64,000 bases of DNA. Source: an uncultured Haliea sp. (GTDB lineage Bacteria > Pseudomonadota > Gammaproteobacteria > Pseudomonadales > Halieaceae). Under the pieces are notes generated by a model. It saw nothing but the letters and a program-made list of their open reading frames with translations, was not told the DNA's origin and searched no databases. Below, in pieces: positions 1 through 64,000 of the stretch (position 1 is its first letter; each line of letters opens with the position of its first letter). The stretch is taken from positions 1 to 64,000 of the forward strand of contig CAJXWP010000007.1 in assembly GCA_913062625.1 (NCBI GenBank). Direction: 5' to 3'. A program made the position numbers and the translations under genes.

Positions 1-77
1 ACACCAGTGTCTGGATCATGTTCATCACCCTCGCCACAAGCCTGTACTTTTTCTTCAAGAGAAAAGGATGGGTCTGA
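1..77 (+). CDS. C-terminal end of a CorA-like transporter (partial)
   Basis: Only the last 24 codons are inside the window, in the frame starting at base 3 and ending with TGA at 75-77. They encode a hydrophobic helix (WIMFITLATSLYFFF) followed by the basic tail KRKGWV. CorA/ZntB-type divalent cation transporters typically end with a second transmembrane helix and a tail of the form (F/Y)(K/R)(R/K)KGW(L/V), which is the reason for the call. If correct this is an inner-membrane Mg2+/Co2+ or Zn2+ channel subunit. The catalytic GMN motif would lie outside the window, so the assignment is only suggestive. Confidence 0.5.
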   Translation, partial: TSVWIMFITLATSLYFFFKRKGWV

Positions 78-205
78 CTGATGCGAATGGCAAACTCGAC
101 TCATAGAGAAGCTACACGTTAATAGCAGCAGAACAGCATCTTGTATCAGCAAGGCCAAAGGACTGGGCGACTCGTCCACTCCGATGCTGAAGCAAGTCAA
201 TACCC

Positions 206-1480
206 TTAAAAATTTTCCCGCCGCTGCACCTGCCGCCGACGCGCCGCCAGTTGATTCGCACGCTCTTGCGGCGACACCGTTGGCTCATCGACAGGCAAAC
301 TCGCTCGCAAGTCAGACAACTTGACCAAAGTCGCTGTGGGATGCTGCGCCTCTGGAATCTTCGCAGTTTCCAGCCCGTCATAACGCATCAAAATCACACC
401 GCGTGAAAACCCTTCCGTATCGAGCCAATTGGGCACGGCAGGGTCTGTAGCAGACACAACAAAATGGTAGGCGCCATCCGAACTCAAATAAGCCTGATCG
501 GCAGTCAGAGAGGTTTGACGATTGGCATAGTCGAGAGACTCCCACCAATGATGGCCTAACTGAATGCCTTGGTATCTCGCACTACTGGGCCAAGACGTTA
601 GAATTAACGCTTCGTCGTCTTCCAGCTCATAATGCCCTCCGGACATCAGGCGGCCAGCCAGCCCGCCCTCCGAGCCCGTGTCGCGCGGCGCAAGGAGTGT
701 GTTGGCTGGAACCAGACCTGCGATGCGCGTGCGACTGAGTTCAGGCCACAGGCGCACCTCTTCGGCAAAGAAGTTCGTTGCCGCCGTTAGCCGATCTGCC
801 ATGATTTCGGCGGAGAACGGGGGATAGCGAGGGCGGCCACTGTCAATCCGATCAATGTGCACTTCTCCCGGGAGCTCTGACTCCCAGTCAGAGTGAATCT
901 GACGTACCAGTAGGCGCTGAAGGCCCGGTTCTGTGCGCAGCCAGTTACCCTCCCTCGGCTCACCGCCAATCCAAACCTCGAAGCTGCCGTCGGCTGCTGC
1001 CTCGAGATCATCTGTGGACAAGGTGTCGACCATCGGCGCCATCGAATCGAGTCCGTACACGGCGAAATCTAGCCGCCGAGTACTCCCGCGCGTTCCCCAC
1101 ACGCGATAAACGCCGTCACCCTGAAACAGCGCAATGCGATAACGCTGATCCGAATTGTCCATCCCCAGCTTGTTGAAATGATTAAGGGACACAAAGAGAG
1201 GAAAATCAGGCTCAGCCAGTGCCCGTGACTCCAGACTATTAATCAGCGCACGCACAATGTGCCGGTAGGCCTCCGCCTGTTCCTCCTCGCTGCCAAACCA
1301 TGTATGGTCGCGCACAAAAATACCCGCCTCACGAACCGCATCCGCAAGCTGATCGAGACTTTGCTCTAGCTGACCCGATGCGACGACGGGTTCCACCGTC
1401 ACCTTGCGCAATTGAAACGTCGACAGACCTGCGACGCCGATCACAACGCCCAAACTGAATATCATCACCTTGCCAATCAT
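206..1480 (-). CDS. Membrane-anchored DUF1214-like protein
   Basis: A 424-residue protein with an N-terminal hydrophobic segment (residues about 4-22, MIFSLGVVIGVAGLSTFQL) that would anchor it in the inner membrane, the remainder being periplasmic. Around residues 165-200 the stretch DGSFEVWIGG...GNWLRTEPG...LLVRQ resembles the end of DUF1214 domains (a beta-rich domain with the pattern NWL-x-R). The C-terminus is Arg/Gln-rich. The ATG is supported by GGGAG seven bases upstream. No catalytic motif is recognised; DUF1214 proteins have no established activity. It is transcribed alone, convergent with the CorA-like gene. Confidence 0.6.
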   Translation of the reverse strand: MIGKVMIFSLGVVIGVAGLSTFQLRKVTVEPVVASGQLEQSLDQLADAVREAGIFVRDHTWFGSEEEQAEAYRHIVRALINSLESRALAEPDFPLFVSLNHFNKLGMDNSDQRYRIALFQGDGVYRVWGTRGSTRRLDFAVYGLDSMAPMVDTLSTDDLEAAADGSFEVWIGGEPREGNWLRTEPGLQRLLVRQIHSDWESELPGEVHIDRIDSGRPRYPPFSAEIMADRLTAATNFFAEEVRLWPELSRTRIAGLVPANTLLAPRDTGSEGGLAGRLMSGGHYELEDDEALILTSWPSSARYQGIQLGHHWWESLDYANRQTSLTADQAYLSSDGAYHFVVSATDPAVPNWLDTEGFSRGVILMRYDGLETAKIPEAQHPTATLVKLSDLRASLPVDEPTVSPQERANQLAARRRQVQRRENF

Positions 1481-1631
1481 GGTTGTCTCCCGACCTCACT
1501 CATCTTCAAAGAACCTTCGCCATAGTGCACTATACGGCATCATAGGGAGGCGCAAATGATCTCACTGCCATTCGCGCTAGTCTGACTTTTTAGTTCGCGG
1601 ACGCTTTGTCGAACTGTGCGACCTGCCATCA

Positions 1632-2384
1632 TTAACCGGCCGTCTGGGCGCCATCGATGGGTATCACAGAGCCGCTCATATAGCGCGCCTCATCGGATGC
1701 GATAAACGCAACCAGGGACGCAATTTCAGCGGGCTCTGCGAACCCGTAGAACGAGATCAACTTGTCAATCAACCGCGGTGTAGCGTCCTGGGGAAAGTTG
1801 GCCGTAGCCGCCAGCGGCGTATTCACGGCCCCGGGGCAGACGGCATTCACACGAATACCGCGTTCAGCGAGTTCCATCGACAGCGATTTAGTGAGCATTG
1901 CCACCCCCGCCTTGGTGACACCGTAAGGCGATGAATATGCCTGCCCTGTCAATGCGGCAGTGGATGCCATGTTAATGATATTGCCGCGCGTTTTTGCAAG
2001 TTGTGGCACTGCGGCCTGACACAAGAAAAACACCGAGGTCAGGTTAACCTGCAAAATCCGCTGCCAGGCCTCTGGGGTGATATCCTCGATACGTCCGGTC
2101 AGCAGAATGCCCGCAATGTTGCACAGCACGTCTAACTGCCCAAACGCCTCGACTGTTTTCGTCACGGTGGCATGGCACACTTCAGGCAGGCTTATGTCTG
2201 CAACCATTGAGTGAACTCGGGTGCTGTCGGGCATCTGCACCATGGTATCGGCTAGCCCTTCAGCATTGATATCCACTAGGAATACGTTGGCGCCCTCGGC
2301 ATAAAAACGCTGGGCAGAGGCTCTGCCAATCCCCGAACCTGCACCTGTAACCAATACCACCTTGCCGTCAAATCGCTCAGCCAT
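1632..2384 (-). CDS. SDR family oxidoreductase
   Basis: A 250-residue classical short-chain dehydrogenase, a cytoplasmic NAD(P)-dependent alcohol/ketone oxidoreductase. Visible motifs: TGAGSGIG at 13-20 (cofactor loop), NIAG at 89-92 (in place of NNAG), Asn114, Ser141, Tyr154 and Lys158 forming the catalytic tetrad, and the NAVCPGAV segment after it. Asp38 at the end of strand 2 suggests NAD rather than NADP. The start is supported by AAGGAGG seven bases upstream. The substrate cannot be read from sequence and no operon partner is adjacent. Confidence 0.85.
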   Translation of the reverse strand: MAERFDGKVVLVTGAGSGIGRASAQRFYAEGANVFLVDINAEGLADTMVQMPDSTRVHSMVADISLPEVCHATVTKTVEAFGQLDVLCNIAGILLTGRIEDITPEAWQRILQVNLTSVFFLCQAAVPQLAKTRGNIINMASTAALTGQAYSSPYGVTKAGVAMLTKSLSMELAERGIRVNAVCPGAVNTPLAATANFPQDATPRLIDKLISFYGFAEPAEIASLVAFIASDEARYMSGSVIPIDGAQTAG

Positions 2385-2613
2385 TGCAAGCCTCCTTGAA
2401 TACCTTGTTATTGTTTCATCGACAGCGTACGTCGAGTCATGTATGCAGACCTTTCAGGACTGGCTGCATTGAGAGTATAGAATAAATCCAACAGATGACA
2501 TGACCAGCTTTCTGCGCAGGTCTGCTTCAGAACGTGCCATCGGTCGAGGCGAGGTATAGCTTGCCAATACCTGATGCTCGTTAGTACTTCAGTGAGCAAG
2601 CGACAAAAAATAA

Positions 2614-2645
2614 GCAAAAAAAAGGGCCGGCATAGCCGACCCTTT
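2614..2645 (-). terminator. Rho-independent terminator of the proteorhodopsin gene
   Basis: On the minus strand, 17 bases after the rhodopsin stop codon, AAGGGTCGGC - TAT - GCCGGCCCTT forms a 10-bp stem with one G-T pair, followed by a run of eight T. This is a textbook intrinsic terminator and shows the rhodopsin transcript ends here rather than reading into the SDR downstream. Confidence 0.85.
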
Positions 2646-2661
2646 CCACCATCCCTGAAAC

Positions 2662-3354
2662 CTACTGTTCAGAGTCGGTTATTGCTGCCGCCCAGATGAC
2701 TAGGCCAAAGGCAATTTTATTCCACAGATCGGCGACATTATAGATAATATTCAACGCGTCCGGATTCGCTGAATCCATCATATAACCCATAAAGTATCCG
2801 ATAGGGTAAATTGCCCAACCTATCGTCACCAGCAGTGCCATCGCCTTATAGGCTTTCTGCACATTGGCGTTTCCGCTGCCAGCGTTGATCTTGCTTGCTT
2901 GACCGAAAAAGATCTCCCACATAATGAAGACCCAAGCCGCCATTGCAATCCAAAACGCTAAACTCACGTCCATCGCGCCCGCTTCGCCGGCAAATCCAAA
3001 GCCCAGCATGACGAGAGAACCAATCAGCAAACGCCAGAACACACCTACGGGCGTTTTAGTGATCGCAGAAAGAATCAGGTAGAATTCTATGATCAACAGT
3101 GGAACCGTTAGTAACCAGTCAATGTAGCGGTAGACGGTCGGTGTTTCACCTGTACTCACCCAAACATCGCGCATATAAAAGTAATGCACTGCAGCGATAA
3201 GAGTGACTAGACCTGATACCGTCAGAGACGTTTTCCACTTCGCTGACACACGGTCACGCTCGAGGAAGAAAAAGGCCGTCGCAGCGACAAGCGCCATCGA
3301 AATCAGCCAAAAGGAAATACCAACCGCATCGTTGGCCTGTAAGTTTTCAGTCAT
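2662..3354 (-). CDS. Proteorhodopsin, green-absorbing type proton pump
   Basis: A seven-helix retinal protein of 230 residues that pumps protons out of the cell on illumination. The helix C segment RYIDWLLTVPLLIIEFY carries Asp79 (Schiff-base counterion, Asp97 of the reference proteorhodopsin), Thr83 and Glu90 (proton donor, Glu108). Leu87 is at the tuning position 105, where Leu means green and Gln blue absorption. Lys213 (LWNKIAFG) is the retinal lysine and His57 matches the His75 that pairs with the counterion. A GTG start at 3366 would add four residues, but AGGTGG lies eight bases before the ATG at 3354, so that start is used. No retinal synthesis genes (blh, crtEBIY) are in the window. 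The gene is monocistronic with its own terminator. Confidence 0.97.
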   Translation of the reverse strand: MTENLQANDAVGISFWLISMALVAATAFFFLERDRVSAKWKTSLTVSGLVTLIAAVHYFYMRDVWVSTGETPTVYRYIDWLLTVPLLIIEFYLILSAITKTPVGVFWRLLIGSLVMLGFGFAGEAGAMDVSLAFWIAMAAWVFIMWEIFFGQASKINAGSGNANVQKAYKAMALLVTIGWAIYPIGYFMGYMMDSANPDALNIIYNVADLWNKIAFGLVIWAAAITDSEQ

Positions 3355-3702
3355 AACTGTGTCCACCTATAAGTAGTTATATGTTGATTATTGTTCTCTT
3401 GCACTTTTCAATCGAGCCAAAGCGCTTTGGCCGGATATACTGGCCATACGCGCCAAGTCTACGATTGGATCTCTATTTTTTTCAACTAATCTAAACAAGA
3501 CTAAGTCATTGATCCAAAGAGTAAAAAAGCAGTGTGCTGCCCCACGTTAAACATTCCCCTGAGACTGCAGTGCTCACCACTATATAGAGAATATTGCAAT
3601 GGTGCACCCCCGCAAGGAAAATGCAATATTATTGGTCTCAGACCAGCAGGTTTTGCTTAGCCGCAGTGATGCAGCGTCATTCGTCACTTACACCCGATAT
3701 AG
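3355..3702. other. Intergenic region upstream of proteorhodopsin
   Basis: About 350 bases without an ORF worth calling. It must hold the rhodopsin promoter, but no -35/-10 pair stands out clearly. A light- or carotenoid-linked operator was looked for and not recognised. Confidence 0.4.
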
Positions 3703-4605
3703 TCAAGTTGAGTAGCTGTCCACCACCTGATTAATGAGATCGCTAATCTGCTGACGTGGATAGCCCAGCTGCTCAGACGCGTCCGTTTCGTAGTGTACGG
3801 TAGCGCCGGCCCCTGCAAACATAATCACTGATGGCAACATGGGGTGCTCATCCTCTTTTACCGCCAGTTCTTGCGGGTTGCCTGCGGCAGCAAACCACAG
3901 CTCCAAATAATGCTTCCAACTCATGTTTTCATCCCCCATCAGATAGGCTTTGCCGGATTCACCCTTCTCCAGCGCAGCGAGCGTAGCGACTGAGATAGAG
4001 TGCGCGCTGATATGATTGGTGCCACCCGGTGGCGCAAACACCGGCAGATCACCGAGCTGCCCTTTCGCATAAGCGACCAGTGCCCCTAGATGCGGAATGT
4101 CGAGGCCATCGATGTGGCCCAGTACGAAGGGCGCATTCAGACTGCACACGTTAAACGCCGCACCGCTCAATGCGCGCACCGCGGTGTCGGTATGGTGCCG
4201 CGAAGTGACATAGGGACAAATGCCGATGCGCTCAGGGGCAACCTGCGGATAAAAGGTGCCAATGTAAACTGCGCGCGCAATCCCAGCATCTCGCGCAGCC
4301 GTAAAAAATCGAGGAACGGCGCGGTCATTCACTTCGCTATAAAAAGCCTCGGGACTCACACTCCCGTCCATTGGTAAGGCACGGATATCGGCGGCTGCAG
4401 CAAACACAAGCGCATCAAAGCCGCCCAGCTGCTCATTGTCAAAACTATCGTTGACATAGTCACCCTGCATAAAGGGCAATGCCGCTAAAGACGGCGTGGA
4501 CGGCGCGTTGCGAGCCATGATGGTGGCATCATGCCCCTGTGCCTGTAGATATAGCGCAATATCACCACCGATTAAGCCTGTGCCGCCGACAACTAATACC
4601 TTCAT
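3703..4605 (-). CDS. Atypical NAD(P)-dependent epimerase/dehydratase-like protein
   Basis: A 300-residue extended/atypical SDR. The N-terminus MKVLVVGGTGLIGGDIA contains the GGTGLIG nucleotide-binding loop (7-13) and FAAAAD follows strand 4. At the position of the catalytic YxxxK the sequence reads Y132-V-T-S-R136, so the usual lysine is replaced by arginine; either the enzyme is atypical or the protein binds nucleotide without classical dehydrogenase chemistry. It is the downstream neighbour of the SnoaL-like and MarR genes on the same strand, with about 130 bases in between. A GTGAGAA sequence precedes the ATG. Substrate unknown. Confidence 0.75.
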   Translation of the reverse strand: MKVLVVGGTGLIGGDIALYLQAQGHDATIMARNAPSTPSLAALPFMQGDYVNDSFDNEQLGGFDALVFAAAADIRALPMDGSVSPEAFYSEVNDRAVPRFFTAARDAGIARAVYIGTFYPQVAPERIGICPYVTSRHHTDTAVRALSGAAFNVCSLNAPFVLGHIDGLDIPHLGALVAYAKGQLGDLPVFAPPGGTNHISAHSISVATLAALEKGESGKAYLMGDENMSWKHYLELWFAAAGNPQELAVKEDEHPMLPSVIMFAGAGATVHYETDASEQLGYPRQQISDLINQVVDSYST

Positions 4606-4734
4606 GTTTTTCTCACTGATTGTTGATAGATTAAATGCTGATTATCAGCAAAGGTAAGCAGCATGCCACAGTCGTCTTTACCTGCTGCAATTTTCATTTT
4701 TTGGAACGTCAATTTGAACCACGTCAGCTGTGCT

Positions 4735-5145
4735 TTAATCAGTATGCAGTGGTTGATCGCTGCTCCAAACAATATTTACATCGCGTCGGGAATAACGGTA
4801 ACCATCAGCACTTTTTTCGATACGGTCTTGATAGCGGATCGCCATCTCCAACTTTCTGGCAACCCCGTCTTTTTCATAGAGATGAGAGGCGATGCTATAG
4901 GTTTCGCCCTCATAGCACTCACCGTCCCATTGCCCTATTTGATTGCCGACCATGTGCAACGTGGCGGAGAAATTTGCCTCCAAAACCTGCAGTTGCTCAA
5001 TAAAGGCGTCAGCACCTTGGCACTGCCAATTAGGGCCCTGCTGACTGAAATCGACGCTGATGATGTCACGCATCTCTGCAAACTTTCTATCGTCGGCAAT
5101 TTGCGCATAGCGCAGCGCCAGTTGTTTCTCTGGAGGATTATTCAT
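4735..5145 (-). CDS. SnoaL/NTF2-like protein
   Basis: A 136-residue small alpha+beta protein with the layout of the NTF2/SnoaL/ketosteroid-isomerase fold: an N-terminal helix (KQLALRYAQIADDRKF), the phrase DIISVDFSQQGPNWQCQG, a central sheet (TLHMVGNQIGQWDGECYEGETYSIASHLYEKDG) and a terminal strand with YSRRDVNIVW. Such proteins often catalyse isomerisation or dehydration in catabolic routes, or just bind ligand. The start at 5145 overlaps the MarR stop codon by eight bases (ATGAATAA), so the two are translationally coupled. An ATG nine bases earlier lies only three bases after AAGG and is less likely. Confidence 0.75.
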   Translation of the reverse strand: MNNPPEKQLALRYAQIADDRKFAEMRDIISVDFSQQGPNWQCQGADAFIEQLQVLEANFSATLHMVGNQIGQWDGECYEGETYSIASHLYEKDGVARKLEMAIRYQDRIEKSADGYRYSRRDVNIVWSSDQPLHTD

Positions 5146-5602
5146 CAATATCATAACCTTGTAATACTTCGTTATATTTAGCGTTCAGCAGCATATTAAT
5201 CGTCGACAGTGCCTGATTCAACTGCGGTTGTCCGACAATCGCCGCATAGTCTTCCCAAACATCGCGGGTCGTAGCGTCAAGCAGCGTAAGTAACGCCTCA
5301 CCACTGGCGGTTAACGTAATCATCTTAGACCGCAGATCCTCTTTGGAGTTTATCCGAGACAGATAGCCCAGCTGCTCAAGTTGCCCAATAGCGGTCGCCA
5401 TCGACTGAGGCCGCACTTCACAAAAGTCCGCAATATCCACCATTCGACAGGAACCCTGCTCAGCCACATACGATACAATCATCCCGTGTAACTCGCGAAT
5501 CGCAACCTGATGTTGCTCCAACTTGACCCGCAAACGCTGCTTAAAATCGTGTTTGAGATGAATGATCAGTTGGCCAGTACGATTAACTTGGGCTTGACTC
5601 AT
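5138..5602 (-). CDS. MarR family transcriptional regulator
   Basis: A 154-residue winged helix-turn-helix protein. The recognition region is ADFCEVRPQSMATAIGQLEQLGYLSR (about 58-83) and the wing is INSKEDLRSKMITLTASG (84-101), with the D-x-R-S pattern common to MarR wings. Flanking helices serve dimerisation. It heads an operon with the SnoaL-like gene and is divergent from the SDR at 5713; two overlapping palindromes lie just upstream of its start and are likely its own operator. The ligand is probably a phenolic or other lipophilic compound by family habit, which is inference only. Confidence 0.9.
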   Translation of the reverse strand: MSQAQVNRTGQLIIHLKHDFKQRLRVKLEQHQVAIRELHGMIVSYVAEQGSCRMVDIADFCEVRPQSMATAIGQLEQLGYLSRINSKEDLRSKMITLTASGEALLTLLDATTRDVWEDYAAIVGQPQLNQALSTINMLLNAKYNEVLQGYDIDE

Positions 5603-5625
5603 ACTCGGGCTATATACCCAATTTG

Positions 5626-5645
5626 ACTGATATTCAGTTTAACTG
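5626..5645. promoter_or_regulatory. Overlapping palindromes, candidate MarR operator
   Basis: ACTGA-TAT-TCAGT (5626-5638) and CAGTT-T-AACTG (5635-5645) are two perfect inverted repeats sharing four bases. They lie 23 bases before the marR start and about 70 before the divergent SDR. MarR proteins usually bind such short AT-rich palindromes in their own divergent promoter region; that binding is inferred here. Confidence 0.55.
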
Positions 5646-5712
5646 TATAAAATTCGAGAAGTCAATGATTAGCCACTGTTCATGAGGACGTGGTCGGTAT
5701 CTAAGGAGAGTG

Positions 5713-6561
5713 ATGGTGGCGAATCTTGCAGGACGGCATGCCTTCATTACTGGGGGCTCGGGCGGCATAGGCGCGGCAACCGCACGACAATTTTTAATTG
5801 ATGGCGGCTCGGTGAGTTTGGTCGCACGAGGAATGCCAGCATTGCAGCGCGTAGCCGAAACGCTCTACAGCGAGCTGGGCCGGGATGCGCGTATTCAATT
5901 GCTGGCAGCTGACGCGCTTGACGCAGTGGAGGTCAACCAGGCCTTGCAGGCCAGTCATGCCTTCGCCGAGCGCTTAGATATCTGTGTTGCGACGGTGGGT
6001 GGTGGTGCCATAAAGCCCCTGCTGATGCACGACGAAAACAGTTTTATGGACGAGATAAAGCTGAATTTGCAAAGCACTTTTTTAGTCTTAAAGTACGCCA
6101 CTCCCCTTATGCGAGAGTCCGGCGGCTCGATTGTCTGTGTCTCTTCGGATGCGGCTAAGTTGGTGTTTCCGTGGTTGCCAGCCTATACCGCGGCAAAGTC
6201 AGGCCTAGAGGGCTTGGTGAGGGCTGCGGCGGAGGAACTATCTCCCTTTAAGATTCGAGTGAACGCAGTGCGCCCCGGCCTCACTCGGACCGAAGCGACA
6301 CAAGCTTTGTTTGACGATCCGGATATTTATCAGCGTTTTGCCGCCGAAAAACCATTAGGACGACTTGGCGAACCTAGCGATATTGCGCACGGTATTCGTT
6401 ATTTAGCGGGGCCAGAGTCGAGCTGGGTAACCGGGCAAAGTTTTGCCATTGAGGGCGGCAATGAGTTGCGCAAGGCCGCCGATATGAGTGCGATGGTCGA
6501 ACAGATTTATGGTGCCGAAGCCTTTGCCAGCGTGAAGCGCGGTGACTTGCCTTTTGGTTAG
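5713..6561 (+). CDS. SDR family oxidoreductase
   Basis: A classical short-chain dehydrogenase of 282 residues. Motifs: FITGGSGGIG near the N-terminus, the active-site phrase SIVCVSSDAAKLVFPWLPAYTAAKSG with Ser, Tyr and Lys, and NAVRPGLTRTE behind it. The expected NNAG is changed to ATVGGG. The C-terminal tail (KAADMSAMVEQIYGAEAF) is about 30 residues longer than usual. AAGGAG lies four bases before the ATG at 5713; a GTG three bases earlier is also possible. It is divergent from marR, so it is probably the enzyme that regulator controls. Confidence 0.85.
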   Translation: MVANLAGRHAFITGGSGGIGAATARQFLIDGGSVSLVARGMPALQRVAETLYSELGRDARIQLLAADALDAVEVNQALQASHAFAERLDICVATVGGGAIKPLLMHDENSFMDEIKLNLQSTFLVLKYATPLMRESGGSIVCVSSDAAKLVFPWLPAYTAAKSGLEGLVRAAAEELSPFKIRVNAVRPGLTRTEATQALFDDPDIYQRFAAEKPLGRLGEPSDIAHGIRYLAGPESSWVTGQSFAIEGGNELRKAADMSAMVEQIYGAEAFASVKRGDLPFG

Positions 6562-6631
6562 TGGCCGCGACATTGACGGTTCTAAAGAGGCTACTTCCAG
6601 TCAAAACGGCGGCGACGTTTGTCGCAGTCCG

Positions 6632-6653
6632 TTTCTATTTCTATTTCTATTTC
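6632..6653. repeat. Short TTTCTA tandem repeat
   Basis: Three and a half copies of TTTCTA directly abut the stop codon of the outer-membrane barrel gene (TAA at 6654-6656 on the minus strand). It lies in the 3' untranslated part of that transcript. It is short and may be simple slippage; nothing suggests phase variation because it is outside the coding region. Confidence 0.5.
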
Positions 6654-7259
6654 TTAAAAGTTCATAACCACAGCGGCGGTCACAGTCGTCGTATCGTACT
6701 GCGTATGTAAATCCTCCAAATCTGTTGTGGCCGTAATCATCTGACCAACGCCAATGTCTCCCCTGATATTTTCAGTGACATTAAATCGAGCACCAAAGCC
6801 AACCTGTAACGCGTATGTCGTGGAGCTGTCATCGAGTGGGGTTACAGGGTCATCGTCTTCAGACACCTTTAAATAGATAACACCTGGCCCAGCCATAATG
6901 TAAGGACGTATAGATTTTCCTGCGCGAAAATCATAGGCAACATTTATGAATAGCGCTGTGCCCTGAAGAATATTTCCATCTCCTGTTGACTTTTTACCGT
7001 TATCCGGATCATTAATCCCGTGAACATTGTTCTGTCTAAACGAAAGTTCAACTTCTGCGCGATATGCGTTTTCGTACTCACGGCCTAATGTCAAATTTAC
7101 GAGATAGCCGGGCTCGGACCCACCCTCTAGCTCATCAGAATTGTGCGTTTGGTTCCAAAAGCTTGCTCCGCCACCAAAGGAAATATAATCCTCAGCCGCT
7201 GCCGGTAATGTAATACAACATAACGCTGGAACAAGAATCAGTAATTTCAAACCGTTCAT
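6654..7259 (-). CDS. Small outer-membrane beta-barrel protein
   Basis: A 201-residue protein with a clear signal peptide (MNGLKLLILVPALCCITLPAAAED, cleavage after AAA about residue 22). The mature part is a series of alternating amphipathic strands (YLVNLTLGREY, AEVELSFRQ, LFINVAYDF, YALQVGFGARFNV, GDIGVGQMI, VTAAVVMNF) and ends in phenylalanine, the usual C-terminal signal for outer-membrane assembly. It fits an eight-stranded barrel of the OmpA/OmpW/Ail type. Acidic loop residues (SEDDDP, NDPDNGKK) may bind cations. No functional assignment is possible. Confidence 0.8.
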   Translation of the reverse strand: MNGLKLLILVPALCCITLPAAAEDYISFGGGASFWNQTHNSDELEGGSEPGYLVNLTLGREYENAYRAEVELSFRQNNVHGINDPDNGKKSTGDGNILQGTALFINVAYDFRAGKSIRPYIMAGPGVIYLKVSEDDDPVTPLDDSSTTYALQVGFGARFNVTENIRGDIGVGQMITATTDLEDLHTQYDTTTVTAAVVMNF

Positions 7260-7374
7260 AGTGCATTTCCGTATTTTTTGACGTTGTTAACGTCCTAAAT
7301 CGAGTGGCACTCGCTGATATTAAACCCGCGATATTTACCACGTGAAAGTTTTTTGCTGGCAAGACAGGGACTAA

Positions 7375-7704
7375 TCAGAGGACTGCAAAGAAGCGAAATG
7401 CCTTGCCACCAGCAATGGTTTAGCACGAAGTAACTACCAGTCTTCAGATTTTACACCGAGTAACTGCTGCCTAGCTTTGCTGGGTACTCATGGCGATCGT
7501 AACACCTTTGTCCAGTTAGAACCGCGTTATACCGCACTTTAGTTTTGTGATCCTGTCGCTGATCTATCCCAGCACGGCTCTATTTATCATCATCGCGCCG
7601 GACATTGGCTAGATAGCACCATTGACTTGACAGTCATTAACAGAAAGTTTCGTTTTGCTTATGCCCTTACTATGCTTGCGGCTGAGCAACCATTCAAACA
7701 GTAG
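7375..7704 (+). pseudogene. Possible gene remnant, open frame with one internal TAG
   Basis: From 7375 to the TAG at 7702-7704 one frame stays open for 110 codons except for a single TAG at 7540-7542, with no usable start codon. The readings on both sides look protein-like (LLGTHGDRNTFVQLEPRY before, HHRAGHWLDSTIDLTVIN and FRFAYALTMLAAEQPF after). I do not recognise the family. It could be the decayed 3' end of a gene or a chance open frame. The rest of the 7260-7842 gap holds the promoter of the TonB receptor gene and nothing else that I see. Confidence 0.22.
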
Positions 7705-7842
7705 TCACGGTTTTAATGGCGCAAATACTGCGCGTTACAAAAAAAACTAGTATATTCACCTGCGTGTCAGAGCTTTCACCGACTAAAATTTCCCTTGGGT
7801 GTTCTGAGTTTCGCAACCTGCCAAAAAACTGGAGATGTATTT

Positions 7843-10095
7843 ATGCTCAAGAAAACGGTGACAACGCTGTCATTAGCGGCTCTGGCCGGAGGGGTCATTG
7901 CTCCAATGGCTGCAGTAGCGCAGGGCGGTGCACCGAAACTTGCGCTTGAAGAAGTCATTGTTACTGCACGAAAGCGAGCAGAGTCAATGCAGTTAGTGCC
8001 GGTGGCCGTGACAGCCATAACGGCCACAGAATTAGAACAATCTAGCATTCGCAATTTGCAGGATATCCAAGGTTTTGTTCCCAACCTTCTTATTGATAGG
8101 GTTCCTGGCCTCCAGTCAGGTGCTTCAATTGCCATACGGGGCGTTAGCTACCAGGAAGTAGACAAGAGCCTCGACCCTGGTATCGGCGTCCTTCTGGACG
8201 GTGTCTATCTGGGCACGAACAGCGGGCAGATACTGGAAAATTTTGACCTCGAACGAATCGAAGTTCTGCGCGGACCGCAGGGCACTCTCTTTGGAAAAAA
8301 CACCATAGGTGGTGCACTTAGTATTATTCGCACGGCCCCCACCAAAGAATTCGGAGGGAAAGTCCAGGGTACGCTTGGGGAGCACGGTCGGCAGGATATT
8401 CGCGGTCTTTTAAACTTACCGCTGACGGATAAAGGCGGCATAAAACTCTTTGTCTCCAAACTGGAAAGCGATGGCTACATCAGGAATACGACCTACAATA
8501 AAGACCAAGGTGGCCAGAACCTAGAAGATTATGGCGCGACCATAGCGTACCAGTTTACTGACACCTTTGACCTGCTATTTACAGCCCAACGCACCGTCGA
8601 CAAATCGGAGGTGGGTGCTTGGGCAGACGTCAACAAAAAAGATTTCGTTGCATTCGAAGATGCTGCGTGTCTGCTAACTGGCCCGAGCTTTTATGGCTGT
8701 TTCGTCTCTGATACCGGTAGCGATGAGGACCACAGTTCCACTAATGCGCCTAATAACGGCGATACGACTAACGACTTTTATAACCTAACGATGAACTATG
8801 ATGTCAACGACTGGATCGTCACATCGATCACCGGCTATATCGATCGTGATGAAGACGCACGCTTAGAATACGATGGCAACAGCCTAGAATTTCTGTATGT
8901 CGATACCGACCAGAGTTACTCACAATTCAGCCAGGAGTTGCGTACCACGGGGAATATTGGTGACGTGGTGCTCACCACCGGTATCTACTATTGGTATTCT
9001 GAATATGATTCTGAGCAGATCAGCTACGATATGTGGAAGTGGCTACCGGGGCCGTTTCCGACCAACACCTTTGGTGGCGGATGGCCTGCGGGCACCACAC
9101 AAGTCATTTCACAACATGGGGAAAACAAATCCTACGCTGCGTTCGCCAGCGCAGATTGGTCACTGACCGATAAGCTTACGCTTAATCTGGCTGCGCGCTA
9201 CACCTATGACGAAAGGACTCTAGAGCCGGTGGGTTCGCAATGGCTTTCACAGGACAGCATTCCACTCACCCCTGCCGGCGACTCCGTCAAAGTGAACGCA
9301 GACTGGGATGACGTCTCCCCTCGTATCGGTGCGCAGTACGACTTTACCGGTGAGCTTATGGCCTATGTCTCATACTCCGAAGGATTCAAGGGCGGCGGTT
9401 TTTTTGGCCGCATCACATCCGTAGATAATGTTACCCAATACAATCCTGAGACGGTAGAAACCTATGAAGCGGGTATAAAAAGTGATTGGTGGAATCAACG
9501 CCTGCGGCTTAATGGCGCAGTATTTAGCAGCGAGTATAACGACAAACAGGAAGATATTATTGTCACCGACCCAAGTGGCCTGGTAGACACGGTGGTGCTC
9601 AATGCTGCCACTGCTACCATGAAAGGGCTTGAACTAGAGCTGACAGCTCTGCTAGCCGAGGGTCTGACCTTGGTTGCGCAAGGTGGTTATCTCGATGCGA
9701 GTTACGATAAATTTCAGATTCAAGGTATTCCAGGAGTTCCTGATGATGCTTCTAAGCTGAAAATGCGCAACACACCCAAGTATACCTTTGGCGCTGGGTT
9801 GAACTATGTGCAGCCTGTGTTTGGCGACAGCGAGATGTCTTACAACGTCAATTATGCTTGGCGCGATAGCTACGTCACGGTTTTCAACAACGATCCGCTG
9901 GGGGATGTTGATGCCATGGGGTTGTGGAACGCGAATATCGATTTCCGCTTTCAGGAAATGCTAACCGTCTCGATTTACGGCCGCAATCTCGGGGATGAAC
10001 GCTATTTTCGAGCGGTACTGATTCCTCCACTATCATCCTTTGCGCAGTGGAACGAACCCCGCAACTACGGCGTGACAGTGACCTATGCCTTCTAA
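7843..10095 (+). CDS. TonB-dependent outer-membrane receptor
   Basis: A 750-residue receptor that imports a bulky or scarce substrate across the outer membrane using energy from TonB-ExbBD. Signal peptide MLKKTVTTLSLAALAGGVIAP...VAQ (cleavage about 27); TonB box EEVIVTARKR (about 36-45); plug domain with IRGVSYQEVD, LDGVYLGTN and IEVLRGPQGTLFGKNTIGGALSI; then a 22-strand barrel with the long TonB_dep_Rec domain ending in NYGVTVTYAF. It is the type without an N-terminal signalling extension and without nearby FecIR genes, common in marine gammaproteobacteria and sphingomonads for catabolic substrates. GGAG sits eight bases before the chosen ATG; a longer reading from 7795 lacks this. The SDR and acyl-CoA ligase downstream suggest a catabolic substrate. 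Confidence 0.93.
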   Translation: MLKKTVTTLSLAALAGGVIAPMAAVAQGGAPKLALEEVIVTARKRAESMQLVPVAVTAITATELEQSSIRNLQDIQGFVPNLLIDRVPGLQSGASIAIRGVSYQEVDKSLDPGIGVLLDGVYLGTNSGQILENFDLERIEVLRGPQGTLFGKNTIGGALSIIRTAPTKEFGGKVQGTLGEHGRQDIRGLLNLPLTDKGGIKLFVSKLESDGYIRNTTYNKDQGGQNLEDYGATIAYQFTDTFDLLFTAQRTVDKSEVGAWADVNKKDFVAFEDAACLLTGPSFYGCFVSDTGSDEDHSSTNAPNNGDTTNDFYNLTMNYDVNDWIVTSITGYIDRDEDARLEYDGNSLEFLYVDTDQSYSQFSQELRTTGNIGDVVLTTGIYYWYSEYDSEQISYDMWKWLPGPFPTNTFGGGWPAGTTQVISQHGENKSYAAFASADWSLTDKLTLNLAARYTYDERTLEPVGSQWLSQDSIPLTPAGDSVKVNADWDDVSPRIGAQYDFTGELMAYVSYSEGFKGGGFFGRITSVDNVTQYNPETVETYEAGIKSDWWNQRLRLNGAVFSSEYNDKQEDIIVTDPSGLVDTVVLNAATATMKGLELELTALLAEGLTLVAQGGYLDASYDKFQIQGIPGVPDDASKLKMRNTPKYTFGAGLNYVQPVFGDSEMSYNVNYAWRDSYVTVFNNDPLGDVDAMGLWNANIDFRFQEMLTVSIYGRNLGDERYFRAVLIPPLSSFAQWNEPRNYGVTVTYAF

Positions 10096-10450
10096 AAAAA
10101 CCCGGGCACGAGACGGGCCTATCGCTTCAGCAGTTCAAGAACAACGACGCTAAATTTCTTTCGTCAGATCGAGTGGCCTCCTCTACCCAGGCAAAAAGTT
10201 GAGCTTGAACTCTGCGAACACAAGAATTATTCTTATCCAGCCGTCCCCGAGAGGCAGTCTAAAAATAATGAGAGCAAGGCGAAGAAGAGCGGTAACGTTA
10301 AATACGTCTTTAACAAAATTATATCGTTTTACAATGAACGCCATTTAATACGCAGATTTTTTGTAGACGTTTGCAGTAGCCCAATATTAATACATTGAAT
10401 TCAGGACATGCCCGCTCGGTGTCTTTAGCATAAAGGATCTTGGAGGAAGT
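10096..10450. other. Intergenic region, receptor to SDR
   Basis: About 355 bases without a credible ORF. A short C/G stem (CCCG...CGGG) follows the receptor stop but lacks a T-run, so I do not call a terminator. The promoter of the downstream SDR should lie here; no operator-like palindrome was seen. Confidence 0.3.
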
Positions 10451-11224
10451 ATGGAACAAGTGGTCGTAGTAACAGGCGCAGCAGACGGGTTGGGTAAAGC
10501 TTTCGCTAGCCGCTTCGCGGCGGAAGGTTATCAAGTGGTTGCCGCGGACATTAACGATGAGGCCGGCGAGGCTTTAAGGGTCGCACTCGAAGCAGAGGGC
10601 GGCAAAGTTGTTTACCGACACTGTGATGTCACGCAAAAGGAACAGGTTTTAGCACTGCTAAACGGTGCTATAGAGCAGTTCGGAGCGGTTCAGGTTCTGA
10701 TCAACAATGCGGTTCCACCCGGCACATTGACTCCGATTGAAGAGAAATCCGACGAAGAATTTCAACGCCAGCTTGACGGTGGACTATTCGCCGCGCGGTG
10801 GGCCATGAATGCAGTATTTGACTCAATGAAGGAGCAGCGCTTCGGACGCATTATCAACCTGTGTTCGCTAAATGGCGTGAACGCACACCCGCAAACGTCA
10901 GACTACAATGTCGCCAAGGAAGCCCTACGCTGCCTCACCCGCAGTGCAGCAAGAGAGTGGGCACCATACGGCATTACCGTGAACGCTATTTGTCCCGGTG
11001 CTGTTACTGCATCCTTCCTAGCCATGCAAGAAATTGCACCAGAAATGGCTACGCGGGTCAACAAGCAAGTGCCGATGGGCTACATGGGAGATCCCTACGA
11101 AGACATATCCGGGGTGGCGTTATTTCTCGCCGGCAAGGACGCGCGCTATATGACCGGCAATACCCTCTATGCCGATGGGGGCGGTCACATCAATGGTATT
11201 AACTGGGCATCGCTGTTTGAGTAA
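10451..11224 (+). CDS. SDR family oxidoreductase
   Basis: A 257-residue classical SDR with TGAADGLG (8-15), Asp33 after strand 2 (NAD preference), CDVTQ at 58-62, INNAVPP in place of NNAG, Ser139, Tyr152 and Lys156 as the catalytic residues (SLNGVNAHPQTSDYNVAK), and a C-terminal DGGGHINGINWASLFE. TTGGAGGAAGT immediately upstream is a strong ribosome binding site. It is convergent with the acyl-CoA ligase gene 20 bases away. The substrate is unknown; the setting suggests oxidation of a secondary alcohol in a catabolic pathway. Confidence 0.87.
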   Translation: MEQVVVVTGAADGLGKAFASRFAAEGYQVVAADINDEAGEALRVALEAEGGKVVYRHCDVTQKEQVLALLNGAIEQFGAVQVLINNAVPPGTLTPIEEKSDEEFQRQLDGGLFAARWAMNAVFDSMKEQRFGRIINLCSLNGVNAHPQTSDYNVAKEALRCLTRSAAREWAPYGITVNAICPGAVTASFLAMQEIAPEMATRVNKQVPMGYMGDPYEDISGVALFLAGKDARYMTGNTLYADGGGHINGINWASLFE

Positions 11225-11244
11225 GACGGAGCAACTCACCCACC

Positions 11245-12894
11245 CTAATGCCATTCAATTAACAGTTCGCCCTGCTCCGCTGCTGCTCTTGCAAGTTGCT
11301 GAGCTCGCTCCCCAAATTTCTGCTCAATCTGCTCACGGCGAATTTTAAGCGTCGGCGTCAGCATGCCATTATCGATAGACCAGGCCTCAAGCGAAATTAT
11401 TACAGCTCCGATACGGGCATGCTTGTCTGCGGTCTCGTTGACCAGCCGCGCGTGTTCTTGCAGCGCCGCCGCGAGTTGCTCGTGCCCTTCCTGCTGGGCA
11501 AGGGCGCTGAGCACACACACCATGACAGTCTTGGAATAGCCGCGCCCCAGCAGACACAGCTGTTCCGTATGCGGATGCTTGGCAAATTCGTTCTCTATCG
11601 GTGTAGGTGCGACAAACTTACCCTGTATGGTTTTGAAGTAATCCTTCATGCGACCGGTTAAGAAAATAAATCCTTCCTCATCAATCCGGGCTTTGTCGCC
11701 AGTGTAGATCCAGCCGTCGCGAAAGGTTTCCGCCGTTTTCTCGGGGTCCTTGTAATATCCTGTGGCAAGCCCTGATGCCCTTGCCAGCAACTCCCCCTCT
11801 TCGCTGATCCGCACCTCCACATTACCCACTACTTGACCTATGGAGCCGATCTTGCGGTGCTCGTGGGTGTTAGCCGAGAGACCCATAGCCTCTGTCTGAC
11901 CGAAGCCCTCCATCAAATCCAGACCGAACTGACCATACCATTCAATGAGTGCCGGTGGGGTCGGCGCCGCCGCGGTGAGCAGGTATAGCACATCGTCAAG
12001 TCCCAGCATGTCGCGAATCTGTTTGCCCGACCCCTCTGGATCACGCGCTAGTGCATCGGTCACCCCTTGCTGTGAGCCGAAATGACCGGTGATCACCTGC
12101 TGTAATTGTTCCCATACGCGTGGCGGTCCAAACATGATGTGGGGCCGACAAGCGGGCAGATCGCGCAGCAACGTCAGCATGTTCTCGTTGAAATACACCA
12201 CACCGCCATTAATCAGCGACGCGTACTCCACAATCTGCCGCTCAGCAATATGTGCAAGAGGCAGATAGGAAAAATAGCGGCCGCGAGGCGGCGTCGCAAA
12301 TGACTCCATGAAACGGTTAACCGGTATCTCATTTGAGGCGTGCGTTTGCATAACACCCTTGGGAACACCCGTGGTGCCCGAGGTAAATACAATAGAAACG
12401 AGATCACTGGGCTGACATTTATACGAGGGACACTGCCCCGCATGCGCAGCAATCAGGTCGTCCCAGCACAGGTGTGGCTCGTCGAGTGTTACTCCAGGCA
12501 AAGTCACTAGGACAATACCCTCAGGCAAAACGGTCCTTACCGCTTCCCAGTTTTCAGTTTCACCGACAAATAGCAACTTCATTTCAGTAAAACTCATAAC
12601 GTACTCGGCGGTATCGCGCGGCAGTGTGATAAACATGGGAATCGTTACATTGCCCGCAGCAATCGTACCGAGGTCGGCCATGAACCAGTGCGCTCGGTTA
12701 CGAGATAGCAAGCCCACATTTATCTCGGGGCCACCCAAGAAATTCTCCTGCCATGCTGCCATAGCAGCGACCTCGGTCTGAACCTCCGACCAGGTCCACT
12801 CCGTCAAGTTCTCACCGTGGGGCTCCCGCAGCCAAACATCGTTAGGGGACTGGGTCGCCCAGTGATCAAGATACTCGATTAATGTTGGATACAT
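11245..12894 (-). CDS. AMP-binding acyl-CoA ligase
   Basis: A 549-residue member of the ANL superfamily that activates a carboxylic acid to acyl-AMP and then to the CoA thioester. The phosphate-binding loop is TSGTTGVPKG (171-180); the A5-type segment is MEGFGQTEAMGLSANTH; the hinge/A8 part is YTGDKARIDEEGFIFLTGRMKDYF followed by KFVAPTPIENEF, as in long-chain fatty acyl-CoA synthetases of the FadD15/FACL type. Length is close to short members of that group. Cytoplasmic or membrane-associated. Its neighbours (SDR, TetR, LLM oxidoreductase) fit breakdown of a lipid or alicyclic acid; the acid itself cannot be deduced. Confidence 0.88.
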   Translation of the reverse strand: MYPTLIEYLDHWATQSPNDVWLREPHGENLTEWTWSEVQTEVAAMAAWQENFLGGPEINVGLLSRNRAHWFMADLGTIAAGNVTIPMFITLPRDTAEYVMSFTEMKLLFVGETENWEAVRTVLPEGIVLVTLPGVTLDEPHLCWDDLIAAHAGQCPSYKCQPSDLVSIVFTSGTTGVPKGVMQTHASNEIPVNRFMESFATPPRGRYFSYLPLAHIAERQIVEYASLINGGVVYFNENMLTLLRDLPACRPHIMFGPPRVWEQLQQVITGHFGSQQGVTDALARDPEGSGKQIRDMLGLDDVLYLLTAAAPTPPALIEWYGQFGLDLMEGFGQTEAMGLSANTHEHRKIGSIGQVVGNVEVRISEEGELLARASGLATGYYKDPEKTAETFRDGWIYTGDKARIDEEGFIFLTGRMKDYFKTIQGKFVAPTPIENEFAKHPHTEQLCLLGRGYSKTVMVCVLSALAQQEGHEQLAAALQEHARLVNETADKHARIGAVIISLEAWSIDNGMLTPTLKIRREQIEQKFGERAQQLARAAAEQGELLIEWH

Positions 12895-13046
12895 TGAGTG
12901 TTCTCCTATTGATTATTAGGGCTCCAGCTGTTGAGCAAGAGACTTAGCTATACTACTTGCCTAATATTGTCGGGTAAATCTGCTGGCAAGAAAATTTTCT
13001 TCATCTCGATGGCCTCTGCGCGGGAATTCATGCTCCGTTGCAATGA

Positions 13047-13700
13047 TCATTTATTGAGCGGCCTTATCAGGAACTCACCCAGCAGTTTGAAATGCGAGCG
13101 ATCATGACGTTCACCCTTTTCAAAAGACATCCGGTCTACAGCAATCGCGTTGACCGACATATAGGTAAAGTCCTTAATGTCATTAAAACGCTTCCTACCT
13201 ATTTTGACCTTTATATCACCAAAGATGGCTAGCCAGATGTCGCGTAGCGTTTCCTTCATTACAGAAAAATTGCCCATAGGCACCTGCTGCGTCTTGTTAC
13301 GAAAAATGACTATGGACGCCCGATACAACTCATCCTCCGTCTGCTCGCGCGCCTGCTCGAGAAAGGCATCCACTCGTTTCGATAAGCTCATACTATCGAG
13401 GCTTATCCGCTGAGTGCGTGCCTTGAACTCCATGGCACCGAGCTCTGTTACACCGTGTGAAATGTTCTCCTTATCACCAAAATCATGCTGGATGGCGCCC
13501 CAGGTGACCCCTGCAGCTTCGGCTATTCCTTTCATTGTAGCGGCCTTATAGCCCGGCTCTACAATGCATTTGGCGGCACCGCGAATGATTTTGTCCTGCG
13601 TTTCGGTGCTGCGCTCTTCCTGAGTTCTGCGTGTACGCACTTTTGTATTGTTACTTGCTGGCACAATTCTCTCATTGCGTGACCGAATATACAGTGACAC
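13047..13700 (-). CDS. TetR family transcriptional regulator
   Basis: A 217-residue TetR-type repressor starting with GTG at 13700. Residues 1-30 form a basic extension (NNTKVRTRRTQEERSTETQDKI), then the DNA-binding domain with the helix-turn-helix ATMKGIAEAAGVTWGAIQHDFGDKENI (about 54-80). The segment AAGVTWGAIQHDFGDK closely parallels AGVSWGVLQYHFGDK of the TetR protein at 38775, so the two look like paralogues with similar DNA contacts. It probably controls the ligase operon or the LLM gene; no palindrome of the 38.7-kb type is present at its own promoter. Confidence 0.88.
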   Translation of the reverse strand: MSLYIRSRNERIVPASNNTKVRTRRTQEERSTETQDKIIRGAAKCIVEPGYKAATMKGIAEAAGVTWGAIQHDFGDKENISHGVTELGAMEFKARTQRISLDSMSLSKRVDAFLEQAREQTEDELYRASIVIFRNKTQQVPMGNFSVMKETLRDIWLAIFGDIKVKIGRKRFNDIKDFTYMSVNAIAVDRMSFEKGERHDRSHFKLLGEFLIRPLNK

Positions 13701-14239
13701 CTGCTTATCTTCTGAAAAAAATATTTGGCTACAACAACGATTTTTAAAAATTGATATTTTAACTCAAGTCCATAGCGTGTTCTGAGCAAGAAAATCACAA
13801 ACGTGACTTTAAGACGACCGCGAACCCTACTCAAAGCACATCGCGACTACGCGAATTGTAGACACCATGCTGGCTACTTGATTGAACCGTCAGCTTACCG
13901 AACTATTAGAAGATACCGCATGCCCTGTAAGAAAACACTTTTCCTTTGCCTTTTCGTCATCGCCGCCGCCCTAACGACGGGCCGCTCCGGACAGGACTAA
14001 CCCAGTGGCCGCTGCGACGCCGGCTGTGCACAGACGCCCCGAAAATTTCCATGTGGATCCAGTAGCGCATCCTCAATACATACAGAAAATAATCTGGACG
14101 TCGCCGATTCGGCGCACACCCGAGTCAGCAACGGTTGACTCATCAAAATTTCGGAGACAGTTTGCAAGACGGGCATCTGCACTCACTCGAACGAAGTGAA
14201 CTGCCCCCGCAGCAACCCTAAGGTTAGACCTGTAATGGT
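13701..14239. other. Intergenic region with a very short secreted-peptide-like ORF
   Basis: About 540 bases with only overlapping short ORFs. One at 13920-14000 (+) reads MPCKKTLFLCLFVIAAALTTGRSGQD: a lysine-rich start, hydrophobic core, and LTTGR where a lipobox LTTGC would be expected (one base change), then a stop. It could be the decayed signal peptide of a lost lipoprotein. It has no clear ribosome binding site. Nothing else recognisable. Confidence 0.25.
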
Positions 14240-15256
14240 CTAATCAAGTACCTTTTTCAATGCGACAACCATAGTCTTGGCCACCTCTTTATCGGTGGTA
14301 TAACCCACGGGGCTGATACGCTGGGCAATATCGCCGTAGCGATCTACGAGTTTGCGCGCCACCTCATCGGGCGCACCACAGATAGCGAAAGTATCCACAA
14401 CTTCATCGGTGACCAGTGCGGACATTCCCGCCCAATCGCCCTCCTTCGACAGTCGGTTAAGCTTAGGCTGTAATTCGCCCAAACCCTCCGCATCCAGCGC
14501 TGGACGGTAAGCCGGCGTGGAACCGTAAAAGCCGATCATATGCCGCGCCATTGCTCTCGATTGTTCCAACTGCTCTTGAGTTTCGCCAATCGCCGTGAGG
14601 CACTGTACCGACACATCGAAGCTATCGCGCGGACGACCGGCGATATCGAGGCCTTTCTGCAGTGCGGGCATTGAATACTCCAGCAGAAACTTGCGAGTGT
14701 TGAGCGGGTGTACAAGGAAGCCATCGCCGACCTCGCCACAAACCTGCACCATTCTCTCGCCAAAACCGGCTACATAAATTTTGGGTATACCACACGGGTT
14801 GGGGCCCGGATTAAAGTTTTGGTTCATGATCGTATGTGTATAGAAATCACCGCGAAAATTCAGTTTGCTGTTACCTTCCCAGCAGTCCCAAATCGCACGA
14901 ATCGCCTGCACCATTTCGCGCATACGCGAGGCCGGCTTCGACCACGTCATACTAAAACGCTTTTCGATGTGAGGCCTTATCTGCGTGCCCAAACCGAGTA
15001 TAAAACGGCCATCGCTGAGCAGGTTCATATCGTAGCCGAGGTTGGCCAGAGTCATTGGGTTGCGTGAAAAAGCCACAGCAATGGCGGTAATCAACTCAGT
15101 GCGCTCAGTGCCTTGGGCTGCCATCGCTAGCGGGAGGAAGGGATCGTGTGGCCCTTCGAACGTATAGAGCCCATCGAAACCGGCTTGTTCAAACTCCCTG
15201 CCTTGCTGTATAGCATCAACTGGATTGTTGACCAACATTGAAGCATCAATTTTCAT
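14240..15256 (-). CDS. LLM class flavin-dependent oxidoreductase
   Basis: A 338-residue protein of the bacterial-luciferase-like superfamily, a TIM barrel using FMN or F420. Family landmarks: FEQAGFDGLYTFEGPHDPFLPLAMAA near the N-terminus, VAFSRNPMTLAN, LLSDGRFILGLGTQ (about 80-93), IPKIYVAGFGERMVQVCGEVGDGFLVHPL, and DEVARKLVDRYGDIAQRI near the end. It resembles the group of F420-type LLM proteins found in actinobacteria and marine proteobacteria. Whether this organism makes F420 cannot be told here; FMN is equally possible. It is divergent from the NTF2-like gene at 15579. Confidence 0.85.
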   Translation of the reverse strand: MKIDASMLVNNPVDAIQQGREFEQAGFDGLYTFEGPHDPFLPLAMAAQGTERTELITAIAVAFSRNPMTLANLGYDMNLLSDGRFILGLGTQIRPHIEKRFSMTWSKPASRMREMVQAIRAIWDCWEGNSKLNFRGDFYTHTIMNQNFNPGPNPCGIPKIYVAGFGERMVQVCGEVGDGFLVHPLNTRKFLLEYSMPALQKGLDIAGRPRDSFDVSVQCLTAIGETQEQLEQSRAMARHMIGFYGSTPAYRPALDAEGLGELQPKLNRLSKEGDWAGMSALVTDEVVDTFAICGAPDEVARKLVDRYGDIAQRISPVGYTTDKEVAKTMVVALKKVLD

Positions 15257-15351
15257 CGCGTAGATTCCCTGTAAAACTCAATTTTCTAGAGCGCTATGGT
15301 TTAAATTTGAGGGCCAACGGTGATCATATTGCGCGCAGATAGCGTAACTCA

Positions 15352-15373
15352 ACATTTATTACATGTATAATGT
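15352..15373. promoter_or_regulatory. Near-palindrome in divergent promoter
   Basis: ACATTTAT-TACATGTA-TAATGT has a perfect eight-base palindromic core TACATGTA (15359-15366 approximately) and imperfect ACATT/AATGT arms. It lies in the 320-base divergent region between the LLM gene and the NTF2-like gene, a usual place for a TetR-type operator. The TetR gene at 13047 is the nearest candidate regulator. The sequence differs from the TATAGT operators of the 26-42 kb region. Confidence 0.35.
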
Positions 15374-15578
15374 TTATGCTACAGTAGAGACAGTGCGTTG
15401 CTGACGACCCGATCATACAAGCGATTTCTGTGACTGCCCTGTGCAGCAGAAAACGAATAATAATCTGATGAACGGTAAACCAAGGCGATGAGCATCTGAA
15501 ACGAAATGAGAGCATTATAAAAACATACCAATTGCGCAGGCCGCAAATGTGCGATTGAACTCACTTAGGAGTAATGGC

Positions 15579-16133
15579 ATGAAGATAAATCCGAACAATA
15601 CATGGCGAATTGTGCAGGAACGCGTGGAGCAGGAATCTGATCCTAAGGTGCGCCGCAATCTAGAGTTGGTGCTGAAACATATGAAGTGTGAAGCGCAGGG
15701 TGATATTGAGGGAGTGGTCGGCACACTTTGCGACGACCCTAAATATATTGCGCACGATGTGCCGGGCGAAGACACGATGAATCCGTCAGGTAGCAGGGAT
15801 GCAGTTCGCGCATTCTATGACATGAGCATTGTCCAGACGGGTGCGCATCAGCTAGAGCTGAGTTGTGATCGAGTGATAGCAGACCACGAAGCGGTAGTGA
15901 CCGAAGGCATAATGCGTATGGCTTATCCGGGCCGAACGCTTTCTACGATGGGCATTGAGGTAGATGACCCTGACGCCTACTACGTCTATCAGACCCGCAT
16001 GAGTGTTGTGTGGCCAGTCGATGCAAAATCAGGAATGCTAAAGGGTGAAGAGACCTACACTGGCACAGACGGTTTCGCCGGGATTGCGGATCGCAAAATC
16101 AACCAAGAAGATATAGTCCCTTTAGCGATCTGA
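15579..16133 (+). CDS. NTF2/SnoaL-like protein
   Basis: A 184-residue protein with the NTF2-like layout: an N-terminal helical part (RRNLELVLKHMKCEAQGDIEGVVGTLCDDPKY), the pattern DTMNPSGSRDAVRAFYDMSI (substrate pocket entry), strands ELSCDRVIADHEAVVTEGIMRM and YYVYQTRMSVVWPVD. It is longer than a typical SnoaL-like protein, with an additional C-terminal tail (YTGTDGFAGIADRKI). TAGGAGT precedes the ATG at 15579 by about seven bases; a longer reading from 15549 lacks a ribosome binding site. Probably acts with the divergent LLM oxidoreductase; function unproven. Confidence 0.75.
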   Translation: MKINPNNTWRIVQERVEQESDPKVRRNLELVLKHMKCEAQGDIEGVVGTLCDDPKYIAHDVPGEDTMNPSGSRDAVRAFYDMSIVQTGAHQLELSCDRVIADHEAVVTEGIMRMAYPGRTLSTMGIEVDDPDAYYVYQTRMSVVWPVDAKSGMLKGEETYTGTDGFAGIADRKINQEDIVPLAI

Positions 16134-16135
16134 GA

Positions 16136-16178
16136 GCCAGGAAAAGTCAACCTCCTGGCATTGCGCCGCTTCGGCGGC
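16136..16178 (+). terminator. Two hairpins after the NTF2-like gene
   Basis: GCCAGGA...TCCTGGC (16136-16159, seven-base stem) is followed by GCCGC-TTCG-GCGGC (16165-16178), a five-base stem closed by the extra-stable UUCG tetraloop. There is no T-run, so this is either a weak terminator or an mRNA 3'-end stabiliser. Confidence 0.4.
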
Positions 16179-16252
16179 TCACATCGCGAGTAGAAATCTG
16201 TTTCTGTCTAGATTCTCGCAACTCTTAACTCATTGTTTTTGAGCAGAAAAAT

Positions 16253-16329
16253 TGGTGCGCCTGAGAGGATTCGAACCTCTGACCGCCTGGTTCGTAGCCA
16301 AGTACTCTATCCAGCTGAGCTACAGGCGC
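16253..16329 (-). tRNA. tRNA-Arg(ACG)
   Basis: The minus strand folds into a full cloverleaf: acceptor GCGCCTG/CAGGCGC, D-arm GCTC-AGCTGGATA-GAGT, anticodon arm with loop CTACGAA (anticodon ACG, read as ICG), a five-base variable region, T-arm AGAGG-TTCGAAT-CCTCT, discriminator A and an encoded CCA end (16253-16255). It decodes CGU/CGC/CGA arginine codons. No integrase or repeated 3' end is nearby, so it is not an occupied attachment site here. Confidence 0.97.
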
Positions 16330-16341
16330 GGGAGAATCAAT

Positions 16342-16370
16342 ACTATAGGGAGCACGTGTTTATGAGTCAA
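16342..16370 (-). promoter_or_regulatory. Sigma-70 promoter of tRNA-Arg
   Basis: On the minus strand TTGACT is followed after exactly 17 bases by TATAGT, which lies 12 bases before the first base of the tRNA. Good match to the -35/-10 consensus. The -10 being TATAGT also warns that this hexamer alone is not proof of the TetR operator described at 28.7, 34.8 and 38.7 kb. Confidence 0.7.
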
Positions 16371-16476
16371 GGACTTATGGGCTGCTAGCGGGCGTCTGCC
16401 GTGCTAATGCGGACATTAACCGCCGCCAGCGTCGGACATCTCTGCTGGCGAGTGAGCCACACTTTAACCGCGCCGC

Positions 16477-17400
16477 TTAGGCATCCGCCATGCGTCCCAG
16501 CGTGGCATCACCCATAATAGTGGTGCGATGAATCACGCGCTCCACGCCGGGTTTTGTGCCAGTAGCACAGTGCATCGCACGCCAATTATCCCACAACACC
16601 ATGTCGCCCGGCTGCCATTGATGAAAATAGTGGAACTCAGGCTTGCGCGTGTGGTCAACCAACCGCTGCAACAGGTCAACCGCCTCATCATTAGACAATC
16701 CTGCGCGATGCGGTGCCACGATACGCTCTAGAAACTGTTCACAGATTTCCAAAATTTTGCGGCCAGTGATGGGATGAGTGACTACTGCCGGGTAAACAAC
16801 TTCGGGGAAATTCGGGTAGTTCAGATCAGACGGTTTTTTGGGGCTATAAGGCCCCGGCTCGTAGCCTCGCAGATCAACATAACGCATATGCCGGCGCTGC
16901 ATACTGAAGGCGTATGTAACGTCTATATTCTCAATTAACTGCCGCGTTTCCTCATCCAGTGCATCGTAGGCTTTTGCAAGATCACCGAAACCCGTCAGGC
17001 CATCTTCACTCGGGCAAATCACGCCACGCAGCAACGCGCCACGATTGGGCTTGCCGGTATAGTGCAGGTCCATATGCCAGTCGAGCTTTCCTACTTTATT
17101 CTGCCCGTTGTAATTTGCCGTCATAAACTTTTCTTTGTCGGGCTCATTAACAAGCATAAACAGCTCCGGATATTCCTGAGATCGGGTCGCGGCCAAAGGG
17201 TGCAGTGCCAAATCACCGAACGCACGGCTAAAGGCAATCTGGTTTTCGGGACTCACGTTCTGGCCACGAAACAGCACAATGGCGTGCTCATTCCACAACG
17301 ACACAAGTTCGGCAGCCACGGCATCGTCCACAGGCTGAGTAATGTCAAAGCCGCTGACTTCTACTCCGACATTTTCAAGAGCTGTTACTGTTAGTCTCAT
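16477..17400 (-). CDS. TauD/TfdA-type Fe(II)/2-oxoglutarate dioxygenase
   Basis: A 307-residue non-haem iron oxygenase that couples 2-oxoglutarate decarboxylation to hydroxylation or cleavage of its substrate. Iron ligands His109 and Asp111 are in KLDWHMDLHYTG; the distal His is in LWDNWRAMHCATG, and the 2-oxoglutarate-binding arginine is in RVIHRTTIMG. The start at 17400 has GAGGTAGG seven bases upstream; the longer reading to 17469 would run into the aldolase gene and is rejected. It follows the class II aldolase-like gene by 14 bases, so the two are one operon. Family substrates include taurine, phenoxyacetates and alpha-ketoglutarate-dependent dealkylations; the one here is unknown. Confidence 0.9.
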   Translation of the reverse strand: MRLTVTALENVGVEVSGFDITQPVDDAVAAELVSLWNEHAIVLFRGQNVSPENQIAFSRAFGDLALHPLAATRSQEYPELFMLVNEPDKEKFMTANYNGQNKVGKLDWHMDLHYTGKPNRGALLRGVICPSEDGLTGFGDLAKAYDALDEETRQLIENIDVTYAFSMQRRHMRYVDLRGYEPGPYSPKKPSDLNYPNFPEVVYPAVVTHPITGRKILEICEQFLERIVAPHRAGLSNDEAVDLLQRLVDHTRKPEFHYFHQWQPGDMVLWDNWRAMHCATGTKPGVERVIHRTTIMGDATLGRMADA

Positions 17401-17414
17401 AAAACCTACCTCAA

Positions 17415-18185
17415 CTAGTTTGTAATGTTCGGATCCTCGCGCAGCTCTCGGCGCGCCATTGCTTCCCATAAAAACGGGAAACCATGTACGTCCGGCAACG
17501 CGATCTCAGCAACCTGTTCTTCGGTTAGTGGCACACCGCCGCCGACCTGCTCCAATTCATATGCACGCTGGCTTCGCCATTCCAGAGTGACGACCCGAAG
17601 GTGAGCCTGACGCAAATCTTTTCCGACCACTAGAGAACCGTGATTTGCCAGCAGAGCCCACTTAGCGTCGCCTAGCGCTTTCGCGGCAGCCAGGGATTTA
17701 TCTTGATCCTCAAACGTGCCGTCATACTCATTATAAAGCGGCAGAGGACCGTCTACATAAGCACCTGCCTGATCATAAACCGGTGGTACACGATGCATAT
17801 TGGCCCAAAGACCGCTCCAGCGAGCGTGATTGTGGATAATCACATTTACATCCGGGCGTAGTTTATGCAGTTGGACATGCAGTCCCAAGGCTGGTGTAGC
17901 GTTCCACTCCCCCGCAATGATGGCGCCCGATTCATCCAGCGTTAGAATATCGCTCGCGGTCACCTCATCCCAAGCGAGTTCCCATGGGTTGGTCAACATC
18001 GTGCCGTTATCAAGGCGGTAGGTAATATGGCCCGCAATATGCTCATTCCAGCCTTCCTTGAACAGCATACGACACATCAACGCGACCTGGGCCTCCTCGC
18101 TTAACTCAGGCAATAGCGGCTTGCGACCCGGGTTAGGTGCAAAGTGTTTGATCATCTGAGCGTCGATTCCAGGAATTATTTGCAT
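17415..18185 (-). CDS. Class II aldolase/adducin-like protein
   Basis: A 256-residue protein of the fuculose-phosphate aldolase/adducin-head fold. The zinc-binding pair is in NVIIHNHARWSGLWANMH (HNH, about 117-119) and the third histidine in WALLANHGSLVVGKD; the N-terminal CRMLFKEGWNEHIAGHITYRL corresponds to the substrate loop GLT(E)G-AGHIS of the family. In catabolic clusters such proteins act as aldolases, decarboxylases or dehydratases. First gene of the two-gene operon with the TauD-type dioxygenase. Confidence 0.87.
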   Translation of the reverse strand: MQIIPGIDAQMIKHFAPNPGRKPLLPELSEEAQVALMCRMLFKEGWNEHIAGHITYRLDNGTMLTNPWELAWDEVTASDILTLDESGAIIAGEWNATPALGLHVQLHKLRPDVNVIIHNHARWSGLWANMHRVPPVYDQAGAYVDGPLPLYNEYDGTFEDQDKSLAAAKALGDAKWALLANHGSLVVGKDLRQAHLRVVTLEWRSQRAYELEQVGGGVPLTEEQVAEIALPDVHGFPFLWEAMARRELREDPNITN

Positions 18186-18262
18186 GTCAAACCTCGCGTC
18201 ACAAATGTGTTATCTGGCTCCGCCTCGCATCGGTGCTTCAGCCATAGTGGGTCTACACTAGT

Positions 18263-18670
18263 TCATGGTTGATCAAACGGCAATTGCCCTTGCCTGCGCC
18301 GCAACCAATTGAGTCCTCTTAGCACGCCCGGCCGCATTATCAGCCAACGTTCCAGATGATATTTACCGGGAAAGTTCATCAGCAGCAGCCCGATCAACAG
18401 TGTCACAATTCCTTGCCCCGGTGTCACTAGCATAATCAAACCGAGAATGACGAGCACAAGACCCAAGACATTTTTTAACATCGAGATGATCAATGAAAGT
18501 ACCGGCGCATCAAAAGATGTCCGCCAGACCACGCGCTCTGTGCGCGCGAAGTAATCTTTTGGTAATCGTGTGACCACCCAAGGCACACCAAAAACCGTCG
18601 CTATCAGTGCGAGCAGCGAAAGACCGCTAGCCCACAACAGCGGCTGCTGCCAATTTGATAGAAATTCCAT
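18263..18670 (-). CDS. PGPGW-type inner-membrane protein
   Basis: A 135-residue protein with two or three transmembrane helices (PLLWASGLSLLALIATVFGVPW, MLKNVLGLVLVILGLIML, GIVTLLIGLLLMNF). The loop VTPGQGIVTLLIGLLLMNFPGK is the PGPGW-family signature region, here TPGQG in place of PGPG. The family is widespread in proteobacteria with no assigned role. The C-terminus is basic (RGLNWLRRRQGQ), cytoplasmic by the positive-inside rule. Confidence 0.75.
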   Translation of the reverse strand: MEFLSNWQQPLLWASGLSLLALIATVFGVPWVVTRLPKDYFARTERVVWRTSFDAPVLSLIISMLKNVLGLVLVILGLIMLVTPGQGIVTLLIGLLLMNFPGKYHLERWLIMRPGVLRGLNWLRRRQGQLPFDQP

Positions 18671-19051
18671 TCTTCCATCCTAACAGTCAAAACTTCAGAT
18701 ACGTTTGAATTGTTTTATACCAATCTCACTTGTCTGAGAAAAAAAAGCTTATTAAAACACTATCAGACGGCAGTCTGTCCTGTTTGTCTTGGCTCCTTTG
18801 GACCGCCATGAGATCATATTGTCCACAATGATGATAACCGCAACAACTCGTGTATCTTCCCACTGTCGATTTGTCGTGCTGCTGGATTGCCATGTCACCG
18901 TCTCGCGGGTTTCCGTGCCGACAAGTACCCGCCAAATTGCCGTGGCCACTCATTCTGACTTGGTGAATCTGACGTTAACGGGCACATCCACGGACTGTTC
19001 AAAAAATACTGGGGAAGCGTTGTTTGACGCCACATGGAGGCTAGCGCTCGC
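18671..19051. other. Divergent intergenic region
   Basis: About 380 bases between two divergent genes. Several short overlapping ORFs on both strands show no protein-like composition. No RNA gene, palindrome or repeat was recognised. Confidence 0.35.
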
Positions 19052-20035
19052 ATGGCACTGAAACTTTCTGTTCTAGATCAGTCACTGGCCCGCGCGCCGG
19101 ATCAGGCCGCTACCGCGCTGCAGGAGACCCTACAGATGGCCAAATGGTGCGAGGACCTAGGCTACGCACGCTTCTGGGTTTCGGAGCACCATGCCTTCCC
19201 CTCTGTGGCTGGCAGTGCACCGGAAGTATTATTAGCCGCAGTGGGCGCAGCCACTCGCACTATCCGCATTGGCTCCGGCGGCATCATGCTGCCGCATTAT
19301 AGTGCCTATAAAGTGGCGGAGGTGTTCTCCCTGTTGGCAAACCTCTACCCCGGACGAGTCGATCTTGGTATCGGTCGGGCGCCGGGAGCAGACATGGCCA
19401 CCGCTGTCGCATTAGCCACCGATGGACACCCAAAATTCGACGCATTTCCGCAGTTAACAGCAAAACTGAGTGAGTACCTGTGGTCCGCAACAGCCAGTCC
19501 AATGGTCAGCCCCCGTCCTCCCGAAGATATACCACTATGGATGCTTGGTTCCAGCCCCGACAGCGCAATATTAGCTGCCCAGCGGGGTCTGCCATACAAC
19601 CTTGCTCTGTTTATCAATCCACAGGCAGATTCGAGACTGATTGGTCTGTATAAAACACATTTTCAGCCCAGTAAGCAGCGCGAGCATCCCTGCGCCATTC
19701 TGACGCTAAGTGTGTTTTGTGCTGACACGGAAAGACAGGCCAATGCTCTGCAGCTGACCTATGATCTCAATCTGTTTCGTTTTTTCACCGGTCAGTCCAA
19801 TGGCCGATCAATGACACCGCAGGAGGCTATGGAATACTCCTTAGGCGCGCAAGAAAAAGCGTTTATTGCCAGTCGGCAAAACAGTAGAGCTTCCGGGACA
19901 CCGCAACAGGTTAAGAAGAAGATAGAGCAGATCGCTGCGCTACATGACGCAGATGAGGTTATGGCCGTCACAAACATTTATCACTTGGAAGACCGTAAAC
20001 GCTCATTTCAATTGCTGCGAGAGGCGTTCGGCTAA
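19052..20035 (+). CDS. LLM class oxidoreductase, MsnO8/luciferase-group-1 type
   Basis: A 327-residue luciferase-like flavoprotein. The opening MALKLSVLDQSLARAP, then RFWVSEHHAFPSVAGSAPEVLLAAVGAAT and RIGSGGIMLPHYSAYKVAEVF...LYPGRVDLGIGRAPG are the hallmarks of the group annotated as MsnO8-family or luciferase-family group 1. GGAGG lies eleven bases before the ATG at 19052; a reading from 19034 adds six residues not matching the family start. FMN-dependent monooxygenase or reductase; substrate unknown. It stands alone and ends at a strong bidirectional terminator. Confidence 0.88.
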   Translation: MALKLSVLDQSLARAPDQAATALQETLQMAKWCEDLGYARFWVSEHHAFPSVAGSAPEVLLAAVGAATRTIRIGSGGIMLPHYSAYKVAEVFSLLANLYPGRVDLGIGRAPGADMATAVALATDGHPKFDAFPQLTAKLSEYLWSATASPMVSPRPPEDIPLWMLGSSPDSAILAAQRGLPYNLALFINPQADSRLIGLYKTHFQPSKQREHPCAILTLSVFCADTERQANALQLTYDLNLFRFFTGQSNGRSMTPQEAMEYSLGAQEKAFIASRQNSRASGTPQQVKKKIEQIAALHDADEVMAVTNIYHLEDRKRSFQLLREAFG

Positions 20036-20112
20036 CCGCAGCGCTGGGCGTCAGTACGATCGAGGTTTAATACCGTTGAGACGATTAAACCGACGCGGCC
20101 AAGGATTGATAG

Positions 20113-20139
20113 AATAAAGCCCCAGCAGAGGGCTTTATT
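20113..20139. terminator. Bidirectional intrinsic terminator
   Basis: AATAAAGCCC - CAGCAGA - GGGCTTTATT is a perfect ten-base stem with a seven-base loop between two convergent genes. The A/T flank serves as the U-tract on either strand. Confidence 0.8.
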
Positions 20140-20156
20140 GCCATTCCAATCTAAAC

Positions 20157-20567
20157 CTACATAGCGTTTTTAGCGCTATCGCCAGCGTCAGTCGCCGCAT
20201 CTTTGGCACTGTGGGCTGCGTGATCAACCATATCACCTGCGCTATCGGCTGCTGCTTCGATATTATCACCGGCACGGTCAGCCATATCGCCAGCAGAATC
20301 CATCGCATTGCTAGTCGATTTTGCTGCATCAGAGGCCATAGCATGTGTCTCCTTAGAGGCATCACTCGCCATATCACCAGCGCTATCGGCGGCAGAACTC
20401 GCTGCGTCACCCGTCTTTTTAGCGGATTCACTCACCGTATCACTAATGCTTGAGGCACTGTCCTGCATGGTCTGTTTAGACTCTTCCATTTTTTCTTTAC
20501 TGCAACCAGTGATAACGAACGTTACAGCGACAACCGAGAGAAAACCGAGCAATTTTTTATTCAACAT
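20157..20567 (-). CDS. LEA-like repetitive lipoprotein
   Basis: A 136-residue lipoprotein. Signal peptide MLNKKLLGFLSVVAVTFVITGC with the lipobox ITGC (Cys22). The mature part is almost wholly Ala, Ser, Asp and Lys in short amphipathic repeats of the kind AADSAGDMASDA (for example 51-62, and later DSAGDMADRAGD, DSAGDMVDHAAH). This is the composition of group-3 late-embryogenesis-abundant and YtxH/CsbD-like stress proteins, which are disordered in water and turn helical on drying or on membranes. GGAG six bases before the ATG fixes the start; the upstream TTG at 20579 is less likely. Periplasmic, probably outer-membrane anchored because Ser follows Cys rather than Asp. Confidence 0.75.
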   Translation of the reverse strand: MLNKKLLGFLSVVAVTFVITGCSKEKMEESKQTMQDSASSISDTVSESAKKTGDAASSAADSAGDMASDASKETHAMASDAAKSTSNAMDSAGDMADRAGDNIEAAADSAGDMVDHAAHSAKDAATDAGDSAKNAM

Positions 20568-20674
20568 AACATTCTCCAAAGGACTTATTAACCTAGACTA
20601 GGACAAACGTGGAGCATTCTCAAAACCTGAGATAACCGCCACGTGTTGTAATATAGCACCACCCCTGCGATGCG

Positions 20675-21388
20675 TCACCCAGCGTTGTGATACACGTTCT
20701 GGACATCCTCTAAATATTCGAGCATGTCGACTAAATTATCGAATACAACCTGCTCGTCTTCGCCCAGCGATACGCTAGCTTGCGGGACAAACTGAATTTC
20801 ATCCACTTCAAAATCGACCCCATCAAAGGCGTCTAGTAATGCTTGCTTAGCCTTGTAGTATTCGGTTTGTGGCGCAAATACCGTTACCTTGCCGCCTTCG
20901 CTCTCAATATCAGACACATCCACGTCCGCCGTCATCAGGGCCTCTAGCGCTGCCTCTTCATCGCCGCCTTGAAATACTAGGATGGCACTATGATCAAACA
21001 AGTGACTGACGCTACCCGGGGAACCCAGTTTACATTTCGCTTTGGTAAAGCATTGGCGCACGTCGCCGAACGTGCGATTAGGGTTGTCTGTCAGGCAATC
21101 GACAATCACCATGATGCCACCCGGGCCGAAGCCTTCATAACGCGCCGTGGCAAAATCCTCACCGCCCACGCCACGGGCTTTATCTAGAGCTTTTTCAATG
21201 ACATGGGCGGGAACCTGGTTCCGTTTGGCCCGTTCGATCAGGCCGCGCAGTGACAGATTGCCTTCGGGATCGACCCCACCCGACTTGGCAGAAACATAGA
21301 GTTCACGAGCATGCCGGCTGTAAATTCGCGCCTTCATGTCAGAGGTTTTAGCCATCGAGTCTTTGCGATTCTGATAGGCCCTGCCCAT
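20675..21388 (-). CDS. YebC/PmpR family protein, YeeN-type paralogue
   Basis: A 237-residue member of the YebC/TACO1 family, which act as DNA-binding regulators or, as more recently shown for some members, ribosome-associated factors helping translation of proline stretches. The start MGRAYQNRKDSMAKTSDMKARIYSRH and the phrase RYEGFGPGGIMVIVDCLTDNPNRTFGDVR are characteristic; the ending LEDVQNVYHNAG is too. The N-terminus (no GHSKW) places it with the YeeN-type second paralogue found in many marine gammaproteobacteria rather than with canonical YebC, which sits with ruvC. It stands alone. Confidence 0.9.
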   Translation of the reverse strand: MGRAYQNRKDSMAKTSDMKARIYSRHARELYVSAKSGGVDPEGNLSLRGLIERAKRNQVPAHVIEKALDKARGVGGEDFATARYEGFGPGGIMVIVDCLTDNPNRTFGDVRQCFTKAKCKLGSPGSVSHLFDHSAILVFQGGDEEAALEALMTADVDVSDIESEGGKVTVFAPQTEYYKAKQALLDAFDGVDFEVDEIQFVPQASVSLGEDEQVVFDNLVDMLEYLEDVQNVYHNAG

Positions 21389-22316
21389 AGCGATACTCCG
21401 TAATTTTAATAGTCAAACCTGCGAGCTCAGGCGAGTAATATAATCGCTGCCGCCGGCGGCATCCAGAGCAGACCCTGGGACTTTTTCACTCCCGCAATGG
21501 GCCAGTGCGATCGAGCCGATCCGCACGTGTTGCGATAAAACAGCAAACAACAATGCCATAACGCCCATAATGACACTTAGTGCAGCTGATTGGGAGAGCG
21601 TATGAGGGGAAAAGTCATCGCGTCGCGACGGCCTATTGAAGTTGCCCCTAAACACGATTACATTTACAGCGCTGAACATTGTCAAATGACCTCGTTCACT
21701 GCTTACCATGCGCCTTGTCATAATGCCGGCTGCAGACGTGGTCCCTCCATCTGCTGGGCGAGACTAACAGGCGCAGACACGCTACACTTGTTATCTATTA
21801 GCGTGGGCTCATAGCCCATAAATGGAGCACTGAGAGTGTTGTTGAGCATCACACAAACCTGCCAGCTCTTCTTGCCGTGCGCATTTGTCAACGCACTCCC
21901 TCGCCATGCCTTCTACTGCGTTTCACCAAAACTCACTGTCGCTATCGTTTATTCATCCTATACGCAGGTGACATTTGGCGCGCACAAACAAACTCATACC
22001 GCGCATCCGGGGAGTGTCTAACGAAGCCCATGGCACCCCAATCAGGAAAAAATGAACGTATCATCGACACGTCCGCAGACGGGGCGTCGCGTGCGCAATG
22101 CCCTGATCAGAAAGAACACCGCGCACCCGTGCGAGACGACAAACAGCAGCCGGCATCGTTACCGGAGAAAAACTGCGTCATATTGCGACACAATTCCTTG
22201 CGAAATGTGAAGGAAATACATGCCAAGACTAGCTGTTTTTCCTATGCTCACAAGGACGTAGTCTTAGCTATTCACTGTATGGCCGAGCAGGGCCAACTGG
22301 CACAGGATTACTCACT
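21389..22316. other. 930-bp region without a convincing gene
   Basis: Several ORFs of 60-147 codons exist on both strands (the longest at 21877-22320, plus strand) but none has a ribosome binding site or protein-like composition. The proximity of a truncated cytochrome oxidase gene suggests the whole stretch may be decaying sequence. Confidence 0.35.
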
Positions 22317-22652
22317 ATGATGGGAGCTCTGAGTCGTTTTACGGGCTTGGCTGCACTGTGCATGCCCGCGCTGACATCTGCACAGATCAATAGGCCAAAA
22401 GGGGTGACTCCAGTCAGCCAGACTATCTATGACCTGCACATCATGGGCATCTGGATTGTTGTCGGAATTATGGCCGTTGTCTATGGCATGATTATTTATA
22501 GCTTAATTCGTCACCGTAAATCGAAGGGGGCGATTGCCTCCACCTTCCGTCATAGTATGGTGCCCGAACTATTCTGGACCGTAATTCCTCTGGTCATTAT
22601 CACAATAATTGCCGCTCCATCCATCAGTGCCCTCATCGAGATGCACGACTAG
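22317..22652 (+). CDS. Cytochrome c oxidase subunit II, transmembrane part only
   Basis: 111 residues matching only the N-terminal half of CoxB: a signal/hydrophobic start (SRFTGLAALCMPALTSA), then PKGVTPVSQTIYDLHIMGIWIVVGIMAVVYGMIIYSLIRHRKSKGA (first helix and its basic exit) and PELFWTVIPLVIITIIAAPSISALIEMHD (second helix). Full CoxB proteins continue with YQWKW and the periplasmic CuA domain with its Cys/His copper ligands, about 150 residues or more. Here a TAG follows immediately and no CuA motif appears in any downstream frame. No other cox gene is adjacent. Either a truncated pseudogene or a stand-alone helical-hairpin protein. Confidence 0.7.
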   Translation: MMGALSRFTGLAALCMPALTSAQINRPKGVTPVSQTIYDLHIMGIWIVVGIMAVVYGMIIYSLIRHRKSKGAIASTFRHSMVPELFWTVIPLVIITIIAAPSISALIEMHD

Positions 22653-22933
22653 GACGCTGCCAACGTTCCGGCGAAAAGACAGCCCGCCCATAAAACCCAA
22701 ATCACGAGACCCTTGAGCCCGCGCATCCTCCCATCGTTTAGTGGGTCTCGTCCGGGTACCACGTGTTACTTTTTGCCTATTGGCTGTCAAGAAATGGCCT
22801 GCACCGACGCCCAATTACGTTAACTTTTGCTAGTTTCATCGGCCTCTCGGGTCATTTATCCGGCGCAGCAACTGTTATAATGTGAAATGCGAGCAACAAG
22901 AATATTTTTCTAGCAAACTATACGAGGAAAACT

Positions 22934-24058
22934 ATGCAAACTGATTTTTGTAAGCAGTTGGGTATTGAAGCTCCCATTTTCGCTTTTACCCACTGTCGGG
23001 ACGTCGTTGTGGCGGTCAGTAAGGCTGGCGGCATAGGCGTATTAGGCGCTGTAGGCTTCTCACCCGCCAAACTAAAAGAAGAGCTGGATTGGATTGATGA
23101 ACATATCGGTGACCATATATATGGAGTCGATACAGCCATTCCACAGAAATATGAGGGCATGGACCTGAGCAGCCCAGAAGAACTGGTTGAGATGCTCCAA
23201 GCCGCAATTCCTCAGCAGCACCGTGAGTTTTCTGAGAAATTACTGGCTGATGCTGGTGTTCCGGAGTGGCCTGAAAAGGATGATGAAGTCAGCCTCAGTT
23301 TCTCTGCCGTTCAGGCCCAGGCACTCGTCGATGAAGCGCTGACACGACCCAAATGCCGCATGATCGTTAATGCCCTGGGCACGCCGCCCGCTGAAATCGT
23401 CACCCAGGTTCATGATTCTGGCCGCCTGATCGGCGCACTCGCTGGACGTCTTAAGCACGGTATCGCTCATAAAAACGCAGGGTTAGATTTTGTGATCTGT
23501 CAGGGCTCTGAAGGTGGCGGCCACGCAGGCGAAGTCACTTCCGTTATTCTATGGCCCCAAATGGTGGATGCCATTGCACCTTTGCCGGTGCTGGCCGCTG
23601 GCGGTATCGCCAACGGACGCCAGATGTTGGCGGCCATGAGTATGGGCGTGGAAGGTGTATGGCTGGGATCCATGTGGTTGAATTCAGTAGAAGCCTTCGC
23701 TGAACCCGCCCAGCGTGAATCTTATATGAAGGCCACGTCGGAGGATACTGTTCGCTCTCGCTCCTTTACCGGTAAGACCGCCCGTATGCTTAAGAACGAG
23801 TGGACGGAAGCCTGGGACAGAGACGACACACCCGAACCCCTGCCTATGCCTCTTCAGGGCTATCTCACTTATGATGCAGTACGTCGCACTCACCGCTACG
23901 CTGGTAACGGCGATTGTCAAAAGATAGCATTCAATCCAGTGGGCCAAGTGGTAGGGCAGATAAATTCGGTTGAGTCCTGTCGTGACATCGTGTTCCGTCT
24001 GCTGACTGAGTACAGCGATGCTCTGGATCATATTAACGCCATCACGCCGCAGGAATAG
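22934..24058 (+). CDS. Nitronate monooxygenase-like flavoprotein
   Basis: A 374-residue FMN-dependent TIM-barrel protein of the nitronate monooxygenase/2-nitropropane dioxygenase family. Visible: GIEAPIFAFTHCRDVVVAVSKAGGIGVLGAVG at the N-terminus, the glycine-rich active-site phrase CQGSEGGGHAGEV (about 190-202) with the conserved His, and the FMN phosphate site PVLAAGGIANGRQMLAA. It carries an insertion after residue 60 (VDTAIPQKYEGMDLSSPEE). GAGGA precedes the ATG. The family detoxifies nitronates, and related proteins act as enoyl reductases; the role here is undetermined. Confidence 0.88.
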   Translation: MQTDFCKQLGIEAPIFAFTHCRDVVVAVSKAGGIGVLGAVGFSPAKLKEELDWIDEHIGDHIYGVDTAIPQKYEGMDLSSPEELVEMLQAAIPQQHREFSEKLLADAGVPEWPEKDDEVSLSFSAVQAQALVDEALTRPKCRMIVNALGTPPAEIVTQVHDSGRLIGALAGRLKHGIAHKNAGLDFVICQGSEGGGHAGEVTSVILWPQMVDAIAPLPVLAAGGIANGRQMLAAMSMGVEGVWLGSMWLNSVEAFAEPAQRESYMKATSEDTVRSRSFTGKTARMLKNEWTEAWDRDDTPEPLPMPLQGYLTYDAVRRTHRYAGNGDCQKIAFNPVGQVVGQINSVESCRDIVFRLLTEYSDALDHINAITPQE

Positions 24059-24085
24059 CAGATTCCGGATGAACGCTGGAGGGGG

Positions 24086-24292
24086 TTAGTTATCCTTCTT
24101 GCGCTCATCCGCTTCTTCAAGCACATCGCAAGGCAAGCAAAACGAGCGATAGTCTTTATCACTAATTTCAATGATGCACTCCGTGCTCACACATCCTGAC
24201 TGACCTGCGCCGTCACCGCTGTCCTTAGGCGTCTCTCTGTCAGTCGCCCCGTTCTTTGTATTATCCTGACGCCCTTCTTCACTTATGGCCAT
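24086..24292 (-). CDS. Small cysteine-containing hypothetical protein
   Basis: A 68-residue acidic, hydrophilic protein: a charged N-terminal half (SEEGRQDNTKNGATDRETPKDSGDG) and a C-terminal half with four cysteines (GCVSTEC and FCLPC). The CxxxxC/CxxC-like spacing could bind a metal, but no family is recognised. AGGGAG six bases before the ATG at 24292 supports this start over the upstream one at 24319. Convergent with the nitronate monooxygenase gene. Confidence 0.5.
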   Translation of the reverse strand: MAISEEGRQDNTKNGATDRETPKDSGDGAGQSGCVSTECIIEISDKDYRSFCLPCDVLEEADERKKDN

Positions 24293-24468
24293 CGCTTCTC
24301 CCTGCAAGTTCGGCTTCAATGATATGGAACATCCAATATTCTGCTGGGAAAGAACGATACGAGGAACATCAAATACCTACAGGGCACAAAAGTGATTTAA
24401 GCTTGTGAGAGCGTGAGGTCTGATGTATACCCTGTCGATGGCCAATTAAATTGCTGGATAACGTTTTG

Positions 24469-25416
24469 ATGAAATATTTCTGGCTCGGGGGACTCCTACT
24501 GCTGGCTGCCTGCGCCTACATCAGTTTAATTACTATCCCACAAGACACTATTGGCATGCAGCCCACAGCCCTGACAAGCAGCCCTGCCGAGGTAGGTTTG
24601 ACATTTGAGGAGTTTTTTGTTTCGCCTCAAGACAGTAATTTACAACTCGCAGGCTGGTGGATGCCAGCACAAGAGCCACACGCCATCCTTGTATTCATTC
24701 ACGGCATTGGGTCCCATCGCAACAGTCGTTACTTTGGCTCCTTAGCGTTTTATCAGGCCATGGTGACCCAGGGTATTGGCGTCGTTGCTATAGATCTGCG
24801 CAACCACGGGGAATCAGAAAGTGATACCACGGGACTGCAATTTGGTCGAACCGAAAAATACGATGTGGTGGCTGCAATCAACTGGGCACGCAAAAAGAAT
24901 GCCGATCTGCCCCTCTTTGCTATGGGCATTTCGATGGGCGGCGCCACTGTGATCGAGGCAGAATACAGTGGCGCCGAACTCGACGGTCTAATCTTGCTTG
25001 ATAGCTTGCTGGATACCGTCGACAGCTTCAAACAGGGCGGATGGATAAAAACGGGTTTACCTCCCGCCCTGTTTACCATTTCAGCATGGGCACTCACCCA
25101 GTTTTACGGTCTACCCGGAGGCAGCGCACAAGCATTGGAGCGCGCCGTCACACTGGACCTACCCATACTCGTTATTCAGGATCCGGATGACCCGGTCACT
25201 CGAGCGCGCTACAGCCAGGAACTCGCAGACCGAAATCCCAATGTCACGCTGTGGACTGTTCCCCCCATCGATCCAAAACACCCGGATCTGGCTTGGAAAA
25301 AGCGCTGGGGCAGCCATGTCGCCGCCTTTCAATTTTACCCCCAGGAAACGGTGGGACAGATAGTGGCGTTTATTGATTTATCTATAGCCAAGAACAAACA
25401 AAGTAAGCCACTATAG
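24469..25416 (+). CDS. Lipoprotein alpha/beta hydrolase
   Basis: A 315-residue hydrolase. N-terminal signal with lipobox LAAC (Cys15). The fold landmarks are LVFIHGIGSHRNSRYFG (oxyanion loop), VVAIDLRNHGES, the nucleophile elbow GISMGG (Ser155), LPILVIQDPDDPVT before the acid, and a His near WGSHVAAF. The type resembles periplasmic or envelope-attached esterases with an added helical cap. A TTG at 24451 would add six residues; the ATG at 24469 gives the better signal peptide. Probably an outer or inner membrane-tethered esterase of unknown substrate. Confidence 0.8.
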   Translation: MKYFWLGGLLLLAACAYISLITIPQDTIGMQPTALTSSPAEVGLTFEEFFVSPQDSNLQLAGWWMPAQEPHAILVFIHGIGSHRNSRYFGSLAFYQAMVTQGIGVVAIDLRNHGESESDTTGLQFGRTEKYDVVAAINWARKKNADLPLFAMGISMGGATVIEAEYSGAELDGLILLDSLLDTVDSFKQGGWIKTGLPPALFTISAWALTQFYGLPGGSAQALERAVTLDLPILVIQDPDDPVTRARYSQELADRNPNVTLWTVPPIDPKHPDLAWKKRWGSHVAAFQFYPQETVGQIVAFIDLSIAKNKQSKPL

Positions 25417-25493
25417 GACGTGATAAAGATGAGCGTAATAACCAGATACAGTCTATTGACCATGACAAACCGCCGCGAGCAAAACGTTTCCAA

Positions 25494-26081
25494 ATGAATT
25501 TCAAACTGGTAGAGGCATCGAACGCGAATGAAGCCGCATGCATCCTTGCCGAGGCTTTTCATGATGATCCCGTGATCAACTGGATATGCAATAACCCGCC
25601 GTCACTTGAGCCATTTTTCCAGTTTACGCTGCCTGTCTTTGTCTGGCACGAGCTGAGCTATATGGATCCTCTGGGGCGAGGCGCGGCGTCGTGGCTTGGG
25701 CCGAGCCAGACGCTAAAATGGCCCATAACGCTATCGAGCGCAGTCAAAGTCCTGAAGCTCGGTGGTCTCACTAGCATCTATCGCCTGCTGTTAAGCGCCA
25801 TAAAGACAGAACGATATCACCCGAAATGTCCTCACTATTATCTCTTCGCTATTGGTGTAACGCCTGAAAGTAAAGGTCATGGCTTAGGGACTGCACTTAT
25901 CGGCCATATGCTACAACAGTGTGATACGGAGGGAATGCCGGCCTATCTTGAAAACTCAAAAGAGGAAAATATACCGTTTTATGAAGGGCATGGCTTCACA
26001 GTACTGAGGCAGATTCAATTTTCTCCCTCCGCACCGCGCCTGTGGTTAATGTGGCGCGATCCTATCAAGCCATTGCAATAA
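25494..26081 (+). CDS. GNAT family N-acetyltransferase
   Basis: A 195-residue acetyl-CoA-dependent acyltransferase. Motif A is in LFAIGVTPESKGHGLGTALIGHML (acetyl-CoA pyrophosphate loop SKGHGLG) and motif B in AYLENSKEENIPFYEGHGFTVLRQ. The N-terminus EASNANEAACILAEAFHDDPVINWI matches the subgroup often annotated as GNAT proteins of unspecified substrate. It follows the hydrolase by 77 bases and may be its operon partner. Confidence 0.87.
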   Translation: MNFKLVEASNANEAACILAEAFHDDPVINWICNNPPSLEPFFQFTLPVFVWHELSYMDPLGRGAASWLGPSQTLKWPITLSSAVKVLKLGGLTSIYRLLLSAIKTERYHPKCPHYYLFAIGVTPESKGHGLGTALIGHMLQQCDTEGMPAYLENSKEENIPFYEGHGFTVLRQIQFSPSAPRLWLMWRDPIKPLQ

Positions 26082-26705
26082 CACTTCGCGTGTTGCAACG
26101 CTGCAGACGAACATTCACCAATATGCATGAGGCACTAAATTCGACGACCATTCATGCTCAAAACTAGACAAACAGAAACGCTCCAAATGCACCAAGGAAA
26201 TATTTACCCTATTCAGCAGCCATTATCAGTTCTGCTCAGCGATTTGGTCTACGGCCGTCGGCCGTTTGGTTGTCCACCACTAGCGACTCCTCACCGCGGC
26301 CAGTAGCACTGCAACAGTGCGCCTTCGCGGTGCTTATTATTTACGCTTCAAACACCATTGCGATCGCCCAAGATATCGACTAAAGGATCGCTAAGCTACT
26401 GAATATAATATGAATTATGTTATTATATGTCTCCCAAGGATTCCTTCGCATATTCGATCTCTCGGCCAACCCGGCCAACCCGGCCGTTGGATTCACCGCT
26501 CACTGAGCCACCAGCAGAACGACTAGCAACTAGCTCTCCACCGGAAACAAACACGCAGTTTTTTCTTCAGTGACCACAGCATGGCACAGACAAGTGTACT
26601 GTATAGAAAAATAGATGGACTTGCCGTTTAGGCGAACTTGTCAGATGCCCAGCAAGTCCAATACACTTTGCTCTCTTAGTAGCAAACGGTAAGGGATAGC
26701 AGAGT
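26082..26705. other. 620-bp intergenic region with small repeats
   Basis: No gene is seen. It contains a doubled nonamer CGGCCAACC (26463-26480) running into CGGCCGTTGG, so that CCAAC-CCGGCC-GTTGG (26476-26490) forms a hairpin; CGGCCGT is also doubled near 26248-26262. An AT-rich inverted repeat is listed separately. The promoter of the amidohydrolase gene must lie here. Confidence 0.4.
26403..26428. promoter_or_regulatory. AT-rich inverted repeat, possible operator
   Basis: ATATAATA and TATTATAT form perfect eight-base arms around a ten-base spacer. It is about 280 bases before the amidohydrolase start. It may be a regulator site or just promoter-like AT-rich DNA; it does not match the TATAGT palindrome found elsewhere in this cluster. 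Confidence 0.3.
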
Positions 26706-27962
26706 ATGTCCAAAGTTATAATGATTAGTTCGGATTGTCATGCTGGCGCGCTGCCAGACGGTTACAAGCCCTATATGCCCAAGGAATTTCATGCTGCTGC
26801 AGATACTTGGTGGCTGCAATATGCGCGGGAAATGATGAAGCGTATGGGTACATTTTTCGATCAAGAGGCGGCGGAAGAGTTCAACAGCCGCTCCGGAAAT
26901 CAGGGCGCCGGCCGCATGGACCCAGAAGCCGCCTCCACTGCAGCGCGTGCCAGTGACACAGAGCTGTGGGATTTTTTGTGTGATCCGGACAGCATGATCG
27001 CCCCGCGCCGCGGCGAGTACGAACCCGACGTCCGTCTGCGTGAATTGGAGGATGACGGCATCGCTGGAGAAGTCATCTTTCCGCAAATGGCTCCTTTTGG
27101 CGCAGGTCTGATGCAATACCGCCACGAGGTCACACCCCAAGAAAGCCTAGTGGGCAACCGAGCCTATAATCATTGGCTGGCAGATTTGTGCAGCGTTAAT
27201 CCAGGTCGCCATGCGGGCGTTGCCATCATCAATGTCGACGACATCAGCGTAGCCGTGCAAGAAATCCGTGATGCACACAAAATGGGACTGTTCGGAGGCG
27301 TACTTTTGCCGACCAGCACAGGACCACATCCTTTCTATCACGACTATAAGCGCTACGCCCCACTATGGAGCGTCTGTGAAGAACTCGATATGCCGATCCA
27401 TACTCATTCGGGCTGGTCACCGGATTACGGTGATGTCCCCAATGCTACCATGATGTTCATCAGCGAGGTCGACATGTGGGCCCACCGACCCTTCACGGCA
27501 TTGCTGTGGTCAGGCGTGTTTGAAAAACACCCGAAATTGAAAATGGTATTTACCGAGACTGGCTGTGCCTGGATTCTCGAGACCCTGCGAGTGCTGAAAT
27601 TCAAAATTGACAATCCCATCTTCGCTCACTTTATGAAGGATCTATCGCTCACACCGGAAGAATACTTTCAACGCAACTGCTTCATAGGCGCCTCATTTTT
27701 GGCGCCGCATGAAATAGGCAGTCGCTACGATATCGGTGTCGATAAACTCATGTGGGGCTCAGACTACCCCCACATGGAAGGCACATGGCCTAACACTGAA
27801 AACAAACTGCGTGAAACGTTTCACGATATCGAGGAGGGAGAAATTCGCAATATGCTCGGCAAAAATGCGCTCGACGTATTTAGGTTTGACCGAGAGTTAA
27901 TGGAAAAAACAGCAGCTCGCATCGGCCCTCAGATCAGTACCATCAAACAGCTCGCTAACTGA
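26706..27962 (+). CDS. Amidohydrolase-2 family protein
   Basis: A 418-residue metal-dependent hydrolase/decarboxylase of the ACMSD-like amidohydrolase group. Metal-binding landmarks: SSDCHAG at the start (Asp10, His12), PIHTHSGWSPDYGD (about 232), MVFTETGCAWILETL, and GSDYPHMEGTWP (about 352) with the conserved Asp. Members act as decarboxylases or C-C/C-N hydrolases in ring degradation, and this long form is typical of mycobacterial and marine catabolic gene clusters. It heads the block that continues with the broken SDR and TonB receptor. Confidence 0.88.
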   Translation: MSKVIMISSDCHAGALPDGYKPYMPKEFHAAADTWWLQYAREMMKRMGTFFDQEAAEEFNSRSGNQGAGRMDPEAASTAARASDTELWDFLCDPDSMIAPRRGEYEPDVRLRELEDDGIAGEVIFPQMAPFGAGLMQYRHEVTPQESLVGNRAYNHWLADLCSVNPGRHAGVAIINVDDISVAVQEIRDAHKMGLFGGVLLPTSTGPHPFYHDYKRYAPLWSVCEELDMPIHTHSGWSPDYGDVPNATMMFISEVDMWAHRPFTALLWSGVFEKHPKLKMVFTETGCAWILETLRVLKFKIDNPIFAHFMKDLSLTPEEYFQRNCFIGASFLAPHEIGSRYDIGVDKLMWGSDYPHMEGTWPNTENKLRETFHDIEEGEIRNMLGKNALDVFRFDRELMEKTAARIGPQISTIKQLAN

Positions 27963-28004
27963 CAATCACACGGAAAATCAACGTCAGAAGGTTCTAAGCA
28001 CATT

Positions 28005-28459
28005 ATGGATATTGATTTTGATGGAAAGGTTTACCTCGTCACAGGGGGCGCCTCCGGTATCGGCGCAGCGGTAGTATCGTTAACATTGCATCGCTCAGTG
28101 GCGTGCGTGCCGATTATGGCTTTGCCGCTTACAATGCCGCTAAGGCTGGCGTGATCAACCTCACACGAACAATTGCTCTGGACCACTCTCATGAGGATAT
28201 CCGTGCTATCGCCGTGTGCCCTGGGTATATCGCCACACCGCTAACAGCAGGCGCGGGTTCGATTGATGCTATTCACACTGACTGGTTACACCGCGTTCCG
28301 CTGCAACGTGAAGGGACTGCGGAAGAAGTTGCCCAGCTGATAGTGTTCCTGTTATCCCCTGCGTCCAGCTATATCACCGGTACCGAAATCGTGATCGACG
28401 GAGGGCTGGGCAGCAGCAACAACCAGCCGAATATTCCTGGCATTTTCGCAGCCATGTAA
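28005..28459 (+). pseudogene. SDR gene with internal deletion and frame change
   Basis: The 5' part (ATG at 28005) reads MDIDFDGKVYLVTGGASGIGAA, a perfect SDR start with its cofactor loop. At about 28064-28072 it passes, in a different frame, into GSIVNIASLSGVRADYGFAAYNAAKAGVINLTRT, which is the catalytic half of an SDR (Ser, Tyr, Lys intact), running on to the normal end at 28459. The segment between the two, about 110 residues including NNAG and strands 2-4, is absent. The original frame ends at a TGA soon after the junction, so neither piece gives a working enzyme. It follows the amidohydrolase gene by 42 bases and was probably its operon partner. A misassembly would look the same. Confidence 0.85.
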
Positions 28460-28717
28460 ATCACAGCGGTCAAGGGCGACCTGTGCTGCGATCAATGACC
28501 AGCGCACGCGTTCAGCAGCAGTATTTCCGGTCGATGCACTGTGCTGATAAATGCCTGTAGGGTGTCGCTGTATTGACCCAGAGCACCCCCGTGCTGAGGG
28601 TGGCTATCAACACATTGGCGCTCAGATCGCGACAGTAGAGACAGCCTGCAGAACGGTTAGCACCCGCAAAGAAACCCCACGTTGACAAGAAACAGCCCCT
28701 GCCATTACAGTACGTAA

Positions 28718-28733
28718 TATAGTCAAAACTATA
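28718..28733. promoter_or_regulatory. Candidate TetR operator TATAGT-CAAA-ACTATA
   Basis: Perfect six-base inverted repeat with a four-base spacer, 20 bases before the TonB receptor start. Its right half runs into TATAAT (28730-28735), a consensus -10 box, so bound protein would block the promoter. Same motif as at 34797 and 38699. Confidence 0.7.
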
Positions 28734-28753
28734 ATAAATTAGATAATGGAATT

Positions 28754-31018
28754 ATGCGAATGAGATCCCCTACATTACTCTTGATTGCGCTCTTCTGCCT
28801 TGGAGCGACTGTTCACGCCAATGCCCAAGGTTCGAAACCGCTGATATTGGAAGAGATTATCGTCACGGCGCAGAAGCGCGTCGAGTCTTTGGAAGACACG
28901 CCGATCACTATTAATGTGGTCACCGGAGAGGCACTGAACGAATTCGCTATTTTCAGTTTCGATGACCTGTCTAACTTAATCGCCGGCCTCTCCATCAGCG
29001 GCTCAAATTTCGATACCGATATCGCAACACGCGGCTTGGGCACCAATCTTACTGCCCCTGTCTCGCCGCGCGTCACCACCTACATGGACGGAACATTTAT
29101 CGGCCAATCACGCAACTTATTTAGCGGCCTGTTCGACCTGCAGCAACTCGAGCTGTTGCGCGGCCCCCAGGGAACGCTCTATGGCAAAAGTTCCCCTGCT
29201 GGGGCAATAACAATACGCTCAGCAAACCCGAATCTAGAGCAAGTAGACGGCTTCATCAGGCAAAGCTTCAACGATCAAGACGGATCAAATACGCAGGTTG
29301 CAGCATCACTGCCGCTCATCAAGAATGAGCTGGGAGTGCGTATTTCTGGGCTTTACGCCAATAATGAGAACAGTGGTGTTTATAACCGCACTCTGGACAG
29401 AGACGTAGAAACGAAAACCAAGGCCTATCGTATTGTCATGCTGTGGGAGCCCACCAGCAATTTCGACGCACGCTTGTCGTGGCATCATATTAGGGATGAC
29501 GCTGATGCCGATCCCGTCGTGGAGGGGGGCGGGCTGGATTTTGATGACCGGATAGCACTCGCGGAGTTTGACTCAAGGTACAAGAACAAGGCTGAATTCC
29601 TGATTCTGGAAAGCAACTATACTTTTACCAACGATTGGGTAGCCACGTTCTCATACAGCTATCAGGACGCTGCTATTGACCGCTATTTCGATCAGGATGC
29701 GACCGAGGTGCAGGCAAGGCAGCAATACGTACCCTCGCCCACAACGGATAACATCTATGAAATGCGTCTGGCGTCTCAGGACAACGATGTCTGGAACTGG
29801 ATCGTGGGTGCCTACTACGGAGATGCTGATTCCGATACAGGCGTAGAAGCCATAACGTATGTGTTCGACGCCCGTATTCCAGGAACCTTGATACGTGCCG
29901 ACACTAGCTCGAACGCGTCACTGCAATCCGAAGACTGGGCGCTATTTTCACACAATGCGATAAACGTAAGCGAAAATGGGACCTTAATAGTTGGCCTGCG
30001 TTACAACGACGCGAAACGCGACACGAAACAGCCCTTCGTCACGAATGCCTATTTACTGACGGATACGGGGGAGATTCTCGTGCGAACGAGCGAGACAGAC
30101 GGTGTTCTCCCTGAAGCGCAGAATCTCTCAGACAATGCCATCACAGGTTCGTTGAAATACAAGTATAACGTCAATGACGACCTAATGGCCTATGCAGCTT
30201 TTGATACAGGCTGGCGGGACGGCTCAGCGAATATCGCCGGCAACCCACAACCGCCTGTATTTGGCGCCTTCGATTCAGAGGACAGTTATAACCTAGAACT
30301 CGGATTCAAGTGGCAGTTGTGGGGCGGTAGGGGACTGTTTAATGTCGCGGCGTATTACCAACTTTATGATCAGTTTCAGTATCAAGCTGCAGGTGTGTCA
30401 TACCGCGATGCTGATGGCACTGTCTCGCTGGCTGATCCGGTGATCAATGTAGACGAGGCTGAATCCTACGGCTTCGACAGCGACTTCGCTGTACTGATCA
30501 GTGAGCACTGGAATCTAACGACTTCCCTAAGCTACAACCAGACCGAGCTAACGGATGCCAAGAGTGTGCCCTGTTCCAACGGTGAACCTGTTAGTGTGCC
30601 ATTGTGGTCTTTCAACACCTGTGACCTGACCGGCGAGCCAGCCGGTGGTTTGCCGGAGTGGTCGGCGAATGTTGCCTCGGAGTACTGGGGTAGTGTCGAG
30701 GATATCAATAGTGACTGGTATCTGCGCGGCTTGCTTAACGCGGAGAGTGAATACTATTCACCCACCTTCCGTGAGGACCTGGACAGCTACGTCACCCTAG
30801 ATCTTTATCTGGGCCTGCGATCTGTCGACACCCGCTGGGATGTGAACGTCTGGGTAAAAAATATTGCAGATGAAAGCGCCAAGTTAAAGGACCGGGCGCT
30901 GCCGGATATACCCAACTATGCGGACGGCGTCATGATCTCGTCGCCCTATGTCGAGATCAGACGTCAGCTTGCACCGCGCACGATAGGCGTCACCTTTAAC
31001 TATAACTTTGGCTTATAA
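28754..31018 (+). CDS. TonB-dependent outer-membrane receptor
   Basis: A 754-residue receptor. Signal peptide MRMRSPTLLLIALFCLGATVHANAQ; TonB box LEEIIVTAQKR (about 32-42); plug with RGLGTNLTAPVSPRVTTYMDG and ELLRGPQGTLYGKSSPAGAITI; barrel through to GVTFNYNFGL. It is diverged from the receptor at 7843 but of the same iron-siderophore-receptor-like architecture that in marine bacteria often takes up organic substrates. The operator-like palindrome against its -10 box links it to the P450 operon at 31-35 kb, which makes uptake of the P450 substrate its likely job. Alternative: a ferric complex receptor, though no Fur-box-like site is seen. Confidence 0.92.
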   Translation: MRMRSPTLLLIALFCLGATVHANAQGSKPLILEEIIVTAQKRVESLEDTPITINVVTGEALNEFAIFSFDDLSNLIAGLSISGSNFDTDIATRGLGTNLTAPVSPRVTTYMDGTFIGQSRNLFSGLFDLQQLELLRGPQGTLYGKSSPAGAITIRSANPNLEQVDGFIRQSFNDQDGSNTQVAASLPLIKNELGVRISGLYANNENSGVYNRTLDRDVETKTKAYRIVMLWEPTSNFDARLSWHHIRDDADADPVVEGGGLDFDDRIALAEFDSRYKNKAEFLILESNYTFTNDWVATFSYSYQDAAIDRYFDQDATEVQARQQYVPSPTTDNIYEMRLASQDNDVWNWIVGAYYGDADSDTGVEAITYVFDARIPGTLIRADTSSNASLQSEDWALFSHNAINVSENGTLIVGLRYNDAKRDTKQPFVTNAYLLTDTGEILVRTSETDGVLPEAQNLSDNAITGSLKYKYNVNDDLMAYAAFDTGWRDGSANIAGNPQPPVFGAFDSEDSYNLELGFKWQLWGGRGLFNVAAYYQLYDQFQYQAAGVSYRDADGTVSLADPVINVDEAESYGFDSDFAVLISEHWNLTTSLSYNQTELTDAKSVPCSNGEPVSVPLWSFNTCDLTGEPAGGLPEWSANVASEYWGSVEDINSDWYLRGLLNAESEYYSPTFREDLDSYVTLDLYLGLRSVDTRWDVNVWVKNIADESAKLKDRALPDIPNYADGVMISSPYVEIRRQLAPRTIGVTFNYNFGL

Positions 31019-31125
31019 AGGCGCTGGCAGGAGCAAGGCGTCCCTTAGCATAAGAGACATGGCCGTCCAGCTTCTCTATTGCAGGTTATTACTACTGTAG
31101 GGCGAGAGTCCAGCAGCAAATAATG

Positions 31126-31602
31126 TCATTGCTTTGACGGATCTGTAGCCATCAGCGTCGACGCCTTGATACTGAACACCAGCTCATCATTTTGATTTAG
31201 GAGTTGTGTATTGTAGGTTACAATGCCACGGTCAGGCTTACTCTTCGAAAGTCTTGCCGCCTCTACAATAGACAAAGACCGAAGCGTATCACCGGCATAA
31301 ACAGGCCTATGCATGCGCATTTCATCAAAGCCCAGTCCGGCAATGACCTGCTGCACCACACCACTCTGCCAGCGCTGGCTGGTAATACAAAAAATAGAAA
31401 ATATATGAGCTGAACAGGCGGTAAGGCCGCCAAAAATAGAGGCGCTGGCGAATACTTCATCGATGTGCCAAGGCTGAGGGTCCCACGCCTGTGCAAACTC
31501 GATTATCGCCTGTGCCGTTACGGTATAACTCGCAGCCGGATGTTTTGCACCGACCACGAGATCGTCAAAATAAAAAGGCTGTCCCTGCTGGTCTGACAAC
31601 AT
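31126..31602 (-). CDS. MaoC-like hotdog dehydratase
   Basis: A 158-residue hotdog-fold protein of the (R)-specific enoyl-CoA hydratase/MaoC group. The hydratase motif region reads AIIEFAQAWDPQPWHIDEVFASASIFGGLTACSAH: Asp and His in the D-x-x-x-x-H pattern and the GGL turn. Further on, MRMHRPVYAGDTLRS corresponds to the second conserved block. Hydrates or dehydrates acyl-CoA in beta-oxidation-like steps. Last gene of the operon that begins with the NTF2-like gene at 34723; GAGG precedes its ATG and 16 bases separate it from the epimerase. Confidence 0.87.
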   Translation of the reverse strand: MLSDQQGQPFYFDDLVVGAKHPAASYTVTAQAIIEFAQAWDPQPWHIDEVFASASIFGGLTACSAHIFSIFCITSQRWQSGVVQQVIAGLGFDEMRMHRPVYAGDTLRSLSIVEAARLSKSKPDRGIVTYNTQLLNQNDELVFSIKASTLMATDPSKQ

Positions 31603-31618
31603 TTACAGCCTCTCCCGG

Positions 31619-32644
31619 TTACTCACTGACGGTAACCTTTGGACACTGACTCGCCTCCAAATGGCCGACATGAACCATCCATGTAATGGCGTCGGAAAAT
31701 GTCTGTTTGGTACTGCGTAAGGCAAGCTCACGCCGCCCGAGCTCATCGGTATTGTTGATATTGGGCCACAGCGTGGCATAACGCATAGTTTCCGCCGAAA
31801 TAGGCGAATCAATCGTCTTGAAGTGTCTAAGAAAATCCGTCGCTCGACCAACTAGGCGAAGCTTCCACCCCTGAGCAGACATACGCTGAAGCTGGCAACC
31901 CGACACCGCTTCAATGATGTCAGCGAGCTCGGTCCAGGTGCAGTAAACACCCGGCATCAGAAACCGTCCAGAGCCACCGCTTTGAACCAAAGAGCACACA
32001 AAAGCAGCAAGGTCACGCACATCGACATACTGCATACCACCATCACCGAAGATGCGAAAGCCATTCTCAATGCGATGTTTTAACGCTTTGAATGAATCTG
32101 AAAATCCGGGATCATCTGGGCCAATAACGCCACCGGGATAGACAATTGAAACAGGAGCACCCTGCGCCTGTAACTCGCGCAGATAGATTTCAGCCTCAAC
32201 CTTACTCTGTCCATAAGGTAAGTTTGATTTCGCCGGGGGCGCATCTGAAGTTACCTTGGAGGCATCGGGATTAAAGATCGCCGTGATACTGGATATACAC
32301 ACAATTCTCTCGATACCAATCTCTAGCGCACTGTCCACGACATGCTTTACACCGTCGACGTTGACTCGAAATAATTGCTCGATCGATCCTGTCTGCATCG
32401 GAGTACCTGCCGCCGCATGCACGACCGCATAACTATCCACCAGCGCCCTTTTTACTGACGCAATATCGGTAACGTCACCGACGACCATCTCAGGAATTCT
32501 CTCTCCCAACTGCCGATAGTAAGCTTCGGCTTTCTTGATGTCTCGCACCAGTAATCGTACCGCATGACCCGCAGCCATAAGCTGCCTGCAAACGTGCGAA
32601 CCTACAAAGCCGGTTCCACCGGTTATCAGTATCTTGGTCTCGAT
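31619..32644 (-). CDS. NAD-dependent epimerase/dehydratase with unusual start codon
   Basis: An extended SDR, about 341 residues. The first ATG (32576-32578) would cut off the cofactor loop, but the sequence before it, in frame and with no stop, reads ETKILITGGTGFVGSHVCRQL, an ideal Rossmann start with GGTGFVG. No ATG, GTG or TTG occurs between the upstream in-frame stop and this motif. The candidates are ATC at 32642-32644 or CTG at 32627-32629. The protein also has SSITAIFNPDAS and the catalytic YGQSKVEAE (Y-x-x-x-K), so it is enzymatically complete. The ferredoxin stop lies five bases before the ATC, consistent with translational coupling. Resembles 3-beta-hydroxysteroid dehydrogenase/dihydroflavonol reductase-like enzymes. 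Confidence 0.8.
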   Translation of the reverse strand: METKILITGGTGFVGSHVCRQLMAAGHAVRLLVRDIKKAEAYYRQLGERIPEMVVGDVTDIASVKRALVDSYAVVHAAAGTPMQTGSIEQLFRVNVDGVKHVVDSALEIGIERIVCISSITAIFNPDASKVTSDAPPAKSNLPYGQSKVEAEIYLRELQAQGAPVSIVYPGGVIGPDDPGFSDSFKALKHRIENGFRIFGDGGMQYVDVRDLAAFVCSLVQSGGSGRFLMPGVYCTWTELADIIEAVSGCQLQRMSAQGWKLRLVGRATDFLRHFKTIDSPISAETMRYATLWPNINNTDELGRRELALRSTKQTFSDAITWMVHVGHLEASQCPKVTVSE

Positions 32645-32649
32645 AGCGG

Positions 32650-32856
32650 TTAGTCTTCTAACACTGTAATGACATTATTAGGACAGTATTTAGCTGCTTT
32701 CATAACTTTTTCGCGTAGCTCCTGTGGCGGATTGTCTAGCAACACTCTAACCTGGGGGTAACCATCATCCTGATCAATCACATCAAACACCTCAGGCGCC
32801 TCGTCTAGACAGACACTATGCCCTTGGCACAGGGCCAAATCGATTTTTATCTTCAT
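32650..32856 (-). CDS. Single-cluster ferredoxin for the adjacent P450
   Basis: A 68-residue ferredoxin. The cluster motif is C-Q-G-H-S-V-C near the start and Y-C-P-N near the end: in place of the second cysteine there is His, the pattern of P450-linked 3Fe-4S (or His-ligated) ferredoxins in mycobacteria and Streptomyces. GGGAG seven bases before the ATG at 32856 supports this start; a longer reading overlaps the P450. It passes electrons from a reductase to the CYP51-like protein encoded just upstream. No ferredoxin reductase gene is in the window. Confidence 0.9.
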   Translation of the reverse strand: MKIKIDLALCQGHSVCLDEAPEVFDVIDQDDGYPQVRVLLDNPPQELREKVMKAAKYCPNNVITVLED

Positions 32857-32873
32857 CGACACTCTCCCACCCG

Positions 32874-34220
32874 CTACTTGCGCTTCGTATAGCGCAATCG
32901 ACAAGGGCCTGTGGGCTTTAACACAATCGCAGAGAGGTCGTCTTGATAAGTCTCATCGGGGTCAACCAGCTCGAATTCATAGCGCGGTAATAATGCGGCA
33001 AAAATTGCCTTCATCTGCATCATGGCGAATGCATTGCCAGCACACTTATGTGGACCGCCCCCGAAGGGGATATAAGCAAACAGCGTATCGGGCTTAGGGC
33101 GATACGGATCAAATTTCTCAGGATCTGGAAAATAATCCGTGTTGCGATGTGAACCGTAGATAGATATCGCCACCGTTTTACCGGCCTCAATTAATGTCCC
33201 GTTATACTCGATATCCTCGATTACCCTGCGCATCAGCAGGACTAGCGGAGGATGAAGGCGCAGAACCTCTTCAATAAAGGCCTCCAGTTTTGGAATTTCA
33301 CGCAGAGATTCGAGTGTAATCTCACTGCCACTTTTGAATAGGGCTTGCAGCTCCTCTGACACCTCTGCCGAGTACTCCTTCTGACGAGCCAACTCTGTCA
33401 GCGTCCAAGTCGCCGTACCGGAACTGGTGTGGTGTCCGGCAAACATAGTCGCGATCACCAACCCTGTGATCTCATTCTCCGTTAATTGACTACCGTCAGT
33501 GTAGGTGCCCGCCATGAAGGTTTCCAGCGCGTCACCGTACTCGATATGGCTACTCGCCCTGCGTTCAGCGATAATACCGCCAATTAACGCCTGCAAGCGC
33601 ACCAACGCCTTGTCACGGGCCTCAAAAACCGGCTGCTGCATATAAGGATCGACAAATGCAATGGCCTGTAGACCTTTTTCTAACGCGTGATAAAGCTCTC
33701 TGAACTCCTCAGTCATCCTGTCACGAAAATCTTTTCCCAGTAGGCAGTGTGTCGCGGTATGCAAAGTCAAACGTAAAAACTCATCTAAAAAGTCTAATTC
33801 ACCTTCATCACCCCAACTGGCCACCCAGTCTTCGACCTCCTGGGAAATAACCGTCGAATAGTTTTTCATATTTTGGTAACGCAGGGCGTCTACCTGAATT
33901 TTCAATTGCACTTTCATCTTGTCAGGCGGCGCGTCGAAGATCACCCCCTTGCCGAAAACAGGGACCGTTGCCTGATAGGCTGCTGCACGGCTAAGCTTAA
34001 GATCCAGTGTTTTAAAAAACGCTTCTTGAGCTTCAGGGCCACTCATCAGCACAGTCTGCTGACCACCCATATTGAACTCTGCCAGCTCTCCGCACTCCGC
34101 ATTACAACGCATCATAAAGCGCGCGAAGTTGGCGCCGAACTCGTCCATATGCCCACTGCTTGGTTTTTCACCGCTTACCTTGGGCGGTAATTTCAGCGAT
34201 GCAACGACGTTCTGACTCAC
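32874..34220 (-). CDS. Cytochrome P450 with CYP51 (sterol 14-demethylase) signatures
   Basis: A 448-residue P450. The haem loop is FGGGPHKCAG (386-395, Cys393). Two CYP51-specific motifs are present: the B'-helix segment Y82-QATVP-VFG-KGVIFD (family pattern YxxxxPxFGxGVxYD) and the I-helix AGHHTSSGTATWT (261-273). EEVLRLHPPL carries the ExxR pair, and the end matches the bacterial CYP51 of mycobacteria in style. The GTG at 34218-34220 overlaps the stop of the NTF2-like gene by four bases (GTGA), fixing the start; the longer reading to 34292 runs inside that gene. Canonical CYP51 removes the 14-alpha methyl of sterols. Here, in a TonB/TetR catabolic setting with no sterol synthesis genes, a sterol or triterpenoid substrate to be degraded or modified is the more likely role. 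Confidence 0.92.
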   Translation of the reverse strand: MSQNVVASLKLPPKVSGEKPSSGHMDEFGANFARFMMRCNAECGELAEFNMGGQQTVLMSGPEAQEAFFKTLDLKLSRAAAYQATVPVFGKGVIFDAPPDKMKVQLKIQVDALRYQNMKNYSTVISQEVEDWVASWGDEGELDFLDEFLRLTLHTATHCLLGKDFRDRMTEEFRELYHALEKGLQAIAFVDPYMQQPVFEARDKALVRLQALIGGIIAERRASSHIEYGDALETFMAGTYTDGSQLTENEITGLVIATMFAGHHTSSGTATWTLTELARQKEYSAEVSEELQALFKSGSEITLESLREIPKLEAFIEEVLRLHPPLVLLMRRVIEDIEYNGTLIEAGKTVAISIYGSHRNTDYFPDPEKFDPYRPKPDTLFAYIPFGGGPHKCAGNAFAMMQMKAIFAALLPRYEFELVDPDETYQDDLSAIVLKPTGPCRLRYTKRK

Positions 34221-34723
34221 GTCGGCGCTGCCTCTGACACCTGCTGGCTCGACATCACAGGCATCTCCTTCAGTACGCCGGTCTCCACGCATTCCTTTAT
34301 CAGATTGGTGATGTTGGTGTAGTCATACAGATCCAGTTGTTCACTCCACTGATAATTCCCTCCGTACTGAAAATAGGAGGCGCCTATGACCTTCATCGGG
34401 GTGCCATCTGCACGCACTGGCGCACCCGGAGGAGTCTGCCACCATATCGCCATAGCACTACCACGGGTTTCATCAATCACAATCCGCTCATAGGGATAGG
34501 TCCACCCCTTGTAAGGGTCCATCGCTGCACCGACGCAGGTCTCGCGGATGGTTTCGCGTCCTCTGAATTCGTACTTACCATTAGGCGTATCCCACCCATA
34601 AAGACAATCCTCGGAAAAGAAATCTGCCAAGTGGCGCCAATTGCCCTCCTTCTCCGACTTGTCGTTCACCGCCAGCCAGCGACGCATCATCTCTTCCATT
34701 TCTTCGCGATTATATGCAGACAT
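34217..34723 (-). CDS. NTF2/SnoaL-like protein, first gene of the CYP51 operon
   Basis: A 168-residue protein with the NTF2-like fold pattern: helical start (REEMEEMMRRWLAVNDKSEKEGNWRHLADFF), SEDCLYGWDTPNGKYEFRGRETIRE, and strands RIVIDETRGSAMAIWWQTPP and IGASYFQYGG. Ketosteroid-isomerase-type proteins share this fold, and in mycobacteria a gene of this type is found near cyp51 and its ferredoxin (recalled from established knowledge of the Rv0760c-Rv0764c region). Its promoter carries the palindromic operator at 34797 and a TATAAT box at 34793-34798. Confidence 0.82.
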   Translation of the reverse strand: MSAYNREEMEEMMRRWLAVNDKSEKEGNWRHLADFFSEDCLYGWDTPNGKYEFRGRETIRETCVGAAMDPYKGWTYPYERIVIDETRGSAMAIWWQTPPGAPVRADGTPMKVIGASYFQYGGNYQWSEQLDLYDYTNITNLIKECVETGVLKEMPVMSSQQVSEAAPT

Positions 34724-34796
34724 CTAAGCACCCCTCTAAATTCAATCTCGAAACTGTAAAAACCACCCTTTCAAAGTTACCATAGCCAAGTTATTA

Positions 34797-34812
34797 TATA
34801 GTTGCAACTATA
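34797..34812. promoter_or_regulatory. Candidate TetR operator TATAGT-TGCA-ACTATA
   Basis: A perfect sixteen-base palindrome in the 107-base divergent region between the NTF2-like/CYP51 operon and the LLM gene. On the minus strand TATAAT (34793-34798) overlaps its edge, and on the plus strand TATAAA (34809-34814) does, so one bound dimer could silence both directions. Confidence 0.75.
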
Positions 34813-34830
34813 AATAAGAAGGAAGACCAC

Positions 34831-35694
34831 ATGAAGTTCTGGCAGTCACTGGCCTTCGTGGAAATGGACCAAATGGTCGAACTCGCGACCTTTTGCGAAG
34901 AGCTTGGCTTTTACGGTGTTTCCTATGGCGACCACCTAATAACAACTAAGGACCAAGTCGATGAATATCTCTACCAGGATAGCGGTAACATTTTGTGGAA
35001 CCCTGAGACGCACTGGCCAGATCCCTGGGTCATTACGGCGGCACTTGCCCAAGCAACGACGCGCTTACATTTTTTGTCCACCATTTACATACTGCCATTG
35101 CGGGAACCACTGATTGCGGCAAAAGCGCTGTCCACCGCCGTATTTATGTCGCAGGAAAGAGTCACACTCGGGGCCGGCGTGGGATGGCAAAAGGCAGAAT
35201 TTGAAATGGCCGGACAGGACTTCCACACCCGCGGAAAACGCGCAGATGAAATGTTGGAGATCATTCCCCAGCTTCTGTCAGGCGAGATGACCGAATACCA
35301 CGGCACCTACTACGACATCCCCCCAGTCAAAATGTCGCCCGGCATCAGAAAACCATTGCCTATCATGATCGGGGGCTACGCACCCGCAGCAATGCGCAGA
35401 GCCTGTCGTTTCGATGGCTGGATGGCGACCTCACACGAAGAGACTGAAATCTACCCTCTGCTTGAGACGCTCAGCGACATCCGCAAGGAACAGGGCACGG
35501 CTAATAGACCTTTCGATGTCTGGACAGGCGTTAAAAATCCTGGCGACGGGACTCATGAGCGACTCGCCACAGCAGGCGTGACCATGGTCAACGGCTGCAA
35601 TTTCCTGAATGAGAATGGGCGCACCGTGTTATCGAGCATCGATGAAAAGAAAAAGAGAATTGAGATATTTGCACGGCAGTTCCTGCAAAATTAG
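34831..35694 (+). CDS. LLM class flavin-dependent oxidoreductase
   Basis: A 287-residue luciferase-like protein. Landmarks: ELATFCEELGFYGVSYGDHLITTKD, TRLHFLSTIYILPLREPLIAAKALSTAVFMSQERVTLGAGVGWQKAEFEMAGQDFHTRGKRADEMLEI (the classical F420/FMN LLM core) and KPLPIMIGGYAPAAMRRACRFDGWM. The form GVGWQKAEFEM...FHTRGKRADE is the TIGR03619-like subgroup typical of F420-linked mycobacterial enzymes. AAGGA precedes the ATG. It shares the operator at 34797 with the CYP51 operon, so it belongs to the same pathway, perhaps a Baeyer-Villiger-type or reductive step. Confidence 0.88.
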   Translation: MKFWQSLAFVEMDQMVELATFCEELGFYGVSYGDHLITTKDQVDEYLYQDSGNILWNPETHWPDPWVITAALAQATTRLHFLSTIYILPLREPLIAAKALSTAVFMSQERVTLGAGVGWQKAEFEMAGQDFHTRGKRADEMLEIIPQLLSGEMTEYHGTYYDIPPVKMSPGIRKPLPIMIGGYAPAAMRRACRFDGWMATSHEETEIYPLLETLSDIRKEQGTANRPFDVWTGVKNPGDGTHERLATAGVTMVNGCNFLNENGRTVLSSIDEKKKRIEIFARQFLQN

Positions 35695-35751
35695 CTCAAG
35701 CGTGCTTTAGCCCACACCTTTATTCGAGCCTTTGCAATCGACATGAAAAGC

Positions 35752-37290
35752 CTAGTGTTTGTCTGGTATTGCCACCTGAATTCCACCGACTGCAGGCATA
35801 ACGGTTAGGTTTTTCGGTAACAGTAAGTCTATAAAGGGTTTGAGCGGACTGACTGCCGAGGTCGTGGCATCACCGATACTGCTCATCAACGTGCCATCTC
35901 GCAATACCGCTGTAATACCGCTTGAATCACCCGGCAAACTGACAACGTCCACCATCGCCTCACCCGTTTTCAAGTCGACAGCGGCAACGACAGAACGCAC
36001 TGGCACAGTGATATTCGTCATTGGAATTTGATACCCGTACACCACGGGAACCAGCACGGCATCGCGAGTGACAGTAGGGTTACCGTTACCTGTGGCGACC
36101 GGGTCACCCAAAAACAGCGAGACGGGCAACTGTTGGTGTGCCAAGCGGGAAAAGTCACTCTCCCACAGAATAGTTCCCTGAGGGTCGACCGCAACGAGGG
36201 CCGGGGCATACGCTTGCAGTGCATAGATAACGCCATCGCCACCCACCGCAGCGGCCCCTGCCGTGGCGCTAGTTTTGACCCTCCACACGATGGCACCGCT
36301 GACGGCATCGATACTGTATAACCAGCCTTCTTCATCGCTGACATAGACCCGGTCCTCCTCGGGAGACAACGCCGGACTGGAGCCACTTCCCAAACCAATA
36401 TCCGTGACAAATAACTCCTCGACTAACACGCCTGTATCGGATGAACTCAAATCTAGCGCATAAAGAGACCCGAACCCCTTCTCTACACTGCTGCCTACCA
36501 CATAAACACGACCGCTCTGGGAGACAGCGGGTGTGTTGGCAGATCGCATACTACCGCCAAAGATCAACTGCCAAGCCCATTCTCTGAAATCAGGATCCAT
36601 AAAATGATTGGCAAAAACGCTGTCCGGCATGCTCACCGTTTTCGCATAGGGCGGCAGCACACCAGGCAACCGATACCCCTGATTAACCACCGCACCCGTG
36701 GTCCGATCCACGACCACAACGTCTCCAAAATTCGTGACTCCGAGTAAATGACCCTCTCGCGTGAATACCGCAGTGGTGAAGGCATTGACCGAGTGTGTTC
36801 CCGCGGCCATCCAGTCGCCAGGCTGTATAGCAGGCAATGCAATTTTCCATTTCACCGCGCCATCAGGGGAAAAAGCAAACAACTGATTGCAGTCACTGAC
36901 GAACAGGTCGCCGGCCTCATCCACTATCGGACTAGACAAAAATGCACAGGGGTCAACCCCCTCATCTGCGCTTTGCCACGGATCAGACTGCCAGAGCAAT
37001 TGACCGTCTATGGAAAACGCATGCAAATTACTGTGGCCTTTAGTCATGCCGGTGGTCACGTAAATCTGTCTGCCATCTGGACTCGTTGTGGGTGCCGTTA
37101 GCACGGTAGCGCCGGCCAGTGCTTGCCAGATCCTATAATCTGCCGGCACTATATCGACATCTACATAGCGTCGATTACCCGAGTCTTGATGCAGCGTTGA
37201 CCAGCCCCCTGCAGAATAGTTATCGGCCGCCATAGCTACTGAACCAGTCAGTGCTGCCATCGCCGCACAGAATAAGGCAATACGTTTCAT
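35752..37290 (-). CDS. Periplasmic PQQ-like beta-propeller protein
   Basis: A 512-residue secreted protein. Signal peptide MKRIALFCAAMAALTGSVAMAAD. The body is a run of about seven or eight blades with the PQQ-repeat pattern G-x-(L/I)-x-A-x-D-x-x-(T/S)-G-x-x-x-W, for example LYSIDAVSGAIVWRVKTS, LVAVDPQGTILWESDF, VVVVDRTTGAVV and AAVDLKTGEAMVDV. The residues of true quinoprotein alcohol dehydrogenases (the Cys-Cys ring, Asp-Tyr-Asp) are not seen, so it is more likely a binding scaffold than a dehydrogenase. It lies between the LLM gene and the unknown protein gene; such propellers recur in sphingomonad and marine catabolic clusters. Confidence 0.78.
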   Translation of the reverse strand: MKRIALFCAAMAALTGSVAMAADNYSAGGWSTLHQDSGNRRYVDVDIVPADYRIWQALAGATVLTAPTTSPDGRQIYVTTGMTKGHSNLHAFSIDGQLLWQSDPWQSADEGVDPCAFLSSPIVDEAGDLFVSDCNQLFAFSPDGAVKWKIALPAIQPGDWMAAGTHSVNAFTTAVFTREGHLLGVTNFGDVVVVDRTTGAVVNQGYRLPGVLPPYAKTVSMPDSVFANHFMDPDFREWAWQLIFGGSMRSANTPAVSQSGRVYVVGSSVEKGFGSLYALDLSSSDTGVLVEELFVTDIGLGSGSSPALSPEEDRVYVSDEEGWLYSIDAVSGAIVWRVKTSATAGAAAVGGDGVIYALQAYAPALVAVDPQGTILWESDFSRLAHQQLPVSLFLGDPVATGNGNPTVTRDAVLVPVVYGYQIPMTNITVPVRSVVAAVDLKTGEAMVDVVSLPGDSSGITAVLRDGTLMSSIGDATTSAVSPLKPFIDLLLPKNLTVMPAVGGIQVAIPDKH

Positions 37291-37379
37291 AGAAAGTCTC
37301 TTACAGTTTTAGCCACAGGCCTTCGCCCCCAGACCTCAGCCTACTAAGTCACATGCAGTGATATCGCATGACTTCGCGC

Positions 37380-38633
37380 TTACAGCTGCAGCAATTGAAT
37401 ATGGTCCTGCAGTTTAGTTTGATACAAGACTGTACCTTTCGCGATTTGAACCGACAACGTTTCCTCTGCACAAGCGCCGCTTCCGTCGATAATAATCTCC
37501 CACGCTAGAGAGCTCTTCTTACTTGCAACGACCTGTGCTCGAACGTCTACTCCTCTTACAATCCCTTCCAACCCACCGATCATCCCTCGTGCCAACAAAG
37601 CGTGCCAGCCGTAGGGCAGCTCCTCGCCAGACGCAGGGCAGTCCAACAGCTCGAACAGTGCTCGTGTGTCGTCTAGTCGCGTAAGCTGAATCGACCAATA
37701 CTCACTAGGCTGAAACGCTGGATGCACTTGCAACACTGCAATAACATCGTCAATGCCATCACCGTCACAACCCAGCCATATTTTCAATCGCTCACTGACC
37801 ACCCAACCACTCCCCGCCATCTGGAACTCAGCGACAGTCATTGCGGCGTCCTCGCCATAGCGTTCAGCAACTGCGTACATCAGTCCTACCACTAGCAAAT
37901 GCACTTGTACTGCCAGTTCACTGCACACGACAGCCAAAGCCGCGTCAGAAAGTTGCTCGAGCTGCAATTGTTCGAATACCGGACCGTCGTAATAGGCCAT
38001 ACCCCCGGACTGAGTGCTCTTTGGACGCGAGATCGCGATGTTAGCGAGACGGGTGCGGCTCATCACCCGAGTAATTTCAGGCTCTATCACTTTTTCTGAA
38101 GCAGGATCAATAGACACCGTCCACTCACAATGCGTCTCTCTATCAGCGGGCACACGCGGCGGCCGGTGGACTGGTACAATGCGAGCGCGCGCATTCGTCG
38201 CTATCGCTGTGGCATTAAAGGTCGGATCTTCGATATCGTGGCACATTACCTTCACCGCGTCCGGGCCGCGCGGTTCAGTTTCCAACAGTGCGCCACAGCT
38301 GTTAAGCCAGAAACGGCCACTATCGGCCGACGAAACCTCAAAGTGCACATCGAAATACTGGTGTGTAAAACCACACTCCAACTGCAAGCCCTTAAAAATA
38401 GTTGCAACGTCGGTGCCTCCAGCAAAGCCCATCGCTTTTTGCATGCGGCGTGTATAAACAGGGCTAGCCCCCATCCAGTTGGCGATAGCGACCTCCTTAT
38501 ACGCTTCATCACCATGATTGATGCGCAAAGCAGCATAACCGGTGCGGCTATTGAACTGCGCACACAGCATATACTCGCGACCGAGCTGGGCAAGTTGCAG
38601 TCGACTAAATCCCGCTAGTTCTTTTTTAATCAA
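37380..38633 (-). CDS. Conserved-looking protein of unknown family
   Basis: A 417-residue cytoplasmic protein with no signal peptide or membrane helix. I do not recognise it. The N-terminal half has REYMLCAQFNSRTGYAALRI, FDVHFEVSSADSGRFWLNSCGALLETEPRG and VKVMCHDIEDPTFNATAIATN; the middle has PVHRPPRVPADRETHCEWTVSID. The C-terminal half is rich in hydrophobic helices and may be a ligand-binding domain. The TTG at 38633 is preceded by GGGAG at six bases; a TTG at 38648 is the alternative. It is divergent from the TetR gene at 38775 with the operator palindrome between, so it is probably under that repressor and part of the same pathway. Confidence 0.65.
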   Translation of the reverse strand: MIKKELAGFSRLQLAQLGREYMLCAQFNSRTGYAALRINHGDEAYKEVAIANWMGASPVYTRRMQKAMGFAGGTDVATIFKGLQLECGFTHQYFDVHFEVSSADSGRFWLNSCGALLETEPRGPDAVKVMCHDIEDPTFNATAIATNARARIVPVHRPPRVPADRETHCEWTVSIDPASEKVIEPEITRVMSRTRLANIAISRPKSTQSGGMAYYDGPVFEQLQLEQLSDAALAVVCSELAVQVHLLVVGLMYAVAERYGEDAAMTVAEFQMAGSGWVVSERLKIWLGCDGDGIDDVIAVLQVHPAFQPSEYWSIQLTRLDDTRALFELLDCPASGEELPYGWHALLARGMIGGLEGIVRGVDVRAQVVASKKSSLAWEIIIDGSGACAEETLSVQIAKGTVLYQTKLQDHIQLLQL

Positions 38634-38698
38634 TGTCTGCTCCCGCAAAGGTGTAAGAACGGATGAGTTACATGTCAGTCAATATATATCCATTGTTT

Positions 38699-38714
38699 TA
38701 TAGTTACCACTATT
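38699..38714. promoter_or_regulatory. Candidate TetR operator TATAGT-TACC-ACTATT
   Basis: Matches TATAGT-N4-ACTATA with one mismatch. It lies in the 141-base divergent region between the tetR gene and the unknown protein gene. TTGTTT (38693-38698) and TATAAT (38716-38721) spaced by 17 bases make a plausible tetR promoter with the palindrome inside the spacer, and TATAAA on the minus strand would serve the other gene. This is the arrangement expected of an autoregulating repressor. Confidence 0.65.
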
Positions 38715-38774
38715 TTATAATTCTCACGAAAGCCGTGCATTCCAACATCTCGGGTTCAACAAGGTTAGAAAAAA

Positions 38775-39368
38775 ATGAAGCCGACCAAACGGGAAGTCAC
38801 GCGAGAAAAAGTCATCAATGCGGCTATAGACTGCATCTATCGCGATGGGTTCAATGCCGCTCATACCAATCGCATAGCTGAGGAAGCTGGCGTCAGCTGG
38901 GGCGTACTGCAGTACCACTTTGGCGACAAAGACGGCTTGCTGCAGGCAGTAATCGATTATATCTTTGATGAATTCGCCACCACATTGGAATCAACATCAC
39001 TGCAGGGCGACGATCTTCAGCAGCGGGTTAGACAGCTGATAGATGTCGTCTGGACACTGGTTAGCAAGAAAGAGTATCGGGTAAGCATCGCCATACTGCG
39101 CAATGCTGGAAAAGATGATGGCTCCACTATTAACGGACAGAAACAGCTGTCACGATGGGCAAAAAAAACCTCTAACCTGTGGGACGATCTTTTTGAAGAC
39201 AACCTTCAGGAGCCACGACAGAGTGACATTGCTCGTCACCTACTGTTTGCGACGCTGCGCGGGATGGTCGATGAAATCAACCCCCGCAATATTAAGACAA
39301 AAAAATCGATTAAACTGGAATGCGACGCTCTGAGTGAAGCGATAACCTTCCTGCTCAGTAGACATTAA
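38775..39368 (+). CDS. TetR family transcriptional regulator, likely pathway repressor
   Basis: A 197-residue TetR-type regulator. DNA-binding domain at the N-terminus: REVTREKVINAAIDCIYRDGFNAAHTNRIAEEAGVSWGVLQYHFGDKDGLLQAV, with the recognition helix around AGVSWGVLQYHFGDK. The remainder is an all-helical ligand-binding domain. It ends three bases before the convergent P450 gene. Because a TATAGT palindrome lies in its own promoter and others are at the receptor and P450 promoters, it is the simplest candidate for the local repressor, released by a pathway substrate. Its paralogue at 13047 shares the recognition helix and cannot be excluded as the binder. Confidence 0.9.
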   Translation: MKPTKREVTREKVINAAIDCIYRDGFNAAHTNRIAEEAGVSWGVLQYHFGDKDGLLQAVIDYIFDEFATTLESTSLQGDDLQQRVRQLIDVVWTLVSKKEYRVSIAILRNAGKDDGSTINGQKQLSRWAKKTSNLWDDLFEDNLQEPRQSDIARHLLFATLRGMVDEINPRNIKTKKSIKLECDALSEAITFLLSRH

Positions 39369-39371
39369 GCA

Positions 39372-40598
39372 TCACACCACATCAAATTCAATCGGCATTT
39401 TTTTGATGCCATGAATAAAACTCGAACGCAGCCAGTTAACCTCTCCCGTTAAGCGAGGATTGCGAATGCGCTTTAGAATTTCCTCAAAAACCACCCTGAG
39501 TTCTAGTCGTGCCAAGTGAGAACCCATACAAAAGTGCTCACCCACACCAAACGCGCGGTGGCTATTTTTTACATCTTCGCGCTGCGCCCGCGTGATATCG
39601 AAGATGTCGCCGTCACTGAATACGTCCTCATCAGCATTAACTGCAGCATAATATAAATTGATCTTGTCACCCTTCTTAATCAATTGACCACTCACTTCTA
39701 CGTCCTGCATAGCCGTGCGCCTAAAACACATAACAGCGGGGTCAAAGCGCAAGACTTCTTCGATGGCACCTTCGAGTAAATCGGGATTATCCACCAACTG
39801 TTGATATTGCTCAGGATGCTCCATTAACAGGCGCATGCCTTGAGATGTGACCGTGCGCGTTGTTTCATTGCCCGCTACCATCAGCATCAAGAAAAAATGA
39901 CAAAATTCTTCGTCAGTAAGTGGCTCATCCTCCACTGTGCCATTAAGCAGTACATGGACAATGTCATCTTGTGGATTATCGCGATGTGCTTCCGCTAATT
40001 CATGAGCGAGGAAAAACATCTCCGCCATCGCTGTTTCGCCATCTTCCTGCGTCGTAGTGAGCTCCGGATCCGACATTCCTAGCATGGTATTGGTCAACTC
40101 AAACAGATGTTGGCGCCTGTCGATAGGCACCCCCATCAGTTCGCAAATAGCGATAAGTGGCAACTCCGCCGCGATGTCTTCTACAAATTCGCACTCGCCC
40201 CCTACAATCGCTCGGGTGACAATGTCGCGAGCGACCTGCCGAAAACGTGGCTCATAGCCGTCCACCTTTTTCGGTGTAAATGCATTGCGCACGAGGCGCC
40301 GGTACTTCAAGTGCTGTGGCGGATCCATATTAATCAATTGCTGACGCATCAGAATCACCCTCTCCGGATCAGATTCGAATGGTAAAGCACTCTTCTCCGC
40401 AGATGAAAAAAGAAGCGGGCTCTTGGAAATAAAATCTAAATCCTTCTGTTTAGTTACCGCCCAAAAGCCAGTACTCGTCTCGGGGTCGTCGTGCCAGTAC
40501 AACGGCTCTTCATTGCGCAGGTACTTAAAAACCTCTCGCGGCACTCCACCGGTGTAGGTTTCAGGAGCAGTGAGATCGAAATGTGGACACCCAGCCAT
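39372..40598 (-). CDS. Cytochrome P450, CYP125/CYP142-like
   Basis: A 408-residue soluble P450. I-helix AGNETT (242-247), ExxR at 281-284 (EEVLRFDPAVMCFRRT), haem loop FGVGEHFCMG with Cys357. AGNETTRT, FDPAVMCFRRTAMQDVEVSGQLIKKGD and the ending WLRSSFIHGIKKMPIEF recall CYP125/CYP142/CYP124 of mycobacteria, which oxidise the side chain of cholesterol or methyl-branched lipids at the terminal carbon. Its promoter holds a weak copy of the TATAGT operator (40654-40669). Together with the CYP51-like P450 this suggests oxidation of a steroid- or terpenoid-like molecule; that is an inference from resemblance by eye. Confidence 0.9.
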   Translation of the reverse strand: MAGCPHFDLTAPETYTGGVPREVFKYLRNEEPLYWHDDPETSTGFWAVTKQKDLDFISKSPLLFSSAEKSALPFESDPERVILMRQQLINMDPPQHLKYRRLVRNAFTPKKVDGYEPRFRQVARDIVTRAIVGGECEFVEDIAAELPLIAICELMGVPIDRRQHLFELTNTMLGMSDPELTTTQEDGETAMAEMFFLAHELAEAHRDNPQDDIVHVLLNGTVEDEPLTDEEFCHFFLMLMVAGNETTRTVTSQGMRLLMEHPEQYQQLVDNPDLLEGAIEEVLRFDPAVMCFRRTAMQDVEVSGQLIKKGDKINLYYAAVNADEDVFSDGDIFDITRAQREDVKNSHRAFGVGEHFCMGSHLARLELRVVFEEILKRIRNPRLTGEVNWLRSSFIHGIKKMPIEFDVV

Positions 40599-40653
40599 TA
40601 TGCATACCTCTGGTAATTCAAGTCGCGGGACGGGAGACTACATCCTCATAGTT

Positions 40654-40669
40654 TATAGCTGCAAGAGCG
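40654..40669. promoter_or_regulatory. Weak copy of the TATAGT operator before the P450 gene
   Basis: On the minus strand TTGCAGCTATAAA (40652-40664) matches the right side of the operator at 34797 at 12 of 13 positions, including the overlap with TATAAA, but the other half-site (TCTTGC side) is degenerate. It lies about 55 bases before the P450 start. Confidence 0.35.
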
Positions 40670-40850
40670 GGCCTCTTTTAAACCCTGTTCACTACAGTTT
40701 AGTCTCCAACCTTTGACCGCCTCTAAGACACAGGCGACACGGATGGCACCGCTCACTGAACGAATAGTCTACTGTGCGGAGCGAGTACACAGTGTGCACT
40801 ATCGAGCTAGCACTGCTGACGGCAGAACGTTTACAGGCATCGGAACATGG

Positions 40851-42101
40851 CTAAGCGGTTAAGTTCAACTGTAATGCGTCCAATCGCCGCACAAATATGC
40901 TGGATACATGCCGTGCGGAAAACGCACCGTCCAAGCTGAAGCTGCTCGTTTGCTGCAGCAGCTCTTCCAGAATCACCCGGGCCTCCAGACGCGCTAGCCT
41001 CGCACCAATGCAAAAGTGAATACCATGGCCAAAGCCTAAATACTCATTCGTATTGTGGCGCTCGATATCCAGTGTATCTGGCTTAGAGAAAATCGCTGGA
41101 TCACGGTTCGCAGCTGCCCACAGCAGAAACAGTCTCGCACTAGCCGGAATAGCCACACCGTTTAGTTGTGTCTCGTTCAAAACCGCTCGATAGTGCCCCC
41201 GAAAAGGTGACTCCAACCTTACGACCTCTTCGACATAACGTGCAATGAGCTGCGGCTGCTCGCGCAGGCGATGCTGCAGTGCACTGTCCTCAGCTAGTAT
41301 ACGAACCGCACTCCCCACCAAGCTTGAAGTGGACTCACCGGCGGCACCCACCAGGACAATAATGATGGACACTGCGTCCTGCTGAGAAATCAGTCCCTCC
41401 CTGACACCCCTCGCCAGCTCACCCATCACATCATCCGGACTTTCCGCAGCCGATCTTTGCAGCCGGGCGTCGAAGTGTCGCTTGAGATAATCACTCATCT
41501 CCCCAGTGGAGACACTCAACTCTAGCATCCGGTCCAGGGTGGCAGTCCCTGCAAGAATATCGCCGCCACTGAAGGCCCAGTCCAGCAGTTGATCGACATC
41601 TTCGACGGGCAAACCCACCAGACGCGCCATCACCTTCACCGGAATCGCATTAGCTAACTCTCCGACACAATCACCTTGTCCTGCATCGACCAGCTTTTGC
41701 ACTCCGTTACGCGCCCAGTCGCGCACCTCGGCCTCCATTACGGCAACCTTTCGGGCGTTAAGCTGGGGCAGTACTAACTTGCGGTGCACCGAATGAAACG
41801 GTTCATCCGCATTGGCAATGGCATCCACTGTGCCACCAAACTGGGTAAAATCGAACAATTCTGGCTGGCCATTGGCGCCCGTCACCAAGATGCCTGTCAA
41901 ATTAGCCGAGTAATCCTTCTGATTCTTTAGCACCTGATGAATCAATTCCCAGGACGATACTAGGTAAACCTCCGTCCCCGGCACCTGATAAACCGGCGCA
42001 TCACTGACCAGCGCACGATAAAAGGGGTAAGGATCTTCGATCACGAGCGGATCAAGCAATTGATAAGTGAGCGAAGGCGACTGCACAGTGACGTTATTCA
42101 T
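40851..42101 (-). CDS. Cytochrome P450
   Basis: A 416-residue soluble bacterial P450. Haem loop FGHGIHFCIGARLARLEARV, I-helix VLVGAAGESTSS (the usual AGxxT with Glu-Ser), ExxR in EEVVRLESPFRGHYR. The start at 42101 has GGAG six bases upstream; the reading to 42191 adds residues without family character. The gene is downstream of the SGNH hydrolase gene with 100 bases between. Hydroxylation of an unknown substrate; the redox partner is probably supplied by the ferredoxin at 32.7 kb or one elsewhere. Confidence 0.9.
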   Translation of the reverse strand: MNNVTVQSPSLTYQLLDPLVIEDPYPFYRALVSDAPVYQVPGTEVYLVSSWELIHQVLKNQKDYSANLTGILVTGANGQPELFDFTQFGGTVDAIANADEPFHSVHRKLVLPQLNARKVAVMEAEVRDWARNGVQKLVDAGQGDCVGELANAIPVKVMARLVGLPVEDVDQLLDWAFSGGDILAGTATLDRMLELSVSTGEMSDYLKRHFDARLQRSAAESPDDVMGELARGVREGLISQQDAVSIIIVLVGAAGESTSSLVGSAVRILAEDSALQHRLREQPQLIARYVEEVVRLESPFRGHYRAVLNETQLNGVAIPASARLFLLWAAANRDPAIFSKPDTLDIERHNTNEYLGFGHGIHFCIGARLARLEARVILEELLQQTSSFSLDGAFSARHVSSIFVRRLDALQLNLTA

Positions 42102-42201
42102 GATGCTCTCCGGTAATACGTTCATGCTGCATGGTAGCGCCCTGGCATAGCCGTGCTCTGCCGCTTCGCACTGCCTCCGCTGGAGATGCATCTGCGCTGT
42201 C

Positions 42202-42954
42202 TCAGACTAAAGGAGACGACCCGACAACACCAGAAAAGTCTCCGAGTCCGTCCGTGAGGTGCGCTCGGATGATTTCACGCCAGATTTGATAGCCTCGCTT
42301 GCTCAAATGCAGACCATCGATAATATAGTTTTCTGGGTCTGGCTCACCGTCATTGCCTTTTAAAGCTCCTGAGGTGTCAATAAAATATAGGTTTAGATCA
42401 GTCTCAGACCAAGCTTCTATCAGCGCATTAGTGGACTGAGCGATCGGCCAGACGGCCCAGCGGCGCGGAGACGGCGTAATACCGATGTAAAATACCGGCA
42501 AGGCTGGTTGGTTGACGCGGATCTTCCTAATAAATTCCTGATAACTGGCCAGCAGAACCTGAGGTGTTTTACTGGCGGTAGGAACAATATCGTTGGTCCC
42601 GGCAAACACCACCACCGCGCGTGGCCGGTAAACAGTGACCAGTCTTCCAGCATAATAAACAACATCGTTAAGCTTCGAGCCGCCAAAGCCATGCTGAATA
42701 ACTGGCAGGGGTGCCATATCATCTGCCAACGTATCCCACAGTCGAATACTGGAGCTACCGATGAACACCACACCCTCTCCTGGCCCATATAAATCGAGAG
42801 TTTTTGACTCAAGGGCGCTAACCGCCGCCTCCCAGACCACCGGATCCTCGCTCTGGACTTTCTGTACCTCTGCGTAGAGTTGCCACGCCAGCCAACAAAG
42901 ACCTAGGACCAGAAGCCCGAGGAACGCAGTAATAATCTTTAGACTTTTTCGCAT
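42202..42954 (-). CDS. SGNH/GDSL hydrolase with N-terminal membrane anchor
   Basis: A 250-residue lipase/esterase-type protein. An uncleaved signal anchor (MRKSLKIITAFLGLLVLGLCWLAW) puts the enzyme in the periplasm. The four blocks are visible: VVFIGSSSIRLW (nucleophile Ser), HGFGGSKLND (oxyanion Gly), VFAGTNDIV (Asn), and IIDGLHLSKRGY (catalytic Asp-x-x-His). It belongs to the G-D-S-L subgroup with GSSS as in acetylesterases and platelet-activating-factor acetylhydrolase-like proteins. GAGG lies five bases before the ATG at 42954. Confidence 0.88.
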   Translation of the reverse strand: MRKSLKIITAFLGLLVLGLCWLAWQLYAEVQKVQSEDPVVWEAAVSALESKTLDLYGPGEGVVFIGSSSIRLWDTLADDMAPLPVIQHGFGGSKLNDVVYYAGRLVTVYRPRAVVVFAGTNDIVPTASKTPQVLLASYQEFIRKIRVNQPALPVFYIGITPSPRRWAVWPIAQSTNALIEAWSETDLNLYFIDTSGALKGNDGEPDPENYIIDGLHLSKRGYQIWREIIRAHLTDGLGDFSGVVGSSPLV

Positions 42955-43142
42955 ATGTCCTCGAGATTTTATGTGGGCCTGCGACACTCAATACACAACG
43001 CTATACCATCCCGCCAGTGGCAGATTACCAGAAGCTGGCAGTTGAGTCGCACCGTTCCCAAGGCTATGATCGCCATTGTTTTTCACCTTGCGGATAAAAA
43101 GTGGTAATTTTGGACGCACTGAAACGGAAAGCCCAAACGCCC

Positions 43143-43721
43143 ATGCTGCATCTCGTCCGTACATTGGCACTTTCCTATCTCCTAGCAGTCTCGACGATGT
43201 CACCCTTTCATGAAGTGATGGCAGCGTCCGCACCCACGTCCCTCGTATGGTTATCCGTCGACACCGAAAAACTCAGCCTTGCTGTCATGCGCGGTGACAC
43301 TGAATTGCAACTATTCGAAAACATTGCCATCGGTAGCGGTGGTTCGACACTAAAAAGGCAAATGGGCGACCAAACGACACCAATGGGCGACTTTACTATT
43401 ACCGAAATCAGGCACAGCGAGCGCTTTGAGCTGTTTATGGCCTTCGATTACCCCAATCTTGATCACACCGAGAGGGCCTTTCAGGATAAGCGCATCGACG
43501 CGCAAGAGTATAGGGCGTTGCGATATGACCTCGATCGCGGCAATCCGCCCCCTCAAGAGACGAGTCTTGGCGGGTATCTGGGCATTCACGGCATCGGTGA
43601 TGGCGACAAGGAAATACATGAATCCATCAACTGGACCGACGGCTGTATAGCCATAAACAACGAACAATTGACGGAGCTGGCCGGCTGGGTAAAAGTTGGC
43701 ACTCGAGTAAATGTCCACTAA
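43143..43721 (+). CDS. L,D-transpeptidase family protein
   Basis: A 192-residue secreted protein. Signal peptide MLHLVRTLALSYLLAVSTMS...VMA. The YkuD domain is seen in KLSLAVMRGDTELQLFENIAIGSGG, RQMGDQTTPMGDFTI and the catalytic block GYLGIHGIGDGDKEIHESINWTDGCIAINN, where His and Cys are the active residues. The enzyme forms or cuts L,D-peptide links in peptidoglycan, or attaches lipoproteins to it. It is followed by an Lpp-like lipoprotein gene, which supports the attachment role. A GTG start at 43101 is possible but lacks a ribosome binding site. Confidence 0.82.
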   Translation: MLHLVRTLALSYLLAVSTMSPFHEVMAASAPTSLVWLSVDTEKLSLAVMRGDTELQLFENIAIGSGGSTLKRQMGDQTTPMGDFTITEIRHSERFELFMAFDYPNLDHTERAFQDKRIDAQEYRALRYDLDRGNPPPQETSLGGYLGIHGIGDGDKEIHESINWTDGCIAINNEQLTELAGWVKVGTRVNVH

Positions 43722-43918
43722 CTGGCAAAAAGTCGGGTAAACAATCCCTTGCGATTACGCTCAGTATCTTTGAAAATGGGGACTGGAGGTGCTCGTCGAC
43801 TTAACTTGGCGACATTGCCTTGAAACGAACAGTTCAGCCCTGCACTCAAAGGGGACACGCTGTTCATAGTAAAACATCTAACACGCCGACAATGGCTGAA
43901 CATCTAGAGGACGATATT

Positions 43919-44164
43919 ATGCGTAATTCGCTGAAGACCACTGCAGCAGCATTCATGCTGGTAGCACTGACTGGACTGACTGGTTGTGCTACAACTAGAG
44001 ATCTGGACGTATTGAAGCTAGCAGTAGAAAAAGCACAAAGCACCGCCGATGCCGCCAACGCCGCTGCTGGGAACGCACAGTCTGGTGCTGATTCAGCAAT
44101 GGCATGCTGTAAAGCCAACACCGAAAAAATGGACCGTATGTTTAAACAGTCTATGAACAAGTAG
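43919..44164 (+). CDS. Lpp/OprI-like murein lipoprotein
   Basis: An 81-residue lipoprotein. Signal MRNSLKTTAAAFMLVALTGLTGC with lipobox LTGC, then an Ala-rich heptad coiled coil (LDVLKLAVEKAQSTADAANAAAGNAQSGADSA) and a C-terminal ending FKQSMNK. The terminal Lys is the residue that in E. coli Lpp is bonded to meso-diaminopimelate, tying the outer membrane to the wall. Unlike E. coli Lpp and Pseudomonas OprI there is a Cys-Cys pair in the coil (MACCKAN), which could make interchain disulfides. GAGGA seven bases before the ATG fixes the start; the longer reading from 43820 is rejected. It lies between two L,D-transpeptidase genes. Confidence 0.85.
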   Translation: MRNSLKTTAAAFMLVALTGLTGCATTRDLDVLKLAVEKAQSTADAANAAAGNAQSGADSAMACCKANTEKMDRMFKQSMNK

Positions 44165-44245
44165 TAACAAAAGCACCTCCTTGCCGGAGCACCCTCACCC
44201 GCTAGCAATAGTAGAGTGGGGATGTTTCGGTTACTTCGTTACAAT

Positions 44246-45157
44246 TCAGCCTCCTTCCGTTATCACCTGCGGCAAGCCATTCTGTTGATCGATTGCTTCG
44301 TCTATTACTGCATTATCTAACTTAGCTGATCGTCTGTTCATAGCGTCATCCAACGCCACCGTAACCGCTTCTATCTGGGCTCCCCTGTCATTCGGGTACT
44401 CTTCCAATGGAGGATGCACTTCCAGATACAGTTTGCCACCGTACCAGCCAGCCTTGACGGGCTGATTGATAATATTGACTTGCGTACCGACTGGCAGCTG
44501 CCCAAAGAGATGCTCGATGTCCTCGGGTAGCATGCGTATGCATCCGTGGGAGACTCTCATGCCTACCCCTAGCGGCTTGTTAGTGCCGTGAATTAAGTAG
44601 GTTGGCATACCCAAGCGCATGGCATAGGCGCCCAGAGGGTTGTTTGGGCCGGCCGGAACTACCCTTGGCAGCGGATCACCTTTTTCAGCATGTTCCTTGC
44701 GAATAGATTCCGTAGGGCGCCAGGAAGGATCTTTCTTTTTACTGGTGATAGTCGTCATGCCTAACGGTGTCGCCCAATCCATGCGCCCAATACTGATTGG
44801 GTAGGTTTGCACTTGCGCCGGTTGACCAGGCTTCTTCGGGGGGAAATAGTACATACGCATTTCAGGGAGGTTCAACACGACACCCTTTCGCTGCGCACGC
44901 GGCAACACGTAGTGTGATGGAACCGTAATCAGAGTCCCCTCGCCTGGCATCCATCGATCCACACCAGGGTTGACACGCTCCATCTGGTTCTGGCCGATAT
45001 TAGACCGCCGAGCTATGTCCAATAGCGTATCCTCATAAGTGGACTGCACTGTACGCATCGAACCAATGACGCCAAAATGCTGGGATGGGAGATCGAAAGT
45101 CTCTGCAAAGACAGAATTCGATAGCGCGAGGGAGAACATAATTACTAAGCTTTTCAT
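44246..45157 (-). CDS. L,D-transpeptidase with LysM-like domain (ErfK/YbiS type)
   Basis: A 303-residue periplasmic protein. Signal peptide MKSLVIMFSLALSNSVFA; LysM-like peptidoglycan-binding segment DTLLDIARRSNIGQNQMERVNPGVDRWMPGEGTLITVPS; YkuD domain ending in YLIHGTNKPLGVGMRVSHGCIRM with catalytic His and Cys. The layout is that of E. coli ErfK/YbiS/YcfS, the enzymes that link Lpp to peptidoglycan. It is convergent with the Lpp-like gene. Start at 45157 gives the signal peptide; the longer reading to 45229 does not. Confidence 0.9.
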   Translation of the reverse strand: MKSLVIMFSLALSNSVFAETFDLPSQHFGVIGSMRTVQSTYEDTLLDIARRSNIGQNQMERVNPGVDRWMPGEGTLITVPSHYVLPRAQRKGVVLNLPEMRMYYFPPKKPGQPAQVQTYPISIGRMDWATPLGMTTITSKKKDPSWRPTESIRKEHAEKGDPLPRVVPAGPNNPLGAYAMRLGMPTYLIHGTNKPLGVGMRVSHGCIRMLPEDIEHLFGQLPVGTQVNIINQPVKAGWYGGKLYLEVHPPLEEYPNDRGAQIEAVTVALDDAMNRRSAKLDNAVIDEAIDQQNGLPQVITEGG

Positions 45158-45309
45158 GACGCAACGATAATGCACTCTTGGGGGTAAAAACAACCCTATT
45201 AGGTCTCGTGCATGCCAAAGAAAAATCAAATGAGCGCCCCACTGCAGCCATTACTAGATAATCCGGCGAGTGCTGTATACACTGCTTTTTTTCAATTGAG
45301 CACTACGCA

Positions 45310-46545
45310 ATGAAGCTTTCCTCGGATTTACTGGACGCTGCAGTTATGGGCGATGAGACGACCATGCACGAGCTCCTGCAGCAATTGCGTGAACATGACC
45401 CCGTGAGCAGAGTCGAGCACCCCGACTTTGAGCCATTCTGGGCGATTACTAAGCATGAGGACATAAAAGCCATCAGCCAGAATAACGCGGCCTTTATCAG
45501 CAGCCCGCGAACGGTATTGATACAACGGGAATTCGAAAAGGCGCTGTTCGAAAAGTTCGGGACACGTCATGGTGTGGAAACGCTTATTCATATGGACAAC
45601 CCCAAGCATAGAAAATTGCGCGATGTAACGCGGGATTGGTTCAAACCGCGCGCAATCGACAAACTAAGCATCGATGTCGAGACTATTTCGAAACAATACG
45701 TCGATAAGATGGAGGCAATGGGTGGCGAGTGCGATTTTGTCAAGGATATCGCATTGCTCTACCCGCTGCGGGTGATTATGTCGATCATCGGCGTCGCTCC
45801 CGAAGAGGAGGCCATGATGCTAAAACTGACTCAGGAATTGTTTGGCGGCCAAGACCCCACTCAATCGAGGGGAGGCGATGTGGGTGACGGTCTTGCAGTG
45901 CTGATGGATTTTTTCAACTACTTTACTGCCGTGGTGGAGGACCGCAAAAAAAATCCCTGCGGGGACCTGGCCTCTATCTTAGCTAATGCTCTCGTTGACG
46001 GAGAGCCCATGGAGCAACTGGATCAAATCAGCTACTTCATCATCACTGCAACGGCGGGGCACGATACCACCTCAGCCACGATTAGCGGTGGAATGAAGGC
46101 CTTGCTTGAGCACCCTGAGCAGCTAGCAAAACTGCGCAAACACCCAGAGCTTGCGAAACAGGCTGCCAAAGAAATGATTCGCTGGGTATCTCCCGTGCGT
46201 CACATGATGCGCACTACTACTGAAGACATTGTCCTGCGCGGAAAAACCATCAAAGCTGGAGACAACTTGTGCCTGTGGTACCCATCCGCTAATCGAGACG
46301 ACGATGCTATCGAAAACCCCGATACCTTTGACATAGAACGTGACAACCAAAATCAACTGGCATTTGGCTTTGGAGGACACATGTGCCTTGGCCAACACCT
46401 GGCAGTACTGGAAGTTGAATCGTTTTTTAAGGAATTGCTACCGCGACTCAGCCATATTGAATTCGCTGCAGATCCGGAGTGGGTTCAGGCAATTTTTGTC
46501 GGTGGCCTAAAGTCGATGCCCGTGCGTTACGCCTTCCATTCTTAG
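45310..46545 (+). CDS. Cytochrome P450
   Basis: A 411-residue soluble bacterial P450. I-helix ATAGHDTTSA, ExxR in KEMIRWVSPVRHMMRT, haem loop FGFGGHMCLGQHLAVLEVE with the Cys ligand. Helix C region MDNPKHRKLRDVTRDWFKPRAI is conserved in the group with CYP124/CYP125-like and marine P450s. No redox partner is adjacent and there is no TATAGT operator, so it may be regulated apart from the 26-42 kb regulon. A perfect palindrome lies 40 bases downstream. Confidence 0.9.
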   Translation: MKLSSDLLDAAVMGDETTMHELLQQLREHDPVSRVEHPDFEPFWAITKHEDIKAISQNNAAFISSPRTVLIQREFEKALFEKFGTRHGVETLIHMDNPKHRKLRDVTRDWFKPRAIDKLSIDVETISKQYVDKMEAMGGECDFVKDIALLYPLRVIMSIIGVAPEEEAMMLKLTQELFGGQDPTQSRGGDVGDGLAVLMDFFNYFTAVVEDRKKNPCGDLASILANALVDGEPMEQLDQISYFIITATAGHDTTSATISGGMKALLEHPEQLAKLRKHPELAKQAAKEMIRWVSPVRHMMRTTTEDIVLRGKTIKAGDNLCLWYPSANRDDDAIENPDTFDIERDNQNQLAFGFGGHMCLGQHLAVLEVESFFKELLPRLSHIEFAADPEWVQAIFVGGLKSMPVRYAFHS

Positions 46546-46585
46546 GGGATCAAAACCTTTCACCTCATCGCGATACGCACGGTAT

Positions 46586-46609
46586 CCGGCACAGTGAGCA
46601 CTGTGCCGG
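46586..46609. repeat. Perfect 24-base inverted repeat
   Basis: CCGGCACAGTG - AG - CACTGTGCCGG, eleven-base arms with a two-base centre, 40 bases after the P450 stop. No T-run follows, so it is not a standard terminator. As DNA it could be a protein site, as RNA a stable hairpin protecting the P450 mRNA; it could also be one copy of a dispersed REP-like element. Confidence 0.6.
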
Positions 46610-46877
46610 TACAGTGGCTGAATCCTGTGCTCAGAAGGTTGTTCGAGCCGCCTGCTACCGCTATCATTAAACGATAGACGCGGTAGAAGCATGAGAACGC
46701 GGGAAATTGGATTTCAATTTCACAGTTGCTTCTTTTTACATCGTATTTAGGCGTACTCAGCCGATGCAACGAGGCAGATTCTTTAACTGCGATTTTCCGC
46801 TCAGGTCCTTCCCAAAAAATAGTGTTTAAATACAATGTGTTGAGAAATTTTATTCCGTCTCTTGAGCAGGCAAACTA

Positions 46878-46905
46878 TTGACATTAATCCGTCGGGTGGT
46901 ATTGT
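46878..46905 (+). promoter_or_regulatory. Probable promoter of gltBD
   Basis: TTGACA, sixteen bases, TATTGT: a perfect -35 and a good -10, about 150 bases before the gltB start. The long leader leaves room for regulation. Confidence 0.5.
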
Positions 46906-47055
46906 CCCCACCCTGCTCAATTGTGAACAAATACCGTTTATAGTTGGCAAGAGACTGAGGAGCGAAAGCCCCCGTCCAGGCAGCCATGAGCGCTTTCTTT
47001 TGCTGGGCAAAATTATCTTGCGGTTTGATATCGCACTACCAAATGAGTTAACGGC

Positions 47056-50000
47056 ATGATGAACAAAAGAATCGATGGCAAAACCGGGTTTCCCGCTAAG
47101 CATGGTCTCTACGACCCTGCTCTCGAGAAGGACTCCTGTGGCGTTGGCTTCGTGGCTCATGTCAAGGGCACCCCCAGTCATGAAATCCTAACCGACGCCT
47201 ACCATATCAACTCCAGGATGGATCATCGTGGCGGCTGCGGATTCGAAGAGAATACTGGCGATGGCGCTGGCATCATGACCGCCATTCCCCACAAATTTAT
47301 GCAAAAAGTGACCGCTGATTGGGGTATCAAACTGCCCGACGTAGGGGCCTATGCGGTCGGAAACGTCTTTTTGCCGCATGATGAAGCCAAACGCATCGCC
47401 TTGAAGGCAGCCTTCGATGCTGAAATCATTAAGGTAGGCCTTACGCCGTTGGGTTACCGTTTGGTGCCAGTGCTGCCTGATGAAGCTAACATAGGGCCCG
47501 CGGCACGAGACGCCATGCCCTGCATCGAGCAGGTCATTGTCAGCGGCGGCACTTCTGGCGACCACACGCTCGATCACGCGCTATATTTTGCACGCAAACG
47601 ATTCATTCGCGCGGCGAACATCAGCCATCCGGGTGAACTGGTCTATGTGTGCAGCCTCAACTCAAGAATTCTTGTGTATAAGGGCATGCTAACACCTGCC
47701 CAACTTTTTCCGTTCTACCCGGACCTTGAAGATGCCGACTATGAAAGCCACTTTGCTATGGTGCACTCTAGATTCTCAACCAATACCTTTCCATCTTGGG
47801 ATAGAGCACAGCCTAATCGCTTCATGAGCCATAATGGCGAGATTAACACGCTGCGCGGCAATAAGAACTGGATGACAGCGCGTCAGGGCGTTGCCGCCAG
47901 TGAGCGCTTTGGTAACGATATCAGCGATTTATTCCCCATCGTTGAGCCAGATTTTTCCGATTCGGGTTCGTTTGATAACGTGCTGGAATTTCTCCTCATG
48001 TCAGGACGAACGCTTCAAGAATCTATCATGATGATGATTCCTGAGGCCTGGCAATCTGATAAGAACATGCCCAAAGAAAAGCGGGATTTTTATGAATACC
48101 ATTCCGCTCTCATGGAGCCCTGGGATGGGCCAGCGTCAATCGTGTTCACTGATGGCCATTACATCGGTGCGGTACTTGATCGCAATGGGCTGAGGCCATC
48201 CAGATATTACCTAACACATGACGACAAGGTCATCATGGCATCTGAAGTGGGTGTGCTTCCAATCGACCCATCAAATATCAAAGAAAAAGGCAGATTACAG
48301 CCCGGGAAAATGTTCCTAGTCGATTTTTTCGCCGGACGTCTTATCCCCGACGAAGAATTAAAAATGGAGTTCGCGAAACAGCGTCCTTACGGTGATTGGC
48401 TAGAACAGCAGAAATTGGAATTGTCTGATCTACCCGCGGACCATGCAGAGCTGCATTACGAACCTGAAACGCTGGTGGCACGCATGCAGTCATTCGGCTA
48501 CACCACTGAAACCATGCAGTTTATGCTTCTGCCCATGGTCTCTGAAGCTAGGGATCCTCTCGGTTCGATGGGCAATGACAGCGCACTGGCTTGTCTGTCT
48601 GATAAGTCGCGTATGATTTACGACTACTTCAAGCAGTTGTTTGCCCAGATCACGAATCCACCGATAGACTCTATTCGTGAAGAAGTTGTTATGTCTCTCA
48701 CATGCTTTATTGGGCCTGAGAGAAACTTGCTGGAGACAACACCGGAACATGTCCATCGGTTAGAGCTGCATCACCCCATCATTTCTAACGATGAGCTTAC
48801 CAGCATCAGAGATATCGACCGAGATGGCTGGACAACCAAAACCATCGACATCACTTTTGAGAAGGCTAGCGGTTGTGCCGGTATGTTGGCGCAGATTGAC
48901 CGGATTTGCGAGGAATCCTCACAGGCCATCAGAGACGGCTACTCTTTCGTAGTCCTTTCAGACCGCAATATTGGTGCGGATCGTATGGCCTTGAGCGCTC
49001 TAATCGCCTGCGGTGCCGTTCACCATCACCTGGTGGCTAGCCATGAGCGCACCCGCATCGGCATCATTGTGGAAACAGGTGAAGCGCGAGAAGTTCACCA
49101 CCACTGCCTATTAGTAGGCTATGGCGCTGATGCGATTAATCCTTATCTTGCCTTTGAAGCCATTTGGCAGTCTTTGCAAGACGGCCTGTTAAACAAAAAT
49201 ATCTTTCCCAACAGTTCTTCAATTGTGAAGGGATACAAGAAGGGCGTCGGCAAGAGCATGTTGAAGGTGATGGCCAAAATGGGCATCTCTACTCTGCAGT
49301 CTTATAAAGGTGCACAAATTTTTGAAGCCGTTGGTCTCGCCGATGAAATCATCGATCGATGCTTCATGGGTACTGCTAGTCGTGTGCAGGGCGTCAATTT
49401 TACGGTCCTGTTTGAAGAGATGAAACTACGTCATGAAATCGGCTTCCCAGTGCGTGATCAGAACCTGATTCCCGTCCTGCCGAACCCTGGCGAGATTCAC
49501 TGGCGTCGTGGCGGTGATACTCACATGTGGGATCCTGAAACCATTTCTAACCTGCAGATCGCGAGTCGGACTAATGATGAAGAGGCGTACTGGAAATTTG
49601 CCGATCATGCGAATACGGATTCCACCCAGCGTTCCACTCTCCGCGGACTGATGGATTTCAAAAAAGCCAGTGATCCATGCGATATCAATGAGGTTGAGCC
49701 GGCATCAGAAATCGTCAAACGATTCTGCACAGGAGCAATGAGCTTCGGCTCTATTTCGGCCGAAAGTCATGAGACGCTGGCGATTGCAATGAATCGCATC
49801 GGCGGAAAATCGAACACGGGTGAAGGAGGTGAAGACGTCGCACGTTTTACACCGATGACCAATGGCGATTCAAAGCGTTCGGCGATTAAACAGGTCGCTT
49901 CCGGCCGCTTTGGTGTCACCATCTGGTACCTCACGAATGCCGACGAACTGCAGATAAAGATTGTTCAAGGTGCGAAGCCAGGAGAGGGCGGAGAACTTCC

Positions 50001-51621
50001 CGGTAAAAAGGTAGATCAGACGATTGCCGATATCAGGCACTCAACGCCCGGCGTGGGCCTTATAAGCCCGCCGCCACACCATGACATTTACTCTATCGAG
50101 GATATCGCGCAGCTGATTCATGATTTGAAGAATGCTAATCCTAGTGCAAGAATCAGTGTCAAACTCGGTTCCGAAATCGGAGTAGGAACCATTGCTGCCG
50201 GCGTTACCAAGGCAAAAGCGGATCACCTGGTAATTGCCGGACATGACGGCGGTACCGGCGCATCTGCCATCACCTCGATTAAACACGCAGGTCTGCCGTG
50301 GGAGCTCGGTATTGCGGAGACCCATCAGACACTTGTGAAGAACAATTTGCGGTCACGTGTCGTCCTGCAAACAGACGGGCAAATAAAGACGGGGCGCGAT
50401 ATTGCTATAGCGGTGCTATTGGGCGCAGAAGAGATAGGCTTTGCCACCGCACCACTAGTGACACTGGGTTGCATTATGATGCGCAAATGTCACCTGAATA
50501 CCTGCCCTGTTGGAATTGCCACGCAGGATCCAGAGCTGCGCAAGAAATTTTCTGGTAGCCCAGATTCTGTAGTGAACTATTTCTTTATGGTGGCCCAGGA
50601 GCTTCGCCTAATAATGGCCAGTCTTGGAATTCGAACTGTTAACGAGATGGTCGGACGCGCGGACCTTTTGGAAATGCGCCATGCAGTTGACCATTGGAAG
50701 ACCAACGGCCTTGATTTCAGTAGCATTCTTACCCCCGCAGAGATCGTTTACGAGGGAACGGAGGTCTATCAAACAATCGAGCAGGATCATGGCCTCGACA
50801 AGGCCCTTGATAACCTTCTGATCGAACTGGCACAGCCGGCGCTAAAGAGCGGCGAGAGAGTCCATATCGAACATGAGATTATCAATATTAACCGAGTTGT
50901 CGGCACTATGCTGTCGCACGAAGTTGCCAAAGCGACGAACGGAAAGCTCCTGCCTGATGACACTATCCATATTAAGCTCAACGGTTCAGCAGGACAAAGC
51001 CTTGGCGCGTGGTTAGCCAAGGGCATTACTTTGGAAGTTGAGGGCGACTGTAACGATTATGTCGGAAAAGGTCAGTCGGGGGGCAGAATCATTGTCTATC
51101 CGCCAAAATCTAGTACATTTAAGCCCGAGGACAATATCCTTGTTGGTAACGTTATAATGTACGGCGCAACTTCTGGCGAGTCTTACTTCAACGGCATCGC
51201 AGCGGAACGCTTTTGTGTTCGCAACAGCGGCGCCATTGCTGTCGTCGAAGGTATTGGCGATCACGGCTGTGAATACATGACCGGTGGCCGCGTGGTAGTG
51301 CTGGGAAAGACGGGTAGAAACTTCGGAGCCGGCATGAGTGGCGGCATTGCGTATGTATGGGACAAGGACGGAGATTTCGAGCGCATGTGTAACTCGGAGA
51401 CGTTCGAACTTGAAGGTGTCGAAGCTAATGAGGATATCGATGAGCTGCGCACCCTCATAGAAAACCACAAAAAGTACACCGGGTCTGCAGTTGCGGAGAA
51501 TATTCTAAACAACTGGAAAACTGAGCTCATTCGATTCGTTAAGGTCATGCCAACTGACTACAAACGGGTTCTTGAAGAGATGTCACGAGAAAATATAGCA
51601 ACCGCAGCAGTCGGTTCCTAG
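47056..51621 (+). CDS. gltB: Glutamate synthase (NADPH) large subunit
   Basis: A 1521-residue protein that makes two glutamates from glutamine and 2-oxoglutarate, the main route of ammonia assimilation at low ammonium. Type-2 glutaminase domain begins at Cys28 ([12 protein letters not shown]), which after removal of the propeptide is the N-terminal nucleophile. Then the central domain, the FMN-binding synthase domain ([43 protein letters not shown]), the 3Fe-4S cysteines in [15 protein letters not shown], and the C-terminal GXGXG beta-helix ([27 protein letters not shown]). Full length. ATG at 47056 or 47059. Followed by gltD after eight bases. Confidence 0.97.
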
Positions 51622-51635
51622 GAAGACTATTGATT

Positions 51636-53075
51636 ATGGGAAAAGTAACCGGATTTAAAGAATACATTCGAGAGACCGAGCCATATCGTGATCCCGCCCT
51701 GCGTATTATCGATTTCAAAGAGCTCTATACCGAGCACAACGACTCGCATCTTCAGACACAAGGCGCTCGGTGCATGGACTGCGGCGTGCCTTTTTGCCAA
51801 TCAAACAATGGCTGTCCGGTGTACAACCTCATCCCGGAGTGGAATGATCTGGTGTACAACGGACGGTGGCAGGACGCTCTTGATCGCCTACACACAACCA
51901 ATAATTTCCCTGAATTTACGGGCCGCGTATGCCCTGCGCCCTGCGAGGGTGCGTGCGTACTTGGTATCACAAGCCCGGCGGTTACCATCAAAAATATTGA
52001 ATGTGCCATCATTGATCGGGGCTTTGACGAGGGCTGGGTAACGCCAAAAGTAGCCGGTGACAGTACAGGCAAAAGTATCGCCATCATCGGCTCTGGCCCG
52101 TGTGGGCTAGCTGCAGCGGAGCAATTAAATACAGCCGGGCACAAGATCACCGTCTACGAGCGGGCCGACCGACTCGGTGGTCTTTTGATGTACGGTATTC
52201 CTAACATGAAACTCGACAAAGATGTGGTTGAACGTCGTGTACAGCTTATGCGTGATGCAGGTGTCGAGTTCATCGTCAATGCCAATGTTGGAAAAGATAT
52301 AGATCCCGCCACACTTGTTGCAGAAAATGATGCAGTACTGCTCGCCACTGGAGCGACACTGGCGCGCGACCTGCCCATTTCAGGACGCGATGCAAAAGGT
52401 GTGCACCTGGCGATGGAATTCCTGACCGCCAACACCAAGAGTCTCCTCGATTCGGGACTGGAAGACGATAATTATATTTCAGCAAAAGACAAAAATGTTA
52501 TTGTCATTGGCGGTGGTGACACGGGTACTGACTGTATAGGCACGTCCTTACGCCACGGATGCAAATCACTGGTGAACTTTGAGCTCTTACCGAAGCCGCC
52601 CGCTGAACGCGCCGACAATAACCCCTGGCCGCTTTGGCCGCGTATCTATCGCGTCGATTATGGCCATGCCGAGGCAGAAGAAAAATTTGGAGATGACCCG
52701 AGGGTCTATTCCATTATGAGCAAGGAATTCGTTAAAGACGATCAGGGCAATCTGACCGGTATTGTCACAGTGAACGTCGATGATCAGCTAAAAGAAATTC
52801 CGGGTAGTGAGAAGACTTGGGAGGCAGACCTCATCATGTTATCGATGGGATTTTTACAGCCAGAGCACTACATCAACGAAGCACTTAGCATGGATATTGA
52901 TGGACGAGGCAATTTCAAAGCGACAAAGCAGGATTATCGCACCAGCGTGTCAAAAGTCTACGCTGCTTCTGACTGCCGACGGGGCCAAGACCTTGTGGTT
53001 CGCGCGATCAATGAAGGACGCGAAGCCGCACGTGAAATTGATCGCGACTTAATGGGCAACACACAATTACCTTAA
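51636..53075 (+). CDS. gltD: Glutamate synthase (NADPH) small subunit
   Basis: A 479-residue flavoprotein that takes electrons from NADPH and passes them through FAD and two 4Fe-4S clusters to GltB. Cysteine groups near the start: [24 protein letters not shown] and [16 protein letters not shown]-binding [16 protein letters not shown] and NADPH-binding [13 protein letters not shown] follow, then [26 protein letters not shown] at 51636 preferred; a TTG six bases before also has a ribosome binding site in range. Operon partner of gltB. Confidence 0.97.
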
Positions 53076-53267
53076 GGCAAAATCTTCACTTGGCAAGAAG
53101 AGGGAGCCAGCCTTCCGCTTCTCTGCCCTCTCCCTGTATTTCGCTATGCCGCGGTGCCGGAAGACGTCGACTCTCTCTGCAATGAATCGTGCGGGCAGCA
53201 ATGCAAAAAATGCGCTCTCTATTGCGCCTGACGAATCAACGGTAACGTATTCTTCGTGAGCATGCGT

Positions 53268-53819
53268 TTAGGCCACGTTATGAAGCGAATCCATAGGTGC
53301 TGCAACGTCGCCTGCTGCATGATCAATCAATGATCCCCGCTCGGAGCGCCAAAAAACACCTTTAAGCATGGCTAGGCCAACTTGTCTTGCATTAATAGCC
53401 AACTGCTTCGCCATTTCCTCGCCGTAACTGTTAACAGCGAATACTTTCTTAATACTTGCACCATAATCATCGGGCCAGCTCGCCTCCCAATACCAGCTTT
53501 CTTTGATGCTGCCATCGCGGCGCTTGTAGCGCTTAGCGTAGGTGCAAACCCCGCTAATACCCGATGTATTGTTGGACCGTTTGATGCAGCAAAACTCCGA
53601 TCGTGTTATAGGCGGATTCTGACAAACAATATGGTCGCGGTAGCGCCTAGCCTCCTGCAAAGCCGCCAGCTGCCCTCCATGTTTGCGGTCCGGAAAATTT
53701 TTCACATATCCCTTGCCGTGTCGGCGCAAACTTACACGCCACGCATGGGCGTGATAGGCCTCGTCATCGATACGCGATAGGCCATAGTTGTTATCATTTT
53801 TTCCATTTATAGGCTGCAC
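53268..53819 (-). CDS. AP2-like DNA-binding protein
   Basis: A 183-residue basic protein with two repeats of the bacterial AP2-like (AP2/ERF-related) type. Repeat 1: GLSRIDDEAYHAHAWRVSLRRHGKGYVKNFPDRKHGGQLAALQEARRYRD; repeat 2: NTSGISGVCTYAKRYKRRDGSIKESWYWEASWPDDYGASIKKVFAVNSYGEEMAKQLAINAR. In each, three strands with conserved W and G are followed by a helix (EA...A..R). The domain is known in plant transcription factors, homing endonucleases and phage-like proteins. No nuclease or integrase domain is attached. Neighbours give no clue; it may be a stand-alone regulator. Confidence 0.75.
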   Translation of the reverse strand: MQPINGKNDNNYGLSRIDDEAYHAHAWRVSLRRHGKGYVKNFPDRKHGGQLAALQEARRYRDHIVCQNPPITRSEFCCIKRSNNTSGISGVCTYAKRYKRRDGSIKESWYWEASWPDDYGASIKKVFAVNSYGEEMAKQLAINARQVGLAMLKGVFWRSERGSLIDHAAGDVAAPMDSLHNVA

Positions 53820-53868
53820 ACGACGTCCCCACTAGCTTTTTTCCTGCCTTGATTTGGTGCTCTTATGG

Positions 53869-54135
53869 TTATCGCAACAGCGTGTCCAAAAGGACTTTCT
53901 GCAGATAATGCTTTGCATTTCTATCCAGTCCACACAGGTCTTCGATCATTATGGCTCTGTTCTGGATTAAGGAACTCAGAGTCTCCGACCGTATTTCAAG
54001 ACGAATAAACTGATGCTCCTTAGACTTGCCGGGCGAACAGCTCAGATTATCGCTGCCGCTGCTGCCACGATCACAGGCCTGCCTGCTATCAGCGACTACT
54101 ACTGTGCCTGCAATTTCAGCATTGAATACTCTCAT
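53869..54135 (-). CDS. Small hypothetical protein, operon partner of the 158-aa protein
   Basis: An 88-residue protein. The first 30 residues are unremarkable; the C-terminal half (HQFIRLEIRSETLSSLIQNRAIMIEDLCGLDRNAKHYLQKVLLDTLLR) has a clear strand-helix-helix pattern, with LxLxIxxETLxxLI and CLDxxxK, which I recall from small conserved gammaproteobacterial proteins of no known function. It starts 19 bases after the upstream gene ends, so it is in the same operon and shares the Fur-box-like promoter. Confidence 0.55.
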   Translation of the reverse strand: MRVFNAEIAGTVVVADSRQACDRGSSGSDNLSCSPGKSKEHQFIRLEIRSETLSSLIQNRAIMIEDLCGLDRNAKHYLQKVLLDTLLR

Positions 54136-54153
54136 TTATTGCGCCCCCCGCGA

Positions 54154-54630
54154 CTAGTGATAAACCGTTTCTTCCGGAGTCATCTCGACCCGAGTGGGTG
54201 CTGGGCGAGACCTTCGTGGCGTAACAGTATGCTGCCTGTTTTGCGAATTTAGACGCATAATATGCATGTAAATGCGCGCTTCAAACTCGGGCGACATGTT
54301 TAACATCGCTTCATTACGCAGCCGAAAAATTGCGGCCTGACGGATTTCCGTGACAGCATCGGCACGGCCGCTTTTCTCAAGCGCCTGTGTAAGCCCAACT
54401 AGGGTCTGTATAAACCATTCTAGGCCGGTAATAGGCTCAATCGCCCGAGTTGTCAGGATAATTTCCGCTGTCTCAAACGCACACCCCATATGGACTAGCG
54501 CCTCGTCCCAGTGCTCCCCTTCAGACAGCGACCGACCGGTATCATAAGAGTTAGCGCACCAGTGCAAAGCCTGATCAGGTCTTCCGCGCAGCCACTCGCG
54601 ATGATTGGCACACAAAAAGTTGAACTTCAT
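54154..54630 (-). CDS. Hypothetical helical protein with iron-regulated promoter
   Basis: A 158-residue protein, mostly helical. The start MKFNFLCANHREWLRGRPDQALHWCANSYDTGRSLSEGEHWDEALVHMGCAFETAEIIL with Cys8, His10 and further Cys resembles small TPR-like proteins of Vibrio and other gammaproteobacteria. The middle (TGLEWFIQTLVGLTQALEKSGRADAVTEIRQAAIFRLR) continues the helical pairs. The C-terminus is basic and disordered. Divergent from mtfA; a Fur-box-like sequence lies about 60 bases upstream, which suggests a role in iron limitation. Confidence 0.65.
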   Translation of the reverse strand: MKFNFLCANHREWLRGRPDQALHWCANSYDTGRSLSEGEHWDEALVHMGCAFETAEIILTTRAIEPITGLEWFIQTLVGLTQALEKSGRADAVTEIRQAAIFRLRNEAMLNMSPEFEARIYMHIMRLNSQNRQHTVTPRRSRPAPTRVEMTPEETVYH

Positions 54631-54687
54631 ATCTTATCTCCTAAGGTAGTCACAGTTGGATCAACCATATCCCAATCACTTTTTAAA

Positions 54688-54702
54688 TGCAAATGATTCC
54701 CA
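54688..54702. promoter_or_regulatory. Fur-box-like sequence
   Basis: TGCAAAT-G-ATTCCCA matches the 7-1-7 Fur consensus TGATAAT-G-ATTATCA at ten of fourteen arm positions plus the centre. It sits upstream of the 158-residue protein gene (54630, minus) and 200 bases before mtfA. Confidence 0.45.
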
Positions 54703-54905
54703 TTCTTGTTAAGAATCGAATCACAACGACTGCAGCCGCTGCAAAACCAGAGCTTTCCTTGGGCCACAAGCTAAATCTTACGGAGAATTCCATCGGTGGT
54801 AATATCAAAATGTCACGCAGCTCGTATGTTCGCGTTAAAGCTGTCAATAACTGCCTGTCGGGCTCTGGCCTTTGCGGCCGTCTTACATCACTACAAGGGA
54901 AAAAA

Positions 54906-55754
54906 ATGATTGCGCTATTACCGTTAGTGGCCGTCATCGCTGCCATTTTCGTTTACTTTTATTATATGAAATGGCGAGACCAGTGGGTTCGCAGCCGCCC
55001 TTTTCCTGAGGAATGGCTCGCCTATCTGACGGAAGCGCTAGCGGTCTATTCTTGCCTATCCTTGCAAGAACAGCATCGGCTGCGTCAACTTATTCTGGTG
55101 TTCCTCGCTCGTAAACGATTTTACGGATGTGCCGGATTGGTCGTGACCGACCAGATGCGAGTCATCATTGCAGCAGAGGCATGCCTTCTGCTGCTGAATC
55201 ACGGCTGGGCAGTCTATCCTAAGCTATCCTCCGTGCTTATTTACCCGTCTGCATTTCGAGTAACACGCGAGGAGCTTCAGCCAGATGGGGTTGTGAAATC
55301 CTCAGAACACCATGTATTAGGAGAGTCATGGGGCAGCGGTCGAGTCATTCTTTCTTGGGATGACGTTGAAAGTGGCGCGACAGACTTCACAGACGGTCAC
55401 AACGTGGTATTGCATGAGTTCGCTCACCAGCTGGATGCCGAGTCCGGTACGACTAATGGAGCACCACGGCTACGCCACAATACTTATAAATCTTGGTCTA
55501 AAGTGTTTATGGAAAACTTCGAGGATTTGAGAGAGCGTAGCCGGAGGCACCAGACGACAGTCATGGATACCTATGGCGCTACTAATCCAGCAGAATTTTT
55601 TGCGGTCGCCACCGAGACTTTTTTTGAAGAACCACACCAATTGTATGAAACACGCCCTGAGCTATATAACGAGCTTTGCCAGTATTATCAACTGGACCCA
55701 AGACATTGGCACCCCAAAGGCGCTTCTCAGAACACCCACACACCCTACAAATAA
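54906..55754 (+). CDS. mtfA: MtfA-type zinc peptidase (M90 family)
   Basis: A 282-residue protein of the MtfA/DgsA-anti-repressor family. Zinc motif HEFAH (His170, Glu171, His174) in NVVLHEFAHQLDAESG, with the third ligand Glu in the downstream EFFAVATETFFEEP. In E. coli MtfA binds the glucose repressor Mlc and has aminopeptidase activity. Here an N-terminal membrane helix (IALLPLVAVIAAIFVYFYY) is retained, as in many marine members. The ATG at 54906 follows AAGGG; the longer reading from 54687 has no family character and crosses the Fur-box-like site. Confidence 0.9.
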   Translation: MIALLPLVAVIAAIFVYFYYMKWRDQWVRSRPFPEEWLAYLTEALAVYSCLSLQEQHRLRQLILVFLARKRFYGCAGLVVTDQMRVIIAAEACLLLLNHGWAVYPKLSSVLIYPSAFRVTREELQPDGVVKSSEHHVLGESWGSGRVILSWDDVESGATDFTDGHNVVLHEFAHQLDAESGTTNGAPRLRHNTYKSWSKVFMENFEDLRERSRRHQTTVMDTYGATNPAEFFAVATETFFEEPHQLYETRPELYNELCQYYQLDPRHWHPKGASQNTHTPYK

Positions 55755-56051
55755 ATTAACTTGAACCATGAACGAGACGTGCCAGTGGCCTGATAAGCCA
55801 CTGCAGCAGGTAGACGCAGACTATCTTGCCTGTACGGCACTATGCATCTTACAAGCGATCACACTCGGAGCGTAGCCAGACCATATGGCCCTAAGATCAC
55901 GATTTTTTAACAACTATATTTTCGCCACTCGCCTTTTACTTTCCCATTCCTCACTTTCATTAACAACAGTGCTATATACTAAAAGAGCTTATAAACAAAT
56001 GTATCCGCCGGCCAATAACACAGCCACTGCGGTCTAATAGACGGGATCCGG

Positions 56052-57206
56052 ATGTACGAAATACTTCCAGTAGCAATTGCAATAACGTTGTTAACATCTG
56101 TTTTTATCTGCGTGAGATGGGGCAACGTCAGGTGTGTTGGAAAAACACCGGTGTCGCTGCTAGCGTTTTCAGCGATTTTATTCACCTCTGGACTAGATGT
56201 TGGCTTGATCATGTTTCCTCTTGTCGAATTCCCAATATATGCCACTGAAGATGACTACAGTTTCACCAATCCGCTGGCGATTGAATTCGGTTTTTGGGGC
56301 TTTTTGGTTTGGGCCTTCTATTTTTTAACCACCTTCTATTTTTGCATTGTTGAGCCCAAACTAGGTCTGTTTCAATACCGGCCTATCCGTTGGATTAACA
56401 ACCTAATTATTATTTCCACCTGTGCATTTACAGCGTATCTTTTTCTCAGTTACGCGCCCACTTATATCGATGGAATCTCCCCTCTACAGCAATACCTCTT
56501 GGTGGGTTTAATCATTTTTATGGCAGTTTGTTCGAGCACTCATGTCCGTTATATAAAATTGCTCAGCATCGCATCTAGCGCATTATTTATACTGCTAACG
56601 CTAGTAATGCTGGGGGCATCTGGAGCATCGGTCTCAGCCTACATAGAATCATTATCTAACCTAACGGGCTATTTTAAAAACATTCATCGCTTTGTCGGCC
56701 CTATCAGTGACTATCACGGCTGGTATTTGTTCTGGTGGTTTGCGTGGAGCATTATGATCGGCCAGTTTGTAGCAAGATTTGTCAGCGGGATGAAAACCTG
56801 GCAGTTGTTAGTCGCTTTATTGGTGATCCCGTCCGTTGCTATAGCACTCTGGTTTTCAACACTCTATTACTATTTTTCTAATGGCATTGCTGTCGCAGGA
56901 CTATTGCGCTGGGCGATGGTAATCCTCGGGATTATTTTCGTCATTAACTCACTGGACTCGCTTATCCGTCTGTATACCGACAATCTGGGTTTCAACATAG
57001 AGAAACTCGGACTAGCACAATACGTTAGTGGAAACTTTTTATTAATCGGGTCTCTGGTACTGCTATACCAGTTGACGCCGCTTAAAATTGAGTGGGTAGG
57101 TTTAGTCGTCATTGGACTATATATCGCTATCTATATCCTGGTGTTCAAGAACAGAAGCAAACTCCGTGACAGCATTACTTGCGCGAACGATAGCTCTAAA
57201 ATTTGA
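56052..57206 (+). CDS. Short BCCT-type transporter
   Basis: A 384-residue membrane protein of about ten helices. The BCCT (betaine/choline/carnitine) signature is recognised in [27 protein letters not shown] (about 222-248), which corresponds to the Trp-rich helix 8 segment of BetP. The sodium/substrate loop that is GMGIG in BetP reads [16 protein letters not shown] here. Typical BCCT proteins have 500 or more residues and 12 helices; this one lacks the first helices and the C-terminal extension. The BetA-like gene follows within five bases, so choline, a betaine or a similar compound is the likely substrate. Confidence 0.75.
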
Positions 57207-57210
57207 GATC

Positions 57211-58893
57211 ATGGGAATAATGAAAACAGTAAAAACTTACGACTATATCGTTATAGGCGCTGGCTCTGCCGGGGCAATCGTTGCGTCTCGCCTTAGCGAA
57301 GACCCACGCCGCACGGTATTGCTTATTGAATACGGAGGCAGCGATCGTAGTCTTTTTATTCGTATGCCTTCGGCACTGGGTATTCCAATGAACAGCAAGA
57401 AGTACAATTGGGGCTTCACGTCTGCCCCGGAGCCATACTTAAACAACCGACGAATGAATTGTCCCCGAGGAAAAGTGCTCGGCGGAACTTCATCAATAAA
57501 CGGGATGGTTTACGTCAGAGGCCACGCACATGACTATGACGAATGGGAGTCTCTTGGCGCCGTCGGCTGGAATTACCAAAGCTGCTTGCCTTACTTCAAA
57601 AAACTAGAAAATCATCAGTGCGTCAGCAGCGAATATGCTGGCTGTGATGGACCTGTGGCCATTAGCGGTGGCAATAACATGAGCAACCCACTCTACAGAG
57701 CTTTTATCGATGCTGGGGTCAATGCAGGCTATCGTGAAACAAAGGATTACAACGGCTACCGACAAGAAGGATTTGGGCAAAAATTTATGAATGTGGATGA
57801 AGGCGTTCGAGCTTCCACAAGTCATGCTTATTTAAAAGCAGCGAAAATGCGCAAGAACTTGACCCTGTTAAAGCATGCTTTAGTCAAAAAGATTCATTTT
57901 TCAGAAAAAACAGCGACGGGGATTCTGTGCGAATTTGGAGGCTCAACCTTTCAATTTAACGCGCGACGCGAGGTAATTCTCTGTGCAGGGGCAATCGGAT
58001 CGCCACATTTACTGCAGGTATCGGGCGTAGGACCGAAGGCAACGTTGCAGGCGGCCGGAATAGACTTAGTGCATGAGCTGTCTGGAGTCGGTGAGAACCT
58101 ACAAGATCACTTGGAGTTTAACTTTCAGTATCGCTGTAAACAGCCTATAAGCCTCAACAGCCAACTGGGTTTTTTTAACAGGGCTTTGATCGGGGCACGA
58201 TGGCTGTTGTTTAAAACTGGCCTAGGCGGCACGAATCACTTTGAATCCTGCGCTTTTATTCGATCTAGAGCGGGAATTCAGTGGCCAGATATTCAATATC
58301 ACTTTTTACCCGGTGCTATCACCTATGATGGCGGCGTGGCATTTAAAGGCCATGGATTTCAGGTACATGTTGGTCATAATAAGGCCACGAGCCGCGGTCA
58401 TGTGCGAGCGACTTCAGCCGATATAAATCAGCATCCAGAAATACTGTTCAACTATCTGTCAACAGAACACGACAGACAAGGCTTTCGTGACTGTGTGCAT
58501 TTAACCAGAGAAATTATGCGCCAACCGGCGATGGATGCTTACCGAGGCGATGTCATTCAGCCCTCGGTTGAGGTGCAAACTGATGAGCAAATTGATGCCT
58601 TTATACGAGAGTCAGTTGATAGTGCCTACCATCCTGCGGGCACCTGTAAAATCGGTGCCGATGCTATGGCCGTTGTAGATCCAGATCTTAGAGTAAGAGG
58701 CTTAAGAAACTTACGAATTATTGACTCGTCGGTGTTCCCCACGGTGCCCAACGGTAATCTGAATGCACCAACCATGATGCTTGCAGAGCGCGGTGCAGAT
58801 TTAATAAAAGGCACCATAGAGCCTTCAATATCAGCAGCGGTCTATATAGACGAGCAGTGGCAGACACGACAAAGAGAGTGTGTCACGGTGTAA
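57211..58893 (+). CDS. GMC oxidoreductase, choline-dehydrogenase-like
   Basis: A 560-residue FAD-dependent alcohol dehydrogenase very similar in layout to BetA. FAD motif [21 protein letters not shown] at the start, [39 protein letters not shown] (GMC signature 2), and the catalytic end with [11 protein letters not shown] and [19 protein letters not shown]. BetA oxidises choline to betaine aldehyde and glycine betaine; substrates of relatives include other alcohols. The ATG at 57211 or 57220 is the start; the reading from 57112 overlaps the transporter and is rejected. No betB or betI is next to it. Confidence 0.88.
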
Positions 58894-58922
58894 TGACGCA
58901 GGAGTACTAACAAATAAATTAG

Positions 58923-59111
58923 GCGTACGGCATTGTCGGTGACTGAGTGTCAGTTCACCTATGTTGTATAAGGCTCTGTGCACTGAAGAACCGGAATAGC
59001 TCGATGACCGGAGACCCCAGACTCAGGCTGTCTAGTGCACAGCAGGTAGCTTGCCAATACGTCTCTAAAAGTTGATCCAAAGACATTTAGATCGCGTACG
59101 GTATTGTCAGT
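58923..59111. repeat. Direct repeat upstream of the photolyase operon
   Basis: GCGTACGGCATTGTCGGT (58923-58940) and GCGTACGGTATTGTCAGT (59094-59111) agree at 16 of 18 bases and are 171 bases apart in the 270-base gap before the photolyase genes. The second copy lies 50 bases before the start codon. They could be a light- or damage-responsive operator; no MerR/CarH-type regulator is in the window. Confidence 0.5.
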
Positions 59112-59161
59112 AGATACGGCACTAACATCGCAACCCACACATCTATAGAAAAGTAGCGTTT

Positions 59162-60499
59162 ATGCATAAGGTTGGTCTATTTTGGTTTCACACCGATTTA
59201 CGCGTCGTCGATAACCCCGCGCTTGTGCAAGCCTCTCAGGAAGTAGATCGTCTGATTTGCATTTACTGCTTGCCGCCGATCTCTCACGGAAGGAAATCTC
59301 CAAATTCGTTGTCAGATCATCGGCTACAGTTTCTCCAAGAAAGCCTCATAGGGTTAGATAGCAGCCTGAGGACGCTAGGCCAACAACTCGACGTCATCTA
59401 TGCACCTGCCCTGGAAACGATTGCACAGCTCATCACGCGCCATGATATTGGAGCAATCTACGGGACTTCTAGCGCAGATTATGGCGTTAATGAGGTCTGG
59501 AAACTGCTAAGGGACCGCTATCCTCTGATTACTTTCAGTCAAATAAGCGGTGGCAGTTTGATTAGCTCTCTGCAATTGCCTTTTCCGGTAGACGAGCTGC
59601 CTGATAGTTTTTCTAAGTTTCGTCGTAAAGTAGAGCCCATTGAGATCAGTGAGCCATTAATAGCACCGGACTCACTGCCGCGACGCCCAGCGAATGCGAC
59701 AGCCAGTGAGTGGCTGCGACTATTTCCGGCATTTATGCCTAACCCGAGCCCTTTATTCAGCGGTGGTGAGCATAATGGAATCGAGCATTTGCAGGGATAC
59801 TTCGCTAAAGATTTAGCCAGCAGCTATAAAACAACACGGAATGGGTTAGACGGCATGGACTATTCAACGAAGTTCAGTCCGTGGCTAGCCAACGGCAATC
59901 TGTCTCCAAGGACAGTAATGAAAGCGCTCAAAGGGTATGAGCAGTTCGTAGAGAAGAACGATTCGACTTATTGGATCTATTTTGAACTTTTGTGGCGTGA
60001 CTATTTTCAATACTATGCCCTGAAGTACGGCGTTCGATTATTTTCCTTTAGTGGCATTAAACAGCACAAGCCAGGCACGAGTTTTTATGCCGAGCGCTAT
60101 CAAAAATGGTGCCAAGGCAACACGCCCTACCCTATCGTGAACGCCTGCATGAAGCAGCTTAACAGCAGCGGTTACTTGTCGAATCGTGGTCGTCAACTGG
60201 TTGCTAGTTGCTTTGTGCATGAACTCAATCTCGATTGGCGCTATGGAGCTGCCTATTTAGAACAGCAGCTGATCGACTATGACGTCGCGTCTAATTGGGG
60301 TAACTGGCAGTACTTGGCCGGAGTGGGCGCGGACCCCAGAGGCCACCGTCAATTTGATCTCGCCAAGCAGACAAAAATTTACGATCCAGATAATCTTTTC
60401 ATACATAAATGGGATGGCGAGAATTGTTCTTCGGTACTGGACTCAGTGGATGCTGCAGACTGGCCTATTCTCGACACTGTTACGGCAGCTAAAATATGA
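59162..60499 (+). CDS. Cryptochrome DASH / DNA photolyase
   Basis: A 445-residue photolyase/cryptochrome. N-terminal antenna domain VGLFWFHTDLRVVDNPAL; C-terminal FAD domain with SNRGRQLVASCFVHELNLDWRYGAAYLEQQLIDYDVASNWGNWQYLAGVGADPRGHRQFDLAKQTKIYDPD, the series that marks the CRY-DASH subgroup (SNRGRQNVAS, NWGNW). CRY-DASH proteins repair cyclobutane dimers in single-stranded DNA and may act as photoreceptors. Translationally coupled to the next gene (ATGA overlap). Confidence 0.93.
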   Translation: MHKVGLFWFHTDLRVVDNPALVQASQEVDRLICIYCLPPISHGRKSPNSLSDHRLQFLQESLIGLDSSLRTLGQQLDVIYAPALETIAQLITRHDIGAIYGTSSADYGVNEVWKLLRDRYPLITFSQISGGSLISSLQLPFPVDELPDSFSKFRRKVEPIEISEPLIAPDSLPRRPANATASEWLRLFPAFMPNPSPLFSGGEHNGIEHLQGYFAKDLASSYKTTRNGLDGMDYSTKFSPWLANGNLSPRTVMKALKGYEQFVEKNDSTYWIYFELLWRDYFQYYALKYGVRLFSFSGIKQHKPGTSFYAERYQKWCQGNTPYPIVNACMKQLNSSGYLSNRGRQLVASCFVHELNLDWRYGAAYLEQQLIDYDVASNWGNWQYLAGVGADPRGHRQFDLAKQTKIYDPDNLFIHKWDGENCSSVLDSVDAADWPILDTVTAAKI

Positions 60500-62049
60500 G
60501 CAAGTTCCACACCATTAGACTTATTCTCGGCGATCAACTGAATCGCGAACACTCCTGGTATAAAAGCAAGGATGATGGCGTCCTCTATGTGATTGCTGAG
60601 CTACACCAAGAGGCCACTTATGTTACCCACCACATCCAGAAGCTTTGCAGCTTCTTTGCTGCCATGGCTGATTTCGCTCAATCTCTAGGGGCAGACTGCC
60701 ATACGGTTCAGCACTGCACCCTAGACGAGACGGTTCAGTACGAAAACCTCAGCCATATGATCCGTTCTTTGTGTGAGCGCCACGGGGTCGAAAATTTCCA
60801 CTATCAAGCTCCTGACGAGTTTCGTTTAACAGAGGAGATGCGGAACTTAGATTTAGGTCCCGAGCTGTGCATAACCTGTTATGACAGCGAGCATTTCTTG
60901 CTACCGAAGGACGAAATCGGCAAGTATATCAACGCGGGCAAACATAACCGCATGGAATCTTTCTACCGCAAGATGCGCAAACGTTTTAATATTCTGATGG
61001 CGGCAGATCAACCCCTTGGCGATCGTTGGAATTTTGATGGTGATAACAGGAAAAAGCTGAAGCCCGCAGACCTTGCAGTTGTGCCGGAACCGTTACTATT
61101 TAATAATGATGTCGGCGACATTTTGCGGCGCATCGAAAAACATCAGATAAAGTCTTTAGGGAAAGCGGCTGAGAGTTTACCTTGGCCTATCAACCAGCAT
61201 CAGGCCATGCAGCTGCTGCATTTTTTCTGTCAGCACTGCCTACCAAATTTCGGCCGTTTTCAAGATGCGATGACTCGACACGGTGAAAACCGCTGGAGCC
61301 TTTATCATTCGCGGATATCCTTTGCGCTGAACAGCAAGCTGCTGCACCCCCTGCAAGTCATTGAAACCGCCATCGAGTATTTCGAGCGGACAGACTCCAG
61401 CGTTGATTTGGCGCAGATTGAAGGTTTTGTGCGCCAAATTCTAGGTTGGCGGGAATATATCCGGGCTGTCTACTGGTCTAATATGCCGGATTATGCTCAA
61501 CACAACGAGCTCAATGCTCAGCGTGATCTGCCTGAGTACTATTGGACAGGAAAAACAAAAATGGCGTGTATGCATCAAGCCGTAGACCAATCACTGGATT
61601 ATGCATACGCGCATCACATTCAGCGGCTGATGGTGACCGGAAACTTTGCGATGCTTGCAGGCGTTAATCCTGATCAGGTTGATAACTGGTATCTGAGCAT
61701 CTATATTGATGCTGTTGAGTGGGTAGAGATGCCCAATACTAGGGGCATGAGTCAATTTTCTGACGGAGGCCTCGTTGCCACCAAGCCCTATGCCGCGAGT
61801 GGTAGTTATATCAATAAGATGAGCGATTACTGCGGCGACTGTCATTACAGTGTTAAAGAGCGTTTTACTGAACAGGCCTGCCCCTTTAACAGCCTGTATT
61901 GGCATTTTATGCAGCGCCACGGCGACAAATTTTCTCGCAACCCGCGAACGGCAATGGCTTATAGAACCTGGGAGAAGATGGATTCAAACGTAAAGCGCGA
62001 TATTTTAGTGCGGGCCGAGCACTGTTTGGTAAATATAGAAAGCCTATAA
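60496..62049 (+). CDS. Iron-sulfur bacterial cryptochrome/(6-4) photolyase (FeS-BCP)
   Basis: A 517-residue photolyase-like protein of the FeS-BCP/CryPro group (PhrB of Agrobacterium, CryB of Rhodobacter), which repair (6-4) photoproducts and carry a 4Fe-4S cluster. Start HTIRLILGDQLNREHSWY; late part YWTGKTKMACMH, GNFAMLAGVNPDQVDNWYLSIYIDAVEWVEMPNTRGMSQFSDGG, and the cluster cysteines in KMSDYCGDCHYSVKERFTEQACPFN plus the Cys in KMACMH (four in all). The ATG lies inside the previous gene's last codons with TGA overlap. With CRY-DASH it forms one operon. Confidence 0.95.
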   Translation: MSKFHTIRLILGDQLNREHSWYKSKDDGVLYVIAELHQEATYVTHHIQKLCSFFAAMADFAQSLGADCHTVQHCTLDETVQYENLSHMIRSLCERHGVENFHYQAPDEFRLTEEMRNLDLGPELCITCYDSEHFLLPKDEIGKYINAGKHNRMESFYRKMRKRFNILMAADQPLGDRWNFDGDNRKKLKPADLAVVPEPLLFNNDVGDILRRIEKHQIKSLGKAAESLPWPINQHQAMQLLHFFCQHCLPNFGRFQDAMTRHGENRWSLYHSRISFALNSKLLHPLQVIETAIEYFERTDSSVDLAQIEGFVRQILGWREYIRAVYWSNMPDYAQHNELNAQRDLPEYYWTGKTKMACMHQAVDQSLDYAYAHHIQRLMVTGNFAMLAGVNPDQVDNWYLSIYIDAVEWVEMPNTRGMSQFSDGGLVATKPYAASGSYINKMSDYCGDCHYSVKERFTEQACPFNSLYWHFMQRHGDKFSRNPRTAMAYRTWEKMDSNVKRDILVRAEHCLVNIESL

Positions 62050-62119
62050 CCCCTGCCGCCAACTCTATCTAGCACTTCAAACAGCTATGCGTGCTGATCA
62101 ATAGCCGGCGCCATATTTT

Positions 62120-62512
62120 TTATTTTTCTGCGGAGGCGGGAGTCCAGAAGATGCGAACGGTTTTCTTCCCAAACTCTATGGCTGCGTCGCGGTCTGATCC
62201 CATAAAAATATCAATTCGTTTAGTAAATCGCTTATTCAACTTGTCGCGCACCAGATAGTATTCAGGAAAACCTTCAATCCTGACCTTTGCATTATGCACC
62301 AATCCAATTCCGATTAAATCGCGCGACACAGCAATGGAAGGGATATTGATGTCGAGCTTGTCTCCCCATGCACCGATTTCTGGATCACCTTGGGTCTGCC
62401 CCGGCAAAGCATTGTAGGCAGTTCCCTCTACCTCCATAGTCATTTCATCACGCGCACAGGAGCTGCACACTAAAACCACAAAGACCAGCGCTACACGAGA
62501 AAATATTTTCAT
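62120..62512 (-). CDS. 3D-domain lipoprotein
   Basis: A 130-residue lipoprotein. Signal MKIFSRVALVFVVLVCSSC (lipobox SSC). The mature part EGTAYNALPGQTQGDPEIGAWGDKLDINIPSIAVSRDLIGIGL...YLVRDKLNKRFTKRIDIFMG follows the 3D (Asp-Asp-Asp) domain pattern of MltA-like lytic transglycosylases, with Asp in AVSRDL, VRDK and RIDIF. These domains cut peptidoglycan glycan strands. The protein is a bare 3D domain, much shorter than MltA. Confidence 0.8.
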   Translation of the reverse strand: MKIFSRVALVFVVLVCSSCARDEMTMEVEGTAYNALPGQTQGDPEIGAWGDKLDINIPSIAVSRDLIGIGLVHNAKVRIEGFPEYYLVRDKLNKRFTKRIDIFMGSDRDAAIEFGKKTVRIFWTPASAEK

Positions 62513-63064
62513 CCGAGGCTATCCAAAGGGTTGGGCTAAATAGTGAGATTTATCATTGTTAGCTATCGTGGCAATCAATGGGCTGGCTCACAAAGAGATA
62601 CATGGGCCACTGCTACATTGGAGTACCATGCTTGTACTGTGAGCATCCCAAAACCCGCTGACACAGTCAAGCGTGTGCCTGCAAATACGCTTTGCGAGTA
62701 TCCCCACAAGAAGCGAAAAAGCATCAGCTATATTCTCTGACAGCCCTCACATCGATGCCCGCACCCTGTCAGGGTTTTGGCAACCCATGGGCATCCCAGG
62801 CACCGGGCACCGTCCTCCTCACCAAAAGCCGTATCAATGTGCAGAGGACTAGCGACCCCAAGGAAGTCCATGTTGGGGTGGCACCTCTCCAAGCGCACAA
62901 ATCGGATTGAAATCGAATGTTTAATTCAGACGCTAGGGTTTAATGTGTTTATAATCATCATTGGCGCTGACAGCGGATGCATAAAGAACTTGTCCTGCCA
63001 TAAAATGCGACTCAAATAGCAGCTTACCCGCCTACGCTGGACCAACTAAATCGGATAGATACCA
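62513..63064. other. Intergenic region before the membrane-fusion protein
   Basis: About 550 bases without a convincing gene. Overlapping short ORFs on the plus strand (62543-63019) have no ribosome binding site and unlikely composition. No RNA gene or repeat was recognised. Confidence 0.35.
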
Positions 63065-64000
63065 ATGCAGAAAAAAGGGTTGAGGCGCGGTTTGCCGCTG
63101 CTGGTGTTGGCGGCTTGTATCGCGGTTGCTTTTGTTATGATTGCCAGCAGATCAGAATTGCCACAGCGCGATGATGTGGTGGTGGCGCCACTCGTTGATG
63201 TTCTGACAGTGGCACCCGGGGCGGTTGCGGTCACCATATTGTCTAGAGGAACCGTGCGCTCTAAACACGATATCGAGCTGGTCAGCGAGGTATCGGGGCG
63301 AGTTATCAAAGTAGCGCCGGAATTTGTCGAGGGAGGGGCAGTATTGCAGGGAGTGACACTGTTAAACATTGACCCTATAGATTATGAAGTTGCTTTATCG
63401 GGGGCACAAGCGGGAGTGGCCAGTGCTGAGTTGTCTCTGGCAGAGGTTCAGGTAGTGGTAATGCGCGCCGCGATTGATGAGGCCAAAGCCCAAGTCCAGG
63501 CATCCAAGGACAGATTACGGCAGGCAGAGGTGGACCTCAAAAACACGGCAATAGCCGCACCTTTTGATGCCATTATTGATAGTAAGCAGGTTGATCTCGG
63601 GCAGTACGTGCAGGCCGGCTCGGCTCTGATGCGCTTGCTAAGTACCGGCAGTGTTGAGATCAGGTTACCGTTACTGGCATCCGATGTAAGCTTTGTGAAC
63701 TATGGACAGTCTGCTGATGGCGGCTGGCCAGAGGCTTCACTGACAGCCAAGTTCGGGAATACTGACACCCAGTGGACGGCACGACTGGTGCGCCTGGAGC
63801 AACGTGTTGATGAGCAAACCAGGGTGTTCTATTTGGTCGCCGAAGTCGATAGCCCCTATGACACTAGTCGGCATCCAAAGCCATTATCTGTTGGATTATT
63901 TGTGGAGGCTGAGATTAAAGGCGAGCCTATTCCTGATGCCGTCGCTTTGCCCCGATCGGCGCTGTACGGTGATGACTCGGTCTTTGTCGTTGAGCAGGGT
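63065..64000 (+). CDS. RND efflux periplasmic membrane-fusion protein (partial)
   Basis: The first 312 codons of a HlyD/AcrA-family adaptor, running off the window. N-terminal membrane helix LPLLVLAACIAVAFVMIA; beta-barrel/lipoyl segment SRGTVRSKHDIELVSEVSGRVIKVAPEFVEGGAVLQGVTLLNIDPIDYEVAL; an alpha-hairpin (AEVQVVVMRAAIDEAKAQVQASKDRLRQAEVDL); then LKNTAIAAPFDAIIDSKQVDLGQYVQAGSALMRLLSTGSVEIRLPL, the classic second lipoyl half. It connects an RND pump to an outer-membrane channel; the pump gene is expected just after the window. Confidence 0.92.
   Translation, partial: MQKKGLRRGLPLLVLAACIAVAFVMIASRSELPQRDDVVVAPLVDVLTVAPGAVAVTILSRGTVRSKHDIELVSEVSGRVIKVAPEFVEGGAVLQGVTLLNIDPIDYEVALSGAQAGVASAELSLAEVQVVVMRAAIDEAKAQVQASKDRLRQAEVDLKNTAIAAPFDAIIDSKQVDLGQYVQAGSALMRLLSTGSVEIRLPLLASDVSFVNYGQSADGGWPEASLTAKFGNTDTQWTARLVRLEQRVDEQTRVFYLVAEVDSPYDTSRHPKPLSVGLFVEAEIKGEPIPDAVALPRSALYGDDSVFVVEQG

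Follow-up and report, generated by a model that had tools for sequence, protein, structure and literature searches.

To our knowledge, the function of CYP51 in bacteria without sterol synthesis, chief among them M. tuberculosis, has been a question for two decades. The best comparison for the locus described here is the Cyp51-ferredoxin-8,14-Bsr cassette (Bsr, bacterial sterol reductase) of Methylococcaceae, Mycobacteriales, myxobacteria and some alpha- and gammaproteobacteria (Lee, Giner and Welander, 2026, PMC13277303). The nearest characterised P450 is CYP51fx of Methylococcus capsulatus (PDB 6mi0, 6mcw), a P450-ferredoxin fusion used in sterol synthesis. The orphan CYP51 of mycobacteria and other actinobacteria (M. 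tuberculosis Rv0764c-Rv0763c region) is accompanied by an adjacent ferredoxin and an NTF2-like gene without sterol synthesis. The M. tuberculosis enzyme demethylates lanosterol and obtusifoliol in vitro, and conversion of lanosterol to a C19 8(14)-steroid by a Mycobacterium is cited in PMC13277303. The 9,10-seco route of steroid degradation is found in Halieaceae and Spongiibacteraceae (Holert, 2018, PMC5790920); as far as we know, neither CYP51 nor 14-methyl sterols are dealt with there.

The window analysed here is a stretch of 64,000 nucleotides from an uncultured Haliea sp. (Halieaceae). It shares with the published cassette the same three co-localised proteins, the same catalytic residues and the same CYP51 clade, but differs in having no oxidosqualene cyclase (OSC) and in carrying an SDR, a MaoC protein, an LLM protein, u422, a TonB receptor and a TetR protein under one operator. 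As Bsr, CYP51 and ferredoxin are present and no cyclase was found, the operon appears to be the known cassette without sterol synthesis. New here is a 16-bp operator that joins the TonB receptor, the CYP51 operon with the LLM gene, and the TetR/u422 pair. Altogether, the module itself is known, while its regulated and seemingly catabolic setting is new. A sequence-only reading knew of no description of uptake and breakdown of an external sterol or triterpenoid in a gammaproteobacterium, which is too broad, since both steroid degradation in Halieaceae (PMC5790920) and gammaproteobacterial CYP51s (PMC7998510, PMC13277303) are known. The features of the locus are as follows.

28718..28733: operator TATAGTCAAAACTATA, before the TonB receptor gene
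28754..31018, plus strand: TonB-dependent outer-membrane receptor (Pfam Plug and TonB beta-barrel)
31126..31602, minus strand: MaoC-type hotdog hydratase, final operon gene (Pfam MaoC_dehydratas)
31619..32635, minus strand: extended SDR, 3beta-HSD/HpnA/SdmB-like, start codon uncertain (Pfam Epimerase, 3Beta_HSD)
32650..32856, minus strand: single-cluster ferredoxin, 68 aa, His in cluster motif, presumed electron donor (Pfam Fer4_15/Fer4_13)
32874..34220, minus strand: CYP51-family cytochrome P450, 448 aa (identity, motifs, tree)
34217..34723, minus strand: putative 8,14-Bsr, NTF2 fold, first operon gene (homology, residues, fold)
34797..34812: operator TATAGTTGCAACTATA, a perfect palindrome, in the gap that separates the Bsr-CYP51 operon from the LLM gene
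34831..35694, plus strand: luciferase-like (LLM) flavin or F420 oxidoreductase, transcribed away from the operon (TIGR03619)
35752..37290, minus strand: exported PQQ/BamB-type beta-propeller, probably within the u422 transcript (Pfam PQQ_2)
37380..38648, minus strand: u422, conserved 422-aa protein of no named family, predicted tandem V4R/TRAPP-Bet3/H-NOX-like ligand-binding fold
38699..38714: operator TATAGTTACCACTATT, in the u422-TetR intergenic region
38775..39368, plus strand: TetR-family repressor next to the operator, presumed autoregulated regulator (Pfam TetR_N)
39372..40598: CYP125-like P450 (PDB matches)

The P450 and its operon partners

The P450 shows the roughly 40% or more identity to members that marks the CYP51 family, with 46.9% to the M. 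capsulatus and 42.6% to the M. tuberculosis enzyme; identity to a eukaryotic CYP51 was 34.4%. The best 50 matches in a PDB search were all CYP51s (top E 8.5e-126), a similarity far above chance. The family motifs were found as YQATVPVFGKGVIFD in the B'-helix (pattern Y....P.FG..V.[FY]D), AGHHTSSGT in the I-helix (AG.HTS), EVLR for ExxR and FGGGPHKCAG in the heme Cys loop; the first two are the CYP51 hallmarks to which the sequence-only reading had drawn attention. A quick tree that included very distant P450s did not settle the deep branching order. A second tree without them, in which only eukaryotic and OSC-linked CYP51s served as outgroup, resolved it and placed the P450 within CYP51, in a clade of 39 rows together with the M. 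capsulatus and M. tuberculosis enzymes (support 100/99.7). The tree supports membership of the ferredoxin-linked bacterial CYP51 clade; by sequence the protein is a CYP51, for which 14alpha-demethylation is predicted. The B'-helix contacts are A84, T85 and V86, where the nearest characterised CYP51s have F or I, M and T. The GTG start of the gene overlaps the stop of the NTF2-like gene. An ATG at 34292 was rejected as an over-extension, and the earlier numbering of Y82 and P87 matches the 448-aa form.

The NTF2-like gene is very probably an 8,14-Bsr, predicted to act directly after CYP51 (PMC13277303), and this makes the sterol reading of the locus much stronger. Its product was 40.6% and 43.9% identical (E 4e-35 and 7e-38) to the NTF2 proteins of two OSC-bearing genomes that are labelled methanotroph-like from gene content. 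In an alignment with these two proteins (L173 and L174), of which L173 has exactly the published Bsr residue numbers (PMC13277303), window residues F36, Y42, Y76, Y78, D131 and D134 align with the published Y37, Y43, Y78, Y80, D133 and D136; Y43 and D133 are the catalytic positions and 37 and 78 call for aromatic residues, and the variant Y37F is reported to be active (PMC13277303). A Bsr profile retrieved the NTF2 gene of genome G637, where CYP51fx, Bsr and OSC lie in a row, and another in the OSC-bearing G525. No relative was found in a PDB sequence search, and the AF2 model (pLDDT 87) matched NTF2/KSI-like PDB structures (E about 1e-6, TM 0.5). Unlike its methanotroph homologues, the window protein has no C-terminal stretch of about 30 residues. 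The lead to the Bsr name came from the literature.

All genes listed in the sequence-only reading (NTF2-like, P450, ferredoxin, epimerase, MaoC and LLM) were found, and the operon is conserved across several families. Among 19 named relatives (L085-L103) the ferredoxin and the SDR accompany CYP51 in all, Bsr in 18 and the LLM gene in 16; the MaoC gene is present in about half of the relatives. The ferredoxin, in whose motif CQGHSVC...CPN a His replaces the second Cys, directly adjoins the CYP51 gene in all 19 and is fused to CYP51 in other lineages. The SDR scored 109 bits on the NCBIfam HpnA model and 71 bits on SdmB, both far below cut-off, and identification as SdmB was ruled out (71 of 600 bits). 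Its reading frame extends about 20 codons upstream of the listed ORF, the usual start codon being lost in the assembly. The LLM protein reached 162.7 bits on TIGR03619 (cut-off 166.9).

The resemblance to the mycobacterial cyp51 region that had been pointed out earlier extends to Nocardioides, Actinomadura and Gordonia, where CYP51, ferredoxin and NTF2-like gene are also linked and where u422, LLM and another P450 gene also lie nearby. Unlike the mycobacterial orphan CYP51, the window enzyme belongs to a separate clade, and the mycobacterial region has no TonB receptor and another gene order.

A palindrome shared by three promoters

The 16-bp palindrome occurs three times in the 3.07-Mb genome, each time at this locus and in a promoter; the search pattern was widened once the three sites had been seen. 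The site between the Bsr-CYP51 operon and the LLM gene was found again upstream of Bsr in most relatives, the TonB site precedes the TonB gene in L069 as well, and the u422/TetR site is conserved in L065 and L085-L090. In the distant relatives L068 and L074-L076 the TetR gene adjoins Bsr. The three shared palindromes delimit a small putative TetR regulon that would import and process a compound from outside, most likely a 14-methyl sterol, and TetR is the presumed binder of the sites.

The TonB receptor and the CYP125-like P450 reported earlier near CYP51 were both confirmed by Pfam and PDB matches. The latter has CYP125, a steroid C26 monooxygenase, as its nearest characterised relative by sequence (CYP125MRCA 407 bits, M. 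tuberculosis CYP125 258 bits). It lies near CYP51 as claimed but outside the shared operator: the genome search gave no palindrome at this gene or at the amidohydrolase gene, and both were dropped as regulon members together with the nitronate-monooxygenase gene. The main catabolic genes, KstD and KshA, were likewise found without the operator.

Proposed function and its alternatives

Loss or retention of sterol biosynthesis offers one explanation of the locus, as CYP51 and Bsr are enzymes of methanotroph sterol synthesis (PMC13277303). In the Halieaceae genome (97% complete), however, the PF13243 profile gave no match to an oxidosqualene or squalene-hopene cyclase, in line with the lack of sterol synthesis genes noted earlier. 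Leaving aside one genus, which has an OSC directly behind its own CYP51, the order includes 37 further genomes with CYP51, and none of them gave a cyclase either. Two weak PF08491 matches of the squalene-epoxidase type (29 bits) were found, and E. coli gives one too. The SdmB model fails as above and the best candidate for the C4-demethylase SdmA was ruled out (74 bits, cut-off 600), which leaves the processing of a 4,4-dimethyl sterol unexplained. Sterol synthesis by this organism was ruled out on these grounds, and a biosynthetic remnant is nearly refuted.

The genome, which comes from the same bacterial family as the system of Holert (2018, PMC5790920), has a KshA-type gene (KshA_C E 4e-56) and, adjacent to it, a KstD-like gene (577 bits, under the cut-off of 789). 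The KshA_C profile, which picks up further Rieske oxygenases as well (one of them with a score on SdmA too), was found in 36 of the 38 cyclase-free genomes with CYP51 vs 80 of 353 others, a comparison that ignores shared ancestry. The operon is also carried by L088, recorded as Halioglobus isolate BC5_1. Our literature search found no paper on a BC5_1 cholesterol proteome; a Halieaceae sponge isolate, BC51, grew on cholesterol.

We consider it fairly probable that TetR controls the locus as a regulon through which exogenous 14alpha-methyl sterols of the lanosterol, cycloartenol or obtusifoliol type are taken up and processed. The TonB receptor would help to import the substrate. CYP51, with the ferredoxin as donor, would oxidise the 14alpha-methyl group three times and release it to give a delta8,14-diene, which the NTF2-fold Bsr would reduce and rearrange to an 8(14)-ene. 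The 3-hydroxyl, C4 or the side chain may be attacked by the SDR, MaoC and LLM enzymes, and the product would pass into the ordinary steroid pathway that the genome probably has (KstD/KshA, 9,10-seco), a possible link to carbon use. TetR would leave the palindromes once inducer is present. The uptake and processing of an external sterol, as first proposed, agrees with the operator shared by TonB receptor, CYP51 operon and TetR; the choice of breakdown over remodelling, and with it a catabolic role for CYP51, is where we infer rather than observe.

Remodelling would mean that foreign 14-methyl sterols are imported and converted to 8(14)-sterols that are kept in membranes or detoxified. The core cassette is indeed the membrane-sterol set of methanotrophs (PMC13277303; L174) and the KstD and KshA genes lie outside the regulon, but almost all of the host lineage and of the genomes with the operon are steroid degraders positive for KshA. 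The accessory genes (MaoC, SDR and LLM) belong to degradative types, and they gave no matches near the methanotroph cassette. We think remodelling unlikely. The P450 could also be a CYP51 derivative oxidising another terpenoid or steroid (a triterpenoid, a bile-type or a side-chain-degraded steroid), with Bsr kept for a related double-bond shift. Contacts A84, T85 and V86 are altered clade-wide, and a sister 'solo' group has lost the Bsr linkage and changed its B' and I-helix motifs, so functional drift does occur in this lineage. Against this, the His-Thr motif of the I-helix is intact, the Glu of the LEKG segment is conserved and Bsr keeps every catalytic residue that was examined, as would suit 14-demethylation yielding a delta8,14-diene; a changed substrate seems to us improbable.

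A switchable gene set that joins CYP51, its ferredoxin and a likely Bsr with an uptake receptor suggests that a marine bacterium which makes no sterols imports and processes those of other organisms, and predicts a bacterial sink for the 14-methyl sterols of algae and fungi. In marine steroid degraders, the locus brings an orphan-type CYP51 together with 8,14-Bsr, a receptor of the outer membrane and a repressor whose operator can be defined. This makes the role of CYP51 directly testable: once the inducer is named, the physiological substrate follows. It also hints at the job of orphan CYP51s in bacteria such as Mycobacterium.

The u422 protein and the wider proposal

u422 gave no match in Pfam, NCBIfam or PDB sequences. 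Its model (pLDDT 91) resembles the V4R/TRAPP/H-NOX fold with a best Z of 7.8 and a Foldseek E of 0.08, values under safe limits, at which the link is no more than suggestive. A wider proposal, which we put forward tentatively and hold at somewhat below even chances, is that of an inducible 14-methyl-sterol utilisation locus: the orphan CYP51 and 8,14-Bsr would strip the 14-methyl group so that lanosterol- or cycloartenol-type sterols enter steroid catabolism, u422 would be a new sterol-binding or sensing protein, and CYP51 would do the same job in Mycobacterium and Nocardioides. The gene for the beta-propeller adjoins u422 in L085, L086 and L088. In both Gammaproteobacteria and Actinobacteria u422 is linked to CYP51, as is the LLM gene in many Actinobacteria, so that these two genes are CYP51 partners common to both groups.

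Family placement of the P450

The genes named in the sequence-only reading were all found in the sequence, and its assignment of the P450 to the CYP51 type agrees with PDB matches, identities and motifs.

34220-32874, minus strand: CYP51-family P450, 448 aa; its GTG start overlaps the stop codon of the NTF2-like gene

The best 50 PDB matches of this protein were CYP51s without exception, with Methylococcus capsulatus CYP51 at the top (E 8.5e-126) and M. tuberculosis CYP51 also among the leading ones. The identity was 46.9% to M. capsulatus CYP51, 42.6% to M. tuberculosis CYP51 and 34.4% to a eukaryotic CYP51. The B'-helix motif, I-helix motif, ExxR and heme loop were found intact. A careful tree of 46 CYP51s placed the protein inside a 39-row CYP51 clade (support 100/99.7) with M. 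capsulatus, M. tuberculosis, actinobacterial and CYP51-ferredoxin fusion proteins, while the CYP51s of genus g85 and of eukaryotes fell outside. The subclade of the window protein comprises proteins 54-98% identical, the closest (98%) being the P450 of L085 from the Haliea/Halioglobus MAG group, and a 'solo' sister group at about 50% which has lost the NTF2 partner. With Haliea/Halioglobus MAGs as the closest named relatives, the host is assigned to Halieaceae. The residue bounding the C4 side is A, V or G in the window clade vs F, I or L in other CYP51s, a difference that would be expected to make space for 4,4-dimethyl sterols.

The 'solo' proteins (L077-L081; second P450 in L072 and L102) have a ferredoxin but no Bsr (8,14-sterol reductase) gene and carry altered B'-helix (VQYGA) and I-helix (HHTSAN) motifs; their function has likely changed. 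CYP51-ferredoxin fusions of about 550-585 aa, sister to the M. capsulatus fusion, occur (L046-L057, L083, L084) in genomes without cyclase, most with an adjoining Bsr gene.

The operon and a putative 8,14-sterol reductase

The 8,14-sterol reductase of M. capsulatus, which acts on the direct CYP51 product, belongs to the NTF2 family (Lee, Giner and Welander 2026, PMC13277303). It requires Y43 and D133, and positions Y37 and Y78 must remain aromatic; homologues taken from M. tuberculosis and from a myxobacterium are also active. Further homologues are described in gamma- and alphaproteobacteria, as is co-localisation with CYP51 and ferredoxin (PMC13277303). Searched with a profile of the window NTF2 family, two further genomes of the class, each with cyclase genes, gave strong matches: G637, with the order CYP51-ferredoxin fusion, NTF2 gene, oxidosqualene cyclase (OSC), and G525, whose protein has Y37, Y43, Y78, Y80, D133 and D136 in numbering identical to that published. 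The window equivalents are F36, Y42, Y76, Y78, D131 and D134, and across 37 sequences these residues were invariant except F36 (Y or F). The predicted model has an NTF2/KSI-type fold. Based on published function, homology, residues and fold, we assign the gene at 34217-34723 as a putative 8,14-Bsr. The host genome has a second, distant Bsr-like NTF2 gene (58 bits; L007 7826-8281, G000:C13:35807-36274) that adjoins another P450.

By analogy with tested relatives, an imported sterol would lose its 14alpha-methyl group via CYP51, fed by ferredoxin, and Bsr would convert the delta8,14-diene to the 8(14)-ene. No true SdmA (C4 demethylation) was found in the host genome.

Conservation was counted in 19 named relatives (L085-L103), where short contigs reduce the figures. 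The P450 was followed by ferredoxin and SDR in 19/19 and preceded by the NTF2-like gene in 18/19; LLM was nearby in 16/19, TetR present in about 11, u422 (a conserved 422-aa protein) in about 10 and MaoC in about 8. Nocardioides, Actinomadura and Gordonia share CYP51-ferredoxin-NTF2-like with the window, mostly with another P450 and often with u422 and LLM; Gordonia L156 has CYP51, ferredoxin, NTF2-like and u422 in a single row. The SDR start codon (32620-32640, minus strand) is GAG here vs GTG in the 98% relative L085, reflecting a true loss, another start or an assembly error.

A candidate operator and its regulon

A palindrome, TATAGTTGCAACTATA, lies between the CYP51 operon and the LLM gene. 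With three mismatches allowed the window holds three sites vs 0.17 expected: one upstream of the TonB receptor, one in front of both the operon and LLM, and one in the gap separating u422 from TetR. Since the pattern was broadened to fit all three sites, the site count alone is no clean test. The broadened pattern, WATAGTNNNNACTATW, did not occur elsewhere in the host genome; a control pattern occurred once. The palindrome was found again at equivalent positions in relatives whose P450 is as little as 55% identical, among them L069, where it lies upstream of a TonB gene, and L074-L076, where it separates Bsr from TetR. This recurrence is independent support from sequence for the palindrome as operator, and the TetR protein would bind the sites. 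The CYP125-like P450, amidohydrolase and nitronate-monooxygenase genes, where no palindrome site was found, were ruled out as regulon members.

The u422 protein had no family match and no PDB sequence match. Its predicted model (pLDDT 91) resembles two V4R/TRAPP-Bet3/H-NOX-type ligand-binding domains, with a best Z of 7.8 that is under the safe threshold. Among 53 genomes tested, u422 was confined to carriers of the window-type CYP51 or its 'solo' sister (11), being absent from nine Halieaceae without CYP51, from the fusion type and from sterol makers. Speculatively, it may bind or sense sterols.

Sterol synthesis and the catabolic setting

The sequence-only reading saw no sterol synthesis gene. 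In the whole host genome (3.07 Mb, 97% complete, about 18 P450 genes) the C-terminal domain of oxidosqualene/squalene-hopene cyclases had no match, and squalene-epoxidase-type matches were weak, E. coli yielding one as well. Within the order, 42 of 391 genomes had a P450 match at E <= 1e-60. In four of these, all genus g85, a cyclase gene directly follows a P450 with 35-38% identity, and these four resemble genuine sterol producers; the remaining 38 lack cyclase. KshA_C was found in 36/38 cyclase-less CYP51 genomes vs 80/353 others, counts not adjusted for shared ancestry. In the host genome a KshA-type oxygenase adjoins a KstD-like gene (L164 9687-12480, G000:C59); the Rieske protein there matches KshA_C and, weakly, SdmA. 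The Halieaceae sponge isolate BC51 degrades cholesterol (Holert et al. 2018, PMC5790920), and the CYP51 operon is present in L088, the record of Halioglobus isolate BC5_1, which is presumably that strain. OM60 is among predicted steroid degraders (Bergstrand et al. 2016, PMC4810484).

The proposal that sterol uptake and breakdown here was undescribed holds in part. CYP51 was already known in Gammaproteobacteria (PMC7998510), as were the CYP51-ferredoxin-Bsr set and Halieaceae steroid degradation. Modification of foreign lanosterol by Mycobacterium was proposed earlier (PMC13277303), and the in vivo role of Mycobacterium CYP51 is stated as unknown (PMC6469627). New are the regulon and its candidate operator, the presence of an uptake receptor, a set of accessory genes common to two phyla, and the difference from sterol makers.

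In one genus of the same order CYP51 and OSC lie within 7 kb (L058-L061; G334, G158, G106, G261), a span that in G158 (G158:C35:1978-8807) also takes in an SdmA-like gene (402 bits). No Bsr match lies beside these genes, the I-helix reads AGQHT and the CYP51 is more eukaryote-like. These are probably undescribed sterol-producing Gammaproteobacteria.
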